From: Pseudomonas sp. B21-015
GTDB lineage: Bacteria > Pseudomonadota > Gammaproteobacteria > Pseudomonadales > Pseudomonadaceae
Assembly (NCBI RefSeq): GCF_024749285.1
Contig: NZ_CP087196.1
Span: 744,001-808,000, forward strand
Direction of reading: 5' to 3'
Length of the DNA stretch: 64,000 nucleotides
Made by a program: the position numbers and the translations under genes. The notes beneath the pieces are model-generated. The model did no database searches, was not told the origin of the DNA, and was given only the letters and a program-made list of their open reading frames with translations. This document shows positions 1-64,000 of the stretch, piece after piece; position 1 is the first letter of the stretch; each line of letters starts with the position of its first letter.

Positions 1-15
1 AAAGCCAGCTGGTAA
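1..15 (+). CDS. rpsN: 30S ribosomal protein S14, last codons (partial)
   Basis: The window opens inside a gene whose last residues are K-A-S-W followed by TAA, the usual C-terminus of bacterial S14. S14 is the expected gene before rpsH in the spc operon. Only the last four codons and the stop are present, so the call rests on this tail and on synteny. Confidence 0.8.
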   Translation, partial: KASW

Positions 16-76
16 GCACTGTCAAAGTCTCGGTGCTCGGGGTCGCAAGATCCTGACCATCGGTGACCTTGAACTT

Positions 77-104
77 GAATCAAGCCCCTATTGGGGCTTG
101 ATTC
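77..104 (+). terminator. Perfect 12-bp hairpin between rpsN and rpsH
   Basis: Arms 77-88 (gaatcaagcccc) and 93-104 pair perfectly around a TATT loop. Only a weak T-rich stretch follows, so it may be a partial terminator, an mRNA processing or stability site, or an attenuator inside the spc operon. The -35 box of a possible internal promoter starts inside the right arm. Confidence 0.5.
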
Positions 105-126
105 ATTTGTGGGGTGTGTCTAGAAT
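98..126 (+). promoter_or_regulatory. Possible internal sigma70 promoter before rpsH
   Basis: TTGATT (98-103) and TAGAAT (121-126) are separated by 17 bp, a good sigma70 arrangement. It lies in an unusually long 210-bp gap inside the spc operon. Downstream are a short ggctc/gagcc hairpin (131-144) and a run of eight T (150-157). The promoter is predicted only from the boxes. Confidence 0.4.
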
Positions 127-225
127 ACCCGGCTCGCCTGAGCCCGTGCTTTTTTTGCGCGGATGTATTCGGCGACACGTAGTAGCCGCAAGGCTAATTT
201 TTTGTGTATTAGGAGCGTCTAGCCC

Positions 226-618
226 ATGAGTATGCAGGACCCGTTAGCGGACATGCTAACTCGAATCCGTAATGCCCAGATGGCTGAAAAGTCCGTCGTA
301 AGCATGCCATCTTCTACTTTGAAGGTAGCTGTTGCCAAAGTCCTGAAGGACGAAGGTTACATTGCGGGTTATCAGATCAGCAGCGAAATCAAGCCACTGC
401 TGTCCATCGAGCTGAAGTACTTCGAAGGCCGTCCGGTCATCGAGGAAGTGAAGCGCGTTAGCCGTCCAGGCCTGCGTCAGTACAAGTCCGTCGATGATCT
501 GCCAAAAGTTCGTGGCGGTCTCGGTGTGTCTATCGTCTCCACCAACAAAGGTGTGATGACGGATCGTGCTGCGCGCGCTGCCGGTGTCGGCGGCGAAGTT
601 CTTTGCACTGTGTTCTAA
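226..618 (+). CDS. rpsH: 30S ribosomal protein S8
   Basis: This 130-residue protein is full length for S8, a primary 16S rRNA binder of the small-subunit platform. The conserved C-terminal half is intact, including the [17 protein letters not shown] stretch. In E. coli S8 is also the translational repressor of the spc operon. An AGGAGCG ribosome-binding site precedes the ATG. It follows the long rpsN-rpsH gap and leads the tightly packed run rplF-rplR-rpsE. Confidence 0.98.
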
Positions 619-630
619 GGGGGGATAAGC

Positions 631-1164
631 ATGTCACGCGTCGCTAAGAACCCCGTTAAGCTGCCAGCCGGTGTCGAAGTCAAATTCGCAGGCCAACAGC
701 TTTCGGTGAAGGGTGCCAAGGGTACTCTCGAACTGAACATCCATTCGTCCGTTGAGATCGTTGAAGAAGCTGGTGAGCTGCGTTTCGCTGCTCGCAATGG
801 CGATCAACAAACTCGCGCAATGGCTGGTACCACTCGTGCGTTGGTAAACAACATGGTCCAAGGCGTAAGCCAAGGCTTCGAGCGCAAGCTCCAGCTGGTC
901 GGTGTTGGTTACAAAGCGCAAGCAAAAGGCACAGTGCTGAACCTGGCTCTTGGCTTCTCGCACCCAGTGGATTACGAACTGCCGGAAGGCATCACCGCTG
1001 AGACTCCTAGCCAAACCGATATCCTGATCCGGGGCATCGATAAGCAGCTAGTAGGTCAAGTGGCCGCCGAGATCCGCGACTTCCGTCCACCAGAGCCGTA
1101 CAAAGGCAAAGGTGTGCGCTACGCGGACGAAGTCGTCCGTCGTAAAGAAGCCAAGAAGAAGTAG
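631..1164 (+). CDS. rplF: 50S ribosomal protein L6
   Basis: This 177-residue protein has two tandem L6 domains and starts [12 protein letters not shown]. The C-terminal signature region ([17 protein letters not shown]) is present. L6 binds 23S rRNA near the sarcin-ricin loop and the L7/L12 stalk base. It begins 12 bp after rpsH behind a GGGGGAT ribosome-binding site and is cotranscribed with its neighbours. Confidence 0.98.
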
Positions 1165-1174
1165 GGCATAGCAA

Positions 1175-1525
1175 ATGACCGACAAAAAAGTTACTCGCCT
1201 GCGTCGCGCTCGCAAAGCACGCCTGAAAATGCACGAACTCGAAGTCGTGCGTCTCTGCGTGTTCCGCTCGTCGCAGCACATCTACGCCCAGGTCATTTCG
1301 GCCGACGGCAACAAAGTCCTGGCAAGCGCCTCGACTTTGGATAAAGAACTGCGTGATGGCGCCACTGGCAACATCGACGCGGCCACTAAGGTTGGCCAGC
1401 TGGTCGCTACGCGTGCTAAAGCCGCTGGCGTCTCGCAGGTGGCTTTCGACCGCTCTGGCTTCAAGTACCACGGCCGCGTCAAGGCGCTGGCTGATGCTGC
1501 TCGTGAAGCTGGGCTGGAGTTCTAA
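1175..1525 (+). CDS. rplR: 50S ribosomal protein L18
   Basis: This 116-residue L18 begins with a basic stretch ([12 protein letters not shown]) and ends AREAGLEF, as usual in proteobacteria. L18 binds 5S rRNA together with L5 in the central protuberance. It is 10 bp downstream of rplF and 3 bp upstream of rpsE, which fits a single polycistronic message. Confidence 0.98.
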
Positions 1526-1528
1526 GTT

Positions 1529-2029
1529 ATGTCAAATAACGACCAAAAGCGCGACGAAGGCTACATCGAGAAGCTGGTTCAAGTTAACCGCGTAGCCAAA
1601 ACCGTTAAAGGCGGCCGTATCTTCACTTTCACCGCGTTGACCGTGGTAGGTGATGGTAAAGGGCGTGTTGGCTTCGGCCGTGGCAAGTCGCGTGAAGTGC
1701 CTGCTGCGATCCAGAAGGCAATGGAAGCTGCTCGCCGCAACATGATTCAAGTTGATCTGAACGGCACCACTCTGCAGTACGCAATGAAGTCCGCTCACGG
1801 CGCTTCGAAGGTGTACATGCAGCCTGCTTCTGAAGGTACCGGTATCATCGCTGGCGGCGCTATGCGTGCTGTCCTCGAAGTTGCTGGCGTTCAGAACGTT
1901 CTGGCCAAGTGCTACGGCTCGACTAACCCGGTAAACGTGGTTCACGCCACTTTCAAGGGTTTGAAAGCAATGCAGTCTCCTGAATCCATTGCCGCCAAGC
2001 GTGGCAAAAGCGTCAAGGAGATCTTCTGA
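1529..2029 (+). CDS. rpsE: 30S ribosomal protein S5
   Basis: This 166-residue protein carries the S5 double-stranded RNA-binding domain ([21 protein letters not shown]) and the C-terminal S5 fold. S5 sits at the mRNA entry channel and contributes to accuracy; spectinomycin-resistance changes map to its N-terminal loop. The start lies 3 bp after the rplR stop. Confidence 0.98.
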
Positions 2030-2031
2030 TC

Positions 2032-2208
2032 ATGGCTACCGTTAAAGTTACGCTGATCAAAAGCATGACCGGCCGCATCCCTAACCACAAACTGTGCGTT
2101 AAGGGTCTGGGTCTGCGTCGCATCGGTCACACTGTAGAAGTCCAGGATACTCCCGAGAATCGCGGGATGATCAACAAGGCTTACTACATGCTGCGTGTCG
2201 AGGGTTAA
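2032..2208 (+). CDS. rpmD: 50S ribosomal protein L30
   Basis: A 58-residue protein beginning [15 protein letters not shown] and ending YYMLRVEG is encoded between rpsE and rplO. Length, position and sequence ([21 protein letters not shown]) identify L30, a small 23S rRNA-binding protein. It starts 2 bp after the rpsE stop and ends 3 bp before rplO. Confidence 0.97.
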
Positions 2209-2211
2209 TCG

Positions 2212-2649
2212 ATGAAACTCAATGATCTGAGTCCAGCGCCGGGTTCCCGTCGCGAAAAGCATCGTCCGGGCCGTGGTATCGGTAGCGGTTTGGGTAAGAC
2301 TGGTGGCCGTGGCCACAAAGGTCAAACCTCCCGCTCCGGTGGCACCATTGCTCCAGGCTTTGAAGGCGGTCAACAGCCGCTGCATCGTCGCCTGCCGAAG
2401 TTTGGTTTCGTTTCCCTGAAAGCCATGGATCGCGCAGAAGTGCGTCTGTCCGAGCTGGCTAAAGTGGAAGGCGACATCGTCACCGTGCAGTCCCTGAAAG
2501 ATGCCAACGTGATTAACGTCAACGTTCAGCGTGTGAAAATCATGCTGTCCGGCGAAGTTACTCGCGCTGTCACCATCGGAAAGGGAATCGGCGCCACCAA
2601 AGGTGCGCGTGCGGCTATCGAAGCAGCTGGCGGCAAGTTCGAGGAATAA
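2212..2649 (+). CDS. rplO: 50S ribosomal protein L15
   Basis: This 145-residue protein shows the glycine- and basic-rich N-terminal extension of L15 ([19 protein letters not shown]) that threads into 23S rRNA, followed by the globular domain ending in AAGGKFEE. It is directly followed by secY with no spacer: rplO ends at 2649 and secY begins at 2650. Confidence 0.98.
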
Positions 2650-3978
2650 ATGGCTAAGCAAGGTGCTCTCTCTGCGCTCGGCAAAGGCGGTATGTCTGAA
2701 CTCTGGGCTCGTCTGCGTTTTCTGTTCCTGGCGATTATCGTCTACCGAATAGGCGCACACATCCCGGTTCCAGGTATTAACCCGGACCGACTCGCGGACC
2801 TGTTTCGACAGAATGAGGGGACCATTCTTAGCTTGTTCAACATGTTTTCCGGCGGCGCGCTGGAGCGGATGAGCATCTTTGCACTGGGGATCATGCCGTA
2901 CATTTCGGCATCGATCATCATGCAGCTGATGACCGCCGTCAGCCCGCAGCTGGAGCAGTTGAAGAAGGAAGGTGAAGCTGGCCGTCGCAAGATCAGCCAG
3001 TACACCCGCTACGGCACTGTCGTCCTTGCTCTCGTTCAGGCTATTGGCATGTCCATTGGTCTGGCGGGGCAGGGCGTTGCGTTCACTGGTGACTTTGGCT
3101 TCCATTTCGTCGCGGTATCCACTTTTGTGGCTGGTGCGATGTTCATGATGTGGCTGGGTGAGCAGATTACTGAGCGTGGTGTTGGCAACGGTATCTCGAT
3201 GTTGATTTTTTCGGGTATCGTCGCCGGTCTTCCGAGAGCGATCGGGCAGTCTTTCGAGTCTGCACGTCAGGGTGATATCAACATCTTCGCCCTGGTTGCC
3301 ATCGGTTTGCTGGCAGTAGCGATTATCGGTTTCGTGGTGTTCATTGAGCGTGGTCAGCGTCGTATTGCTGTTCACTACGCCAAGCGTCAGCAGGGCCGCA
3401 AGGTCTTCGCTGCGCAGACTAGCCACTTGCCGCTGAAGGTGAACATGGCCGGTGTTATTCCGGCTATTTTCGCGAGCAGCATTTTGCTGTTCCCGGCTTC
3501 GTTAGGTGCCTGGTTCGGTCAGTCTGAAGGTATGGGCTGGTTGCAGGACATCTCGCAGTCGATCGCTCCTGGTCAGCCGTTGAATATTCTGCTGTTTAGT
3601 GCAGGGATTATTTTCTTCTGCTTCTTCTATACGGCGTTGATGTTCAATCCGAAAGACGTAGCGGAAAACCTGAAGAAGTCCGGTGCCTTTATTCCGGGCA
3701 TCCGTCCAGGTGAGCAGTCTGCGCGCTACATTGATGGCGTTCTGACTCGCTTGACCATGTTCGGTGCTCTTTACATGACGGCCGTCTGCCTGTTGCCCCA
3801 GTTCCTGGTGGTTGCAGCAAACGTACCGTTCTACCTTGGCGGGACCTCGTTGCTGATCGTGGTCGTGGTTGTGATGGACTTCATGTCCCAAGTACAATCG
3901 CACCTCGTTTCGCACCAGTACGAATCCCTGATGAAGAAAGCCAACCTGAAGGGTTACGGCAGCGGCATGTTGCGCTGA
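2650..3978 (+). CDS. secY: Preprotein translocase subunit SecY
   Basis: This 442-residue protein has ten predicted membrane segments and is the channel subunit of SecYEG, which moves unfolded proteins across or into the inner membrane with SecA. Typical SecY stretches are visible: [13 protein letters not shown] after the first helix, the [13 protein letters not shown] plug region, and cytoplasmic basic loops ([18 protein letters not shown]). The ATG directly abuts the rplO stop. Its place before rpmJ is standard for the spc operon. Confidence 0.98.
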
Positions 3979-4005
3979 GTACCCATAAGGTTCGAGGAGT
4001 TGGTG

Positions 4006-4122
4006 ATGAAAGTTCGTGCATCGGTGAAAAAGCTGTGCCGTAACTGCAAGATTATTCGCCGCGAAGGTGTTGTTCGAGTAATTTGCAGCGCGGAACCGCG
4101 TCACAAACAGCGCCAAGGCTGA
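4006..4122 (+). CDS. rpmJ: 50S ribosomal protein L36
   Basis: This 38-residue protein begins [14 protein letters not shown] and ends KQRQG. Cys11, Cys14, Cys27 and His33 form the zinc ribbon, so this is the zinc-containing L36 paralogue rather than the zinc-free substitute some bacteria induce under zinc shortage. A CGAGGAG ribosome-binding site precedes the ATG. It is the last gene of the spc operon. Confidence 0.97.
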
Positions 4123-4140
4123 GTGTGATTGTGCTTCAAG

Positions 4141-4164
4141 CCCGGCAGCTAGTGCGCTGCCGGG
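4141..4164 (+). terminator. Hairpin after rpmJ, probable spc operon terminator or attenuator
   Basis: Arms 4141-4149 (cccggcagc) and 4156-4164 pair perfectly with a 6-nt loop and are followed by a broken T-rich tract (ttgattatttgttatt). The incomplete T-run suggests partial termination, leaving some readthrough into the alpha operon that starts 88 bp later. Confidence 0.6.
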
Positions 4165-4252
4165 TTGATTATTTGTTATTACAGCGATATTATCTCGCGC
4201 CCTATTTCTTGGCTTCCGGGGCGTAGGTAGCTGTCAATTGGAGTCCCACTGA

Positions 4253-4609
4253 ATGGCCCGTATTGCAGGCGTTAACATTCCAGATAACAAGCATACTGTT
4301 ATCTCGCTGACCTACATCTATGGTGTTGGTCGCACTACTGCACAGAAAATTTGTGCAGTGACTGGGGTAAACCCAGCGGCAAAGATCAAAGATCTGAGCG
4401 ACGAGCAGATTGAACAGCTGCGTGGCGAAGTGGCGAAGTTCACCACTGAAGGTGACCTGCGTCGCGAAATCAACATGAAAATCAAGCGTTTGATGGACCT
4501 CGGTTGCTATCGCGGTCTGCGTCATCGTCGTGGTCTTCCAGTACGCGGTCAGCGTACCAAGACCAACGCGCGTACCCGTAAAGGTCCGCGTAAGCCGATC
4601 CGCAAGTAA
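4253..4609 (+). CDS. rpsM: 30S ribosomal protein S13
   Basis: This 118-residue S13 has the helix-two-turn-helix N-terminus ([21 protein letters not shown]) and the basic C-terminal tail that contacts tRNA in the P site ([22 protein letters not shown]). It is the first gene of the alpha operon, preceded by a 130-bp gap that holds the post-rpmJ hairpin. Confidence 0.98.
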
Positions 4610-4639
4610 TCGCCCCAGCGAATCGACAGGAAATTAATC

Positions 4640-5029
4640 ATGGCAAAACCTGCTGCTCGTCCTCGTAAAAAAGTTAAAAAGACAGTGGTTGATGGCATCG
4701 CCCACATCCATGCTTCTTTTAACAACACCATCGTGACCATTACCGACCGTCAAGGTAACGCTCTTTCCTGGGCTACCTCCGGTGGTTCGGGTTTCCGCGG
4801 TTCCCGCAAGTCCACCCCGTTCGCTGCTCAAGTAGCTGCTGAGCGTGCTGGTCAAGCTGCGCTGGAATACGGCCTGAAAAACCTCGACGTTAACGTCAAA
4901 GGTCCAGGTCCAGGTCGTGAATCCGCAGTCCGCGCTTTGAACGGCTGTGGCTACAAGATCGCCAGCATCACCGACGTGACGCCAATCCCGCACAACGGGT
5001 GCCGTCCGCCGAAGAAGCGCCGCGTGTAA
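4640..5029 (+). CDS. rpsK: 30S ribosomal protein S11
   Basis: This 129-residue S11 shows the family core ([19 protein letters not shown] and [13 protein letters not shown]) and the basic C-terminal PPKKRRV. S11 forms part of the mRNA exit platform with S7. An ACAGGAAA ribosome-binding site lies upstream. Confidence 0.98.
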
Positions 5030-5047
5030 TCCAGGAGATTGTAAAGA

Positions 5048-5668
5048 ATGGCTCGTTACATTGGTCCAAAATGCAAACTCGCTCGTCGCGAAGGCACCGA
5101 TCTCTTTCTGAAGAGCGGCGTGCGCGCGATCGAATCGAAGTGCAACATCGAAGCAGCACCTGGTATCCACGGCCAACGCCGCGGTCGCCAGTCCGATTAC
5201 GGCACCCAACTGCGTGAAAAGCAGAAGGTCCGTCGTATCTACGGCGTTCTCGAGCGTCAATTCAGCGGCTACTACAAAGAAGCTGCTGGCAAGAAAGGCG
5301 CAACTGGCGAAAACCTGTTGCAGCTGCTCGAATGCCGTCTGGACAACGTTGTATACCGTATGGGTTTTGGCTCTACTCGTGCCGAATCCCGTCAGCTGGT
5401 ATCGCACAAGTCGATCAGCGTTAACGGTCAGACCGTAAACGTTCCGTCTTACCAGGTTCGTGCTGGTGACGTGGTCGCAGTTCGCGAGAAAGCAAAGAAC
5501 CAACTTCGCATTGTCCAAGCTCTCGATCTGTGTGCCCAACGTGGCCGCGTAGAATGGGTAGAAGTAGACACTGAGAAGAAGTCGGGCGTTTTCAAGAACG
5601 TTCCTGCTCGCAGTGATCTGTCCGCCGACATCAACGAAAGCCTGATTGTCGAGCTCTACTCCAAGTAA
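5048..5668 (+). CDS. rpsD: 30S ribosomal protein S4
   Basis: This 206-residue protein is a primary 16S rRNA assembly protein. It has the N-terminal domain ([19 protein letters not shown]) and an S4-type RNA-binding domain ([20 protein letters not shown]). The N-terminal zinc cysteines found in some orthologues are absent (one Cys at position 9), as in E. coli-type S4. In E. coli S4 represses its own alpha operon. Confidence 0.98.
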
Positions 5669-5690
5669 GGGCTAGAAAATAGGTGCATCC

Positions 5691-6692
5691 ATGCAGATTT
5701 CGGTAAATGAGTTCCTGACACCCCGCCATATTGATGTGCAGGTTGTCAGTCCAACCCGCGCCAAGATCACTCTCGAGCCTCTCGAGCGTGGTTTCGGCCA
5801 CACCCTGGGCAACGCGCTGCGCCGCATCCTGTTGTCCTCAATGCCCGGCTGTGCAGTAGTCGAGGCCGAGATTGACGGTGTGCTCCACGAGTACAGCGCC
5901 ATCGAAGGTGTACAGGAAGACGTAATTGAAATCCTGTTGAACCTTAAAGGTCTGGCTATCAAGCTGCACGGTCGAGACGAAGTTACGCTGACCTTGTCGA
6001 AGAAGGGTTCGGGGGTGGTTACCGCTGCCGATATTCAGCTGGATCATGATGTCGAGATCGTCAACCCCGATCACGTAATCGCTAACCTGGCGTCTAACGG
6101 CGCCCTGAACATGAAGCTCACTGTAGCTCGTGGTCGTGGTTATGAACCGGCAGACTCGCGTCAGAGCGATGAAGATGAAAGCCGCAGCATCGGTCGCTTG
6201 CAGCTTGACTCTTCGTTCAGCCCGGTTCGCCGTATCGCATACGTGGTGGAAAACGCCCGTGTCGAACAGCGTACTAACCTGGACAAGCTGGTTATTGATC
6301 TGGAAACCAACGGTACCCTGGATCCTGAAGAGGCTATCCGCCGCGCTGCAACCATTCTGCAACAGCAGTTGGCTGCGTTCGTCGACCTCAAAGGTGACAG
6401 TGAGCCAGTGGTTGTCGAGCAGGAAGACGAGATTGATCCGATCCTGCTTCGCCCGGTTGACGATCTGGAACTGACTGTACGTTCGGCTAACTGCCTTAAG
6501 GCGGAAAACATCTACTACATCGGCGACCTGATTCAGCGTACCGAAGTAGAGCTGTTGAAGACTCCGAACCTTGGCAAGAAATCCTTGACTGAAATCAAGG
6601 ACGTTCTGGCCTCCCGCGGTCTGTCCCTCGGCATGCGCCTCGACAACTGGCCGCCTGCAAGTCTTAAGAAGGACGACAAGGCGACTGCCTGA
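5691..6692 (+). CDS. rpoA: DNA-directed RNA polymerase subunit alpha
   Basis: This 333-residue protein has the assembly domain (residues about 1-235, with [20 protein letters not shown] near the start) and, after a linker, the C-terminal domain that binds UP elements and activators ([31 protein letters not shown]). It nucleates assembly of the polymerase core. It sits between rpsD and rplQ as in most proteobacteria. Confidence 0.99.
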
Positions 6693-6734
6693 TCGTCGTA
6701 ATCACCGAACGTTGTGTTTGGTAAGGAATGAACC

Positions 6735-7121
6735 ATGCGTCATCGTAAAAGTGGTCGTCACCTGAGCCGCACCAGCTCGCACCGCAAGGCCATGTTTCAA
6801 AACATGGCGGTGTCGCTGTTCGAGCACGAGCTGATCAAAACTACACTGCCAAAAGCCAAAGAACTGCGCCGCGTTGCTGAGCCGCTGATCACTTTGGCCA
6901 AGACAGACAGCGTTGCTAACCGTCGTCTGGCTTTTGACCGTACTCGTTCGAAAGCTATCGTTGGTAAGCTCTTCAACGACCTGGGCAAGCGTTACGCTAC
7001 CCGTGAGGGTGGCTACCTGCGCATCCTCAAGTGCGGTTTCCGCGCTGGCGACAACGCGCCTATGGCGTACGTCGAGTTGGTTGATCGTGCTGTCGGCGGT
7101 GAAGCTGTATCCGCTGAGTAA
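6735..7121 (+). CDS. rplQ: 50S ribosomal protein L17
   Basis: This 128-residue L17 begins [20 protein letters not shown] and lies near the exit of the peptide tunnel. It has the common 128-residue bacterial length. An AAGGAATG ribosome-binding site precedes the ATG. It is the last gene of the alpha operon and is followed by a strong intrinsic terminator. Confidence 0.98.
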
Positions 7122-7141
7122 GACGTCAGTCTGAAACAAGG

Positions 7142-7166
7142 AACCGGGCCTAGTGCCCGGTTTTTT
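7142..7166 (+). terminator. Rho-independent terminator of the alpha operon
   Basis: Arms 7142-7149 (aaccgggc) and 7155-7162 pair around a 5-nt loop and are followed by an unbroken run of T. It separates the ribosomal operons from katA. Confidence 0.93.
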
Positions 7167-7333
7167 GTGCGCGTCTGAAAAGTATGGCCTTGCGACTATC
7201 CATCTCCGATCTCCGTTAGTAAATTTCTATCACTGCCCACAATTTAATGAATTTGATGGCGTCATGTGCATGGTTGATACTCCCCCCCAGCCGATTAGCC
7301 GGCAGTTCCAAGACTGACAGAGGAAGAGATCGC

Positions 7334-8782
7334 ATGAGCCAGAATAAAACGCTTACGACCGCCAGTGGCGCTCCTGTTGCCGACAACCAGAATTCCCGCT
7401 CCGCCGGCCCTCGTGGTCCTTTGCTGCTCGACGATTTCCACCTGATTGAGAAACTTGCCCACTTCAACCGTGAAAACATCCCGGAGCGTCGCGTGCATGC
7501 GAAAGGGTCGGGTGCTTACGGTACATTCACGGTGACTCGCGATATCACTCAGTACACCAGTGCCAAGCTGTTCGAGTCTGTTGGCAAACAAACTCCGACC
7601 TTCCTGCGATTCTCCACCGTGGGTGGCGAGCGCGGTTCGGCTGATACCGAGCGTGATCCACGCGGATTTGCCCTGAAGTTCTACACAGAAGAAGGCAACT
7701 GGGACATCGTCGGTAACAACACACCGGTATTCTTCATCCGTGATCCGCTGAAATTCCCTGACTTTATCCACACCCAGAAGCGCCTGCCGCAAAGCAACCT
7801 GAAAAGCGCGCAGGCGATGTGGGACTTCTGGTCTCACTCACCTGAGGCATTGCACCAGGTCACTATTCTGTTCTCGGACCGCGGCATCCCTGATGGTTAT
7901 CGCCACATGCACGGCTTTGGTAGCCACACCTACAGCCTGATTAACGCCAATGGCGAGCGTCACTGGGTAAAGTGGCACTACAAAACCAAACAGGGGATCA
8001 AGAACCTTGCTCCGGCAGAAGCGGCGCGGCTGGCGGGTACCGATCCGGATTACGCACAACGTGACCTGTTCGGCGCCATTGAGCGCGGAGACTTCCCGAA
8101 ATGGAGTGTCAACATCCAGGTCATGACCGAGGCCCAGGCCGCTGATCACTACGAGAACCCGTTCGACGTGACCAAAACCTGGTCGCAGAAAGAGTTTCCG
8201 TTGATCAAGGTGGGCGAGCTGGAGCTCAACCGCAATCCGCTGAACTACTTCGCTGAAGTCGAGCAAGCTGCGTTCGGTCCGAGCAACATGGTCCCGGGTG
8301 TCGGTCTGTCCCCTGATCGCATGCTGCAAGGTCGCGTGTTCGCTTACGCCGATGCCCATCGCTACCGTGTGGGCACCAATCACCAGCAACTGCCGGTGAA
8401 TGCGCCTCGTAGTCCGGTCAACACCTACCAGCGCGACGGCTCCATGGCATTTGGCGTCAATGGTGGTGCGGCGCCGAACTATGAGCCGAACAGCTACGTG
8501 GAATCACCGAAACAGGCACCGCATTATGCGGAACCAGCCTTGGCCTTGAGCGGCGCCGCCGATCGTTACGATCATCGCGAAGATACTGACTACTACAGCC
8601 ATGCCGGTGCGCTGTTCCGTCTAATGAACGATGAGCAGAAAGCCCTGCTGATCAACAACATTGCCGGTGCCATGGCCGGGGTTTCCGGTGACGTGATTGA
8701 TCGTCAACTGCAGCATTTCTTCAGGGCTGACCCAGCTTATGGAGAAGGCATCGCAAAGGCGTTGGGCTTACAGCTTAACTAA
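7334..8782 (+). CDS. katA: Monofunctional haem catalase KatA
   Basis: This small-subunit (clade 3) catalase of 482 residues, the length of P. aeruginosa KatA, dismutates hydrogen peroxide in the cytoplasm. The distal His55 ([12 protein letters not shown]), the distal Asn in [10 protein letters not shown] and the proximal haem-ligand Tyr in [12 protein letters not shown] are visible. The frame is open 29 codons upstream, but the ATG at 7334 has a GAGGAAG ribosome-binding site and gives the family N-terminus [15 protein letters not shown]. The katA-ftnA pairing links peroxide removal with iron storage. I found no clear OxyR site upstream. Confidence 0.97.
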
Positions 8783-8799
8783 GTCTAAACGATAAGCAG

Positions 8800-8825
8800 A
8801 ACCGCCCTCATTTGGGCGGTTTTTG
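8800..8825 (+). terminator. Terminator after katA
   Basis: Arms 8800-8807 (aaccgccc) and 8814-8821 form a perfect stem followed by T residues. Confidence 0.87.
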
Positions 8826-8937
8826 CGTCATTTAAACTGCTTTTCTCAGAATATCTTCGCTTTCATTGCGTCGAGCGAGTGACCTTCCGGTCAGCTTGGT
8901 TCAAACTACAGACTTTCAAGCAGGGAGATGTAGGGCG

Positions 8938-9402
8938 ATGCAAGGTCACCCAGACGTAATCGATTACCTCAACACGTTGCTGACAGGCGAACTGGCAGCC
9001 CGTGATCAATATTTCATCCATTCGCGGATGTACGAGGACTGGGGGTTCACCGAGCTCTACGAACGTATCAACCACGAGATGGAAGAAGAGGCGCAGCACG
9101 CTGACGCCCTGATGCGTCGGATCCTCATGCTCGAAGGTACTCCGCGTATGCGTCCGGACGATCTGGATGTCGGCACCACCGTGCCTGACATGCTCGCCGC
9201 TGACTTGCGTCTGGAGTACAAGGTTCGGGCAGCTCTCTGCAAGGGCATTGAGCTTTGCGAGCTGCACAAGGACTACGTCACCCGCGAGATCCTGCGCATT
9301 CAGCTGGCCGATACCGAAGAAGATCATACCTACTGGCTGGAGAAGCAGCTGGGTCTGATCAAACTGATTGGTCTGGAAAATTACCTGCAATCGCAGTTCT
9401 GA
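8938..9402 (+). CDS. ftnA: Non-haem ferritin FtnA (formerly BfrA)
   Basis: This 154-residue ferritin-fold protein probably stores iron as a 24-mer cage. Ferroxidase ligands are visible: Glu18, Glu51, His54, a Glu near 93, Glu127 and His130. The residue matching the haem-ligand Met52 of true bacterioferritin is Ala52 here (EEEAQHAD), so haem binding is not expected. That agrees with the P. aeruginosa orthologue, shown to be a ferritin despite its old name bfrA. The frame extends upstream to 8866, but the ATG at 8938 behind GGGAGATGTAGGGCG gives the family start [12 protein letters not shown]. Databases often label it bacterioferritin. Confidence 0.93.
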
Positions 9403-9424
9403 TCTTTTAGCAGGCTACACAAAC

Positions 9425-9461
9425 AAAAGCCCCTGTCACCGACAAAGTGACAGGGGCTTTT
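9425..9461. terminator. Bidirectional terminator between ftnA and uvrA
   Basis: A perfect 15-bp stem (arms 9425-9439 and 9447-9461) carries A-run and T-run flanks, so it can terminate both convergent genes. It lies between the ftnA stop (9402) and the uvrA stop (9475). Confidence 0.9.
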
Positions 9462-9474
9462 TCATGGCCCTGAT

Positions 9475-12309
9475 TCAGGCCCTGTCGCGAGCCAGCAGCG
9501 GTTTGAGGTAGTAGCCGGTGTGAGACTGCTTCATCTCGGACACTTCTTCCGGTGTGCCGACGGCAATGATCTGGCCGCCCTTGGAACCACCTTCCGGCCC
9601 CAGGTCCACCAACCAGTCGGCGGTTTTGATCACATCCAGGTTGTGTTCGATCACGACCACGGTATTGCCGTGGTCGCGCAGACGATGCAGTACGTCGAGC
9701 AGTTGCTGGATATCGGCGAAGTGCAAGCCGGTAGTCGGTTCATCGAGGATATACAGCGTCTTGCCGGTATCGCGCTTGGACAACTCGCGCGACAGTTTCA
9801 CCCGCTGGGCTTCACCGCCAGATAGTGTGGTCGCCGATTGTCCTAGCTTGATGTACGACAGACCGACATCCATCAACGTCTGAAGCTTGCGCGCCAGAGC
9901 CGGAACCGCGTCGAAGAAGACTCGAGCTTCCTCGATGGTCATCTCCAGGGTTTCGTGGATGCTCTTGCCCTTGTACTTGATCTCCAGCGTTTCGCGGTTG
10001 TAGCGCTTGCTCTTGCAAACATCACACGGAACATAGATGTCCGGCAGGAAGTGCATCTCCACCTTGATCAGGCCATCGCCCTGACAGGCCTCGCAGCGTC
10101 CGCCCTTCACGTTGAAGGAGAAGCGCCCAGGACCGTAACCGCGAGAGCGGGACTCCGGAACGCCAGCGAACAGTTCGCGAATCGGCGTGAACAGCCCGGT
10201 ATACGTTGCCGGGTTGGAGCGCGGCGTGCGACCGATCGGGCTCTGATCGATGTCCACAACCTTGTCCAGATGTTCCAGGCCTTTAATGCTGTCGTGAGCA
10301 GCCGCTTCCAGAGTCGTTGCCCCATTGAGTGCTGTAGCGCTCAAAGGAAACAGCGTGTTGTTGATCAGCGTCGACTTGCCCGAACCGGAGACACCCGTCA
10401 CGCAGGTCAGCAGACCGATCGGAATGTCCAGGTCGACATTGCGCAGGTTGTTGCCGCGAGCGCCTTTGAGGGATAGCGACAACTTCTTGTTACGCGGCGT
10501 GCGTTTGGCTGGGACTGCGATCTTCACCCGGCCCGACAAATACTTGCCGGTCAGCGAATCAGGGTGAGCCATGACTTCGGCCGGCGTCCCTTCGGCAACG
10601 ATATGCCCGCCGTGCACGCCTGCACCCGGGCCGATATCCACCACATAGTCGGCCAGACGAATCGCATCTTCATCGTGCTCGACCACGATCACTGTGTTGC
10701 CGATGTCCCGCAGATGCTTGAGGGTGCCCAGCAACCGGTCGTTGTCCCGTTGATGCAGACCGATCGACGGTTCATCGAGGATGTACAGAACCCCCACCAG
10801 ACCGGCGCCAATCTGACTGGCCAGGCGAATCCGCTGGGCTTCACCGCCGGACAGCGTGTCGGCACTGCGATCCAGTGATAAGTAGTCCAGGCCAACGTTG
10901 ACCAGAAACTGCAGCCGCTCGCGGATTTCCTTGAGGATCTTGTCGGCAATCTCGCCACGGCGGCCGGTCAGTTTCAGCACGCCGAAATACTCACAGGCGT
11001 CTCCGATCGGCAGATTGGTCACCGCCGGCAAGGTCTTCTCACCAACCCACACGTGCCGCGCCTCGCGACGCAGGCGGGTGCCGCGGCAATCCGGGCAGGG
11101 TTGCGTGCTGAGGAACTTGGCCAGCTCTTCACGGACCGAAGCCGACTCGGTTTCGCGGTAGCGGCGTTCCAGGTTCGGCACGATGCCTTCGAACGGGTGC
11201 GAACGTTTGACGATGTCGCCACGGTCGTTCAGGTATTTGAAGTCGACGTTCTGCGAGCCGCTGCCATGCAGGATGAATTTCTGCTGATCGGCCGGCAGTT
11301 CGTTGAACGGCACTTCAAGACTGAATTTGTAGTGCGAGGCCAGCGAGCCAAGCATCTGGAAGTAATAGACGTTACGTCGGTCCCAGCCGCGAATCGCGCC
11401 TTCGGCCAGGGTCAGTTCACCGTTCACCAATCGCTTGATGTCGAAAAACTGTTTAACCCCCAGGCCATCGCAGGTCGGGCAGGCGCCGGCCGGGTTGTTG
11501 AAGGAAAACAGCTTGGGTTCCAGCTCGCTGATGGCATGGCCGCAGATCGGGCAGGCGAAGCGTGCAGAGAAGATGATCTCTTCGCCGGGCTCGTCATCCA
11601 TCGGCGCGACCAGTGCAATGCCGTCCGCCAGTTTCAATGCGGTCTCGAACGATTCGGCCAGGCGTTGTTGCAAATCGGCGCGGACCTTGAAGCGGTCGAC
11701 CACGACGTCGATCGAGTGCTTCTTCTGTTTATCCAGCTTCGGCAACTCGTCCAGTTCGCAGAGCTTGCCGTTGACCCGTGCCCGCACAAAACCCTGGGCC
11801 CGCAGTTCTTCGAAGACCGAGAGGTGCTCGCCCTTGCGCTCGCGGATCACCGGGGCCAGCAACATCAGTTTGCTGCCCTCAGGTTGTGCCAGCACCAGAT
11901 CGACCATCTGGCTGACGGTTTGGGCTTCCAGCGGAATGTCGTGATCCGGGCAGCGCGGAATACCGACGCGAGCGTAGAGCAGGCGCAGGTAGTCGTAGAT
12001 TTCGGTAATGGTGCCGACCGTCGAACGCGGGTTGTGCGAGGTCGACTTCTGTTCGATGGAGATCGCTGGCGACAGGCCTTCGATGGTGTCGACGTCAGGT
12101 TTTTCCATCATCGACAGGAACTGCCGGGCGTAGGCCGACAGCGATTCGACATAGCGTCGCTGGCCTTCGGCGTACAGCGTGTCGAAAGCCAGCGACGACT
12201 TGCCGGATCCGGACAGGCCGGTGATAACAATCAGTTTGTCCCGTGGCAGGGTCAGGTCGATGTTCTTCAGGTTGTGGGTTCGGGCCCCACGAATCAGGAT
12301 CTTGTCCAA
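9475..12309 (-). CDS. uvrA: UvrABC system protein A
   Basis: This damage-recognition ATPase of nucleotide excision repair is 944 residues long from the proposed start. Both ABC modules are complete: Walker [10 protein letters not shown] at 31-39, two LSGGEAQR signatures, and a second GVSGSGKST. The zinc modules are visible (CPICGH...CPTCDG and CEACQGDG...CDVCKSKR). The open frame runs 24 codons further upstream, but family proteins begin [16 protein letters not shown], matching a TTG at 12309-12307 behind GAGCGAGG. No LexA-type CTG-N10-CAG box is present upstream. Confidence 0.96.
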
Positions 12310-12500
12310 AGTGGCCTCGCTCGGCGGGCGTCGAAAACGTAGGAGTATACGGCCAAATACTGGATGGATGCACACTATCAAATGAGAGGGCCGCAGCCTT
12401 ACATGAAGAGTCTGTTAGCAGAGCGCGTCATTGCGTCGCGATATACCCCGTCAATCGATGGGACTGGTAGAATCGCCGCCGGTTCACATGAGGTTTTTCC

Positions 12501-13898
12501 ATGCACGATCCCCACAGCGAACGCATGAGTGGCAGTGAGACCCGCGCAGCAAGCGGTCTGGCCCTGGTGTTCGCCTTCCGTATGCTTGGCATGTTCATGG
12601 TGTTGCCGGTACTGGCGACCTATGGGATGGAACTGGCGGGAGCGACCCCGGCCCTCATCGGGTTGGCGATTGGCGCTTACGGCCTGACCCAGGCGATCTT
12701 TCAGATTCCTTTCGGCTTCATTTCCGACCGCATCGGTCGCCGTCCGGTGATTTACCTGGGGCTGATCGTCTTCGCCCTGGGGAGCGTGCTGGCGGCCAAT
12801 GCGGATTCGATCTGGGGCGTCATTGCCGGACGCATCCTGCAGGGCGCCGGGGCGATTTCCGCGGCGGTCATGGCGTTGCTGTCGGACCTGACCCGGGAAC
12901 AGCATCGGACCAAAGCCATGGCCATGATCGGCATGACGATCGGCCTGTCGTTCGCTGTCGCCATGGTTGTTGGGCCGTTGCTGACCCGCGCCTTTGGCCT
13001 GTCCGGGTTGTTCTTCGCCACCGGCGGCATGGCGCTGGTCGGCATCGTCATCGTGATGTTCATGGTGCCCCGCGCCACCGGCCCGTTGCAGCACCGCGAG
13101 TCCGGTGTCGCGCGCCAGGCGCTGATACCGACGCTCAAGCATCCGGACCTGCTGCGCCTGGACCTGGGCATTTTTGTGTTGCACGCGATGTTGATGTCGA
13201 GCTTCGTTGCATTGCCCCTGGCACTGGTCGAAAAAGCCGGTTTGCCCAAGGAGCAGCACTGGTGGGTATACCTGGCCGCGCTGCTGATTTCCTTCTTCGC
13301 CATGATCCCGTTCATTATCTACGGCGAGAAGAAACGCAAAATGAAACGAGTTTTACTCGGCGCCGTCGTGACGCTGATGCTCACTGAGCTATTCTTCTGG
13401 CAGTTCGGCGACAGCTTGCGGGCTCTGGTGATCGGGACGGTGGTGTTCTTCACCGCGTTCAATCTGCTGGAAGCGTCCTTGCCGTCGCTGATCAGCAAGG
13501 TTTCACCGGCAGGCGGCAAAGGCACGGCGATGGGGGTTTATTCCACCAGTCAGTTCCTCGGTTCGGCACTGGGCGGGATCCTCGGCGGCTGGCTGTTCCA
13601 GCACGGCGGTTTGTCGGTTGTGTTCCTTGGATGCGCAGGTCTGGCTGCCCTCTGGTTAGCCTTTGCTGTTACCATGCGGGAACCTCCGTATGTGACGAGC
13701 CTGCGCTTGCCGTTGTCGCCCGAAGCGATTCGTGAAGCTGGCCTGATCGAGCGCCTGAAGGCCGTCGTTGGAGTAACCGATGCAATCGTGGTTGCAGATG
13801 AAGCGGCGATTTACATCAAACTGGACACCGAATTATTGGATCGCACTACCTTGGAGCGTCTGGTGAACAACCCGGCCGCGACAGCGTGCGAAGCCTAG
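12501..13898 (+). CDS. MFS transporter with C-terminal YAM-like domain (YajR type)
   Basis: This 465-residue inner-membrane protein has twelve predicted helices. Major-facilitator motif A is present after helix 2 (GFISDRIGRRPVIYLG), and an RILQGAGAISAAVMALLSDL stretch lies in helix 4. After the last helix, residues about 395-460 form a soluble beta-alpha-beta domain (AGLIERLKAVVGVTDAIVV...AAIYIKLD) like the YAM domain of E. coli YajR. The substrate is unknown; proton-driven efflux is the family expectation. It ends 9 bp before ssb and is probably cotranscribed with it. The same insertion between uvrA and ssb occurs in P. aeruginosa. Confidence 0.9.
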   Translation: MHDPHSERMSGSETRAASGLALVFAFRMLGMFMVLPVLATYGMELAGATPALIGLAIGAYGLTQAIFQIPFGFISDRIGRRPVIYLGLIVFALGSVLAANADSIWGVIAGRILQGAGAISAAVMALLSDLTREQHRTKAMAMIGMTIGLSFAVAMVVGPLLTRAFGLSGLFFATGGMALVGIVIVMFMVPRATGPLQHRESGVARQALIPTLKHPDLLRLDLGIFVLHAMLMSSFVALPLALVEKAGLPKEQHWWVYLAALLISFFAMIPFIIYGEKKRKMKRVLLGAVVTLMLTELFFWQFGDSLRALVIGTVVFFTAFNLLEASLPSLISKVSPAGGKGTAMGVYSTSQFLGSALGGILGGWLFQHGGLSVVFLGCAGLAALWLAFAVTMREPPYVTSLRLPLSPEAIREAGLIERLKAVVGVTDAIVVADEAAIYIKLDTELLDRTTLERLVNNPAATACEA

Positions 13899-13907
13899 GA
13901 GAACGTT

Positions 13908-14432
13908 ATGGCCCGTGGGGTTAACAAAGTCATATTGGTCGGCACTTGCGGCCAGGATCCCGAAGTTCGCTACTTGCCTAACGGTAACGCCGTGACCAAC
14001 CTGAGTCTGGCGACCAGCGAACAGTGGACCGACAAGCAAACCGGTCAGAAGGTCGAGAAGACCGAATGGCACCGTGTGTCGATGTTCGGCAAGGTTGCCG
14101 AAATTGCCGGCGAATACCTGCGTAAAGGTTCGCAGGTCTACATCGAAGGCAAGCTGCAGACCCGCGAGTGGGAAAAAGACGGTATCAAGCGTTACACCAC
14201 TGAAATCGTGGTCGATATGCAAGGCACCATGCAACTGCTGGGCGGCCGTCCACAACAGGGCGACCAACAAGGCGGGGGCAATAACTACCAGCAATCCGCC
14301 CCAGCCCCACGTCAGCAGGCTCCGCGTCCGCAGCAGTCGGCACCGCAACAGTCGCGCCCGGCTCCACAGCAGCAGGCCGCTCCTCAGCCGGCTCCGGATT
14401 TCGACAGCTTTGATGACGATATCCCGTTCTAA
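13908..14432 (+). CDS. ssb: Single-stranded DNA-binding protein
   Basis: This 174-residue SSB has an N-terminal OB fold (about 1-110, starting [22 protein letters not shown]), a Gln/Pro-rich flexible linker and the conserved acidic tip DDDIPF at the extreme C-terminus, which recruits replication and repair partners. It protects single-stranded DNA as a tetramer. An AGGAGAACGTT ribosome-binding site precedes the ATG. Confidence 0.98.
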
Positions 14433-14455
14433 AAAGCAGCTATCCAGTCAGTAAC

Positions 14456-14487
14456 AAAAAAGCGAAGCCATCTGGCTTCGCTTTTTT
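14456..14487. terminator. Terminator between ssb and the OsmC-YcaO gene
   Basis: A perfect 15-bp stem (14456-14470 with 14473-14487), with A-run and T-run ends, lies between two convergent genes. It can act for both, stopping 10 bp short of the stop codon of the minus-strand gene. Confidence 0.92.
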
Positions 14488-14497
14488 GTGGGCGCTG

Positions 14498-16702
14498 TTA
14501 ACTGAATAAAGTGGTCACATTGGCCCGTGCCGAGTGCAGTTTCTTGTAGCTATCGATCAACCGCAGGTGCCTGTCGAGCCCCTCCAGTTTCATGCTGGTC
14601 GGCGTCAAGCCATGGAAGCGCACGCTGCCGTTCACCGATCCGATTGCTGCATCTGTCCGCTCGTTGCCAAACATCCGGCGGAAATTGGCCTCGTAGTCTT
14701 CCAGCTCCAGGTCTTCGTCCAGTTCCATCTCCAGCACCACATTGACGGCCTGATAGAACAAGCCACGCTCAACCGTGTTGTCGTTGTACTGCAGGAACAT
14801 TTCTACCGCTTCTTTTGCCTCTTCAAACCGCTGCAAGGCGAGATAAATCAGCAGCTTCAACTCCAGGATCGTCAGCTGACCCCAAGCCGTGTTGTCGTCA
14901 AACTCGATGCCGATCAAGGTGGTGATGTCGGTGTAGTCGTCCAGCTCACTTTCCACCAGGCGTTCAACCAGCGCTTGCAGTTCGTCTTCGTCCAGGCGAT
15001 GCAGGTTCAGGATATCGGTGCGGAAGAACAGCGCTTTGTTGGTGTTATCCCAGATCAGATCGTCCGCGGGATAGATTTCCGAATAGTTCGGTACCAGGAT
15101 GCGGCAGGCCGTTGCACCGATATGCTCGTAGACCGCCATGTACACTTCTTTGCCCATGCCTTTGAGAATGCCGAACAAGGTCGCGGCTTCCTCGGCATTC
15201 GAGTTTTCACCCTGGCCGGAGAAGTCCCACTCCACGAATTCGTAATCCGATTTTGAGCTGAAGAAGCGCCACGACACCACGCCGCTGGAGTCGATAAAGT
15301 GCTCGACGAAGTTATTCGGCTCGGTCACTGCATGACCTTCAAAAGTCGGCTGGGGCAAGTCGTTGAGGCCTTCGAAGCTGCGGCCTTGCAGCAATTCGGT
15401 CAGGCTGCGTTCCAGCGCCACTTCCAGGCTCGGATGCGCGCCGAACGAGGCGAACACACCGCCGGTACGCGGGTTCATCAACGTGACGCACATCACCGGG
15501 AATTCACCCCCCAGGGACGCATCCTTCACCAGCACGGGGAACCCTTGTTCTTCCAGCGCCTGAATACCGGCCAGTATCCCGGGGTACTTCGCCAGCACGT
15601 GAGCCGGTACATCCGGCAGGGCAAATTCACCTTCGATGATTTCGCGTTTTACCGCGCGTTCGAAGATCTCCGACAGGCACTGCACCTGGGCTTCGGCCAG
15701 CGTGTTACCGGCACTCATGCCGTTGCTCAGGAACAGGTTTTCAATCAGGTTGGACGGGAAATACACCACCTCGCCGTCCGACTGGCGCACGTACGGCAGC
15801 GAGCAGATGCCGCGCTCTTCATTGCCCGAGTTGGTATCGATCAGGTGGGAGCCACGCAGCTCGCCGTCGCGGTTGTAAATCTTCAGGCAGTACTCGTCGA
15901 GGATTTCGGCCGGCAGTGCATCTTTACGGCCTGGCTTGAACCAGCGTTCGTCCGGGTAGTGCACAAACGCTGCGTCGGCGATGTCTTCGCCCCAGAACTG
16001 GTCGTTGTAGAAGAAGTTGCAGTTGAGTCGCTCGATAAACTCGCCCAACGCCGACGCCAACGCGCCTTCCTTGGTCGCACCCTTGCCGTTGGTAAAGCAC
16101 ATCGGCGAGTGCGCATCGCGGATATGCAGCGACCACACATTGGGCACGATATTGCGCCACGAGGCGATTTCAATCTTCATGCCCAGGTCCGCCAGAATGG
16201 CCGACATGTTGGCGATGGTTTGCTCCAGCGGCAGATCCTTGCCGGCAATATAGGTGCTCGCCTCTGAGTTGGAAGCAGGCATCAACAAAGCCTGGGCATC
16301 GGCGTCGAGGTTGTCCACCTCTTCGATCACAAACTCAGGCCCGGCTTGCACCACTTTTTTCACGGTGCAACGGTCGATGGAACGCAGGATGCCCTGGCGG
16401 TCCTTGTCGGAGATGTCCGCCGGCAACTCGACCTGGATCTTGAAAATCTGGTTGTAGCGGTTTTCCGGATCAACAATATTGTTCTGCGACAGGCGGATGT
16501 TATCCGTAGGGATATTGCGCGTGTCGCAGTACAGCTTCACAAAATACGCCGCACACAGCGCCGACGAAGCCAGGAAGTAGTCGAACGGACCCGGTGCCGA
16601 GCCATCGCCCTTGTAGCGGATAGGTTGATCGGCCACCACCGTGAAGTCATCGAACTTGGCTTCAAGTCGAAGGTTGTCGAGAAAGTTGACCTTGATTTCC
16701 AT
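14498..16702 (-). CDS. OsmC domain / YcaO domain fusion protein
   Basis: This 734-residue fusion has two parts. Residues about 1-145 are an OsmC/Ohr-like domain with two cysteines (Cys50 in SSALCAAYF and Cys112 in SIDRCTVKKV) placed like the peroxidatic/resolving pair. Residues about 148-734 match the length and layout of E. coli YcaO, with ATP-binding patterns GKGATKEGALASALGEFIER and QCLSEIFERAVKRE and a helical C-terminal part. YcaO domains activate amide backbones with ATP; E. coli YcaO assists RimO in beta-methylthiolation of ribosomal protein S12. No peptide substrate gene lies beside it. It is 120 bp downstream of the yjf cluster on the same strand. Confidence 0.9.
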   Translation of the reverse strand: MEIKVNFLDNLRLEAKFDDFTVVADQPIRYKGDGSAPGPFDYFLASSALCAAYFVKLYCDTRNIPTDNIRLSQNNIVDPENRYNQIFKIQVELPADISDKDRQGILRSIDRCTVKKVVQAGPEFVIEEVDNLDADAQALLMPASNSEASTYIAGKDLPLEQTIANMSAILADLGMKIEIASWRNIVPNVWSLHIRDAHSPMCFTNGKGATKEGALASALGEFIERLNCNFFYNDQFWGEDIADAAFVHYPDERWFKPGRKDALPAEILDEYCLKIYNRDGELRGSHLIDTNSGNEERGICSLPYVRQSDGEVVYFPSNLIENLFLSNGMSAGNTLAEAQVQCLSEIFERAVKREIIEGEFALPDVPAHVLAKYPGILAGIQALEEQGFPVLVKDASLGGEFPVMCVTLMNPRTGGVFASFGAHPSLEVALERSLTELLQGRSFEGLNDLPQPTFEGHAVTEPNNFVEHFIDSSGVVSWRFFSSKSDYEFVEWDFSGQGENSNAEEAATLFGILKGMGKEVYMAVYEHIGATACRILVPNYSEIYPADDLIWDNTNKALFFRTDILNLHRLDEDELQALVERLVESELDDYTDITTLIGIEFDDNTAWGQLTILELKLLIYLALQRFEEAKEAVEMFLQYNDNTVERGLFYQAVNVVLEMELDEDLELEDYEANFRRMFGNERTDAAIGSVNGSVRFHGLTPTSMKLEGLDRHLRLIDSYKKLHSARANVTTLFS

Positions 16703-16822
16703 GGGGGATTACCAGAATAGCGGCTAAACGAATGGCCGCCATTATCCGGCATTTGCGCAGTAAGTCTTGTGGGTGTCTGACGATATGTCGACACCCGGCC
16801 TTTTTAGTGGGCGATGGATGGG

Positions 16823-17980
16823 TCAATCGAGTATCAGATGCGGCAAGAACCGGCTCGAATCCTTGGTAATCAAACTGTTGTCCTCGCGCACGCCGATGCC
16901 GGCCGCTTGATCCCCGATCACCCAGGAACCGATCAGCGTGTAGCTGTCGCCAAACTTCGGCAGCGGGGCGAACTCCTGAAGGATAAACGGCGCGTCGGTG
17001 TAGGGTCCGTCCTCTTTCACGATCAGCCCCTCAGCAGTTTGCAGCTCGATGTTGGCACCTTCCCGGGAGAAGAACGGCTTGCGTACCCAGCCCTTGGGCA
17101 CGGCTTTGCTCGGGGCGGCGTCCAGGTACGACTCGAGCAGGTTCGGGTGACCTTTGTTGAACTCCCACAGCAGCGGCAGGATCCCCTTGTTGGAGATGAT
17201 GGATTTCCAGGCCGGCTCGAAAAACTGTGTGTCGCTCTGGGCGATCGCTGCGCCGAAGGGTTCGTGGAAGATGAACTCCCAGGCATGCAGCTTGAACAGG
17301 TGAGGAATCCAACGATCTTCTAAATCGACGAAACGTCCTTCACTGGTGAGGCCGATGTCCTCGATATCGATATGCCGCGATTCGATGCCGACCTTTTCCG
17401 CGACCAGACGCAGGTAATCGGTGGTGCCCTTGTCTTCGACCGAGTCTTTCATCGAGGCGAAATAGAAGGGCTCTTTGAGCTGCAGTTGGGCAAAGGCCTG
17501 ATGCAGCTTGGTGTCGATGCTGTTGAACTGGTCGGCATGCTTGGGCAGCAAGCCGCGTTCGATGCATTGCTCAAGCCAGCCCCACTGAAACGCTGCCGCC
17601 TCATACAGGCTGGTCGGCGTGTCGTAGTTGAGTTCCAGCAATTTGGCCGGCCCGCTGCCGTTGTAGGAGAAATCCATGCGCCCATACAGGTGCGGGTGGC
17701 CTTCGAGCCATGAAGTGCGAACCATGTCGAAGAATGGCGCGGGAATGCTCAGGCGCTCCAGCAGCTCCTCGCTCTGAACCACGCGGGCCACCAGGTCCAT
17801 GCACATCTCATGAAGCTCGGTGGTCGGGTCTTCGAGATCGTTCTCGATCTGTTTGAGCGTGAACTGGTAGTACGCGCTCTCGTCCCAATAGGGTTCATCG
17901 TCGATGGTATGGAACAGAAAGCCGAGACTCTCGGCGGTCTGTTTCCAGTCATGACGCTCTGCGCAGAGGATTTTCTTCAT
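16823..17980 (-). CDS. Glutathionylspermidine synthase-like ATP-grasp ligase (YgiC/YjfC family)
   Basis: This 385-residue protein matches the synthetase half of glutathionylspermidine synthase. Family stretches include YGRMDFSYNGSGPAKLLELNYDTPT, the WEFIFHEPFG segment, WVRKPFFSREGANIEL (ATP-grasp binding) and VIGDQAAGIGVRED near the end. The family forms amide bonds with ATP. This version lacks the amidase half of E. coli Gsp, and its real acceptor is unknown. It is the last gene of the yjf-like cluster, 12 bp after the YgiB-like lipoprotein; the ygiB-ygiC and yjfM-yjfC pairing is also seen in E. coli. Confidence 0.9.
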   Translation of the reverse strand: MKKILCAERHDWKQTAESLGFLFHTIDDEPYWDESAYYQFTLKQIENDLEDPTTELHEMCMDLVARVVQSEELLERLSIPAPFFDMVRTSWLEGHPHLYGRMDFSYNGSGPAKLLELNYDTPTSLYEAAAFQWGWLEQCIERGLLPKHADQFNSIDTKLHQAFAQLQLKEPFYFASMKDSVEDKGTTDYLRLVAEKVGIESRHIDIEDIGLTSEGRFVDLEDRWIPHLFKLHAWEFIFHEPFGAAIAQSDTQFFEPAWKSIISNKGILPLLWEFNKGHPNLLESYLDAAPSKAVPKGWVRKPFFSREGANIELQTAEGLIVKEDGPYTDAPFILQEFAPLPKFGDSYTLIGSWVIGDQAAGIGVREDNSLITKDSSRFLPHLILD

Positions 17981-17992
17981 GGCCCTGTTTCC

Positions 17993-18721
17993 TTAACTGC
18001 TCGACCCGCCAAAACTCTTGCTCGATCCGCCCCAGCCGCTGCGTGCGCTAGCCTGGCTGCCGAAGCCGCCGCGGGAGGTGGACGATGCAACAGACACCGG
18101 CTTACTGCGGGTGATGGTGTCGGTGTAACTGCCGCTGCTGCCGTAGCGCGCCTGATTGGACCTGTTGAAGGTTGAACCTGACGATACCCGCTGGCTGAGT
18201 GTCGAGGACGAGTAGTCACCGCGATCATCGCGATAGCGATAGACCGGTTCGGAGTAGTAACTGTTGCGGTTGCTGCTGAGCATGTTGCCGATCAGCAACC
18301 CGGTCAGCAGGCTGCTGCCGGAGAAGCCTGACCCGGCGGCGTTCGCTTCCGACGCGGGCAGTTTGGCCTTGGCCGCGTCCACTTCGGCTTGCGTGACCTC
18401 GCCATCGGCGTTCAGCTCGAAACCGCCGAGCTTGGGGATGAACTTGCCGGCGGAATCCTGCTGGCACCAGTCGGTAACGAAGTCGGCGTCGCAATCGGCC
18501 TGGTTGTCGTACACCGGCGCAATGCTTCGATGCTGGGCCATGGCCTTCATATAGGCGTCAGAACAGATGTCGACCGGGAGCTTTTCATCGGCGCACTGCT
18601 GGACGGACTGGAAGTTGTACTTTTTGTGTATCTCGTAGGTTTTTTCCGTCGGCCCGCAGCCTGATATCGCCATGGCGACCGATGCTGCCAGGGAGAGCTG
18701 AACGTACTTGCTTCGTTTCAT
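17993..18721 (-). CDS. DUF1190 lipoprotein, YgiB/YjfM family
   Basis: This 242-residue predicted lipoprotein has a short basic start, a hydrophobic helix and the lipobox AISGC with Cys22 as lipidation site. Mature-domain features are NFQSVQQCADEKLPVDICSDAY and paired cysteines, followed by a low-complexity Ser/Gly/Arg-rich tail ending SSKSFGGSSS. The tail resembles that of YgiB (UPF0441). Its function is unknown. Its fixed partnership with the ATP-grasp gene makes it a candidate envelope substrate or tether. Confidence 0.88.
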   Translation of the reverse strand: MKRSKYVQLSLAASVAMAISGCGPTEKTYEIHKKYNFQSVQQCADEKLPVDICSDAYMKAMAQHRSIAPVYDNQADCDADFVTDWCQQDSAGKFIPKLGGFELNADGEVTQAEVDAAKAKLPASEANAAGSGFSGSSLLTGLLIGNMLSSNRNSYYSEPVYRYRDDRGDYSSSTLSQRVSSGSTFNRSNQARYGSSGSYTDTITRSKPVSVASSTSRGGFGSQASARSGWGGSSKSFGGSSS

Positions 18722-18740
18722 CGGGATCTCCGTGGCGCAA

Positions 18741-19169
18741 TCAGTTCTGGGAAGGGGTCATGCACGCGGCATTCAACATGCCGACGCTGATGGCCACTGC
18801 CGCGATATAGATCCCCGCAGCGATTTCACCTTTCTTGATGCGCTCAGAGGCGCCTTTTAGCACCAGGCTGGTCACCAGAAACGCCAGCAGTTGAACGAAA
18901 GCGGCGATCACTGCCCAGACGACGAAGTCCAGAATGCTGATCGAGTAGGCGATCACATTGCTGGCCGGAATGGCGAAACCAATGATGGCGCCGCCCAGGG
19001 CGATCGCAGCCGCCACGTTGCCCGAACGGATCAGTTCGAACTCCTTGTGCGGTGTGATTCGGGTGTAGATGAACTGGAACAGCGCGAACAGCACGGCGGC
19101 GCCGAGAATGTACAAAACAAACCCGAGCACGGCGGCTTTGTTCAGGGAGATGGAGAGCGCTTCAAGCAT
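18741..19169 (-). CDS. DUF350 membrane protein, YjfL family
   Basis: This 142-residue protein has four predicted membrane helices in two similar halves: a helix near 12-34, an RSGNVAAAIALGGAIIGFAIP segment, a helix around 80-105 and a C-terminal helix. The polar residues inside the helices are typical of DUF350 proteins. Biochemical function is unknown. It lies between yjfK and the YgiB lipoprotein, 19 bp from the latter. Confidence 0.88.
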   Translation of the reverse strand: MLEALSISLNKAAVLGFVLYILGAAVLFALFQFIYTRITPHKEFELIRSGNVAAAIALGGAIIGFAIPASNVIAYSISILDFVVWAVIAAFVQLLAFLVTSLVLKGASERIKKGEIAAGIYIAAVAISVGMLNAACMTPSQN

Positions 19170-19183
19170 GGACTTCTTCCTTT

Positions 19184-19858
19184 TTAAAAAGTGTTCAGGT
19201 CGGTGGTGTACAGCGAGATGCCCAACGAAGTGCTCAAGCTGATGGTGCCTTCGGCGTCTTCTTCGACGGAAAACAGCAGGAATTCCCGGCGATCGGTCAG
19301 GCCGGTTTCGCGGGCGTACAGCATCGAATGGTGCTCGATGCTGTAGGACTCATCCGGATTGGTCAGGCGCTCGCTCAAGGCCACCAGTTCCGTCTGGCCG
19401 TTCTCGGTACCCCATTCGCGGGTGTATTCGACACCGTTGTGGGTGTAGGTCGGCAGGCCGATCAGGCTTTGAGGGCCGGCCAGTCGACGCAGCTCCGCTT
19501 CACTGTTGATGGTGACGTAACTGAGGTAGTTGAACAGGATCACCGACTCGACCTGTCCGGCGATGTCGCCGGTGGTGTGCACTTGCAGCCAGTAGTCTTC
19601 GTCGTTCATGTAATAGCGCGACAACCAGGTCGATTGCCCGAGATCAACAGTGCCGGCGCTCCAGATCTGTTGGGAGCCAGGAATGACCACTGTGGTATTG
19701 CCGTCGAGCAGCAACTTCAGGGTGGTATCGAACATCACCCCTTTGCCGAATGCCAGGCCCAGCGGCCCGGTGGCGGGCGGGCTGTCGTTGGCTGTCCATT
19801 TCGACTCGGTATTCGCTGTCGGGGCCTCAAGCCCCATCAACTGTTTAAACCATCCCAT
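19184..19858 (-). CDS. DUF2491 protein, YjfK family
   Basis: This 224-residue protein starts at the ATG giving MGWFKQLMGLEAP; the open frame is longer, but the upstream part overlaps the channel gene in another frame. It is predicted soluble with no signal peptide and a beta-rich body (GVEYTREWGTENGQTELVALSERL). The start overlaps the channel gene's end by 14 bp, which implies translational coupling. Function is unknown; it is a constant member of yjfIJKLM-type loci. Confidence 0.85.
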   Translation of the reverse strand: MGWFKQLMGLEAPTANTESKWTANDSPPATGPLGLAFGKGVMFDTTLKLLLDGNTTVVIPGSQQIWSAGTVDLGQSTWLSRYYMNDEDYWLQVHTTGDIAGQVESVILFNYLSYVTINSEAELRRLAGPQSLIGLPTYTHNGVEYTREWGTENGQTELVALSERLTNPDESYSIEHHSMLYARETGLTDRREFLLFSVEEDAEGTISLSTSLGISLYTTDLNTF

Positions 19859-20879
19859 TGGAGATTTCCTTGAGGCGCGTGGAGGCGATGTAGAAGAGTT
19901 CACCGCCCTCAACGCGAGTGGCGCCGGGCGGGTTGATCGAAGGGTGGCGGGCGCCTTTGGCGCGGTAGCCGATAAGGGTAGCGTTGTGGCGTTCTTTCAT
20001 CTGTGCGTACAGATCGCCGAACGTTGCTTCAAAAGCCTCGGGCAGTTTCATCAGGTATTGGGTGGCGCCTTGGCCCACGCAAAGCAATTCATTGATGACC
20101 ACAGACGAGCCCGGGTCCTGAGAGGCACGCACCAACATCTCGATGGCCATGCTTGAGGTGCATTCCAGGCTGGGGGCGTAGGCGCTGGCGAGCGCGGCGA
20201 TTTCACTTTCATTGAAGTGGGCGACCACATGCCCGACAGGGCTCAGTTGATTGACCGCCAGCACGGTGGCCAGGGTCAGATCGTCTGAATGGGTTCGCAC
20301 CAGTACGCGTTCGGCGCCAGGCACGCCGGCCCGCAGCAAAAGCGCGGCAGCGGACAGGCTTTCGCCTTTGATAAAGGCCGCTTTGCCCGGCATGGGGTTT
20401 TCTTCAAGGGTGCAATCGCAAATGACGATCAGGTTGTCATTGGACGTTTCGTCCTGCAGCAGTAATTCAATCACCCGCTCGCTGGTCGCGCCTTCCCAGC
20501 CGATGAGAACGGTGTGGCCGACCTTGCCGGTGAAATCGCCTTTGCCCTTCATGCCTTTTCTCCATACATCGATGACACTGCTGGTGGTTTTGCCGATGGC
20601 TGCCGTCAGCAGCGCAATGCCCCCGAGCATGACCCAGGTAGCCACGAAAATCCGTCCCGCGGATGTCTGCGGCGCGAGATCGCCGTAGCCGACGGTGAGT
20701 GTGGTGGTGAGATAGAAGTAGATAAACGTGGCGGGGGCGATGAGGTGTTGTTCGCCCAGAAGCGCCAGGCCCAGCCAAGCCGTGGTCATGTGTATGCCCA
20801 AGGCAATGGCCAGGCCCGCCCAGCCGAACCGATGGAAGAAGGACGAGGCGTACGCACGCAACAAAAGGAAAATCGACAT
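19845..20879 (-). CDS. K+-channel-like protein with cytoplasmic RCK/TrkA-N-type domain
   Basis: This 344-residue protein has a two-helix pore module. A helix near 17-40 is followed by a pore loop with the potassium selectivity filter TVGYGD (62-67) and a helix near 78-98. A basic linker leads to a Rossmann-like regulatory domain (GHTVLIGWEGATSERVIELLL...IVICDC) and a small C-terminal domain. This is the MthK-like plan for ligand-gated K+ conductance; the nucleotide-binding glycine pattern is degenerate (GWEGAT). It lies inside the yjf cluster between the rhomboid and yjfK, which suggests coupling of membrane potential to this envelope system. Confidence 0.88.
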   Translation of the reverse strand: MSIFLLLRAYASSFFHRFGWAGLAIALGIHMTTAWLGLALLGEQHLIAPATFIYFYLTTTLTVGYGDLAPQTSAGRIFVATWVMLGGIALLTAAIGKTTSSVIDVWRKGMKGKGDFTGKVGHTVLIGWEGATSERVIELLLQDETSNDNLIVICDCTLEENPMPGKAAFIKGESLSAAALLLRAGVPGAERVLVRTHSDDLTLATVLAVNQLSPVGHVVAHFNESEIAALASAYAPSLECTSSMAIEMLVRASQDPGSSVVINELLCVGQGATQYLMKLPEAFEATFGDLYAQMKERHNATLIGYRAKGARHPSINPPGATRVEGGELFYIASTRLKEISNGMV

Positions 20880-20952
20880 TACATCCCTGACTCCGTGGGG
20901 GGGCTCATTCCTGGCGACGTAATCGCTCTGGCGTCTGAGTGCTCAAGTGCGG

Positions 20953-21516
20953 TTACCGGGCGGCATTAAACCTGCTGCGCGGCGTAGATAAAAGTACCTT
21001 GGCTGCAATAAACCCGGCGATCGCACTAAAAATATGCCCTTCGAAGGAAATGCCCCGGCGAGGAAGGAAGCCAAAAATCAGCCCGCCATAGAGCAGGGCG
21101 ACGACACTGGCCGTTATCAGGTTGCTCCAGCTTCTCTGGAACCAGGCGCGCGACAGGAGGTACGCCCACAGCCCGAATACCCATCCGCTGGCACCGATGT
21201 GTACGCCTGCAAAACCGAACAGCCAGATCAGCGAGCCGCCCAGCAGAATAATGATAGCGCTGACGGCCACGAACCGATTGAGCCCTTCGATAATGACCAG
21301 AGTACCGAGGATCAAGAAGGCAATCAGGTTGGCGCTCAGGTGTGCAAAGGATGAGTGCAAGAAAGGCGAGGTGATGATGCCGGCCAGTCCGTGCAATGTT
21401 CTCGGCACCAGGCCGAAGGCAGTAAGGCTGTAGCCGGTCGCCGCATTGAGCAGATGCAGCGCAACCATGAAGAGGGCTACGCCTGCGATTGTCTTGAAAC
21501 CCTTCAGGGCATCCAT
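20953..21516 (-). CDS. Rhomboid-family intramembrane serine protease
   Basis: This 187-residue protein has about six predicted helices. The catalytic dyad is intact: Ser110 in GASG and His161 in FEGHIFSAIAGF. The oxyanion/loop motif of bacterial rhomboids is present (His54, His59 and Asn63 in FLHSSFAHLSANL). It should cleave membrane-anchored substrates within or near the bilayer. No GlpG-like N-terminal cytoplasmic domain is present. A REP pair separates it from pspA upstream; the channel gene follows 73 bp later. Confidence 0.92.
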   Translation of the reverse strand: MDALKGFKTIAGVALFMVALHLLNAATGYSLTAFGLVPRTLHGLAGIITSPFLHSSFAHLSANLIAFLILGTLVIIEGLNRFVAVSAIIILLGGSLIWLFGFAGVHIGASGWVFGLWAYLLSRAWFQRSWSNLITASVVALLYGGLIFGFLPRRGISFEGHIFSAIAGFIAAKVLLSTPRSRFNAAR

Positions 21517-21565
21517 CCTTGACCTCGACTCAACTCGACTCGACGAAAATTGAAGCGCAACCCAT

Positions 21566-21653
21566 TGTGGGAGCGAGCCTGCTCGCGAAGCGTTGTGTCA
21601 GCAACATTGATGTCGACTGACACTCCCTCTTCGCGAGCAGGCTCGCTCCCACA
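21566..21653. repeat. REP pair between pspA and the rhomboid gene
   Basis: Two inverted REP units (tgtgggagcgagcctgctcg and its complement) flank a short spacer. It sits inside the probable yjf operon and may stabilise the upstream yjfI-pspA message or reduce downstream expression. Confidence 0.9.
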
Positions 21654-21679
21654 GGTTATGCATCCGGCACGTGAGTCGA

Positions 21680-22378
21680 TTACTCGGCCGATTTTTTCTT
21701 CAGGCGTTCCAGGATCGCATTGGCGCTGCCTTCGTTCGGCGTGATGCCGGCTTCGCGCAGCTTGCGCTCCAGGTCGGTGCCGGTCGACGCATCGGCCAGT
21801 TCGTCCTGGGCTTGCAGTTCAGCGGCGCGTTGCTGTTGCTTGGCTTGCAGACGGTTCAGCGTACCGACAGCGGTTTCCAGCTTGCCGTTGGCGCCGCCAC
21901 TGGCGATCGAAGCGCTGACCTGGGCTTTCTGGACGCTCTCGCGAGCCTTGGCCATGTCCACTTGCTGACGCAGGCTTTTGATGCGGTTTTCGGCCTTGGT
22001 GATGTCTTTGCGCATGTTGTCTGCGTAACCGCCGAATTCGGTGGCCTGCTTTTGCTCGACATCCAGTTCATTGGTCAGGGTCGAAATGGCTTCGGCCACT
22101 TCCAGTGCCAGGTCTTCGCGATTGGCCTGGATTGCGGACAGGGCCTTGGATTCCAGGTCCTTGATCTTGGCGTTGTACTCGCTGACGCGATCAGCCGACA
22201 GTTTGTGCTTGGCCATGATGGTGACCAGCTCGCGCTTGGCGTTGGCCAGCGCGCTGTCAGCATCGCGAATTTCCTGGTCGAGGATGCGCAGGGCCTGTTG
22301 GTCGACGATCGATTCGCCGACTTCATTGGCACCGCCACGCAGCGCGGTGAACAATTTGCTCCAGATGGACTGAGTCAT
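21680..22378 (-). CDS. PspA/IM30 family membrane-stress protein (YjfJ type)
   Basis: This 232-residue protein is almost entirely alpha-helical and coiled-coil, with the family start MTQSIWSKLFTALRGGANEVGESIVD and the segment RILDQEIRDADSALANAKREL. PspA proteins bind anionic membranes and oligomerise as ESCRT-III-like scaffolds that limit proton leakage. No pspBC or pspF genes are nearby and no sigma54 promoter was found, so its control differs from the classical phage-shock operon. It is 24 bp downstream of yjfI. Confidence 0.93.
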   Translation of the reverse strand: MTQSIWSKLFTALRGGANEVGESIVDQQALRILDQEIRDADSALANAKRELVTIMAKHKLSADRVSEYNAKIKDLESKALSAIQANREDLALEVAEAISTLTNELDVEQKQATEFGGYADNMRKDITKAENRIKSLRQQVDMAKARESVQKAQVSASIASGGANGKLETAVGTLNRLQAKQQQRAAELQAQDELADASTGTDLERKLREAGITPNEGSANAILERLKKKSAE

Positions 22379-22402
22379 TGGATATTTCCTGTTCCCGAAT
22401 AA

Positions 22403-23092
22403 TTAATTGAAAAAGCGTTCGAAGGCTTCACTGGCGCGCTGGACGTTGTCGACGAGGGTTTTGACCTCGGTCACGACGTTGGTCAGGCTGGAGTCGGAGC
22501 TCAGTGCGCCGAACATGTTGTAAACGATCTGCCCGTTAGGCATGGACTCGATACCGATCGAGGACAACGGGAACATTTCCCGGCTGCGCAGAACGGCATC
22601 GTTGAAGGCCGGTACATCGTTGATGGACTCGACATCGACCAGAACGGTATCGACGATGATCTGATCGCCAACCACTGCGATGTAAATCGGCAAGCCACCG
22701 AAATCGTTCATTTCCAGCTTGATGCTGGATTCGGAGCCTTGAACGAGGGAAAGGGTGATGTCGTTCGCAATCACTTCGTCGAGGGCCTGAAGGGCGCTGT
22801 AGAGGCGATCGATGTTCCAGTTATTACCTGCGCTCATGTAATTCTCCGACATGAATGAGCCAGCCAGAATCGGTTGGCGTAGCTGTTTCTCCATCTGCTT
22901 GAGCAGGCTTCGGTTTTCGGGAAGCACCCAAGTCTCGTGTTTCACATACCCGGCGGCACCCAGGCCCGCGCGCATCTGCTTCATGTAGAAGCTGGATGGT
23001 TTTTTCGCGGAGGGTTTCGAGCGCTCTCCCTTGCGACTCGCCGAATCGGTAACAGACCCGGTAGGCGGATCTGATGGAGAGCTGCTGTTCAT
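22403..23092 (-). CDS. DUF2170 protein, YjfI family
   Basis: This 229-residue protein is the first gene of the cluster. It has a basic, Ser/Pro-rich N-terminal extension (about 1-35), a short helical segment (FYMKQMRAGLGAAGYVKHETWVLP), and then a DUF2170 domain (NWNIDRLYSALQALDEVI onward) with a mixed beta structure. The extension is longer than the bare DUF2170 domain; an internal Met-Ser at 22838-22836 (MSAGNNWNIDRL) could start a domain-only form. Function is unknown; it is always found with PspA-like genes. Confidence 0.8.
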   Translation of the reverse strand: MNSSSPSDPPTGSVTDSASRKGERSKPSAKKPSSFYMKQMRAGLGAAGYVKHETWVLPENRSLLKQMEKQLRQPILAGSFMSENYMSAGNNWNIDRLYSALQALDEVIANDITLSLVQGSESSIKLEMNDFGGLPIYIAVVGDQIIVDTVLVDVESINDVPAFNDAVLRSREMFPLSSIGIESMPNGQIVYNMFGALSSDSSLTNVVTEVKTLVDNVQRASEAFERFFN

Positions 23093-23118
23093 GATGCTGA
23101 CCCCGTTGTGAAAAAATA

Positions 23119-23176
23119 CTCACGCGTGAGAAACACTACAGGCAATTTTTGCGGCCTTCAATAGCTCACGCGTGAG
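23119..23176 (-). promoter_or_regulatory. Promoter of the yjf cluster bracketed by two identical palindromes
   Basis: Two perfect copies of the 12-bp palindrome ctcacgcgtgag occur at 23165-23176 and 23119-23130. Between them, on the minus strand, are a -35-like TTGAAG (23161-23156) and a -10-like TAGTGT (23138-23133) with 17-bp spacing. Each palindrome lies only 2-3 bp outside a promoter box, the geometry of an operator that blocks polymerase. The first codon of yjfI is 26 bp beyond the inner palindrome. The cognate regulator is not encoded nearby. Confidence 0.65.
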
Positions 23177-23250
23177 ATTTTTTCGACTGTTGCACAGGTG
23201 TATGACAAAAGAAGGTCTATCACTCAATGCCAGTCAGTTAAGCGCAATCC

Positions 23251-23340
23251 TGTGGGAGCGGGCTTGCCCGCGATAGCGATGTAACAGTCAACAAAGATGT
23301 TGGATGTGATGGCCTCATCGCGGGCAAGCCCGCTCCCACA
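23251..23340. repeat. REP pair between yjfI promoter and isochorismatase gene
   Basis: Inverted units beginning tgtgggagcgggcttgcccg and ending with the complement enclose a spacer of about 40 bp. The pair lies downstream of the isochorismatase stop codon (minus strand is read first at 23900) and upstream of the yjf promoter. Confidence 0.9.
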
Positions 23341-23351
23341 GGTTCCTCATC

Positions 23352-23900
23352 TTAATCAGCCAGAAAATCGTCAGTGGACACCACGCTTGCATAAGCAAAA
23401 CCCAGGGCCGACATGAAGGCGGCGTGTACGTGGGCTGCCGGAACCGTCAGACCGTTGAACTCCAGATCACGGGTGGCGCAGGCATCGTGGACGACGGTGA
23501 CGGTGTAGCCAAGATCTGCCGCGGCACGGGTGATGCCGTCGATGCACATGTGGCTCATGCTCCCGACCACCACCAGGTGCTCGATGCCTTGCTGGTCGAG
23601 GATTGACTCCAGTTCGGTTTCGCGGAATGAGTTGGTGAAGTGCTTGAGCACCACCGGTTCGTCGGCACGGTTGAGAACTTTGGGATGCAACTTCGCGCCG
23701 TCGGAGCCCGGGGTGAAGAACGGTGCGGCGTCGGAGGTGAATTCGTGGCGGATATGCACCACCGGATCACCGGCCTCGCGAAACGCCTGAATCAACCGTG
23801 CGGCGTTGTCCGCTGCGGCGTCGGCGCCCGCCAGCGGCCACTTGCCTTGGGGGAAGTAGTCGTTCTGGATATCGACTACGATGAGTGCTTGCTTGGCCAT
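23352..23900 (-). CDS. Isochorismatase-family cysteine hydrolase
   Basis: This 182-residue cytoplasmic enzyme has the family triad: Asp10 (VVDIQNDY), Lys86 (VVLKHFTNSF) and Cys119 (GSMSHMCIDG). The family hydrolyses amides such as nicotinamide, N-carbamoyl compounds or isochorismate; the substrate cannot be read here. The open frame extends to 24122, but the ATG at 23900 (MAKQALIVVDIQND) is the family N-terminus. It is divergent from the GlxA-type regulator across about 100 bp, so that protein probably controls it. Confidence 0.92.
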   Translation of the reverse strand: MAKQALIVVDIQNDYFPQGKWPLAGADAAADNAARLIQAFREAGDPVVHIRHEFTSDAAPFFTPGSDGAKLHPKVLNRADEPVVLKHFTNSFRETELESILDQQGIEHLVVVGSMSHMCIDGITRAAADLGYTVTVVHDACATRDLEFNGLTVPAAHVHAAFMSALGFAYASVVSTDDFLAD

Positions 23901-24002
23901 GACTGTTTCCTCGAAGTGTGTGTTGGCTGTGGAATGTAGTATTGGCGCTGGCCGTTCGTTCGAGGATTGGCCGCACCGACAATAGAAGGGGGAAAACTGA
24001 CA

Positions 24003-24998
24003 ATGGGAGTCGAAAGGGCAGTCGCCGAACTGGGGGTACTGATCTATCCCGGTGCGCAGATGGCAGCGGTGCATGGGTTGACGGACCTGTTTGGCGTGGC
24101 CAACCGGATCGCCGCCGAGCATCAGACGGCACAGCTACCGTTGCTGCGGGTCAGCCATTGGCAGGTCGAGGGCGATCAGGTGCTCGAGCGGGTCTATGAC
24201 ACTCATCCAGGCCCGGCCGGCGCGTTGGTTGCCGTGTTGATCCCACCCTCGATCGGAGGCTTTTCCGAGGGACAGGCGCCCCAGGGGTTGATTCGCTGGA
24301 TTCGACAGCAACATGCCAGCGGCGCGACCCTCGGCGGGGTCTGCGTGGGTTCTATTCTGTTGGCCGAAAGCGGCCTGCTCGACGGCCGTAGCGCCACCAC
24401 CCACTGGACTTCGGCTAAATCTTTCGCCGAGCGTTACCCCGCGGTAAAGCTCAAGGCCGACACGCCCATCGTCGACGACGGTGATCTGATCACCACCGCC
24501 GGGCTGATGGCCTGGTCAGAGCTGGGGTTACGGTTGGTGGACCGCTTGCTGGGGCCGAGCATCGCCACCGGCACGGCGCGGTTTCTGGTGGTGGAACACA
24601 GCGACAGCGCGAGCGAGTGCGGCAGTAACTTTTCACCGATTCTCAACCATGGCGATGGGTTGATTCTCAAGGTTCAGCACTGGCTGCAAAGCACCGGGGC
24701 GACCGATGTCTCGTTGGCGGCGATGGCCGAACGGGCGGGGCTGGAAGAGCGTACTTTCCTGCGGCGGTTCCGTGCAGCGACCGGGTTGAAACCCACCGAG
24801 TATTGCCAGCATCTGCGAGTCGGCAAGGCGCGGGAAATGCTCGAATTCACCAACGGCACCATTGATCACATTGCCTGGACCGTGGGCTATCAGGACCCGA
24901 GTGCGTTTCGCGCAACGTTCAAGAAGATTACCGGGCTGGCGCCGAGTGATTACCGGGCACGGTTTGGGGTTACGCCGATCGCGGTCATGGCTCGGTAG
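24003..24998 (+). CDS. GlxA-type transcriptional regulator (DJ-1/PfpI domain plus AraC HTH)
   Basis: This 331-residue regulator has an N-terminal DJ-1/PfpI-like domain (about 8-190, with GGVCVGSILLAESGLLDG at the nucleophile elbow) and a C-terminal AraC-type DNA-binding domain (about 225-320: VSLAAMAERAGLEERTFLRRF, then VGYQDPSAFRATFKKITG). The ATG at 24003 is chosen because AAGGGGGAA lies upstream; the frame is open from a TTG at 23967. The divergent isochorismatase gene is the likely target. Confidence 0.9.
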   Translation: MGVERAVAELGVLIYPGAQMAAVHGLTDLFGVANRIAAEHQTAQLPLLRVSHWQVEGDQVLERVYDTHPGPAGALVAVLIPPSIGGFSEGQAPQGLIRWIRQQHASGATLGGVCVGSILLAESGLLDGRSATTHWTSAKSFAERYPAVKLKADTPIVDDGDLITTAGLMAWSELGLRLVDRLLGPSIATGTARFLVVEHSDSASECGSNFSPILNHGDGLILKVQHWLQSTGATDVSLAAMAERAGLEERTFLRRFRAATGLKPTEYCQHLRVGKAREMLEFTNGTIDHIAWTVGYQDPSAFRATFKKITGLAPSDYRARFGVTPIAVMAR

Positions 24999-25179
24999 CG
25001 GGCTTTGGTCGTGCAAAATGCCGGGAATATTGAAAGGTGTCGTGCAGAATAAAACAGGCCTTGTGCCATCACGTAATTCGCAATTGGCTGATTTGAAACC
25101 TGTTTCTCTCCAGCCTCCGTTGGCCTGATCTCTGCACTCCTTCAATGACATTCATCACGCGCAGATTGAAGGGGAACGC

Positions 25180-26289
25180 ATGACCCCAACAAATCGCAAG
25201 AAACTGGTGCTCGCCCATTCGGTGCGACCCGATGCTCCGCTGCACGAAGTCGAAACCAATCGCGCGCTGGCCCGTTGGCTGGCACAGATCGTCGGGCTTG
25301 AATACGGCGGCAGCTACGACCTTCAATTGCACAGCGGCCGTGACCTTTATCTGTTGCCGACCCAGACGCTGGTAGGCGTCGCTGCTGCTCGGCAGCTGGG
25401 CGTCAAAGGGCCGGAGGATTTGTGGGGCGGTTACGTCGACCACGATTTCATCTGCACCAAAGCCATCAGTCATGGCTTGTTAAGCCGCTATGCGTTCGCC
25501 CCCGAAGGTTGGGCGCCCCTGTTTTCCGAGCGGGTCCGCAGCGTCGTGCTCGATGGCCTCAGCGTGTTCTCCCTGGACGATGCCCGCCCGGCAGCGGAGC
25601 ATCTGCTCTACAGCGGCCCGATCCGTATGAAGCCAATTCATGCCTGCGCCGGACGCGGTCAGGAAGTGATCAAAAGCCTCGGCCAGTTCGACGCCATCCT
25701 CGCTCGTCCCGATGCCAAAGCGTTGTTCACCGAAGGTGTGGTGCTGGAGCAGGACTTGACTGAGGTGATCACCCACAGTGTTGGTCAGAGTTTTATCGGC
25801 GACAACGTGCTGAGTTATTGCGGTGATCAATACTTGACCGAAGACGGGGAGGGTGAGCAGGTTTATGGCGGGTCCAACCTGTTGGTGGTGCAGGGCTATT
25901 ACGAGGATTTGCTGGCGCTGGAACTGCCGGATGAGGTGAGGCTGGCGATCCAGAAGGCGCAGGTGTTCGATAGCGCGGCGGATGAAGCCTACCCCGGTTT
26001 CTACGCCTCGCGGCGCAACTACGACATCGCCCAGGGGTTGGACTGTAACGGCCAACAACGCAGCGGCGTGCTCGAACAGTCCTGGCGCCTGGGCGGTGCC
26101 AGCAGTGCTGAAGTCGCGGCGCTGCAAAGCTTCGTCAACGACCCCGGCCTGCGCGCGATTCGCGTGTCGTCGGTCGAAACCTATACCGACCAACCGCTGC
26201 CGCTGAACGCCATTGAGGTCTACCGCGGACCGGCGGAACACAGTGACTTTCTTCTCAAGTACGTAACGGTCAAATCCTATGACGGCTAG
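25180..26289 (+). CDS. DUF3182 family protein, possibly ATP-grasp-like
   Basis: This 369-residue predicted cytoplasmic protein has no signal peptide. The middle shows a pattern that resembles an ATP-grasp site (IRMKPIHACAGRGQEVIKSL and later GVVLEQDLTEV), my inference rather than a known assignment. The C-terminal part contains YGGSNLLVVQGYYEDLL and DEAYPGFYASRRNYDIAQG. A GAAGGGGAA ribosome-binding site precedes the ATG. Its stop overlaps the hydrolase start by 11 bp, so the two are coupled. Function is unknown. Confidence 0.82.
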   Translation: MTPTNRKKLVLAHSVRPDAPLHEVETNRALARWLAQIVGLEYGGSYDLQLHSGRDLYLLPTQTLVGVAAARQLGVKGPEDLWGGYVDHDFICTKAISHGLLSRYAFAPEGWAPLFSERVRSVVLDGLSVFSLDDARPAAEHLLYSGPIRMKPIHACAGRGQEVIKSLGQFDAILARPDAKALFTEGVVLEQDLTEVITHSVGQSFIGDNVLSYCGDQYLTEDGEGEQVYGGSNLLVVQGYYEDLLALELPDEVRLAIQKAQVFDSAADEAYPGFYASRRNYDIAQGLDCNGQQRSGVLEQSWRLGGASSAEVAALQSFVNDPGLRAIRVSSVETYTDQPLPLNAIEVYRGPAEHSDFLLKYVTVKSYDG

Positions 26290-27037
26290 AAGCGAAACCA
26301 TTGCGATCGACATCGACGATGAACAGATGAGCGGGACCTTCCTCAGCCCCAAATCGAAAGTCCCGGGTGTGCTTTTCGTCCACGGTTGGGGCGGTAGTCA
26401 GGAGCGTGACCTGGAACGCGCCAAAGGCATTGCCGGGTTGGGTTGCGTATGTCTGACGTTCGACTTGCGCGGCCATACCGGCGGGACCGGTATTCCGTTG
26501 TCCCGGGTGACCCGCGAAGACAACCTGCGCGACCTGCTGGCGGCCTACGATCGCTTGCTCGCCCATCCGGCGCTCGATACCTCCGCGATCGCGGTGGTCG
26601 GCACCAGTTATGGCGGTTATCTGGCAGCGATCCTGACGACGTTACGCCCTGTGCGCTGGTTGGCGCTGCGAGTGCCGGCGCTGTATCGCGACGACTTTTG
26701 GCACACGCCCAAGCGTGAATTGGACAAGGTCGATTTACGCGATTACCGCAACACACGGGTCCGCGCTGACAGCAATCGCGCACTGCATGCCTGTTCGCAA
26801 TTTACCGGGGATGTGTTGCTGGTGGAGTCCGAGACCGACGCCTATGTACCCCATGCGACGATCATGAGTTACCGCGCTGCGTGTCAGCGGACCCACTCGT
26901 TGACCCACCGGATTATCGACGGTGCCGATCACGCCTTGAGCGAGCCTGTCTCGCAACAGGCGTACACCTCGATCCTTGTGGGCTGGATCACGGAAATGGT
27001 GGTGGGCGAGCGGTTGAGCATTATCCAGTCAACATGA
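26279..27037 (+). CDS. Alpha/beta hydrolase
   Basis: This 252-residue serine hydrolase has the nucleophile elbow GTSYGGY (Ser110), an oxyanion segment VHGWGGS, a probable acid in ESETDAYVPH and the catalytic His in GADHALSE. There is no signal peptide. It could be an esterase or a peptidase-like acyl hydrolase. Translational coupling to DUF3182 suggests the two act on the same molecule, which is unknown. Confidence 0.87.
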   Translation: MTARSETIAIDIDDEQMSGTFLSPKSKVPGVLFVHGWGGSQERDLERAKGIAGLGCVCLTFDLRGHTGGTGIPLSRVTREDNLRDLLAAYDRLLAHPALDTSAIAVVGTSYGGYLAAILTTLRPVRWLALRVPALYRDDFWHTPKRELDKVDLRDYRNTRVRADSNRALHACSQFTGDVLLVESETDAYVPHATIMSYRAACQRTHSLTHRIIDGADHALSEPVSQQAYTSILVGWITEMVVGERLSIIQST

Positions 27038-27059
27038 TGTGGGTGTTCTTGCGATCATT

Positions 27060-27152
27060 CGCGAGCAAGCCCGCTCCCACAGTTGTTTTCTGCTGTTCAC
27101 ACATTCTGTGCTCACCGCAGATCCAGTGTGGGAGCGGGCTCGCTCGCGAAGG
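27060..27152. repeat. REP pair between convergent hydrolase and ybhN genes
   Basis: Inverted REP units (27060-27081 and 27127-27152) lie in the gap between two convergent genes, where such a pair may help terminate or stabilise both transcripts. Confidence 0.88.
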
Positions 27153-27175
27153 CGGCATCCGCTTCAGCGAATACC

Positions 27176-28162
27176 TCAAGAAGGTTTTTTCGAGATCCGC
27201 AACGACTTGGCCTTGGCTTCCACTACCAGGTACATCACCACGGTGATCAACAGCGGCAGAATGAAATAGATCGCCCGATAAGCAATCAACCCCGCCACCA
27301 GGCTTCCCCGCGAAACCTGGTGTTGCAGCAGCGCCACGAACACCGCCTCCAACACGCCGAGCCCGGCGGGAATATGGGTGATGACCCCGGCAATGGCGCT
27401 GATCAGCAACACGCCAAGCACCAGCGGATAGTCCAGTTTGCTCGGCAGCAGGGTGAAGATCACCGCCGCCATCAGTGACCAGTTCAGTGCGCCGAGGCCT
27501 AGTTGCAGGATCGCCATGTGCAGCGACGGCAGGTCGATTTCCACGCCGCGAATCGACCACTCCCGCCTCCTGGAAAACCGGCAGGCCGCCAAATATCCTG
27601 CACTCAATAGCAGCAACAACACGCCCACGCCTTGCAAGGCTTCGCTACTCAGCTTCCAGCCTGGCGGCATTCGCACCAGTCCGCTGCTGAACACAGTGCC
27701 GGCAATCACCATGTAACCGAACCAGTTGGTCGCCAGGCTCAGCCCGAGGATTTTCGCGATGTTGCCTTTACTCACGCCAAGCCGTGAATACAGCCTGTAA
27801 CGCATGGCGATGCCGCCGACCCAGGCGCTCAGGTTGAGATTGAAGGCATAGCTGATGATTCCCACCGGGAGGATCTGCCGCCAGGTCAGGTTCTGCCGGA
27901 TGTAGGTGCGGCCGATCAGGTCGAAACAGGCGTAAACCAGAAAACTCACCAGGGTCAGGCCTGATGCGATGATTAGCGTGCGTACTTTGAAATCGGCCAG
28001 CGTGTCGAATACTTCATCCCATTCGATGCGCTGGGCGAGCATCGTGAACAAAACGATCAACGCCAGGAAAAACAGCATCGTCAGAGGCTTTTTCCAGCGG
28101 CGCCAGAGGGGTTTGCCTGGCGTGTCGGAGTGCGGGGCAGGCTGCGCTTCGGAATGGCTCAT
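27176..28162 (-). CDS. ybhN: YbhN/UPF0104 integral membrane protein (lysylphosphatidylglycerol synthase TM-type)
   Basis: This 328-residue protein has about eight predicted membrane helices and the conserved segment NLNLSAWVGGIAMRYRLYSRLG. This region is shared with the flippase part of MprF, but the catalytic synthase domain is absent. The family is linked to lipid movement or regulation of lipid synthesis. It overlaps the clsB stop by ATGA, and the order ybhP-clsB-ybhN equals that in E. coli. Confidence 0.88.
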   Translation of the reverse strand: MSHSEAQPAPHSDTPGKPLWRRWKKPLTMLFFLALIVLFTMLAQRIEWDEVFDTLADFKVRTLIIASGLTLVSFLVYACFDLIGRTYIRQNLTWRQILPVGIISYAFNLNLSAWVGGIAMRYRLYSRLGVSKGNIAKILGLSLATNWFGYMVIAGTVFSSGLVRMPPGWKLSSEALQGVGVLLLLLSAGYLAACRFSRRREWSIRGVEIDLPSLHMAILQLGLGALNWSLMAAVIFTLLPSKLDYPLVLGVLLISAIAGVITHIPAGLGVLEAVFVALLQHQVSRGSLVAGLIAYRAIYFILPLLITVVMYLVVEAKAKSLRISKKPS

Positions 28163-29445
28163 GCCTTGGCGCTCCCGGCCGGATGGATGAAGGGTTTGAG
28201 GCGCGGTTTATGCGCCGGCAACCAACCGGCCCACGCCGGGAAATGCCGCAGGAAGTGAAACACCAGAAAGCCGATGGTCATGTGCCAGACCCACCCGCGA
28301 GGCGCCTTGTCTATCGACATGATCTTGCAGTGGTTGCTGCTCAACTCGTCGAGACGCTTGTACAGGTCGCGATTGAAGGCTCGGTCGCGGATCAGCACAT
28401 TGGCCTCCAGGTTCAGAGACAAACTCAGTGGGTCGAGATTGCTCGAACCGACGGTGCTCCAGTCCTCGTCGACCAGGGCGACTTTGCCATGCAGGGGGCG
28501 GTCGCAATATTCGTAGATCACCACCCCGGCCCGCAGCAGGTAGTCGTAGGTCATGCGCGCGGCGAGCTTGGCCACCCGCATGTCCGGCTGCCCCTGAAGA
28601 ATCAGGTGCACCTCGACTCCTCGGCGCGCCGCATTGCGGATCTCCCGCAGCAGCCGATAGCCTGGAAAGAAATAGGCATTGGCAATCACCACGCGACGTC
28701 GGGCAGTGCGCACTACCTGCAAGTACACCTCTTCGATATCTTTTGGGTGTTCTGCGTTGTCGCGATACACCAGCCGCACCTGACCATCATGATCGCTGAC
28801 CGCCAGTTCCGCGCGCCTCTGTCTGCGGCGTTGCCACCAGTATTTGGCCCGGGCCGGTCGACCGCTTTTCAGCAGGACAAAGTGATGAATATCGGCCACC
28901 GCCGGGCCCTGCACTTCAACCGAGTAATCCTGTTTGGCCTCGGGGCCGAAGTCGGCCAGATGGTCGGCGGAAAAGTTGATCCCGCCGATGAACGCGATCA
29001 TGCCGTCGACCACCACGATTTTGCGGTGCAGGCGGCGGAACCAGTTGGTGCGGATGCCAAAGTGACGCGGGGCGGGGTCGAATATTTGCAGGCGTACGCC
29101 TGCGTTGCTCAGGGCGGCGAGGAACTCCGTACTCAGTTCGCCACAGCCAAAACCGTCGAGGCTGACGGTGATGCGCACACCGCGTTGAGCCGCTTCAATC
29201 AGGATCTGTTGAAGCTCATTGCCGACCTTGTCCTCGAACACAATGAACGTCTCCAGCAGGATTTCACTCTGGGCCTGGCGCAGTACTTCAAACACCCGTG
29301 GAAAGTACGCTTCACCGTTTTCCAGCAATTCGACCCGGTTGTTACCGTGCCAGCCGTACTCGAAGTCAGTCACCGCCGGTTTGCGCACGGGGGGAGGCGG
29401 GGACAGGTGCTCGGCCGTGGCTTTTCCCATCGATGGGCTGCTCAT
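28159..29445 (-). CDS. clsB: Cardiolipin synthase B-type phospholipase D family enzyme
   Basis: This 428-residue protein has two HKD motifs, His140-x-Lys142-x4-Asp147 (HRKIVVVD) and a second HGKVALVD followed by [12 protein letters not shown]. Both are needed for the phosphatidyltransferase reaction. It should condense phospholipids to cardiolipin, or form phosphatidylglycerol as reported for E. coli ClsB. The frame is open to 29571, but the ATG at 29445 overlaps the upstream stop as ATGA, which fixes the start. It lies in a four-gene coupled operon. Confidence 0.92.
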
Positions 29446-30239
29446 AGCTCGATTTCCACCGATAGCGGAGCATGGTCGGAAAGGTGTGACCAGGGCCGTG
29501 CTGCCAATACTTGCGGATGGCTGGCCTTGAGGTTGCGCACGTAAATGCGGTCCAGGCGTAACGCCGGCCAACGCGCCGGGAAACTGCGGGCCGGTTTGCC
29601 ATGCAGCTCGACGAAGACCTCACGCAAACCGCAAGGATTGAGCCGCGCATCGGCGCGCAGGCGCCAGTCGTTGAAGTCGCCGGCGACGATCACCGGGGTA
29701 TCTTCCGGTAACTCTTCCATACGTTGGGTCAGCAGCTTGAGTTGTGCCGCCCGGTGGCTTTCGCGCAGCCCCAGATGGACGCAAATGGCATGCACTTCCC
29801 GACCATCGCCAGGCAGGCGCAGCACACAATGCAGGATTCCACGGTTCTCGTGGCCGCTGATGGACACGTCGAGGTTGTCGTGGCGGATGATCTGGAATTT
29901 TGACAACAGCGCATTGCCGTGATCGCCCGCCGGGTATACGGCGTTGCGTCCATAGGCAAATTGCGGCCACAGGGTATCGGCCAGGAATTCGTACTGGGGC
30001 ATTGCCGGCCAGTTGTTGTAGCGCTGGGGGTGATGCTCGTGGGTGCCGTGGACCTCCTGTAAAAACACCACGTCGGCGGACACACTGCGCACCGCCTCAC
30101 GCAACTCGGGCAGGATGAAGCGCCGATTGAGCGCGGTGAACCCCTTGTGGGTGTTGACCGTCAGCACGGTAAAGCGGCTCACGGCGCTGATGATTGGTTG
30201 CTGTTCATCGGTCCCGCCGACCGGTTCGGGAATGCTCAT
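29442..30239 (-). CDS. ybhP: Endonuclease/exonuclease/phosphatase family protein (YbhP)
   Basis: This 265-residue protein has the fold's metal-site motifs: [24 protein letters not shown] and the terminal SDHAPL. Members hydrolyse phosphodiesters of nucleic acids, phosphoinositides or sphingomyelin. Placement with clsB and ybhN points to a lipid headgroup or phosphodiester rather than DNA. Its start overlaps the stop of a 35-codon gene upstream (ATGA). Confidence 0.88.
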
Positions 30240-30343
30240 GGCAGCGCGCCTTCGGCAGCCGGTTCGCCGAGGACGAAGAAACTCGCCAGCGGTTCATGAA
30301 TGTCCCGCAGGCGCTTGATGTGGGTGATAAAGCTTGGCCTCAT
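30236..30343 (-). CDS. Small 35-residue protein upstream of ybhP
   Basis: A short frame starts [18 protein letters not shown] and ends EGALP. It has an excellent ribosome-binding site (GGGAGG, 6 nt before ATG), and its TGA overlaps the ybhP ATG as ATGA, the same coupling used by the two next junctions. There is no membrane segment; the N-terminal half is basic and helical. It could be a real small protein or a leader peptide that sets ybhP translation. I do not recognise a family. Confidence 0.6.
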
Positions 30344-30453
30344 GTCGCCTCCCGTCCTCGGACAGCCCTGTCTTTTGATGACTGTGGGGCGCGGGTGAAA
30401 GTTTCGACGGGGCTACGGACGGTAAAAACTCGCCAAAACACCACAAATCAAAT

Positions 30454-30480
30454 ATGGGAGTGGGTTTGCTCGCGAAGAGG
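30454..30480. repeat. Single degenerate REP unit
   Basis: One imperfect REP-like unit (tgggagtgggtttgctcgcg) lies in the 152-bp gap between the lhr 3' end and the small gene upstream of ybhP. Its inverted partner is missing. Confidence 0.7.
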
Positions 30481-30495
30481 CCAGGCCAACCAGCA

Positions 30496-33400
30496 TCAAT
30501 GCCGGATCAATTTACTACGCACCTCTGCCATGGCCTGTTGCTCCAGCTCCAGCCAGAACTGCTGCTTGCCGGCAATCTCCGCCGCGGCAGGAAGACCATC
30601 GCGATACACCAGTCGATTGCTCGCCAGCGCCGGCACTTTCGCCCCCGGCAACAGGGTGCCGGCGAGGTTCAGCGGATCCACCCCGCACACCGCGATCAGA
30701 CTACCGTCGTGCGGTCGCCGCCTGACTTCGCGCAGCAACGCAATCGCCTCGGGCAGCGCAAATTGTTCCCCCGCCAGACCACTGACAAACCGCCCGCCAC
30801 GTATCTCTCCCCGGGCCTCGAGCCGATGGAACGTGCGCAGCAATTCCCGCCAACTCGGCAACCAATCCGCCTCACGCTCCAGCAAACGCCAGAACACCAC
30901 GCCGTAACGGCGCAGCAAGGTCATGGCGATGTATTCCAGGGTTTCTGTGGGTGTGGGCGTTGGACGTTGCTTATCCACAACCGGCGCGGCGGCACCGCGT
31001 CGCAGCAATGCCCAGCGCCCGGCGTCGTCCATCCCGCCGACAAACGCTCCGCGCCCGCGTCGGCTGCTGCGATTCTGGCGTTTGCTGGCCGGGGTGATCA
31101 GCGCGCGCAGGCCGGCGAAGCTGTCGGCGTTTACCAGCCCGGCACCGACCAGTTCCTGCAAGGCGATTTCCAGTTCCGAGCGCAGCAGATGGGCCTCGTG
31201 AATCAGTTCATCGAAAAACAGCGCACCGTGCTGGCTGAGCGCTTCATGGACTTTCTGCGTTTTCGGCGACAGTTCACTGACCGGTGTCTGTTCGGTCAAA
31301 CCACTCCACAACCCGACCTGACTGCGCGGCAGTAACAGAATTGGCGTACTGCGCAATGCCGTGCCGGCGCTCTTGTTGTGCGCGGTCAGGCGGGTCCAGA
31401 CCAGTTTGCCGCTGCGGCATAACTCATCCAGCCAGCTCGCCGAATAGTCTTTGAGCCGCGCCGGCAGAATGTCGCTGTCCCACGCCGAAGCGGCGGCGGG
31501 GTAGCCTTCGAACTGGCTGATGATCGCCGGCAACACTGCACTGCCCTGGCCTCGGCTCGCGGTGGAAAGATGCTGCCAGTCGAACAGAAAACGCATGAAA
31601 TCCTGCAACGCCACCGGCTCGATTTCCCGTCGCAGCCGTTTGACCGTGTAGCGATGAATCCGCGCCAGCAAATGCCGTTCGCACCATTCTTCTTCACGGG
31701 CGCCCGGGCTGAATTGCCCGCGCAGTACGTAACCTTCGCGTTCCAGTTGCGCCAGTGCCTGAGTGACTTGAAGCGCCGGTAATCCAAGCGGCTCGGCAAT
31801 CGCCGTCAGCGGCAACGGACCAAACCCACTGAGCCGCGCACGGATCACTTCCAGCACCGCTTCGTCTGGCTCCCAGGTTTCATCGAAACCCGGCAACGCC
31901 TCTAGCGCTGGCAGCAACGCGGCCTGTGGATAAATCGCCTTCAGGCAGGTCAGTCGCTCCAGCGCCAACCACAGCGATTGCTCGGCGTTGATGTGCAAAC
32001 GGCTGGCGCGGCCACTGTCGGCCAGGGTGTTCAGCCAATCGAGCCACTTCGTGTTGGCCTGGGCCTCGGTATCGGTAATGCACGCCAGGCTCATCAAGGC
32101 CTCATGCATTTCATCGATGCCGGTGGGCGCTGGCCAGGCTTCGTCGCGCACAGCGGCAATCGCCTCGGCGTCCAGGGCACCGAGGTCGTCGGTGGACTGC
32201 GGATCGCTCCAGCGGCGGTTGAGCACCGCCTGAGTGCGCCGCTCTTCCAGCGGTGCATCGTCGAGAAAGGTGTAGGGGCGGGCGCTGAGAATCTCTGCCG
32301 CCAGTGGCGAGGGCGCCGGCAAATCGCGGCTGATCAGGCGGATGTCGCCCTGTTCCATGCGCCGTAACAACGCCAGCCAGCCTTCGCTGTCCATGGCTTC
32401 GTGCAGGCAATCGTCGAGGGTTTGTTCCACCAGCGGATGGTCGGGAATCTCGCGCTCGCCGGCGAGGTTTTCCACGCAGGCGATCTGATCGGGAAACACA
32501 CTGGCGATCAGGTCTTCGCTTTTCATCCGCTGGATCTGCGGCGGTACTTTGCGTCCGCCGCTGTAACGTGGCAGCGCCAGGGCGACCCCGGCGTTCCAGC
32601 GCCAGCGCACACCGAACAGCGGCGCCTCGAGCACCGCTTGAATCAGAATGTGCTCGGCGCTGTTGCTGTGCAGGTAACGCCAGACGTCCTCCAGCTCGAA
32701 GCTGTGGCTGGTGGACAGCGACAGCACGATGGCGTCCTCGCTGGCGGCGGCCTGCAATTCAAAATTGAACGTGCGGCAGAAACGCTTGCGCAAGGCCAGG
32801 CCCCAGGCGCGGTTGATGCGGCTGCCGAACGGCGAGTGGATGATCAGCTGCGTACCGCCGGACTCGTCGAAAAACCGTTCCATCACCAAGGTATCTTGCG
32901 ACGGCAAGGCGCCGAGGGTCAGGCGGGCCCGGGTCAGGTAGTCGACCAGTTGCTCGGCGCTGGCGAGGTTCAGGCCGAGGGTGTCGGTCAGCCAGTCGAG
33001 CGCCGGTTGCAGATTGCCGGGTGTGGCGCCGAGCCGCTCATCGAGTTGCGCTTGCAGGCGGGCCACGGCGAATGACAGTTCATCGCTGCGACCGGGTGCT
33101 TCACCGAGCCAGAACGGAATGGTCGGCGGCTGACCCTGAGCGTCCTCGACCCGGACCTTGCCGGTTTCGACCCGCAGGATCCGATACGACGTATTGCCCA
33201 GCTGGAAGATATCCCCGGCGATGCTTTCCACCGCGAAGTCTTCGTTGACGCTGCCGATGTTCAGCCCCTGAGGCTCCAGCAACACGCTGTAGTCGGCGTT
33301 GTCCGGAATCGTCCCGCCGCTGGTCACAGCGGTCAGCTTGGCGCCCCGACGGCCACGCAAGGTGCGGCTTACGGCGTCCCGGTGCAGGTAAGCGCTGCGA

Positions 33401-34812
33401 ATACCCAGGCGACCGTTGTAGCCCTCGGCGAGCATTTGCAGCAGTGCCTGATAGTGCTTTTCGTCGAGCGTGGCGTAAGGCGAGGCTTTTCGCAGCATCG
33501 CCAGCAGCGCCTGTTCCTGCCATTCCTGGCAGCTGACCTCGGCGATGATCTGCTGGGCCAGCACGTCCAGCGGTGCTTCGGGGATCAGCAAGGTGTCGAG
33601 TTCGCCACGGCGCACGCAATCGAGCAGGGCGGCGCATTCGATCAGGTCGTCGCGGGTGGTGGCGAACAACCGGCCCTTGGGCGTGCCGCCGACCTGGTGC
33701 CCGGAGCGGCCGACCCGTTGCAAAAAACCGGCGATCGAGCGCGGCGAAGCGATCTGGCACACCAGGTCGACGTCGCCAATATCGATCCCCAACTCCAGCG
33801 AAGCGGTGGCGATCAGCACTTGCAGCTCACCGCGCTTGAGCCGTTGCTCGGCGTCCAGGCGAAATTCCTTGGCCAGGCTGCCATGGTGGGCGGCCACGGC
33901 CTCTTTGCCGAGGCGTTCGCTCAAGTGTCGGCTCAGACGTTCGGCCAGGCGCCGGGTGTTGACGAAAATCAGTGTGGTCCGGTGCTCGCGGGCGAGGGTG
34001 GCGAGTCGGTCATAGACCAGCTCCCACACGTCGTTGGCCATCACCGCCGACAACGGCACGGGTGGCACCTCTATATCGAGATCCCGTGGGCGGGCGTGGC
34101 CGATGTCGATGATGTCGCAGTCGCGATCACGGCCGACCAGAAAGCGCGAGACCGCTTCGATGGGTTTTTGCGTGGCGGACAGGCCGATACGCACCAGCGG
34201 GTGTGAGCAAAGCGCCTGCAAACGCTCCAGGCTCAGGGCCAGGTGGCTGCCGCGTTTGCTGGCGGCGATGGCGTGGATTTCGTCGACGATCACCGTACGC
34301 GTAGTGCCGAGCATTTGCCGGCCAGAGTCGGAGCCGAGCAGCACATAAAGGGATTCCGGGGTGGTCACCAGAATGTGCGGCGCGGTTTTGCGCATGGCCG
34401 AGCGCTCTTTTTGCGGCGTATCGCCAGTGCGCACGGCGGTGCTGATCGGCACGTCGGGCAGGCCCATCACGCGCAGCTGTTCAGTGATGCCGGCCAGCGG
34501 GTTTTGCAGGTTGATCTGGATGTCGTTGGACAGGGCCTTGAGCGGTGAAACGTAGACCACCAGGGTTTCGTCCGGCAGGCCGTCCGGGTTTTCCAGGCCG
34601 CGATGGACCAGATCGTCGAGCACCGCCAGAAACGCGGTAAGGGTTTTGCCGGAGCCGGTGGGCGCGGCAATCAGCGTTGAACGGCGCTGGCGGATCAACG
34701 GCCACGCCCGGGCCTGGGCGGCGGTGGCCGTCGCGAAGGTGTTGCTGAACCAGGCGCTGACGGCGGGGTGAAAGCCTGCCAGTGCAGCGTCCGTGGGGAT
34801 GGGCAGATTCAT
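30496..34812 (-). CDS. lhr: Lhr-type long ATP-dependent helicase
   Basis: This superfamily 2 helicase is about 1438 residues long. Motif I (APTGSGKT), DEIH motif II, a SATQ motif III-type segment and motif VI (QRVGRSGH) lie in the N-terminal core, followed by winged-helix and Lhr-core domains and a long C-terminal extension. E. coli Lhr translocates 3' to 5' on single-stranded DNA, and its extension has been linked to uracil-DNA glycosylase activity. The ATG at 34812 (MNLPIPTDAALAGFHP) is preferred; an in-frame TTG lies at 34848. It is monocistronic, with REP elements at both ends. Confidence 0.93.
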   Translation of the reverse strand: MNLPIPTDAALAGFHPAVSAWFSNTFATATAAQARAWPLIRQRRSTLIAAPTGSGKTLTAFLAVLDDLVHRGLENPDGLPDETLVVYVSPLKALSNDIQINLQNPLAGITEQLRVMGLPDVPISTAVRTGDTPQKERSAMRKTAPHILVTTPESLYVLLGSDSGRQMLGTTRTVIVDEIHAIAASKRGSHLALSLERLQALCSHPLVRIGLSATQKPIEAVSRFLVGRDRDCDIIDIGHARPRDLDIEVPPVPLSAVMANDVWELVYDRLATLAREHRTTLIFVNTRRLAERLSRHLSERLGKEAVAAHHGSLAKEFRLDAEQRLKRGELQVLIATASLELGIDIGDVDLVCQIASPRSIAGFLQRVGRSGHQVGGTPKGRLFATTRDDLIECAALLDCVRRGELDTLLIPEAPLDVLAQQIIAEVSCQEWQEQALLAMLRKASPYATLDEKHYQALLQMLAEGYNGRLGIRSAYLHRDAVSRTLRGRRGAKLTAVTSGGTIPDNADYSVLLEPQGLNIGSVNEDFAVESIAGDIFQLGNTSYRILRVETGKVRVEDAQGQPPTIPFWLGEAPGRSDELSFAVARLQAQLDERLGATPGNLQPALDWLTDTLGLNLASAEQLVDYLTRARLTLGALPSQDTLVMERFFDESGGTQLIIHSPFGSRINRAWGLALRKRFCRTFNFELQAAASEDAIVLSLSTSHSFELEDVWRYLHSNSAEHILIQAVLEAPLFGVRWRWNAGVALALPRYSGGRKVPPQIQRMKSEDLIASVFPDQIACVENLAGEREIPDHPLVEQTLDDCLHEAMDSEGWLALLRRMEQGDIRLISRDLPAPSPLAAEILSARPYTFLDDAPLEERRTQAVLNRRWSDPQSTDDLGALDAEAIAAVRDEAWPAPTGIDEMHEALMSLACITDTEAQANTKWLDWLNTLADSGRASRLHINAEQSLWLALERLTCLKAIYPQAALLPALEALPGFDETWEPDEAVLEVIRARLSGFGPLPLTAIAEPLGLPALQVTQALAQLEREGYVLRGQFSPGAREEEWCERHLLARIHRYTVKRLRREIEPVALQDFMRFLFDWQHLSTASRGQGSAVLPAIISQFEGYPAAASAWDSDILPARLKDYSASWLDELCRSGKLVWTRLTAHNKSAGTALRSTPILLLPRSQVGLWSGLTEQTPVSELSPKTQKVHEALSQHGALFFDELIHEAHLLRSELEIALQELVGAGLVNADSFAGLRALITPASKRQNRSSRRGRGAFVGGMDDAGRWALLRRGAAAPVVDKQRPTPTPTETLEYIAMTLLRRYGVVFWRLLEREADWLPSWRELLRTFHRLEARGEIRGGRFVSGLAGEQFALPEAIALLREVRRRPHDGSLIAVCGVDPLNLAGTLLPGAKVPALASNRLVYRDGLPAAAEIAGKQQFWLELEQQAMAEVRSKLIRH

Positions 34813-35136
34813 GGAGTAATTTATGCGGGTGGGGTGAGGAAGATGCAAGTACCGCTCAAGCCTTCGCTGGTCTTTAGGGCCCCATCGCGGGCAAGCCCGC
34901 TCCCACAGTGTCCTCTGTTGTTCATAAATATTGCGTTCACAGAAGATCCCTGTGGGAGCGGGCTTGCCCGCGATGGGGCCAGTAGCAGCGCCACAATTCC
35001 CCGGGATCTACACTTTACGGATGACGGTTGCGCACTAAACCCGCAAAATGCAACGATTCCGGCAATTATTGAGGACATCGCCTGCGGGCGCTGTCGATAA
35101 AGCCATCGTTCCAATCAGACTGGGCCTGCTGACTCT
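34813..35136. other. Divergent intergenic region between lhr and the SDR gene
   Basis: These 324 bp hold the 5' ends of both genes. The main content is one long perfect inverted REP repeat (34878-34980). The right part (34981-35136) has no convincing ORF, terminator or ribosome-binding site; promoters must be here, but I cannot assign boxes. Confidence 0.6.
34878..34980. repeat. REP pair with perfect 31-bp inverted arms
   Basis: Arms 34878-34908 and 34950-34980 are exact reverse complements over 31 bp, longer than the usual REP core because the flanking ggccccatcg is conserved too. Exact identity suggests recent insertion or correction. Confidence 0.93.
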
Positions 35137-36013
35137 ATGCGAATGCGCCTTATGTTACTGGGCGGCGGAAATGCCCTTGGGCAGGCGCTGATTCGCCTCG
35201 GTGCGGAGGAAGACATCGGTTTCCTCGCCCCCCGCCCACCACAAGACGGCTGGGACGCCGCGAGCCTGACGCAACTGCTCGACGATACCCGTCCGGATGC
35301 GTTGATCAATCTCGCCTACTATTTCGACTGGTTCCAGGCGGAGACCGTCAGCGAGCAGCGTCTGGCCGGGCAGGAGCGCGCCATCGAGCGGCTGGCCGAG
35401 CTGTGCCAGCATCACAACATCGTGCTGCTGCAACCGTCGAGTTATCGCGTGTTCGATGGCTCCCGGGCGACCGCTTACAGCGAAAAAGACGAACCGGTAC
35501 CGCTGGGCCTGCGCGGTCAGGCCTTGTGGCGAATCGAGCAAAGCGTACGGGCCACTTGTCCGCAGCACGTGCTGCTGCGTTTTGGCTGGCTGCTCGATGA
35601 CAGCCCCGACGGCACCCTTGGGCGATTCCTGAGTCGCGCCGAAAAAGCTGAAGAACTGTTGATGGCTGATGATCGCCGCGGTAATCCGACGCCGGTGGAC
35701 GACGCCGCCCGGGTGATCATTTCGGTGCTCAAGCAACTCGATTGCGCGGCGCCGCTGTGGGGCACTTATCACTACGCCGGGCATGAGGCGACCACGCCGC
35801 TGGCACTGGGGCAGGCAATCCTGACCGAAGCACGCGCCCTGCACCCGCTGGCCATCGAAGCGCCGACCGCCCAGGCTCACGCCGCACGGCCCGATGCCGC
35901 CGAAGAACCGCAACACGCGGTGCTGGCCTGCAAGAAAATTCTGCACACTTTCGGGATCAAACCCCGCGCCTGGCGCGCGGCACTCCCGGGCTTACTGGAT
36001 AGGTTTTATCGCC

Positions 36014-36021
<8 letters not shown>
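35137..36021 (+). CDS. RmlD-like sugar-nucleotide reductase (extended SDR)
   Basis: This 294-residue Rossmann protein starts with the nucleotide-binding loop LLGGGNALGQ. A later segment (LLQPSSYRVFDGSRATAYSEKDEPVPLG) resembles dTDP-4-dehydrorhamnose reductase. The canonical YxxxK is not evident: at that point it reads LGLRGQALWRIEQ, so catalysis may be altered. It overlaps the epimerase start by 8 bp; the pair probably acts on one sugar nucleotide or glycan. The same pair precedes oprG in P. aeruginosa. Confidence 0.82.
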
Positions 36022-36943
<922 letters not shown>

Positions 36944-36960
36944 GGTTTTACACAGCCATG

Positions 36961-36988
36961 AAAAAGGCGCCTTTGAAGGTGCCTTTTT
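36961..36988 (+). terminator. Terminator after the epimerase gene
   Basis: An 11-bp stem with one G-T pair (36961-36971 with 36978-36988) is bracketed by A-run and T-run. It lies 17 bp after the stop codon. Confidence 0.9.
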
Positions 36989-37007
36989 TGTGGCCGATGC
37001 AATAACC

Positions 37008-37098
37008 GTGGCGAGGGAGCTTGCTCCCGTTCGACTGCGCAGCAGTCGCCATTATTGGGTCTGCTTCGCAGCCCAGCGGGAGCAAGCTCCCTCGCCAC
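37008..37098. repeat. Inverted repeat of the gtggcgagggagcttgctcc class
   Basis: Arms 37008-37028 and 37078-37098 are exact complements over 21 bp and differ in sequence from the tgtgggagcg REP class. The loop contains a cgactgc/gcagtcg fold. It lies between the convergent epimerase and oprG genes; a second copy is at 56328-56462. Confidence 0.9.
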
Positions 37099-37118
37099 AA
37101 AAGCCGGACAAATGTTGC

Positions 37119-37817
37119 TTAGAACTTGTAACCCAGACCGACCATGTAGATGAACGGGTCCACATCAACGTCGACCTTGGCTCGAGTGCCTGGTGCGACG
37201 GCGTTGTTTTCCACGGTCGCGGTGGTGTCGATGTCGATGTAGCGTACCTGAGCGTTGATCATTACGTTGTCGGTCAGCATGTAGTCGGCACCGACCTGCC
37301 AGGCCAGACCCCAGGAGTTATCCGCCTTGAAGTTGCTGAAGCCGTTGGCGGCGGCTTCGCTGCTAACGTGCTCATCGTAGATCCAGGTGTAGTTGATGCC
37401 GCCGCCGATGTACGGCTGGAACGGGGACCTTGGGTCCAGTGGGTAGTAGACCAGGCTCAGGGTTGGCGGCAGGTGTTTCAAGGTGCCGAGTTTGCCGTTG
37501 GCGGCGCCCAGGGAGGTGCCTTTGAGCTTCACGTCATGCTCGAACGGCGAGGCCGCCAGCAGTTCGATCCCCAGATTGTTGGTGATCATGTAGGCGAAGT
37601 TCAGACCCAATTGCGTGTCGCTGCTCATGGTGGCCTTGCCACCCAGATCGGCGCCCTTCAGCGGGCCCTGATCGACCTTGACGCTGGAGCTGTCGGCTTC
37701 CGGGTTGACGGTGATCGCACCGGCCCGAACGATGATGTCACCGGCGTCGTGGGCATGGGCGAGCGGGGCTGCAAGCGCGAGGGCAAACAGCGAAGCACTG
37801 AGCAGGGACTTGTGCAT
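37119..37817 (-). CDS. oprG: Outer-membrane protein OprG/OmpW family
   Basis: This 232-residue protein is an eight-stranded beta-barrel precursor with signal peptide MHKSLLSASLFALALAAPLAHA and the typical final aromatic residue in YMVGLGYKF. Family stretches include SDTQLGLNFAYMITNNLGIEL, LPPTLSLVYYPL and DVDVDPFIYM. OmpW-type barrels let small hydrophobic molecules cross the outer membrane; OprG of P. aeruginosa has the same length and genomic place. An ANR-like box lies upstream. Confidence 0.93.
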   Translation of the reverse strand: MHKSLLSASLFALALAAPLAHAHDAGDIIVRAGAITVNPEADSSSVKVDQGPLKGADLGGKATMSSDTQLGLNFAYMITNNLGIELLAASPFEHDVKLKGTSLGAANGKLGTLKHLPPTLSLVYYPLDPRSPFQPYIGGGINYTWIYDEHVSSEAAANGFSNFKADNSWGLAWQVGADYMLTDNVMINAQVRYIDIDTTATVENNAVAPGTRAKVDVDVDPFIYMVGLGYKF

Positions 37818-37854
37818 GGGGGCTCCAAAGGACGTTAAAAATGTTCGATGTCCA

Positions 37855-37896
37855 ATGGTAGGGATCCAATTGATACAGTCTTTTGACTCAGCTCAA
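37855..37896 (-). promoter_or_regulatory. Candidate ANR/FNR-type class II promoter of oprG
   Basis: TTGAGCTGAGTCAA (minus strand, 37896-37883) keeps both half-site cores of the consensus TTGAT-N4-ATCAA. A -10-like TACCAT is at 37860-37855. The site would be centred near -41, the standard activating position. Oxygen control by ANR is known for oprG in P. aeruginosa; here it is only predicted. Confidence 0.5.
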
Positions 37897-37939
37897 TGAA
37901 ACAGTGATGGCCCTGATTTTTGCGCAGCCTTCAAAGGCC

Positions 37940-38014
37940 CCTTCGCGAGCAAGCCCGCTCCCACACGGGATCTCCTGACATCGGAGATCGAATGTGCGGG
38001 CTTGCCCGCGAAAG
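37940..38014. repeat. REP pair, one unit degenerate
   Basis: A complete unit (37940-37965) is paired with a shortened inverted unit (37993-38014, tgtgcgggcttgcccgcgaa) that lost four bases of the stem. It lies between oprG and the DUF3299 stop. Confidence 0.8.
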
Positions 38015-38045
38015 CTATCGATCAAACAACACACAACTACCGGAC

Positions 38046-38564
38046 TCACTCCGGCAGCTCATACACATAAATCTTGTCCGCCTCCATCTGATACCCGGCA
38101 TCCGCCAACTCACTGGTGGACGCCTTGACCTGCAACGCACCCTCGATCCAGTACGGCTGATACAGCTCGTCCAGCTTCACGCCGACTTCGCTTTTGACAT
38201 GCACGATCTGGTTCGACGGCGGAGGCGGTACGTGGATGCAGGCGCCGAAATACGGCACCAGCAGAAACTCCGTGGTGCGGCCTTCTTCACTGACTTCCAG
38301 CGGCACGATGTACCCCGGCAAGCGAATATTCTGGCCATCGAGGCTTTTCACCACCGGAGCGTTGGGCATGTCCTGCTTGGCGGCCGGAGCCGACTCCGCG
38401 GACAACGTGTCGCTCATCTTCGACAGGTCATGCAGCGGTGTCATGTTCGGCACTTCTGGCGCAGCATCCGGCGGGATCATTTCCGACCAGGTCAGGTCTT
38501 TCGGCTCGGCCGCCCACAGCGGCAGAGCAACCAGCAGCAACAGCGCAAGCAGAGCGCGGGGCAT
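38046..38564 (-). CDS. DUF3299 periplasmic protein of the zinc-limitation cluster
   Basis: This 172-residue protein has the signal peptide MPRALLALLLLVALPLWA. The mature part contains GQNIRLPGYIVPLE and FLLVPYFGACIHVPPPPSNQI, the DUF3299 core, with one conserved Cys-Ile-His set that may bind metal. The longer frame to 38684 overlaps the permease, so the ATG at 38564 is used. It is the last gene of the zrgA-ABC cluster (P. aeruginosa PA4063-PA4066 arrangement). Confidence 0.87.
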   Translation of the reverse strand: MPRALLALLLLVALPLWAAEPKDLTWSEMIPPDAAPEVPNMTPLHDLSKMSDTLSAESAPAAKQDMPNAPVVKSLDGQNIRLPGYIVPLEVSEEGRTTEFLLVPYFGACIHVPPPPSNQIVHVKSEVGVKLDELYQPYWIEGALQVKASTSELADAGYQMEADKIYVYELPE

Positions 38565-38575
38565 GTTCAACGTCC

Positions 38576-39841
38576 TCACAGGCGGATCGACAGGCCATCG
38601 GCCAAGGATTGGCGATAAGCGCGCCAGGCCGGCACGCTGCCCATCAGCAGCGCGGCGATCAGGATGCCGCCGAGCAGCGTCCATTCATATTCACTCGGCC
38701 AGGCCAGCGGCAGGTACAAGCCGTAATTCGATTGCACGTAACCTTGCGCCACGGCGATGCCCACATACAGCAGCGCCACGCCGGCAATCACCCCCGACAG
38801 CGCCAGGGCAAACGCTTCCAGCACCAGTAAAGTCGCAATATGCCATGGCCGCGCGCCCACTGAGCGCAGAATCGCCATCTCCCGGCGCCGCTCGTTGAGG
38901 CTGGTGAGAATCGCTGTGAGCATGCCGATCAACCCGGTCAGCACCACGAACAGCGAGACGACGAACAAGGCTTTTTCCGCCGTGCTCATCAAACTCCACA
39001 ACTCCTGCAACGCCACGCCCGGCAGGATCGCCAGCATCGGTTCGCCACGGAATTCGTTGATTTCACGTTGCAGCGCGAAGGTCGAAATCTTGTTGTTAAG
39101 GCCGAGCATGAACGCGGTGATCGCTTGCGGCGTCAGGTCCATGTTGCGCGCCTGATCGGCACTGATCCGGCCGTTACCGCGCGCCGGCACGCCGTTGTGC
39201 CAGTCAATGTGGATGGCTTCCATGCCGCCGAGGCTGATGTGCAGCGTGCGGTCCACCGGGGTGCCGGTGCGCTTGAGAATGCCGACCACGGTGAACGGTT
39301 TGTCGTCATGCTTGACCAGGCTGATCGCCGCCACGCCATGGGCCAGCACCAGTTTGTCGCCGAGCTTGTAATGCAACGCATCGGCCACTTCGGCGCCGAG
39401 CACCACTTCGAACGGATCGCTGGCGAAGGCGCGGCCACCGGCCAGTTCCAGGTGCTGCTGATGGCCGTATTGGTAATGCTCGAAGTACGCCTCGGTGGTG
39501 CCCATCACGCGATAACCGCGATGGGAATCGCCGAGGGACATCGGGATCGCCCACTTCACTTTCGGGTTGTTGGCGAAATGCTCAAAGCTGTCCCAGCGGA
39601 TATTGTTGGTGGCGTTGCCGATGCGGAATACCGAATACAGCAGCAGGTTCACTGAACCGGAACGTGCGCCGACGATCAGGTCGGTGCCGCTGATGGTGCT
39701 GGCGAAACTGGCTTTGGCCTCGGTGCGCACCCGCTCCACCGCCAGCAGCAGGCAGACCGACAGGGCGATGGCGAACGCGGTGAGAATCGCGGTGAAGCGA
39801 CGGTTAGCCAGGCTGGCCATGGCTAGACGAAACAAATACAT
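38576..39841 (-). CDS. ABC transporter permease, FtsX/MacB type
   Basis: This 421-residue protein has one N-terminal helix (residues about 13-35), a large periplasmic domain and three C-terminal helices, the FtsX plan used by MacB and LolCE rather than by import permeases. Final residues are QSLADGLSIRL. It pairs with the ATPase one base upstream. In the family this layout drives mechanical work on periplasmic or lipoprotein substrates. The cluster context suggests zinc supply or metalloprotein handling. Confidence 0.9.
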   Translation of the reverse strand: MYLFRLAMASLANRRFTAILTAFAIALSVCLLLAVERVRTEAKASFASTISGTDLIVGARSGSVNLLLYSVFRIGNATNNIRWDSFEHFANNPKVKWAIPMSLGDSHRGYRVMGTTEAYFEHYQYGHQQHLELAGGRAFASDPFEVVLGAEVADALHYKLGDKLVLAHGVAAISLVKHDDKPFTVVGILKRTGTPVDRTLHISLGGMEAIHIDWHNGVPARGNGRISADQARNMDLTPQAITAFMLGLNNKISTFALQREINEFRGEPMLAILPGVALQELWSLMSTAEKALFVVSLFVVLTGLIGMLTAILTSLNERRREMAILRSVGARPWHIATLLVLEAFALALSGVIAGVALLYVGIAVAQGYVQSNYGLYLPLAWPSEYEWTLLGGILIAALLMGSVPAWRAYRQSLADGLSIRL

Positions 39842-39842
39842 C

Positions 39843-40553
39843 TCAGACCTCTACGGGCGTGGCGGCGCGATTGAGCTCGGCCAGCGACAGATTGCGATCG
39901 AACAGCGGCGCCAGGCTCTGGTCATGGCTGACGAACAACAGGCTCGAACCGGCTTCGCGGCATTCGGCGAACAGCAGGCGAATGAAGTTCTCGCGGGCAT
40001 CGTAGTCCAGCGCCGAGGTCGGTTCGTCGGCGATCACCAGTTCCGGCTGACCAATCAACGCGCGCGCGGCGGCGACCCGTTGTTGCTGGCCGATGGACAG
40101 CGAGTCGGCACGGCGGCTGAGCAAGTTTTGATCGGTCAAACCCAGGTGGGCGAGCAGGGTGGCTGCCGCCTGATCGACGCTGCCGTGGCGCTGTTTCGCC
40201 CGTTCGGCGCGCAGCCTGGAGAAGTGGCAGGGCAACTCGACGTTCTCGCGCACCGAGAGGAACGGCAGCAAGTTGAACTGCTGGAAGATGTAGCCGGTGT
40301 GATCGACCCGGAAGTGGTCGCGAGCACCGGCAGAGAGTTCGGTCAGTTCCTGGCCGAGCAATCGAATGCTGCCGCGATCAGGCTTTTGCACACCGCCGAG
40401 CAGACCGAGCAGGGTGGTCTTGCCGCTGCCGCTGGGGCCTTTGAGAAACAGGGTTTCACCCGGCATAAGGCGAAACGCCGGGATGTCCAGCAGCGGTGGA
40501 TGACCGGGCCAGCTGAAGCCCAGGTCGGACAGTTCGATGAGTGCTTGGGTCAT
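39843..40553 (-). CDS. ABC transporter ATP-binding protein (LolD/MacB-like)
   Basis: This 236-residue ATPase has Walker A GPSGSGKT (39-46), signature LSIGQQQR and Walker B VIADEPTSALD. The sequence resembles LolD-type subunits that serve FtsX-like permeases. The open frame begins at 40607, but the ATG at 40553 (MTQALIELSDLGFSW) is the better start. A REP pair separates it from the zrgA-like gene upstream. Confidence 0.92.
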   Translation of the reverse strand: MTQALIELSDLGFSWPGHPPLLDIPAFRLMPGETLFLKGPSGSGKTTLLGLLGGVQKPDRGSIRLLGQELTELSAGARDHFRVDHTGYIFQQFNLLPFLSVRENVELPCHFSRLRAERAKQRHGSVDQAAATLLAHLGLTDQNLLSRRADSLSIGQQQRVAAARALIGQPELVIADEPTSALDYDARENFIRLLFAECREAGSSLLFVSHDQSLAPLFDRNLSLAELNRAATPVEV

Positions 40554-40610
40554 AGCGCCGATTTCATGGGTTTTGGGTACTTGTCTCAATGTCACATTCA
40601 ACACCAACCC

Positions 40611-40705
40611 CCTGTGGGAGCGAGCCTGCTCGCGATGAGGCCATCACCTTCAACATAGATGTCGACTGTTTGGCCGCTATCGCGAGCAGGCTCGCTCCCA
40701 CAGGG
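40611..40705. repeat. REP pair inside the zinc cluster
   Basis: Inverted units beginning cctgtgggagcgagcctgct and ending with the complement lie between the zrgA-like gene and the ABC ATPase gene. As both genes are on the same strand and probably cotranscribed, the hairpin may reduce expression of the transporter relative to the binding protein. Confidence 0.9.
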
Positions 40706-40719
40706 GATCTTCGGTGAAT

Positions 40720-41313
40720 TCAGAATTTCAGGGCGGCAGCCTTGGCTGTTACCTCAACCCCTTGCTGCCCGCTCGGGCTGATCAGTTGTACCTGAATCTT
40801 CTGGGTGGCCGGGAATGTGTTGAAGATGTTCGCCAAATCCAGGGTCTTCAGCGCGCCCGGGGCCGAGCAGCTGAATTGGTAGTGGGCATGGATCTCGCTG
40901 TGGTCATGGTGATGCTCGTGACCGTCCTTGGCGTCTTCCTTGTCATGGTCATCGGCATCCGGCGTGTCACCGAACAGCGGGCTTTCCAGTTCCTGAGTCG
41001 CGACCACGCAACCGGCGGCTTTTGGCAGGTTGAACAGCACCAGCGGTTTTTCCAGCTGCGCGCGGACGGCGGCGACCTTGGCCTTGTCGGCGTCGGTGGT
41101 GGCGGCGTGTTCGAAACCCACCAGGTTCATCGCCGGGCTTTCCAGTTCCAATTCCAGAGTCTGGCCATCCAGCGCCGCATTCAGGCGACCGACGCCATGT
41201 TCGTGGGCGCTGAGGCTGCCGTGCTCATCGTGATCATGATCATGCTCGACAGCCGCGTGGGCGACAGCCAGCGGCAACAGGGCAAACGGCAAAGCGAGCA
41301 GCAGACGGCGCAT
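40720..41313 (-). CDS. zrgA: DUF2796 (ZrgA-like) histidine-rich periplasmic zinc protein
   Basis: This 197-residue protein has signal peptide MRRLLLALPFALLPLAVAHA and two His/Asp-rich metal-loading stretches: HDHDHDEHG just after the signal and a longer one around residues 122-142 (DDHDKEDAKDGHEHHHDHSE). These suggest zinc binding in the periplasm. The family is linked to Zur-controlled zinc uptake. The gene leads a four-gene cluster with an ABC transporter and DUF3299. A Zur-like box lies about 40 bp upstream. Confidence 0.88.
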   Translation of the reverse strand: MRRLLLALPFALLPLAVAHAAVEHDHDHDEHGSLSAHEHGVGRLNAALDGQTLELELESPAMNLVGFEHAATTDADKAKVAAVRAQLEKPLVLFNLPKAAGCVVATQELESPLFGDTPDADDHDKEDAKDGHEHHHDHSEIHAHYQFSCSAPGALKTLDLANIFNTFPATQKIQVQLISPSGQQGVEVTAKAAALKF

Positions 41314-41350
41314 GACGGGTCTCCGAAAAGTAAAGTGAAGAGTTTGTTAT

Positions 41351-41363
41351 GTAATCTTATAAC
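41351..41363 (-). promoter_or_regulatory. Candidate Zur box of the zrgA cluster
   Basis: On the minus strand the sequence reads GTTATAAGATTAC, close to the palindromic Zur core GTTATAnTATAAC (two mismatches). An outer gttat repeat follows, and it lies 38-50 bp upstream of the zrgA ATG. It fits zinc-repressed control, not tested. Confidence 0.55.
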
Positions 41364-41448
41364 GAAAGTGCCGAGAGTTTGACCGTCTGCTTGGCGTTGC
41401 GCAAGACCCATGGGAGCATGCAAGACATGTATGGGCAGGAGCAGACTT

Positions 41449-41796
41449 ATGTTGCGAATACGCGGAAGCATCGGCGACTGGCCGGTGGATTTGACGCTGG
41501 AACTGGATGAGGGCGACTGGGCGCAGCTCGGTGCGCAGTTGCAGGCTGCCAAACCCGAGGCGAGTGCGACGCCCGCCAAACCGGTGAATCAGGACGATGC
41601 GCTTTGGCAGATCGCCAAAGAACTGCTGCGCAAGGCAGGGCAATTGAGCGGGCCGGATTTGCTGGAGCAGCTGGAAGGGCTGACCGGCAGCGCAGCGGCG
41701 GGCAAACGCTTGTTGGTGCGCTTGCGCCACTGCGCAGACGTCAAAGTGGTGAGCGGCGGGGATACGCCGCTCTACAGCTGGCACAAGCCGGCGTAA
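41449..41796 (+). CDS. Conserved hypothetical protein, 115 residues
   Basis: This small acidic protein (MLRIRGSIGDWPVDLTLELDEGDWAQLG) is predicted soluble. Residues 1-35 form a beta-like half; the rest is a helical segment (DALWQIAKELLRKAGQLSGPDLLEQLEGL) and an ending with repeated basic residues (GKRLLVRLRHCADVK). An AGGAG site at 41437 supports the ATG at 41449. It is divergent from the zrgA cluster and convergent with cnoX. Function is unknown. Confidence 0.8.
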   Translation: MLRIRGSIGDWPVDLTLELDEGDWAQLGAQLQAAKPEASATPAKPVNQDDALWQIAKELLRKAGQLSGPDLLEQLEGLTGSAAAGKRLLVRLRHCADVKVVSGGDTPLYSWHKPA

Positions 41797-41837
41797 GAGC
41801 TGCCGCAGGCTCGGGCCGCGTTCGGACGATCTTTTGA
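41797..41837. repeat. Single gctgccg...gatcttttga repeat
   Basis: This copy of a widespread Pseudomonas extragenic repeat begins right after the stop codon at 41796 and fills the 43-bp gap between two convergent genes. It is related to the inverted pair at 53000-53080 but diverged in the middle. Confidence 0.65.
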
Positions 41838-41839
41838 CC

Positions 41840-42712
41840 TTAATAGAGCGCGGCAAACAACTTGCGACGGTACGTGGTCACCAGCGGGTGATCGTTGCCC
41901 AGCAATTCGAACACTTGCAGCAAGGTCTTGTGTGGCAAGCCTTCGCTGTAGCTGCGGTTGCGGATGAACAGTTTCAGCAAGGCATCCAGCGCCGCGTCAT
42001 ATTGCTGACGGGCCAGTTGCTGGATCGCCAGTTGATAGACCGCCTCATCGTCCTGCGGATTTTTCGCCAGACGCGCTTTCAGGTCTGCCGCATCCGGTAA
42101 ATCCCTGGCCTGACCGAGAAACTGGATCTGCGCCTTGGCACCGGCCAGCGCAGCTTTGTGTTCATCGGTCTTGACCGCGTCGAGCACGATTTGCGCTTCA
42201 CCCAGTTCGCCGCGCTCGGTGAGGCAGCGGGCGTAGAGAATCAGTGCCTTGGCATTGGTGTTGTCTTCAGCCAGCAGTACTTTGAGCGTGGCTTCGGCGT
42301 CGGCGAAACGACCGTCATCGAACAGCGCCTGAGCCTGCTCGAACGGGTCGGCCGCAGCGGGCGGCGGCATTTGCACGTGGGGCTCGAGCATGGTGCGCAC
42401 AGCCGATTCCGGTTGTGCACCGGCAAAACCGTCCACTGGCTGACCGTCCTTGAACAGCACCACGGTCGGCAGGCTGCGAATGCCGAAGCGCGCAACAATG
42501 TCCTGCTCGATGTCGCAGTTGACCTTGGCCAGCAGCAACTCGCCCTGATAGCTCTCGGCGATGGTTTGCAGCATCGGCATCAAGGCCTTGCACGGCGCAC
42601 ACCATTCGGCCCAGAAATCCACCAGTACCGGTTTGTGAAAAGAGTTCTCGATCACCGACTGGTCGAAATCGGCAGTCGTGGCGTCGAAGATGTACGGCGT
42701 TTCCTGACTCAT
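41840..42712 (-). CDS. cnoX: Thioredoxin-fold co-chaperone CnoX/YbbN
   Basis: This 290-residue protein has an N-terminal thioredoxin domain with the full active site CAPC (Cys38, Cys41 in FWAEWCAPCKAL) and a C-terminal TPR-like helical domain (from about 120: FEQAQALFDDGRFADAEATL, YDAALDALLKLF). In E. coli CnoX the first cysteine is lost; here both remain, so redox activity is plausible besides the oxidation-activated holdase role. The open frame starts at 42817, but the ATG at 42712 (MSQETPYIFD) is the family start. Confidence 0.92.
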   Translation of the reverse strand: MSQETPYIFDATTADFDQSVIENSFHKPVLVDFWAEWCAPCKALMPMLQTIAESYQGELLLAKVNCDIEQDIVARFGIRSLPTVVLFKDGQPVDGFAGAQPESAVRTMLEPHVQMPPPAAADPFEQAQALFDDGRFADAEATLKVLLAEDNTNAKALILYARCLTERGELGEAQIVLDAVKTDEHKAALAGAKAQIQFLGQARDLPDAADLKARLAKNPQDDEAVYQLAIQQLARQQYDAALDALLKLFIRNRSYSEGLPHKTLLQVFELLGNDHPLVTTYRRKLFAALY

Positions 42713-42783
42713 GGGGTCTCTCGTAAAAGCGTGGATGAGGCCACTATAAGGCTTGGTGGGGGGCTGCTGAAAGTCGTAACGCT

Positions 42784-42891
42784 GATCGTTCCCACGCTCT
42801 GCGTGGGAATGCCTCAATGGACGCTCTGCGTCCGCTTTGGGACGCGGAGCGTCCCGGGCTGCATTCCTCCACGCAGAGCGTGGGAACGATC
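42784..42891. repeat. Large fold-back repeat with the gatcgttcccacgctctgcg core
   Basis: Perfect 23-bp arms at 42784-42806 and 42869-42891 enclose a centre with further inverted pieces (gacgct/agcgtc types). The left arm starts 72 bp upstream of the cnoX start, and the right arm ends inside the stop codon of the methyltransferase gene. This is a third class of extragenic repeat in the window. Confidence 0.88.
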
Positions 42892-43546
42892 AAGCTCGGG
42901 TGGCATGGTAGAGGCTCACATGCCGAAACTCTTCGGGCTCGGCCAGGTCCGGCAAGGTCATCGCCTCCAGCATCTCGATGCGCCGATACAGCGGATGGCG
43001 AAAATCCCGCACCCGTGAATCCGCCACCAACGCTTCCCGGCCACGGCTGAGAAACTCGTCGAGTAATGGCAGATTTTCCCGGTCGTACAACACATCGGCC
43101 ACCAGAATCAGATCAAACCGATCCGCTTCGGCGAAAAAGTCCGTCGAGTAGCTGAGCTGCACATCATTGAGTTCAGCATTCGCCCGACATGCAGCAATCG
43201 CCAGCGGGTCCAGGTCGCAGGCCACCACTTCCAGCGCCCCGGCTTTCACCGCCGCAATCGCGGCCACCCCGGAACCGGCGCCGAAATCCAGCACCCGTTT
43301 GCCCTCGACCCAGTGCGGGTGATCGGCGAGATAGCGCGCCACGGCCAGCCCACTGGCCCAGCAGAAACTCCAGTACGGCGGCTCGTGGAGAATCCGCCGG
43401 GTTTCTTCGGGGCTGAAGGCGCGGTCCATGTTGTCGCCGTCGATCAGCCAGAGTTTCAGCGCGGTGCCCGGTAACTCACAGGCTACAAGCTGTGCATCAC
43501 CGAGCAGTTCACTCAATGCCTGTTGCAGGTCGAGCGGTGCAATCAT
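42890..43546 (-). CDS. Class I SAM-dependent methyltransferase (ETF-beta/PrmA-like group)
   Basis: This 218-residue enzyme has SAM motif I VLDFGAGSGVAAIAA, the acidic motif II region (VVACDLDPLAIAAC) and FDLILVADVLYD. It resembles the nicotinamide N-methyltransferase-like/ETF-beta lysine methyltransferase group (PPYWSFCWASGLAVARYL). The substrate is unknown; protein lysines are possible. It overlaps the ybaY-type gene by 4 bp. Its TGA stop lies in the final bases of a large fold-back repeat. Confidence 0.87.
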   Translation of the reverse strand: MIAPLDLQQALSELLGDAQLVACELPGTALKLWLIDGDNMDRAFSPEETRRILHEPPYWSFCWASGLAVARYLADHPHWVEGKRVLDFGAGSGVAAIAAVKAGALEVVACDLDPLAIAACRANAELNDVQLSYSTDFFAEADRFDLILVADVLYDRENLPLLDEFLSRGREALVADSRVRDFRHPLYRRIEMLEAMTLPDLAEPEEFRHVSLYHATRA

Positions 43547-44007
43547 GGTGCTTTGACGAATTGCAGCTGACCCAATGCCTGGGTGGTTGGCTGTGTGATC
43601 ATTTGCGCCGGCAGATGCAGAATCAACTGCCCGGACTGGCTGGCGCGCCCGCGCAGTTCAACGCGAGCGCCAACCGGGAAGGATTCAGGGCTGAAACGCA
43701 GACGAAACGGCAACACCTGATGGGTGCCGATCAGGTTGGCACTGGCGAGCAATTGTTGCGGGCGATCCTTGTCGTCGATCACCAGCAGCGCCAGTTCGAC
43801 TTCGGCATCGGCCGGCACGCCCAACAGCGTGCCGCTGATTTCACGTTGGTAAGCCGGCAGCGGACCGAGCTCGGCAGACGCCTTGGCTTTCTTCTGCGCC
43901 TGTTGTGGCGCCGGGCCTGGAGTCGGTGGCTGGGGCTTGGGCGCATCACTGCCACAGGCCACCAACAGGCTGAAAAGACTGAGCAAAATGAGGGGGCGTA
44001 AAGACAT
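43543..44007 (-). CDS. YbaY-family lipoprotein
   Basis: This 154-residue protein has a lipobox (LLVAC, Cys18), a Pro/Gln/Lys-rich linker and a beta-rich domain ([25 protein letters not shown] and [12 protein letters not shown]) of the YbaY/META-like fold. It should be attached to the inner or outer membrane facing the periplasm. The open frame starts at 44079, but the ATG at 44007 gives the signal sequence directly. Function is unknown. Confidence 0.87.
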
Positions 44008-44124
44008 TGGCGGCTCCAGCAAGTGAAATCCATATACAGCCAGTCTGTATACCGCAAACCCTATGGCTTGTCTTGCCACGGGGATGCGCTACCATGGCCC
44101 TCCCATTTTTTGTTGCCTGCCACC

Positions 44125-44589
44125 ATGCACTGTCCCTTCTGCGGTGCCAACGACACCAAGGTCATCGACTCGCGTCTGGTCGCCGAGGGCGAACAGGTGC
44201 GCCGCCGGCGTGAATGCCTGGCCTGCGGCGAACGTTTCACGACGTTCGAAACCGCTGAACTGGTGTTGCCGCGCCTGATCAAAACCGACGGCAGTCGCCA
44301 GCCGTTCGATGAAGAAAAACTGCGCGCCGGCATGCAGCGGGCGCTGGAGAAGCGCCCGGTAAGTGTCGAGCGCCTCGAATCGTCGCTGGTGCACATCAAA
44401 CACAAGCTGCGCGCCACCGGTGAGCGTGAGGTCAAATCCCTCGTGGTCGGCGAACTGGTGATGGCCGAGCTGAAGAAGCTTGATGAAGTCGCCTATATCC
44501 GCTTCGCTTCGGTGTATCGACGCTTCCAGGACCTCAACGAGTTCCGTGAAGAGATCGATCGCCTCGCCCGTGAGCCGGTGAAAGAATGA
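44125..44589 (+). CDS. nrdR: Transcriptional repressor NrdR
   Basis: This 154-residue repressor of ribonucleotide reductase genes has a zinc ribbon (Cys3, Cys6, Cys31, Cys34) followed by an ATP-cone domain (about 49-139, [19 protein letters not shown]) that senses ATP/dATP. The ATG at 44125 gives the universal MHCPFCG start; the frame is open upstream. It overlaps ribD by 4 bp (ATGA), as is common in proteobacteria. Confidence 0.97.
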
Positions 44590-45719
44590 CCACCTCCCCG
44601 GAACAAGCCATCCTCGACATCCATTACATGGCCCGCGCCCTGGAACTGGCGCGCAAAGGTCATTACACGACGCACCCCAACCCCCGGGTTGGCTGCGTGG
44701 TGGTGCGTGACGGGCAGATTGTCGGCGAAGGCTGGCATGTGCGCACCGGCGAGCCCCATGCCGAAGTCCACGCCTTGCGTGCCGCGGGCGACAAGGCGCG
44801 GGGCGCCACGGCTTACGTGACCCTCGAACCTTGCAGCCACCACGGCCGTACGCCGCCCTGTGCCGAAGCGCTGGTCAATGCCGGTGTGGCGCGCGTCGTC
44901 GCGGCGATGCAGGACCCGAACCCGGAAGTCGCCGGTCGCGGCCTGCAACGTCTGGCCCAGGCCGGTATCGCCACCGAAAGCGGCGTGCTGGAAAGCGAGG
45001 CGCGCAAGCTTAATGAAGGCTTCCTCAAACGCATGGAACACGGCTTGCCATTCGTGCGGGTCAAATTGGCCATGAGCCTCGACGGTCGCACGGCCATGGA
45101 AAGCGGCGAGAGCCAGTGGATCACAGGTACGGCGGCGCGTTCGGCGGTACAACGCCTGCGCGCCCAGGCCAGCGTGGTGCTGACCGGCGCCGACACGGTG
45201 CTCGCGGACAATGCCCGCTTGACCGTGCGAGCCGATGAATTGGGCCTGGATCCCGAACAAACAGCCTTGGCCATGAGCCGTCCGCCGCTTCGCGTGCTGA
45301 TCGACGGTCGTCTGCGGGTGCCGCTGGATGCGCCGTTCTTCAAGGCCGGCCCTGCGTTGGTCGCCACGTGTATGGCAATCGAAGAGCAATACGCCAACGG
45401 TCCGGAATGCCTGATCGTGGCCGGCAACGATGGCCAGGTTGACCTGCGCAAGCTGTTGGTCGAGCTCGCGGCCCGTGGCGTCAACGAAGTGCTGGTCGAG
45501 GCCGGCCCGCGTCTGGCCGGGGCGTTCGCTCAGCAAGGGCTGGTGGATGAGTTCCAGATCTTCATCGCCGGCAAGTTTCTCGGCTCCACGGCGCGACCGT
45601 TGCTGGACTGGCCGCTGGCGCAAATGAAAGAGGCGCCCGAGCTCAAAATTACCGAAATCCGCGCGGTTGGCGATGACTGGCGAGTCACTGCCATCCCTGT
45701 GCCATCGGCGAGCGTATAA
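44586..45719 (+). CDS. ribD: Riboflavin biosynthesis protein RibD (deaminase/reductase)
   Basis: This 377-residue bifunctional enzyme has an N-terminal zinc deaminase (about 10-155) with HAEVHAL and [16 protein letters not shown], and a C-terminal reductase domain ([36 protein letters not shown]). It performs deamination and side-chain reduction in riboflavin synthesis. It is coupled to nrdR and followed 47 bp later by ribE. Confidence 0.97.
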
Positions 45720-45766
45720 TTCCCGGCCATTGCTCTAGTGCTGGCCCTGTTCTCGAGGAGGACTCC

Positions 45767-46429
45767 ATGTTTACCGGCATCATCGAATCCATCGGCAGTA
45801 TTCGTGCATTGACCCCAAAAGGCGGAGATGTGCGGGTTTACGTAGAAACCGGCAAGCTTGACCTGAGCGACGTCAAACTGGGCGACAGCATTGCCGTCAA
45901 CGGCGTGTGCCTGACGGCGGTTGAACTGCCGGGCAATGGTTTTGCGGCGGACGTCAGTCGCGAAACCCTCGACTGCACCGCCATGAATGACCTTAAAAGC
46001 GGCAGCCCGGTCAACCTGGAAAAAGCCCTGACCCCGACCACCCGCCTGGGCGGGCATCTGGTCAGCGGTCACGTCGACGGTGTTGGCGAAGTGGTCTCGC
46101 GTACCGACAATGCCCGCGCCGTGGAATTTCGCATCCGCGCGCCGAAAGACCTGGCCAAGTACATCGCCCACAAGGGCTCGATCACCGTCGACGGCACCAG
46201 CCTGACGGTGAACGCGGTCGATGGCGCCGAATTCCTGCTGACGATCATTCCGCACACCCTGAGCGAAACCATCATGGCGTCTTACAAGCCAGGTCGCCGG
46301 GTGAACCTGGAAGTCGACTTGCTGGCCCGTTATCTGGAGCGCCTGCTGTTGGGCGACAAGGCCGCGGAGCCTTCTGCCGGTAACATCACCGAAAGCTTTC
46401 TGGCCCAAAACGGCTATCTCAAATCCTGA
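45767..46429 (+). CDS. ribE: Riboflavin synthase alpha subunit
   Basis: This 220-residue enzyme (ribC in some nomenclatures) is built of two similar lumazine-binding domains. The start MFTGIIESIGSIRAL is the family hallmark, and GDSIAVNGVCLT with its second-half counterpart GSITVDGTSLTVN shows the duplication. It dismutates two 6,7-dimethyl-8-ribityllumazine molecules to riboflavin. A GAGGAGG site precedes the ATG. No FMN riboswitch is seen in the gap. Confidence 0.97.
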   Translation: MFTGIIESIGSIRALTPKGGDVRVYVETGKLDLSDVKLGDSIAVNGVCLTAVELPGNGFAADVSRETLDCTAMNDLKSGSPVNLEKALTPTTRLGGHLVSGHVDGVGEVVSRTDNARAVEFRIRAPKDLAKYIAHKGSITVDGTSLTVNAVDGAEFLLTIIPHTLSETIMASYKPGRRVNLEVDLLARYLERLLLGDKAAEPSAGNITESFLAQNGYLKS

Positions 46430-46460
46430 AGCTCAAATTTCGAAAGAAGGGGGGTGCCTT

Positions 46461-47552
46461 GTGGCGCTCAATAGCATCGAAGAACTGGTTGAAGACATCC
46501 GCCAAGGCAAGATGGTCATCCTCATGGATGACGAAGACCGCGAGAACGAAGGCGACCTGATCATGGCCGCCGAATGCTGCAAGGCTGAACACATCAACTT
46601 CATGGCCAAGCATGCCCGTGGCCTGATCTGCATGCCGATGAGTCGCGAGCGCTGCGAACTGCTCAAGCTGCCGTTGATGGCACCACGCAACGGTTCCGGC
46701 TTCGGCACCAAGTTCACCGTGTCCATCGAAGCCGCCGAAGGCGTCACCACCGGTATCTCCGCGGCTGACCGTGCGCGCACCGTGCAAGCCGCTGCCGCCA
46801 AAGACGCCAAGGCTGAAGACATCGTCAGCCCTGGCCACATCTTTCCGCTGATGGCCCAGGCCGGCGGTACCCTGGCCCGCGCCGGCCACACCGAAGCCGC
46901 CTGCGACCTGGCGCGCATGGCCGGCTTCGAGCCGAGCGGCGTGATCTGCGAAGTGATGAACGACGACGGCACCATGTCCCGTCGCGCCGAACTCGAAGCG
47001 TTTGCCGCCGAGCACAACATCAAGATCGGCACCATCGCCGACCTGATTCACTACCGGATGATCCACGAACGTACCGTTCAGCGGATTGCCGAGCAGCCGC
47101 TGGACAGCGAACTGGGCCAGTTCAACCTGGTGACCTATCGTGATTCGGTGGAAGGCGACGTGCACATGGCCCTGACCCTGGGCACCGTGTGCGCCGAAGA
47201 GCCGACCCTGGTCCGGGTGCACAACATGGACCCGCTGCGTGACCTGTTGATGGTCAAGCAACCGGGCCGCTGGAGCCTGCGCGCCGCCATGGCCGCGGTC
47301 GCCGAGGCTGGCAGCGGTGTGGTGCTGTTGCTGGGGCACCCGCTCGATGGCGACGTGTTGCTGGCACACATCCGCGAAACCGCCGACCACAATGCGGTGA
47401 AAAAACCGACCACCTACAGCATCGTTGGTGCCGGTTCGCAGATCCTTCGGGACCTGGGCGTGCGTAAAATGCGCCTGATGAGTGCACCGATGAAATTTAA
47501 TGCGATATCCGGTTTCGATCTGGAAGTTGTAGAATACGTGCCCTCCGAATAA
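46461..47552 (+). CDS. ribB: 3,4-dihydroxy-2-butanone-4-phosphate synthase with degenerate GTP cyclohydrolase II domain (RibBX)
   Basis: This 363-residue protein starts at GTG. Residues about 1-205 are a complete DHBP synthase (DDEDRENEGDLIMAAE, GHIFPLMAQAGG, GHTEAACDLA). Residues about 206-363 occupy the place of GTP cyclohydrolase II, but the zinc motif that holds three cysteines in true RibA is absent: the region reads VRVHNMDPLRDLL. The second half is thus probably non-catalytic, which explains the separate ribA at 51093. Such hybrids are known as RibBX. Automatic annotation as bifunctional RibBA would be misleading. Confidence 0.93.
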   Translation: MALNSIEELVEDIRQGKMVILMDDEDRENEGDLIMAAECCKAEHINFMAKHARGLICMPMSRERCELLKLPLMAPRNGSGFGTKFTVSIEAAEGVTTGISAADRARTVQAAAAKDAKAEDIVSPGHIFPLMAQAGGTLARAGHTEAACDLARMAGFEPSGVICEVMNDDGTMSRRAELEAFAAEHNIKIGTIADLIHYRMIHERTVQRIAEQPLDSELGQFNLVTYRDSVEGDVHMALTLGTVCAEEPTLVRVHNMDPLRDLLMVKQPGRWSLRAAMAAVAEAGSGVVLLLGHPLDGDVLLAHIRETADHNAVKKPTTYSIVGAGSQILRDLGVRKMRLMSAPMKFNAISGFDLEVVEYVPSE

Positions 47553-47642
47553 GACCTGGGTGTTGCGGTCCTGTATTCGCGGTTCAAATATCACTGAGGG
47601 GCGCGTAGAAAACGCGTCCCGGCTCTTTAAGAGATCTAACGA

Positions 47643-48119
47643 ATGACCCTGAAGACCATCGAAGGTACCTTCATCGCCCCTAAAGGCCGCTACGCTTTGG
47701 TAGTGGGCCGTTTCAACAGCTTCGTCGTTGAAAGCCTGGTCAGCGGTGCAGTTGATGCCCTGGTTCGCCATGGCGTGAGCGAAAGCGACATCACCATCAT
47801 CCGTGCGCCTGGCGCCTTCGAAATCCCGCTGGTTGCGCAGAAAGTCGCTCAGAAGGGCGAGTTCGCGGCAATCATCGCCCTGGGCGCGGTCATTCGTGGC
47901 GGTACTCCGCACTTCGAATACGTGGCTGGCGAATGCACCAAGGGCCTGGCCCAGGTGTCCATGGAGTTCGGCGTACCGGTCGCTTTCGGCGTGCTGACCG
48001 TTGATTCCATCGAACAAGCCATCGAACGTTCCGGCACCAAGGCCGGCAACAAAGGCGCTGAAGCTGCCCTGTCCGCCCTGGAAATGGTCAGCCTGCTGGC
48101 GCAGTTGGAGGCCAAGTGA
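47643..48119 (+). CDS. ribH: 6,7-dimethyl-8-ribityllumazine synthase
   Basis: This 158-residue lumazine synthase has [18 protein letters not shown], the PGAFEIP segment and the catalytic histidine region [14 protein letters not shown]. It condenses the products of the RibB and RibD branches. The 90-bp gap after ribB contains a 9-bp hairpin with one G-U pair (47598-47620) of unknown role. Its stop overlaps nusB (GTGA). Confidence 0.97.
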
Positions 48120-48616
48120 TTAGCGACGATAGCGATCGTTTCAACCCGCGCGATCCAAAGCCTGCGGATGCCGGCAAGCCATCGAAAAGCGTCAAGCGTC
48201 GCGAAGCCCGTCAGCTCGCGACTCAGGCACTGTACCAATGGCACATGGCCAAGCAATCGCTGAACGAGATCGAAGCGCAGTTCCGGGTCGATAACGATTT
48301 CAGTGATGTCGACGGCGCCTACTTTCGTGAAATCCTGCATGGGGTTCCAGCGCAGAAGGACAAGATCGACGCGGCTCTCAAGCCTTGCCTGGATCTGACC
48401 ATCGAAGAGCTGGACCCTGTTGAGCTGGCGGTATTGCGCCTGTCCACCTGGGAACTGCTTGAGCGCGTCGACGTGCCGTACCGCGTTGTAATCAACGAAG
48501 GTATCGAACTGGCCAAGGTCTTCGGTTCCACCGACGGCCACAAGTTCGTCAACGGTGTGCTCGACAAGCTGGCCCCGCGTCTGCGTGAAGCTGAAGTGAA
48601 GGCATTCAAGCGCTGA
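48116..48616 (+). CDS. nusB: Transcription antitermination protein NusB
   Basis: This 166-residue all-helical RNA-binding protein has the family start [20 protein letters not shown] and [20 protein letters not shown] near the end. With NusE/S10 it binds boxA in rRNA operons. It has a GTG start overlapping the ribH stop, and an extension of about 25 residues precedes the conserved core. Confidence 0.96.
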
Positions 48617-48634
48617 TCGGCGCTTGAATTTGCG

Positions 48635-49600
48635 ATGGGTGAGTTTGAGCTGATCCGCAATTTCTTCGCCGCCGCGCCCTGTGCGCAGGGCGGCGAAGGC
48701 GTTGCCCTCGGGATCGGTGACGACTGCGCCTTGCTGGCTGTTCCCCCCGGGGAGCAGTTGGCGATTTCCACCGATACGCTGGTGGCCGGTGTGCATTTCG
48801 CCGACCCTTGCGACCCGTTTCTGCTCGGTCAGCGCTCGCTGGCTGTGGCTGTCAGTGATCTGGCCGCCATGGGCGCCGCTCCCATTGCCTTTACCCTTGC
48901 CCTGACCTTGCCGACGGTGACCACCGATTGGCTGGAAGCCTTCGCCCGTGGTTTGAACCTCATGGCGCAAAATTGCGGTGTGGCGCTGGTGGGTGGCGAT
49001 ACCACTCGCGGGCCGTTGAGCCTGACCATGACCGTGTTCGGTCGGGTGCCGGTCGGTCTGGCGTTGACCCGCAGCGGCGCACAGCCGGGCGATTTGCTCT
49101 GCGTGGGGGGTGAGTTGGGTAACGGTGCGGGCGCATTGCCGCTGGTGCTCGGCCAGCGAATGGCTGACGCGGCCATCGCTGAGCCGTTGCGTGCCCATTA
49201 CTGGTCGCCGCAACCGCAGCTTGGTCTGGGCATGGCGTTGCGCGGCAGAGCCACTGCGGCGCTGGATATCTCCGACGGCCTGCTCGCCGACTGCGGGCAT
49301 ATTGCCTTGGCGTCGAAAGTCGGGGTTCAGGTAGAGCGCAACAAGCTGCCGTTGTCTAAGGCGCTGCTGGCCTTCCTCGGTCAGTCCGACGCTGAGCAAG
49401 CCGCCCTGAGCGGCGGTGACGATTACGTGCTGGCCTTCACCTTGCCGCCCGCCGAGTTGCCATCGTTGCTGGCGGACGGCTGGCCGATCCATGTGCTTGG
49501 GCAGGTCATAGCAGGGCAGGGAGTGACACTGCTGGACGCCGACGGACACGACATCACCCCGCCAATCCGGGGTTATCAACATTTTCGGGAGACACCGTGA
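48635..49600 (+). CDS. thiL: Thiamine-monophosphate kinase
   Basis: This 321-residue ATP-dependent kinase converts thiamine phosphate to thiamine diphosphate. Hallmarks are IGDDCALL, STDTLVAGVHF, DLAAMGAAPIAFTLALTLP, GGDTTRGPLSLTMTVFG and LDISDGLLAD. The start MGEFELIRNFF lies 19 bp after nusB. The link to nusB and rib genes is typical for gamma-proteobacteria. Confidence 0.97.
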   Translation: MGEFELIRNFFAAAPCAQGGEGVALGIGDDCALLAVPPGEQLAISTDTLVAGVHFADPCDPFLLGQRSLAVAVSDLAAMGAAPIAFTLALTLPTVTTDWLEAFARGLNLMAQNCGVALVGGDTTRGPLSLTMTVFGRVPVGLALTRSGAQPGDLLCVGGELGNGAGALPLVLGQRMADAAIAEPLRAHYWSPQPQLGLGMALRGRATAALDISDGLLADCGHIALASKVGVQVERNKLPLSKALLAFLGQSDAEQAALSGGDDYVLAFTLPPAELPSLLADGWPIHVLGQVIAGQGVTLLDADGHDITPPIRGYQHFRETP

Positions 49601-50100
49601 CAGATCATCCCAAACAGGTCCCGGCAGAGTTCGTGCCGCCATCGGTGTGGCGCAATCCGTGGCATTTCCTGGCGTTCGGCTTCGGCTCGGGCACCCTGCC
49701 AAAAGCGCCGGGCACCTGGGGTTCGTTAGTGGCGTTACCCTTTATTCCGTTGTGGCAGATGCTGCCCGACTGGGGCTACTGGCTGATGCTCGGCCTCACC
49801 ATGCTGTTCGGCTTCTGGCTGTGCGGCAAGGTCGCCGATGATTTGCGTGTGCACGACCATGAAGGCATCGTCTGGGACGAAATGGTCGGAATGTGGATCA
49901 CCCTGTGGCTGGTGCCGGAAGGTTGGTATTGGTTGCTGGCGGGGTTCCTGATGTTCCGCTTCTTCGACATCCTCAAGCCGTGGCCGATTCGCTGGATCGA
50001 CCGGCATGTGCACGGTGGCGTCGGGATCATGCTCGACGACGTACTGGCTGGTGTGTTTGCCTGGTTGGCGATGCAAGGGCTGGTGTGGCTTTTCGCCTGA
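49597..50100 (+). CDS. pgpA: Phosphatidylglycerophosphatase A
   Basis: This 167-residue membrane enzyme removes the terminal phosphate of phosphatidylglycerophosphate. It has the family sequence GFGSGTLPKAPGTWGS, HEGIVWDEMVGMWITL, and about four helices. It starts at GTG overlapping the thiL stop. Its products feed the cardiolipin pathway, whose ClsB-type synthase lies elsewhere in this window. Confidence 0.96.
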   Translation: MTDHPKQVPAEFVPPSVWRNPWHFLAFGFGSGTLPKAPGTWGSLVALPFIPLWQMLPDWGYWLMLGLTMLFGFWLCGKVADDLRVHDHEGIVWDEMVGMWITLWLVPEGWYWLLAGFLMFRFFDILKPWPIRWIDRHVHGGVGIMLDDVLAGVFAWLAMQGLVWLFA

Positions 50101-50122
50101 AGGCTGCAGACGAGGACGAAAA

Positions 50123-50857
50123 ATGGCTCGCTGGTTGATGGTAATGGTTTTCGCGACGTTTTGGTCGCTCGCCCGGGCGAGTGAAGCACCGACGCCGCCG
50201 TCCGTGATTCACCTTGCCAGCGAAGCCTGGGAAGACTTCACCGCCGCCGATGGTCGTGGTTTGGGCTGGGACCTGCTGCGCGAGGTGTTCGAGCCGGCGG
50301 GCGTCAAACTGGATATTCGAATCGAACCGTATACGCGCGCCACGGGCCTGGCACAGCGTGGCGAAGTGGACGCCTGTGTCGGTGCCTATCGGGATGAAGT
50401 CAGCGACGTGCTCTATCCGCGCTGGAGTTTCGATACCGATCCCATCTATGCACTGGGCCTGGCCAGCAATCCGACACCGACCGCGGAAAACCTGGGCAAT
50501 TATCGATTGGTCTGGGTGCGCGGCTACAAGTATCAGGCTTACCTGCCCAACGTGCGGCGCTATAACGAAGTTGTGCGGCGTAGCGGGATTCTGTCGATGC
50601 TGATTCAAAACCGCGTCGACTACTACATCGACGCGCTAGACGAGGTTGACTCCATCGTCAGCCGAGCCAAGGAGCCGTCGCAGTTTCAACGCACGCACAT
50701 CGCGGATTTGCCACTGTACCTGTGCTTCGCCGATACACTCCGGGCACGCCAGCTGATGGCGTTGTTCGATCAGCGCATGGAACTGCTGGTAAAAAGCGGC
50801 CAGCTGAAACCGATCTTCGCAAAGTGGAAACAGCCGTACCCGTTTGGCGCAGACTGA
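50123..50857 (+). CDS. Periplasmic substrate-binding protein (SBP family 3)
   Basis: This 244-residue protein has signal peptide MARWLMVMVFATFWSLARA. It has the type II binding-protein plan with the domain hinge and the late segment YYIDALDEVDSIV. No ABC partners are nearby, and the family often serves amino-acid uptake or sensing. The open frame starts at 50006, but the signal peptide and the GAGGACG site place the start at 50123. Confidence 0.85.
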   Translation: MARWLMVMVFATFWSLARASEAPTPPSVIHLASEAWEDFTAADGRGLGWDLLREVFEPAGVKLDIRIEPYTRATGLAQRGEVDACVGAYRDEVSDVLYPRWSFDTDPIYALGLASNPTPTAENLGNYRLVWVRGYKYQAYLPNVRRYNEVVRRSGILSMLIQNRVDYYIDALDEVDSIVSRAKEPSQFQRTHIADLPLYLCFADTLRARQLMALFDQRMELLVKSGQLKPIFAKWKQPYPFGAD

Positions 50858-50867
50858 ATACGATCAA

Positions 50868-50957
50868 TGTGGGAGTGGGCTTGCTCGCGAAGGCGGACGC
50901 ACATTCAACATATGAGTAGCCTGATACACCGTTTTCGCGAGCAAGCCCGCTCCCACA
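50868..50957. repeat. REP pair between the binding protein and ribA
   Basis: Inverted units (tgtgggagtgggcttgctcg and its partner) lie downstream of the binding-protein gene and separate it from ribA. Confidence 0.88.
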
Positions 50958-50978
50958 GGGCCATTGGCTTGGCCGCTT

Positions 50979-50995
50979 GATCAAACTTTTTGATC
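50979..50995. promoter_or_regulatory. Short perfect palindrome upstream of ribA
   Basis: gatcaaa and tttgatc (50979-50985 and 50989-50995) form a 7-bp stem or operator with a 3-bp centre. It lies in the 135 bp between the REP pair and the ribA start. Its role is unknown. Confidence 0.4.
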
Positions 50996-51092
50996 GTTAT
51001 GGCCGATAATTCAGCCTAAGCGTCTGTAGGAACGTGCTGTTACAATGCCGCCTCTGCGAATCTTCAGTACTTAATAGATCAGGAGCACACCG

Positions 51093-51710
51093 GTGCCTGT
51101 CGTTTTTGTCGCCGCTTCCAAGCTGCCAACGCCTTTTGCGCAATTCACCATGCACGGCTTTCTCGATGAAGAAAACGGGCGCGAGCACGTGGTGCTGAGC
51201 CTGGGTGAGTTCGCCGACGGTGCTCCGGTACTCGGCCGGTTGCACTCCGAATGCCTGACCGGCGATGCCTTGTTCAGCCAGCGTTGCGACTGCGGCTCGC
51301 AGCTTGAGGCGGCGTTGCAGGCGATCGCCCGCGAAGGCCGTGGCGTGTTGCTCTACTTGCGTCAGGAAGGTCGCGGCATTGGCCTGCTGAACAAGATCCG
51401 CGCCTATGAATTGCAGGACGGCGGTGCCGATACGGTTGAAGCCAACGAACGTCTGGGCTTTGCCGCCGACCAGCGCGACTACGCCATGTGCCTGCCGATG
51501 CTGGAGCATCTGGGCGTGAAGTCCCTGCGTCTGATGACCAACAACCCACGCAAGGTCAAAGCCTTGACCGACATGGGCATTGTGGTCGCCGAGCGCGTGC
51601 CGTTGCACACCGGGCACAACCCGCACAACAAACTTTACCTGGCCACCAAGGCCAGCAAGCTTGACCACATGATGGGCAACGAGCATCAGGGCGAGGTTGA
51701 CCGGGCGTGA
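51093..51710 (+). CDS. ribA: GTP cyclohydrolase II
   Basis: This 205-residue enzyme opens GTP, the first step of riboflavin synthesis. The zinc ligands Cys54, Cys65 and Cys67 ([18 protein letters not shown]) and the [18 protein letters not shown] region are intact, in contrast to the C-terminal half of RibBX. GTG start behind AGGAG. It is a separate unit from the ribD-ribH block, after a REP pair. Confidence 0.97.
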
Positions 51711-52126
51711 CCCGCGCTCAGGTACGGCGGCGACTGTCCGTCAGCTGGTGGCAATACCTGGCGCTGGCCTTGCTGCCGCTGTTCGTGATCAACGGCGTAT
51801 TCGGCCAGAGCGAGGCGATTCTGCCGGTGCTGGCCATGCCGTTGTTCATTGCCGGTGTGGCGTCGATGTTTGTCAGCCTGAAGTTCTTTGGCGGCTACAA
51901 GCACGCGCTGATCGCCACCCAGAAAGCCCTCGACACCCCTGAAGAGCCCGCCGCCTGGATCGCCCTGGCTGCAAAACGCCGCACCGCGTTGCTGGTCGCC
52001 GGTCTGCCTGCCTGGATCGGTGCGCTGGCGGTATTCGTTGGCCTTGAAGCCGTGCCGCTGGTGCTGCTCGCGCTGTCGACCACGGTGCTGTTCTACCTCT
52101 ACCGTATCCCGCGTCAACTCGGCTGA
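51707..52126 (+). CDS. Small conserved membrane protein
   Basis: This 139-residue protein has a basic N-terminus ([16 protein letters not shown]) and four predicted helices in two pairs separated by a cytoplasmic stretch ([21 protein letters not shown]). It is sometimes labelled MFS transporter, but it is far too short for one. GTG overlaps the ribA stop, and its stop overlaps the next ATG (TGATG), so the three genes are coupled. Function is unknown. Confidence 0.85.
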
Positions 52127-52926
52127 TGCGCAAAGTCTGGCTGGCGGTGTTGCTGCTGGCCGTCAGTGGGGCGGCGGTTGCTGTCGAACGGGTTGTCACT
52201 CTGGCACCGTCGCTTTCTGAAATCGTCGTGGAGCTGAACTCGGCTGACCTGCTGGTTGGTGTGCTGGATGCCGGTGAGCGTCCTGCCGAGCTCAAAGACA
52301 TTCCTTCGGTGGGCCGCTATGGCCAGTTGGACATCGAACGATTGCTCAGCCTCAAGCCCGATTTACTGCTGCTCTGGCCGGGCGGTGTGGGGCCGGCTCA
52401 GCGTGAACAGCTCAAACGGCTGAACATTCCCACCTATGTCGTTGAACCTCACAACCTCGAACAACTTACCGTGCAGATCGAGGCAATTGCCACGCAACTC
52501 GGCCGGTCGGAGCGAGGCGTTTCATTGGCTGAGAGTCTGCGTCAACGACTCGATTCCCTGCGCCAGCGCTATCGGAGGAATGAACCGTTACGGGTGTTTT
52601 ATCAAGTCTGGGATCGGCCGCTGTACACCGTTGGCGGCAGCCAGATCATCAGCGATGCGCTTGAAGTGTGTGGCGCGCGCAATGTGTTCGCCAACCTGCC
52701 ACAGCCTGCGCCGCAGGTCAGTGTGGAGGCCGTGTTGCAGCGCAATCCCGAAGTGATTCTGGCCGGTGATCAGGCGCAGCTCGATGCGTGGAAGGCCTGG
52801 CCCCAGGTGACGGCGGTGGCGCGGGGGCAATTGCTGCTGGTGATCGATAAAGGCCTGGAGCGGCCGAGTGGGCAGATGATCGAAGCGACCGCCAAGTTAT
52901 GCCACGCCATCGCACCGGACCGCTGA
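52126..52926 (+). CDS. BtuF-like cobalamin/iron-chelate binding protein
   Basis: This 266-residue periplasmic binding protein of the helical-hinge class (BtuF/FhuD type) has signal peptide [21 protein letters not shown]. It has the family opening VVTLAPSLSEIVVELN and GVLDAGERPAELKDIPSVGRYGQLDIERLLSLKPDLLLLW. Cobalamin is the usual annotation, but no btuCD genes are nearby. It is coupled to the membrane protein gene upstream. Confidence 0.88.
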   Translation: MRKVWLAVLLLAVSGAAVAVERVVTLAPSLSEIVVELNSADLLVGVLDAGERPAELKDIPSVGRYGQLDIERLLSLKPDLLLLWPGGVGPAQREQLKRLNIPTYVVEPHNLEQLTVQIEAIATQLGRSERGVSLAESLRQRLDSLRQRYRRNEPLRVFYQVWDRPLYTVGGSQIISDALEVCGARNVFANLPQPAPQVSVEAVLQRNPEVILAGDQAQLDAWKAWPQVTAVARGQLLLVIDKGLERPSGQMIEATAKLCHAIAPDR

Positions 52927-52940
52927 GACCGAGGTGCCTG

Positions 52941-52965
52941 CTTCGCGAGCAAGCCCGCTCCCACA
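52941..52965. repeat. Single REP unit
   Basis: One unit (cttcgcgagcaagcccgctc plus ccaca) lies between the convergent binding-protein and dxs genes, without its inverted partner. Confidence 0.75.
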
Positions 52966-52999
52966 TTGACCGGGTGGGACGCGGTCAACTGTAGGCGCT

Positions 53000-53080
53000 G
53001 CCGAAGGCTGCGATCTTTTGATTTTGTTTTTCAGATTTGGAGCCGCCGAAGGTCAGGATCAAAAGATCGCAGCCTTCGGC
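53000..53080. repeat. Inverted repeat pair of the gccgaaggctgcgatctttt class, likely dxs terminator
   Basis: Exact 23-bp arms at 53000-53022 and 53058-53080 flank a T- and A-rich loop. It lies 20 bp beyond the dxs stop (53101) and can end transcription from both directions. It is a fourth class of extragenic repeat. Confidence 0.85.
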
Positions 53081-53100
53081 AACTCCTACGGGGAGCGGGA

Positions 53101-54999
53101 TCAGATGTTCAGCAGTTGCAGACGCTGACGCACCGCTTCTTCGATCCCGGCTTCGTCCAGCCCGCATTCGGCCAGCATTTGCGCAGGCTTGGCGTGCTCC
53201 ACATAGGCGTCTGGCAGGCCCAGGTGCAGCATCGACTTGAGGATGTTTTCGCGGGCGAGGAACTCGCTGACCGCGCCACCGGCGCCGCCCATGATCGCAT
53301 TCTCTTCGATGGTCACCAGCAACTCGTGGCTGCCGGCGATTTCGCGAACCAGTGCTTCGTCGAGCGGTTTGACGAAACGCATGTCGACCACCGTCGCATC
53401 CAGCTTCTCGGCGACTTTCAGCGCCTCGGCCAGTTGCACGCCGAACACCAGCAGGGCGACTTTGCTGCCCTGGCGACGAATCACACCCTTGCCGATTTCA
53501 ATCGGTTCGAGGTCTTTCTCTATCGGCGCATTCGGGCCGGTGCCTCGCGGGTAGCGCACGGCCGCCGGGCCGTTGTACAGGTGGCCGGTGCTGAGCATTT
53601 TGCGCAGTTCGTTCTCGTCGCTCGGGGTCATTACCAGCATGCCGGGGATGCAACGCAGGAACGACAAATCGAAGCTGCCCGCGTGCGTCGGGCCGTCTTC
53701 GCCCACCAGGCCTGCGCGGTCGATGGCGAACAGTACGTCGAGGTTTTGCACCGCGACGTCATGGATGAGTTGGTCGTAACCGCGCTGCAGGAAGGTCGAA
53801 TAGATCGCCACCACCGGTTTCGCACCTTCGCAGGCCATGCCGGCAGCGAGGGTCACGGCGTGTTGCTCGGCGATCGCTACGTCGAAATAGCGCAGTGGGA
53901 AACGCTCGCTGAAGGCCACCAGATCGGAGCCTTCCTTCATGGCCGGGGTGATTCCGACCAGTCGCGGGTCGACAGCGGCCATGTCGCACAGCCACTCACC
54001 GAATACTCCGGAATACTTCGGCCCGCCGGCTTTCTTCGGCGCGGCGGCCGGAGCGTCCAGCGGTTCGAGTTTGGTGATGGCGTGGTAACCGATCGGGTCG
54101 ACTTCCGCCGGGGCGAAGCCTTTGCCTTTTTTGGTGACCACATGCAGGAACTGCGGGCCTTTCAGATCGCGCATGTTGCGCAGGGTGGCGATCAGGGTCG
54201 GCAGGTCATGGCCGTCGATCGGGCCGATGTAGTTCCAGCCCAGCTCTTCGAACAGGGTGCCGGGGACCAGCATGCCTTTGGCGTACTCTTCGGTGCGCCG
54301 GGCGATTTCCCAGGCGCCGGGCAGACGCGACAGGACCTTTTTGCTGCCTTCGCGCATGCTGGCGTAAGTGCGGCTGGAAAGGATCTTCGCCAGATAGTTC
54401 GACAGCCCGCCGACGTTGCGCGAGATCGACATGTCGTTGTCGTTGAGGATTACCAGCATGTTGGCGTCCACTTCCGGCGCGTGGTTCAGCGCCTCGAAAG
54501 CCATGCCGGCGGTCAGTGCGCCGTCGCCGATCACCGCGATCGCCTTGCGATCACTGTGTTGCAGGCGGGCAGCAATCGCCATGCCCAGCGCTGCGCTGAT
54601 CGACGTGCTGGAATGGCCGACGCCAAAGGTGTCGTACTCGCTCTCTGAACGACGCGGGAAGGCGGCAATGCCGTCCTTCTGGCGCAGGGTGCTCATGCGC
54701 TCGCGACGGCCGGTGAGGATCTTGTGCGGGTAGGCCTGATGACCCACGTCCCACACCAGCCGGTCGTCCGGGGTGTCGAAGACGTAATGCAACGCGATGG
54801 TCAGCTCGATCACGCCCAGGCCGGCACCGAAATGCCCGCCGGTCTGACCGACCGTGTAGAGCAATTCCAGGCGCAACTCATCGGCCAGGGTTTCCAGCTC
54901 TGCTTCGCCTAACCGGCGCAGGCCGTCCGGCGTGTTGGCACGGTCGAGCAGGGGCGTGGTCGGGCGCTTGCGGGGAATCTCATGAAACGTCGTGGGCAT
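53101..54999 (-). CDS. dxs: 1-deoxy-D-xylulose-5-phosphate synthase
   Basis: This 632-residue thiamine-diphosphate enzyme catalyses the first step of the MEP isoprenoid pathway from pyruvate and glyceraldehyde 3-phosphate. It has the TPP motif [17 protein letters not shown]...NDNDMSIS, the histidine loops [13 protein letters not shown] and GHDLPTLI, and the transketolase C-terminal domain. It is the third gene of the xseB-ispA-dxs unit. Confidence 0.98.
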
Positions 55000-55090
55000 C
55001 AGGCGAATCGTTATAGGTATAAAAGATGCGGCAGTTTACCTGATGCATCGCCCCCTGCCCACGCGTTGGTCTTTTTTGGCGAGTACGCCG

Positions 55091-55978
55091 TCAGCTGCGG
55101 CGATCGACGATGTACCGAGCCAGATCGCGCAATGGCTCGGCCGCCGCGTCAAACGGTCGCAGCGCGTGCAGGGCCTGGTCGCGCAGTTCCAGGGCATAGA
55201 CCTTGGCCGCGTCGAGGCCGAGCAGGGCCGGGTAGGTCGGCTTGTCCCGGGCGATGTCGGCACCCTGGCGTTTGCCGAGGGTTTCGGTGTCACTTTCGAC
55301 GTCGAGAATGTCGTCCTGGACCTGAAATGCCAGACCGATGGCCTGTGCATAACTGTGCAGGGACTTCAGTTCGTCCTTCTCGGCATGACCGCTGGCCAGG
55401 GCGCCGAGTTTGACGCTGACCTCGATCAACGCACCGGTCTTGTGCCGATGCATGTATTCAAGGGCTTTTTGATCGAGCTTCAGACCCACCGAGCCGAGGT
55501 CGATGGCTTGCCCGCCGACCATCCCCGCCGGACCTGCCGCCAACGCCAGAGCGCTGACCATCTGCAGACGGGTTTCAGCGTCCGAGCTGCTCAGGCGCGG
55601 GTCGAGCAGGGCGCTGAAGGCCAGGCTCTGCAAACCGTCGCCGGCGAGGATCGCACAGGCTTCGTCAAATTTCTTGTGGGTGGTTGGCTGGCCGCGACGC
55701 AGGTCGTCATCGTCCATGGCCGGCAGATCGTCGTGCACCAACGAATAGGCGTGGATCAGCTCAACCGCGCAGGCTGCGCCGTTGGCTTGCTCGGCTTTGC
55801 CGCCCAGTGCTTCACACGCGGCGTAGGCCAGCAACGGACGCACGCGCTTGCCGCCATTCATCACGCTGTAGCGCATGGCTTCATAGAGGCGAGCGAGTTC
55901 AGGGCCTGGCGGGTTGAACAGGGTTTCCAGTGCAGCGTTGACGCGAGCCTGGCTGGTGGCCGAATACGCCGCAATCAT
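55091..55978 (-). CDS. ispA: Farnesyl diphosphate synthase
   Basis: This 295-residue prenyltransferase has the two Asp-rich motifs ([15 protein letters not shown] and DDILDVESD) that bind the allylic substrate through magnesium. It makes the C15 precursor for quinones and undecaprenyl phosphate. It overlaps the xseB stop by 4 bp and precedes dxs by 91 bp. Confidence 0.97.
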
Positions 55979-56217
55979 TCTGGCTGATCCGCGTCGAAGG
56001 GTTCCTCGGCCAGCTCGCCATCACGCTCGAGCAGCACCTGAACCTTTTGCTCGGCCTGGGCCAGCGCCGCCTGGCAATCGCGGGTCAGACCAATGCCCTG
56101 CTCGAAAGCGGTCAGCGAGTCTTCCAGCGACAATTCGCCGTTCTCCAGACGCTCCACCAGCGTTTGCAGGTCAGCGAGGGATTGTTCGAAATCCAGTGCA
56201 GCTTTTTTGCGGGCCAT
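55975..56217 (-). CDS. xseB: Exodeoxyribonuclease VII small subunit
   Basis: This 80-residue helical protein ([41 protein letters not shown]) matches the XseB family, which with XseA degrades single-stranded DNA. It is the first gene before ispA and dxs, the classical arrangement. Confidence 0.96.
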
Positions 56218-56697
56218 GGCGGCTATTTCCGGTTGACGTTAAACCGGCGCGACACTAGCAGACATGGGGGGTATGGGCAAATGAGCGGGGTCGTTGGCGC
56301 AGCAGTTCCGGGGTGACAACACACCTTGTGGCGAGGGAGCTTGCTCCCGCTGGGACGCGAAGCGGCCCCAAAACCATACGCCGCGTTTCTTCAGGCACGC
56401 TACGCTGCATTCAGCGAATTGCGACTGCTTCGCAGTCGAGCGGGAGCAAGCTCCCTCGCCACAGAGATATGTCGTCTATAAAGGTAATGGGGGTTATTCG
56501 GCTCACGCCCGACAATCACCGTGATTCCCACCGCAAATATAGATGTATCCGATTGTTAAAAAACCGCCGAATGGCTAATCTTCGCGCCTTCTACGACCCT
56601 ATATTCAGGGTCTTTCTGACGAAACGCAGCTTTTTTGGGTCTGTAACGCGCCGAGGATCGGGCGCAGGGTTTCGTTATGCATGGCAGGAGGCGTCAC
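56218..56697. other. 480-bp divergent intergenic region between xseB and magA
   Basis: It holds promoters of both divergent units, a long inverted repeat (56328-56462), a short imperfect hairpin gaccct/agggtc (56595-56612), and the magA leader. No ORF with a ribosome-binding site was found. I cannot assign promoter boxes with confidence. Confidence 0.6.
56328..56462. repeat. Second copy of the gtggcgagggagcttgctcc inverted repeat
   Basis: Arms begin at 56328 and end at 56462 (21-bp exact complement) and enclose about 93 bp that contain a cgactgcttcgcagtcg fold. Same class as 37008-37098, but with a longer centre. Confidence 0.9.
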
Positions 56698-56701
56698 ATG
56701 C
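56679..56701 (+). promoter_or_regulatory. Hairpin hiding the magA ribosome-binding site
   Basis: gcatg (56679-56683) pairs with catgc (56697-56701), which contains the ATG. The loop carries AGGAGG, so a GGA is exposed in a loop, as in RsmA/CsrA sites. The magA orthologue of P. aeruginosa is reported to be under Gac/Rsm control. Confidence 0.4.
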
Positions 56702-57489
56702 GTTGTGTTCTTTCACTGCTGATCACGCTGGTCTGTGCCCAGGTTGCGTGGGCCGAGCCCACGGCCGAGTTGTCGGAACCGGTGGGCGGCTGGCGCTATC
56801 ACGGCCTGTTGGACCGCAGTGAAAATCCGCGAGTCGCCTATCCCACGCCGCCCATCGACCGGGGCGTGCAGCGCAATCGCACGATGATCGAAGGCCAGCT
56901 CAAGGCCCTCGGCACACTCCGTGGCCCCCATAGCCTGGCGGTCAACGGCAATCCCCTGAATTTGTACACCGACGACCAAGGGCGTTTTGCCCGGCCGTAT
57001 GCGTTCGGCGCCGGCTCCAACAGCGTCGAAGTGCGCAGTTCCGAGGGCAAGTCGCTCAAACGCGTCCAATTCTATGAAGCCAACGACCTGCGCACTCCGG
57101 CGCGGATTCGCGTGGTGCTGGGCTGGGACGACCCCAAGGCCGAACTCGATCTGCACATCATTACGCCCGATGGCCGACATGCGTTCTGGGCTCGCCCGGC
57201 GATGAGCAACGGCGGCGGCCTGGACCCGGACGGGGTCGATGGCCCCGGCCCGGAAATGTTCACCATGACCGCGCCGATGCACGGCACCTACCTGGTTTAC
57301 GTGAACTATTGGGGCAACTTCGGCAGTGGCGGCTATAACTTCGATGAGACCAGCAACCAGAACGAGGTGATCACCTCGCAAATCAATCTGGTGCTCAACG
57401 AAAACACCGTCGACGAAAAACGCGAGACCTTCATCGTGCCTTTGCGGGCGATCGGCGACCTGCTGCTGGTCAAGACTTTCAACTATTAA
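56698..57489 (+). CDS. magA: MagA, DUF2135 periplasmic protein (YfaP family)
   Basis: This 263-residue secreted protein has signal peptide MRCVLSLLITLVCAQVAWA. The body holds a beta-sandwich region (RIRVVLGWDDPKAELDLHIITPDG) and HGTYLVYVNYWGNFGSGGYNFDE, the DUF2135 motif rich in Asp and Gly. It heads the alpha-2-macroglobulin operon. The ATG at 56698 follows AGGAGG by 6 nt; an upstream in-frame start (56677) is less likely. Confidence 0.9.
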   Translation: MRCVLSLLITLVCAQVAWAEPTAELSEPVGGWRYHGLLDRSENPRVAYPTPPIDRGVQRNRTMIEGQLKALGTLRGPHSLAVNGNPLNLYTDDQGRFARPYAFGAGSNSVEVRSSEGKSLKRVQFYEANDLRTPARIRVVLGWDDPKAELDLHIITPDGRHAFWARPAMSNGGGLDPDGVDGPGPEMFTMTAPMHGTYLVYVNYWGNFGSGGYNFDETSNQNEVITSQINLVLNENTVDEKRETFIVPLRAIGDLLLVKTFNY

Positions 57490-57524
57490 ACATCCCGCAC
57501 CACGGATGAATTGGGTTTGTGAAC

Positions 57525-59249
57525 ATGAGTGATAACACTATTCCACCAGCCGCTTCCCCGGCCGCCGACGCACCTGCTGCCAACACTTCCCGTCGCTGGC
57601 CGGCGCTGCTGGTCGGGCTGTGCCTGGTGGCTGGCGTGGCGGGCGGGTTAGGGTGGTTCCTGCACAAACCCAAGGCGCCGCCCGCTGAGTTGGCCAGTGA
57701 CAAACTGGGCATGAGCCGGCCGGACGGTCTGCTCGAAACCCATTCCCTGAGCCAGCTGCCCAAGGATTTGCTGGCGGTGCCGTTTCTCAAGGAAACCCTG
57801 ACCGAAGATTTCGTCTTCTATTACGAAGCCCACGCCGATCGCCTCGGTTTGATTGGTAGTCTGCGGCGGATCATTTACGAGCATGACCTGAAGTTGCAGG
57901 ACAGCCTGATCGAGCAGCTGTTCGATCAACCGGCGGATGTGGCGCTGTGGCGCGGGGCGGATGGACGTCTCAAGGATTTCCTGTTGGTGATGGATCGCGG
58001 CGGGCTGGCCAAGGTACTGGAGCCGCTGGCGAAAGTGGCGCTGGATGATACGCAGCTGAGCAAGCTGGCTGAAATCAAAGTCGCCGGCGATGTGGTGCCG
58101 CTTTATCAACTCACCTACAACAACAGCAAAGCGCTGCTGTTCGCCTCTCATGGCGACAAACTGGTGGTGCTGTCCAACCCGGCCAAGCTTTATGAAACCG
58201 GCCACGGTCCAGTCGACGACCCCGGCATGGTATCGACCGAATCGCTGGAAGCACTACTCGGCGGCCAGAAACTCTTCCCCGAAGCCTTCGGCCTGCCACC
58301 GCGCGCGCCCGAGGTAAAACAACGCCTCTCGGTCAATTCCAGCGTTCTGGCCATGGGCTACCAGCGCTTCATCCCGAACTTCGCCGGCCTGCGTTTCGAC
58401 ATGGACGACAAGGGCTGGCACAGCTTCCTGGCCATGGACGAACTGGAAAACCAGCCAGACTTCGACTTCAAACCGATCTGGCAAGCCATGCCGATGGGCG
58501 CCAGCGCCTGCGTGGCCTTGCCACTGGCCGCCGAACAACAGAAGCCGCTGCTGGTGAAACTCGGTGCCGAAGAGTCCGTGGCCCAGGCCCTGACTGAACA
58601 CATGGCCGGTGCTGCCGGCCTGTGCTGGTATGCCGACTCGCGGTTGTACACGCCGCTGCTGGTGGCCAGCCTGAATGATGATGACAGCGCCAAACTCGAC
58701 GGCGACCTGGGCAACCTGTTCGGCTCGATGGTGGGTGCTTACGAAGGCAACGTTGCCGATCACGCCTTCCCGGTGGTCGAAAAACAGGAAGGCCAGACCC
58801 ATCAGTGGCAGCGCCAGGTCAGCTCCAACTTCGGTCCCTATAAGGCCAAGGATGCCGAGCAGCCCGACGCGATCACCGGCAAAGCCTTTATGCGCGTAAG
58901 TCTCGCGCGCCACGGTTCGACCCTGCTGTTCTCCCTCGACGACAAACTGGTCGACAAAGCCCTCGGCACCCTCGACAAACGCTTCCCGCCGCTGGCTGAC
59001 GTGCTGCCAAAAGACCTGTTGATGCCGATCTATTTCGGCCCGGACTCCATGGCGCAGCTGATGCAGCAGGAAACCCTCGACAGCCTGCCGCAGGACATGG
59101 AACCGGTGTTCTACAACGCCGCGCAAACCTACCTGATCCCGAAACTGCGCACCCTCGGCGGCTATGGCAAATATGCCCTGACCTTGCCCAAAGGCAGCGA
59201 GCCCGACGGCCACTGGCAGTGGCTGCCGCTGGAATGGAAAGCCTTGTGA
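57525..59249 (+). CDS. magB: MagB, DUF2138 membrane-anchored protein (YfaA family)
   Basis: This 574-residue protein has a short cytoplasmic N-terminus, one transmembrane helix (about 25-46, [22 protein letters not shown]) and a large periplasmic domain. The start could be the GTG at 57519 or the ATG at 57525; the ATG is used. DUF2138 is known only from this operon. In P. aeruginosa MagD is reported in complex with other mag products at the inner membrane, and this anchored protein is a candidate scaffold. Confidence 0.88.
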
Positions 59250-59884
59250 CCGCACTCATCCGAGGCCTCGGCCTGCTGGCGTTGTTGCTGGGGACTCGCA
59301 CCTTTGCCAGCGAAGCCCCGGCGCTCGACCCGCAACAGTCCCAGGTATTCCGCGCCTGGTTCGTGCGCATCGCCCAGGAACAACTGACCCAAGGCCCGAG
59401 CCCGCGCTGGTATCAGCAGGACTGTGCCGGGCTGGTGCGGTTTGCCGCCAACGAAGCGCTGAAAGTCCATGACGACAAATGGCTGCGCAGCAATGGCCTG
59501 TCCAATCGCTACCTGCCGCCGGAACTGCAACTGAGCGACGCCCAACGCGGCCTCGCCCAGCAATGGCAGCAGGGCGGCGGCAAGGTCGGGCCCTATGTCA
59601 ACGCGATCAAACTGATCCAGTTCAACAGCCACCTGGTTGGCCGTGATCTGGCCCAGGCCCGGCCCGGCGACTTGATGTTTTTCGATCAGGGCGATGACCA
59701 GCACCTGATGATCTGGATGGGCCGCTTCATCGCCTATCACACCGGCACCACTACCCCCACCGACAACGGCATGCGCTCCGCAAGCCTGCAACAACTCATG
59801 ACATGGAAGGACACCCGATGGATACCCGACGCAGCCAACCCCAACTTCATCGGCGTCTATCGACTGAACTTTCTCTCCCAATGA
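59246..59884 (+). CDS. magC: MagC, DUF1175 protein with NlpC/P60-like motifs (YfaT family)
   Basis: This 212-residue secreted protein starts at GTG (GTGA overlap with magB) with signal peptide [20 protein letters not shown]. It shows papain-like motifs: [14 protein letters not shown] with Cys60, and [19 protein letters not shown] with His153, resembling the NlpC/P60 cell-wall amidase core. An alternative ATG lies at 59234. The substrate may be the macroglobulin or murein; the enzyme function is an inference. Confidence 0.85.
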
Positions 59885-62800
59885 TCGGTGCCCGCATGCT
59901 GCGCATTTGTTCAAAACTGCCTCTTTTGCTTGCGTTGATTTTGCCTCTGTCGGCGGTCAACGCCGAAGACACCGTCGAGCCGAGCGGCTATACACCGGTG
60001 GCCGGTGAAAGTTTCTTCCTGCTGGCCGACAGCAGTTTCGCCAGCGACGAGCAGGCGATGGTGCGCCTCGAAGCGCCGGGCCGCGATTACCGCCGGTTCC
60101 GCATGGAGCCTTACGGCGGCGCGGACATTCGTGTGTACCGCATCGATAAACCGCTGGATTTCCTCAAGCGCCAGAAGAACCTGCATCGGGTGGTCAGCGA
60201 CGGCCAGTTCAAGGGCGAAGGCCTGTCGAACACCCTCGCGTACCTGTGGGACAACTGGTACCGCAAATCCCGTCGGGTGATGCAGCGGGCGTTTTCCTAC
60301 GAGTCACGTAAACAAGTCACCGAGGAAGTACCGGAGCTGAAGATGGGCACCGCCATCGCCGCGCCAACGCCGTACGACGCTCAGCCGCAGTTCGCGTTGA
60401 TTCCGGGCCTGCCAGTGGTCAGCCAATTCCGTTATCCGCTGTGGCAAGCCAAACCGATCCAGCCGCCTGAAGGCGTGAACCTGGCCGGTTCTTCCAGCGA
60501 GTTCGTCAGTGTCTCGCCGGGCAACGTGTACATCCCGTTGGGCAACCTGAAACCGGGGCTGTATCTGGTGGAAGCGCTGATCGGCAAGTACCGCGCGACC
60601 ACCATGGTCTTCGTCTCCAACACCGTGGCCGTGAGCAAGATTGCTGGCGATGAATTGCTGGTGTGGGCCGCGCGCAAACACGAAGGCAGTTCGGTGCCCA
60701 AGGTCAATGTGCTGTGGACCGACGGCCTGGGCGTGATGAGCAGCGGCGCTACTGACGCCGACGGATTACTGCGTCTGAAACACGTCAGCCCCGAGCGTTC
60801 GTTCGTGATCGGCGAGGACGAAGAGGGCGGGGTGTTCGTCTCCGAGAACTTCTATTACGACAGCGAAATCTACGACACCAAACTTTATGCGTTCACCGAC
60901 CGGCCGCTGTATCGGCCGGGGGATTGGGTGTCGCTGAAAATCGTCGGCCGCGAGTTCAAGAATGCGCGGGATTCCGTGGCACCGACCGCTGCCGACGTCA
61001 ATGTGACCGTGCTCGATGCCACCGGCACCGCGCTGCAATCGTTGGCGCTGAAGCTCGATTCCAAGGCTGGCACTCAGGGCCGTTTCCAGTTGCCGGACAA
61101 CGCGGTGGCGGGTGGCTATGAGCTGCGTTTCAACTACAAGGATCAGGCCTACAGCAGTGCCTTCCGTGTCGCTGAATACATCAAGCCGCACTTCGAAATT
61201 TCCCTGAACCTGGCCAAGCAGGATTACCGCACCGGCGAACCGGTGAAGGGCAGTCTGGTGTTGTTGTACCCGGACGGCAAACCGGTGGCCAACGCCAAGG
61301 TAAGCCTGAGCCTGCGCGCCCAGCAACTGTCGATGGTCGACAACGAACTGCAATACCTCGGGCAATTCCCGGTGGAGCTGACCAGCGCCGAACTGACCAC
61401 CGACGCCAAGGGCAACGCGAGCCTCGATTTGCCCGCCGCCGAGAAACCGAGCCGCTACATGCTCACCGTATTCGCCAGCGATGGCGCGGCGTATCGGGTC
61501 AAGACCACCAAGGAAATCCTCATCGACCGTGGCGCCGCCAGTTTCCGCCTGAGCGCGCCGCAGCGGTTCAGCGCGGTGGGCGGCAAGGTTGCATTCAGCT
61601 ATGCCAACGAAGGTGGCAGCGAGCAGAGCAAAGCGGTCAACCCGAGCAGCTACAGCTGGGTACGGCTCGAAGATCAGACCTCTGGCGAAGGTAAACTCGC
61701 CGCCAAAGATAAAGGCTTTACCCTGACCTTCGACCGTCCGGGCACTTACAACCTGACGCTGAAAGATGATCACGGCCGCGTGCTTGGCGCGACCGGTCAT
61801 TCGGTCACTGGCGACGGCGTCAAAGCCGTGCCCGGCACCGTGGAAATCGTCCTCGACAAACCTGAGTACAAGGCCGGCGACGAAGCCCTCGCGTTGATCA
61901 CGTTCCCCGAGCCGGTCAGCGATGCGTTGCTGTCGCTCGAGCGCGACAAGGTCGAGGCCACGGCGCTGCTGTCCAAGGGCAGCGACTGGCTGAAGATGGA
62001 AAAACTCAGCGACACCCAATACCGCGCGCGTATCCCGGTGAAGGACAACTTCGCGCCGAACCTGACCTTCTCCGTGCTCTACACCAAGGGTGGCCAATAC
62101 AGCTTCCAGAACGCCGGCATCAAGGTGATCGCGCCGCAGATCGACGTGGCCATCGCCACCGATAAAGAGGCGTATCAACCCGGCGATACTGTGTCCGTGG
62201 ACCTCACCACTCAATTCGCCGGCAAGCCGATTCCGGCGCACCTGACGGTCAGCGTGGTCGACGAAATGATCTACGCGTTGCAACCGGAAGTCGCGCCGAC
62301 CATCGACCAGTTCTTCTACCACCCGCGCCGCAACAACGTGCGCACTAGCGCCAGTTTGTCGTTTATCAGCTACGACGTGGCACTGCCGGGCAGCCCGGGC
62401 GCACCGGGCAAAGCCAACCGCAGCGAGCGTGGGGTGAAAGTGCTGGAGCGGCCGCGTCGTGAAGACGTCGACACCGCCGCGTGGCAGCCGGAATTGATCA
62501 CCGACGCCAACGGCAAAACCCGTTTCACCTTCAAGATGCCGGACTCCTTGACCCGCTGGCGCATCACTGCCCGCGCCATCGCCGATGACGGCCAGGTCGG
62601 GCAGAAGAAGCAATTCGTGCGCTCGGAGAAACCGCTGTACCTGAAGTGGAGCGGCCCGACCAAGTTCCGCAATGGCGACAAACCGGATCTCGGTGTGTTC
62701 GCTTTCAGTCAGGCCGAGAAATCGGTCAAGGCTGAGCTGGTGATTCATTACGCGGGTGCCGAGCAACGTGTGCCGGTCACCCTGAACAACGGCGTCAACT

Positions 62801-64000
62801 ACATCGCATTGCCGGCGTTCGCATTGACCAATGGCGGGTGGACCGCCGAGCTGGTGCAGGACGGCAAAACCGCTGACGCCTTGGCCGTGCGCCTGACCGC
62901 GACCGGTGAAGGTTGGCAGGTGACCCAAAGCCAAAGCCTGGATGTGGCCAGCGGTGATACGCCACTGACCTTGCCGGCGGACGCCAGCGACATCCGCCTG
63001 CGTCTGGATGACAGCCCGCAAGCGGTGTTCCGCTCGGCCCTCGATGATCTGCTGAGCTATCCATACGGCGGCGTCGAACAAACCGCCAGTCGTTTGCTGC
63101 CGTTGAGCATCGCTTATCCAACGCTGTCGTCGAATCCACAGATCCGCGACCGCTTGCGTTTGATCATGCAGAACAGCCGCCTGCGGCTGGTGCAAATGGC
63201 CGGCCCGTCGGCGAGCTTCACCTGGTGGGGCTATGACGGTGAGCCGGATGCGTTCCTCACCGCTTACGCCTATTACGCCGACTGGCACGCCAGCAAGGCG
63301 CTGGAACTGAGCCTGCCGCCGGAGCACTGGCAGCGGGTGCTGGAGGTGTACGCGAAACAGGCGCAGAACACGCCGCTGTTGCAGCGGGCGTTGATTCTGT
63401 CGTTTGCCAAACAGATGCAATTGCCGGTGAACACGTTGCTCAGCGGTTTGATCGACGACTTGGTGAAAGCCGGCGAAGGCAATGCGGCGAGCGTCATGGA
63501 CGATGGCGCAGAGAGCCTGGTCATGAACGATCCGGATTCGGCATTGGGTCTGGCCAGTGCTCGGGTGCTGACCGCGTCTTTGGCGCGTCAGGCCAAAGTC
63601 AATCTGCCCCCGGCGTTCAGCCGTCAAGTGGATGCTGCGCAACAGCAAGTGGCTGCCAGCGCTCAACCGTTTGCCGAGGCCTTGAACCTGTCGCTGCAAG
63701 CTTTCGATCAAGCGCATGCACAAGCGTTGTTGCAACGCCTGTTGCCACAGCAATCGACCCTGGAGCGCGCCTTGGCGCTGACTTGGTTGCAACGCAGTAT
63801 CGAGCAAGCCTCTCCGACCATCGCACTGGCACCGGGGGAAGGCTGGAAGAAACGCTACGGTGATACCGGTGAGATGTATTGGACGTGGCAGGGCGCTACG
63901 CCGGTGCCGGCGGTGTTGTCGCTGACCGGGACGCAAGAACGCCCGCTGCGTGCCGCGCTGAGCTACCAGACCAAACAACCGGCAATCGATCCGATGGCCG
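59881..64000 (+). CDS. magD: MagD, bacterial alpha-2-macroglobulin, YfaS type (partial, 3' end beyond window)
   Basis: At least 1373 codons are present. A signal peptide ends near residue 28 ([14 protein letters not shown]). Several beta-sandwich MG domains follow ([29 protein letters not shown], the A2M region [18 protein letters not shown] and [22 protein letters not shown]). In place of the C-x-E-Q thioester, YPYGGVEQT is found at 63058-63084 (Gly1064), so covalent trapping is not possible. Periplasmic proteinase trapping by conformational change is the family proposal. It starts by ATGA overlap with magC. It is absent from the longest-frame lists because it runs off the window; the opposite-strand frame across it is a shadow. 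Confidence 0.93.

Follow-up and report, generated by a model that had tools for sequence, protein, structure and literature searches.

We consider it likely that the eight genes analysed here form a self-regulated DUF2170-PspA membrane-protection operon, with YjfI as its repressor and a rhomboid protease as a recurrent, optional effector. Operons of the DUF2170-PspA kind are widespread, and in the literature we found no account of how they are switched. Going by the accessible text of the published descriptions, the link to a rhomboid and regulation through a YjfI domain and its candidate operators are new here, within a cluster class that has already been published.

Gene order and composition of the cluster

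All eight ORFs lie on the minus strand between 16823 and 23092 of the window, by which we mean the whole 64,000-nt stretch of DNA analysed (Table 1). This is where the earlier note had placed eight co-directional genes, and every product scored above its curated Pfam cut-off (DUF2170 148.3, PspA_IM30 148.1, Rhomboid 74.2, Ion_trans_2 44, DUF2491 146.6, DUF350 122.9, DUF1190 95.8 and GSP_synth 474.7 bits). DUF2170 is single-copy in this genome, which ruled out a second, bac-type DUF2170 cluster. Gaps of 24, 163 and 73 bp separate yjfI from pspA, pspA from the rhomboid gene, and the rhomboid gene from the channel gene. The overlapping genes described earlier come down to a single 14-bp overlap between the channel gene and yjfK, which probably starts at the ATG at 19858 rather than at the TTG that opens the mechanical ORF. 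All other junctions are gaps, the last three of 14, 19 and 12 bp.

Table 1. Positions of the genes and control elements in the window.
Feature	Position	Strand	Basis or remark
Operator 1, palindrome CTCACGCGTGAG	23165..23176	.	Directly upstream of -35-like element
-35-like TTGAAG, 4/6 consensus	23156..23161	-	TTG at equal offset in 53/54 inter-operator sequences
-10-like TAGTGT, 3/6 consensus, 17-bp spacer	23133..23138	-	TAG at equal offset in 53/54 inter-operator sequences
Operator 2, palindrome CTCACGCGTGAG	23119..23130	.	Directly downstream of -10-like element
yjfI/bacA-like regulator, with a MazE-like-related domain near the N-terminus (residues 33-75, approximately) and a DUF2170 CesT-like domain (91-228)	22403..23092	-	
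pspA, YjfJ/BacB type	21680..22378	-	Pfam PspA_IM30
REPIN-like hairpin separating pspA from rhomboid	21566..21660	-	-75.5 kcal/mol computed for 21560-21665
Rhomboid protease	20953..21516	-	Pfam; translation with GASG serine and EGH histidine motifs
Two-helix K+ channel (TVGYGD), RCK-like domain	19845..20879	-	Pfam, PDB alignment, translation
yjfK (DUF2491)	19184..19858	-	Probable ATG start overlaps channel stop
yjfL membrane protein, DUF350	18741..19169	-	Pfam
yjfM/ygiB lipoprotein, DUF1190, C-terminal tail RGGFG conserved	17993..18721	-	Pfam
yjfC/ygiC ATP-grasp acid-amine ligase (GSP_synth)	16823..17980	-	Pfam; PDB 7uk6 YjfC, 7uk8 YgiC

The 163-bp gap is mostly occupied by the REPIN-like hairpin, whose computed stability could mean that the genes form several separate transcription units, with yjfI-pspA split from the rest. 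We think this unlikely, given that the co-directional order is conserved in many genomes, that REPIN-like repeats are dispersed across the 64-kb window, and that bacA to bacF of the related bac operon are co-transcribed by RT-PCR, according to the accessible text of PMC10948618.

The arrangement extends beyond one strain, a point on which the earlier reading had been made to depend: DUF2491 occurs in 105 of 249 Pseudomonas genomes and in 29 of 398 genomes drawn from the phylum. Comparative gene order supports a conserved co-directional membrane/PspA module with a gene of the amide-ligase family. It does not support a fixed eight-gene unit. Both rhomboid and channel, the full order of the earlier note, are present in 32 of the 99 Pseudomonas loci where pspA is in view; another 18 contain the rhomboid only, 9 the channel only and 40 neither. 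The core yjfI-pspA-yjfK-duf350-ygiB-ligase is conserved, and the two genes appear to be gained and lost around it. Classification as a defence system was rejected (in PADLOC, PspA alone gave matches, which were weak and fell on long coiled-coil proteins), as was a mobile element (the cluster had no near match in the plasmid collection). Two distant, partial YjfI matches were seen in phage records.

Paired palindromes and the N-terminal domain of YjfI

The palindrome CTCACGCGTGAG occurs exactly twice in the whole 6.59-Mb genome, and both copies flank the putative yjfI promoter. A consensus promoter scan did not list this promoter, and its -10-like element is weak; the offset counts in Table 1 refer to inter-operator sequences of the 56-bp class. 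A paired site was found in 71 of 249 Pseudomonas genomes, one per genome, and the reversed-pattern control in 0 of 249. All 71 pairs lie at yjfI, 201-298 bp upstream of the DUF2170 domain, and all 71 genomes fall within the 105 that carry DUF2491. Across 98 loci, TCACRYGTGA was present 162 times in promoter windows and 0 times in 1.82 Mb of flanking sequence. The bac-type loci (L286-L302) have a site in 17/17 cases, and 15 of them have two sites, 22-23 bp apart. Related sites occur at 3/5 alphaproteobacterial-type promoters; L074 and L076, which are of alphaproteobacterial type and contain the domain motif, gave no site of the tested pattern, and L080 carries another repeat, TTCGCGAA. Position 23176, given as the end of the cluster in the earlier note, is the outer edge of operator 1. 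That note mentioned neither the double operator nor the N-terminal domain of YjfI, which are the best evidence on control of the operon.

Comparison of genomes associates this domain with the sites. In Pseudomonas, loci with the extended YjfI have at least one site in 97/97 cases, and both genomes of the genus whose only DUF2170 protein lacks the domain (G476 and G412) have 0 sites. Outside the genus, 17/17 loci without the domain also have 0 sites, and part of the association is phylogeny since these loci are distant relatives. One residue of the domain tracks the operator core: His goes with CGCG in 68/68 cases and Arg or Lys with CATG in 47/47 entries (46 places). This covariation largely follows clade; the loci with His and CGCG amount essentially to a single clade, so independent switches are few. 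Exceptions are L134 and L161, two His loci that combine a CGCG site with a CATG site, and L132, with one CACG site. In G469, the second, bac-type DUF2170 protein has lost most of the domain and kept two operators, whose CGCG core matches the operators of the intact YjfI of that genome.

Pfam MazE-like (PF11455) matches the YjfI of L071 above the gathering score (22.9 against 22), and the N-terminal domain of the window's YjfI gave no Pfam match at E <= 10. Profile-profile comparison of this domain with two MazE-like proteins returned a probability of 34% and an E of 4e-4. Its predicted structures form a helix, an extended stretch and a helix, so a ribbon-helix-helix label was dropped and the domain is called MazE-like-related only. 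With the domain as query, phmmer found no PDB chain, and the best Foldseek E was 8.8, on a model of mean pLDDT 71. In the alignment with the NCBIfam BacA model (206 positions), the window's protein matches from its residue 30 onward, so the model takes in the N-terminal domain; YjfI scores 210.8 bits against the 300-bit cut-off of this equivalog, NF050185. The C-terminal domain superposes on BacA, CesT and ExsC and has the CesT/T3SS-chaperone fold.

For the N-terminal domain, Pfam, Foldseek and VIA-align listed no DNA-binding fold. This would suit a different arrangement, in which the palindromes are read by an unlinked regulator conserved in Pseudomonas and the YjfI domain serves, for example, in oligomerisation or in binding a membrane partner. 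We find this improbable, as the paired sites occur at yjfI alone, similar sites stand at bacA-type promoters and related ones at some alphaproteobacterial-type promoters, G412 and G476 lack both the domain and the sites, and the site core follows a residue of the domain.

From sequence, the best reading is that the operon encodes its own DNA-binding regulator in YjfI, which probably acts as a repressor. Its N-terminal domain would bind the two palindromes bracketing the promoter and repress the operon, and its CesT-like domain may bind PspA. In the likelier version, YjfI with spare PspA would be the repressing form. Membrane damage would pull PspA onto the bilayer and the promoter would open, giving more PspA and accessory membrane proteins. 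Alternatively, YjfI could bind the operators as an activator, or PspA could relieve repression (positive feedback) rather than act as a co-repressor. The position of operator 1 also suits activators and the promoter elements are weak, but operator 2 would lie over the expected transcription start, and Bac proteins accumulate in a bacA mutant (accessible text of PMC10948618). Either variant is, in our view, somewhat unlikely. The operator/domain pair makes autoregulation by YjfI directly testable.

A broader proposal is possible, and we put it forward tentatively. YjfI/BacA may be an unrecognised family of stress autoregulators that joins an antitoxin-type DNA-binding domain to a T3SS-chaperone fold, with PspA in the role of the toxin. 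Transcription of interchangeable membrane effectors would be set by how much free PspA there is relative to YjfI, and the rhomboid would cut an operon-encoded or PspA-bound membrane protein. If this is true, the client of the regulator is the membrane-repair scaffold PspA itself.

The rhomboid and the other accessory genes

The window protein has the Pfam Rhomboid domain, the GxSG serine motif and the histidine motifs of a rhomboid protease; as a rhombosortase (TIGR03902) it was rejected at 23.9 bits against a cut-off of 84. Of the 69 near-complete relatives in the 249 Pseudomonas genomes, 66 lie inside DUF2170-PspA operons, 51 of yjf type and 15 of bac type, a count that leaves out a remnant in G508. 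The rhomboid as a meaningful member of the set is thereby supported more strongly than the earlier note, made from the letters alone, could have known. The gene could still be a passenger by chance: 49 of the 99 Pseudomonas yjf loci whose pspA is in view do without it, the G508 remnant contains a stop, a match in G541 has an in-frame TGA, and relatives in other genera adjoin genes that, judged by eye, are dsbB/coq7- or lemA-like. We give this little credence beside its recurrence in two distinct operon types, its position directly after the ligase gene in 5/27 non-Pseudomonas loci, and the catalytic motifs kept among the fetched loci (serine 54/56, ExH 56/56). The rhomboid is more plausibly a recurrent optional effector of these operons, and the link offers a concrete setting for seeking what a bacterial intramembrane protease does. 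Joint gain or loss of rhomboid and channel gave no signal with the 4 usable pairs. One paper with both "rhomboid protease" and "PspA" (PMC9527704) was set aside; in its accessible text PspA is the pneumococcal surface protein, a different protein.

The channel has an Ion_trans_2 pore at residues 30-102, and residues 52-278 align to MthK (PDB) across pore and RCK. The TVGYGD channel of the earlier note stands, and its RCK domain is weak by Pfam (TrkA_N 17.9 bits, below the 23.8 cut-off). That note had the module sense depolarisation. Voltage sensing by the channel was rejected: the protein is a two-helix pore with an RCK-like part, its best solved relative, MthK, is ligand-gated, and it matches the NCBIfam "voltage-gated potassium channel protein" PRK10537 at 61.1 against 425 bits, over the later model positions 158-350 of 403 only. 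Nor does it look like an insertion. Because the channel is present in 18/27 non-Pseudomonas DUF2491 loci and, by its accessible text, in a published operon (PMC11237479), its absence from some loci is more likely loss.

The 385-aa ligase scored 137.6 bits against 882 for the bifunctional glutathionylspermidine synthetase/amidase equivalog, and its closest solved relatives are YjfC and YgiC. Judged from sequence, it may act on the YgiB lipoprotein, whose RGGFG tail is conserved. A C-terminal GG in YgiB (19/23 non-Pseudomonas, 42/104 Pseudomonas) is only suggestive of a ligase acceptor; the window's YgiB ends in SSS. As a whole, the earlier reading is partly supported.

Comparison with known systems

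In E. coli, membrane repair by the ESCRT-III-like PspA has been studied in depth through the PspF system, where PspA is an effector and a possible feedback signal. In contrast, none of the eight genes matched PspF, PspB or PspC in Pfam, and the window's PspA reaches 21.4 bits against 242.95 for the classical PspA equivalog TIGR02977. Antitoxins typically bind palindromes at their own promoter. The N-terminal domain of YjfI is similar in sequence to MazE-like antitoxins (PF11455), with the window's own domain below Pfam detection; here, however, the eight genes include no toxin-family match and the domain has a CesT-like one as its fusion partner.

The closest published relative is the CesT/Tir-PspA and ATP-grasp class (Ravi 2024, PMC11237479). 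In its accessible text, this class contains the DUF2170/YjfI-PspA dyad, a K+ channel with an intracellular ligand-sensing domain, DUF2491, DUF350, DUF1190 and a glutathionylspermidine-synthetase-like ATP-grasp, so the channel is no novelty. The present cluster likewise has DUF2170 beside PspA, the ligase, DUF350, DUF1190 and DUF2491 in one gene run, and the channel with its sub-threshold TrkA_N. The rhomboid is a feature of the present cluster, with 0 occurrences in that paper. The operators and the YjfI N-terminal domain were likewise not found in the accessible text, where a ribbon-helix-helix factor appears only in another operon class, as a gene of its own at the end.

For the P. aeruginosa bac operon, the accessible text of PMC10948618 proposes a chaperone or regulator role for BacA and sigma54 control of bac, and mentions a BacA-BacB interaction as unpublished. 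The sigma54 proposal counts against the YjfI-operator explanation. The solved BacA chain (8q8o) covers the DUF2170 part only, which suggests that the structure is silent on how BacA regulates because it lacks the proposed DNA-binding domain. Downstream, the bac-type region analysed encodes flotillin-like and AAA proteins, not the channel, DUF2491, DUF350, DUF1190 and ligase. The E. coli yjfIJKL operon, as described in the accessible text of PMC12492005, has no channel and no rhomboid; it shares YjfI, YjfJ (a PspA homologue), YjfK and YjfL with the present cluster, and in heat-adapted strains a promoter mutation raised its expression.

The cluster and its genomic surroundings

All eight open reading frames of the yjf-like membrane cluster described in the earlier note were recovered where it had placed them, on one strand, each with a curated family match. 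The gaps between the genes are short, except for 163 bp between pspA and the rhomboid gene. The genome consists of one contig of 6.59 Mb. Among the best 80 of 149 matches, from which records of the same genome were possibly left out, the window YjfI is at most 98% identical to proteins of Pseudomonas sp. GM18, P. lini and others.

Several features in and around the cluster are listed in the table. Two hairpins of the TGTGGGAGCGGGCTTGC type lie on both sides of yjfI-pspA, and further copies of this repeat unit are dispersed across the window. The OsmC-YcaO fusion gene (TIGR03549, 1500 bits) adjoins the cluster downstream on the same strand, and this neighbor is retained in part of the genus. 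The DUF3182 gene (436.6 bits), a second gene of unknown function near the operon, is directly followed by an alpha/beta-hydrolase gene.

Features of the cluster and its surroundings (window positions unless stated)
Feature	Position	Remark
OsmC-YcaO fusion gene	14498-16702	
yjfK, mechanical ORF	19184-19912	TTG start; overlaps channel by ~70 bp
yjfK, ATG	19858	channel overlap 14 bp
REPIN-like hairpin	21566-21660	in pspA-rhomboid gap
Operator copies	23119-23130; 23165-23176	CTCACGCGTGAG
REPIN-like hairpin	23251-23340	
DUF3182 gene	25180-26289	
DUF2170 of YjfI	residues 91-228	family match

Operators at the yjfI promoter and the YjfI N-terminal domain

The palindrome CTCACGCGTGAG has two copies in the entire genome, with -35/-10-like elements between them. 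A consensus promoter scan of the window did not list this yjfI promoter. The operator pair was found in 69 fetched loci, with a spacing of 56 bp in 54, and 53 of these 54 have TTG and TAG at constant offsets. Across 249 genomes of the genus, the pattern TCACRYGTGA-N26-50-TCACRYGTGA occurs once per genome in 71, while the reversed pattern, used as a control, occurs in none. Every one of the 71 paired sites precedes a DUF2170 domain by 201-298 bp, and all 71 genomes carry DUF2491. The perfect pair is missing in the other 34 DUF2491 genomes; some of these pair a perfect with an imperfect site or contain a TTACATGTAA variant, and 5 lack a DUF2170 match. When single sites were counted in 98 Pseudomonas loci, 162 fell inside the promoter window and none in the surrounding 1.82 Mb.

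Related palindromes accompany the bac-type genes, many of which are named BacA by database hits; 15 of 17 loci have two, spaced 22-23 bp. A TACGCGTA palindrome lies near yjfI in 3 of 5 alphaproteobacterial-type loci with a VK-x-E motif, and the other two (L074 and L076) have no site of this pattern. L077 falls in the type that carries the name Phenylobacterium. Separately, L080 encodes an extended YjfI and, by eye, has two neighboring TTCGCGAA palindromes upstream that are unlike the other operators.

The solved BacA chain aligns only to residues 91-227 of the window YjfI, which form a CesT-fold domain. A second conserved region spans residues ~33-75, and R41, G48, K51, R72 and P74 are invariant in 61 YjfI, BacA-type and Phenylobacterium-type proteins. 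Pfam MazE-like (PF11455) gave 7 hits in 150 genomes, among them the YjfI of G119 (22.9 bits by hmmscan, cut-off 22). Of nine other YjfI-family proteins, two of BacA type scored below threshold and seven had no match; the window domain did not match PF11455 either. Profile comparison of its residues 36-75 with two MazE-like proteins gave an E value of 4e-4 but a probability of 34%. AlphaFold predicts a helix, an extended stretch and a helix (core block-mean pLDDT ~68-86), for which searches for solved folds and sequence relatives found neither.

This domain and the operators are associated. Each of the 97 Pseudomonas yjf loci in which the domain was scored has one site or more. No site was found in the only genus yjf locus scored without it (G476), in any of the 17 non-Pseudomonas loci without it (L077 and L080 not among these) or in G412, whose sole DUF2170 gene lacks it. 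G469 carries a second, bac-type DUF2170 gene that has lost most of the domain and retains two operators. Their core is CGCG, as at the intact yjf copy of that genome, versus CATG in the 17 bac-type loci. This exception fits the association, as if these operators were now read in trans.

The core also varies with the VK-x-E residue. Among 120 entries (one place counted twice), x = His goes with CGCG in 68 of 68 (65 purely) and x = Arg/Lys with CATG only (47 of 47); of five entries with Leu, Met or Ile, three have CGCG and two no site. The His entries come essentially from a single clade, so this covariation represents few events, not 115.

Distribution of the rhomboid and channel genes

DUF2491 was present in 29 of 398 genomes drawn from the phylum and 105 of 249 from the genus. 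The 131 loci fetched represent all genomes with a match in either search, and gene order was assigned with iterative profiles. Excluding 6 of the 105 Pseudomonas loci (window counted) without pspA in view left 99. The earlier note had pointed to a rhomboid and a channel gene within the cluster; both are present in 32 of the 99 loci, rhomboid only in 18, channel only in 9 and neither in 40. On a yjfK-ligase protein tree, built by a quick method with 30 of 96 inner branches weak, the distribution of the rhomboid implies 7 or more changes, that of the channel 7. Outside Pseudomonas, the channel occurs in 18 of 27 loci. L084 and L085, in which none of the other yjf genes turned up, have DUF2491 flanked by ORFs of ~600 aa (upstream) and ~250 aa (downstream), possibly a different DUF2491 system.

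Relatives of the window rhomboid (E <= 0.001) occur in 70 of 249 genus genomes, or 69 after exclusion of G508, whose locus retains the channel and has a 25-residue rhomboid remnant with a stop. Of these, 51 begin 548-1770 bp from a DUF2491 match. Another 15 are on the same strand and contig as a bac-type DUF2170 gene and 9.5-10.1 kb downstream of it, one (G541) with an in-frame TGA inside the match, and 3 (G409, G512 and G558) are in genomes without detected DUF2170. A rhomboid match is missing in two of the 17 genomes with DUF2170 and without DUF2491 (G412 and G457). In each of the 17 bac-type loci, the gene after DUF2170 is pspA. The one bac-type region fully analyzed encodes, in this order, DUF2170, PspA, a 213-aa membrane protein and a 681-aa flotillin-like protein (both labeled by eye, without Pfam match), then a DUF3686/AAA protein, rhomboid and a PLD-like protein.

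Beyond the genus, the rhomboid lies immediately 3' of the ligase in 5 of 27 loci. In two further genomes, G340 and G348, it shares a contig with DUF2491 at a distance of 15-17 kb. Among the 30 of 398 phylum genomes with rhomboid relatives, linkage to DUF2491 or DUF2170 was seen, among the places checked, only for these seven, the window's genome, G130 and G190, which counts against an association of the rhomboid with the operon. At seven other places in the phylum, no cluster genes lie within 1.5 kb of the rhomboid, the span checked; two have, by eye, dsbB/coq7- and lemA-like neighbors.

Possible circuit and relation to known systems

YjfI probably represses its own promoter, and PspA would tune YjfI via the CesT-like domain. 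In the available text of the BacA paper (PMC10948618), Bac proteins accumulate in a bacA mutant and an interaction of BacA with its PspA partner BacB is cited as unpublished; both fit this proposal. In heat-adapted E. coli strains, the promoter carries a deletion 80 bp upstream of yjfI which the authors of that study believe raised yjfIJKL (PMC12492005, text in part), in keeping with a membrane-stress role.

The ligase belongs to the YjfC/YgiC type. A C-terminal glycine of YgiB is a possible acceptor, because its RGGFG tail is kept in 104 of 104 Pseudomonas and, with RGGFG-like variants, in 21 of 23 other loci, and part of the proteins end in GG (19 of 23 non-Pseudomonas versus 42 of 104 Pseudomonas). 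In L161, the duf350-ygiB-ligase block is apparently duplicated in tandem, with one ligase scoring lower.

Searches of the open-licence PMC literature did not turn up a description of the recurrent rhomboid partner or the self-encoded circuit. The word "rhomboid" is absent from the available text, supplementary tables aside, of Ravi et al. 2024 (PMC11237479), Popp 2022 (PMC9239133) and the BacA paper. A bacterial paper with both a rhomboid protease and PspA (PMC9527704) was rejected as precedent, as its available text means a different PspA. According to the part of Ravi et al. available, their operon class combines a CesT/Tir (DUF2170)-PspA dyad with a glutathionylspermidine-synthetase-like ATP-grasp protein, a ligand-sensing K+ channel, DUF350, DUF1190 and DUF2491 (PMC11237479). 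The window cluster is a member of this class.
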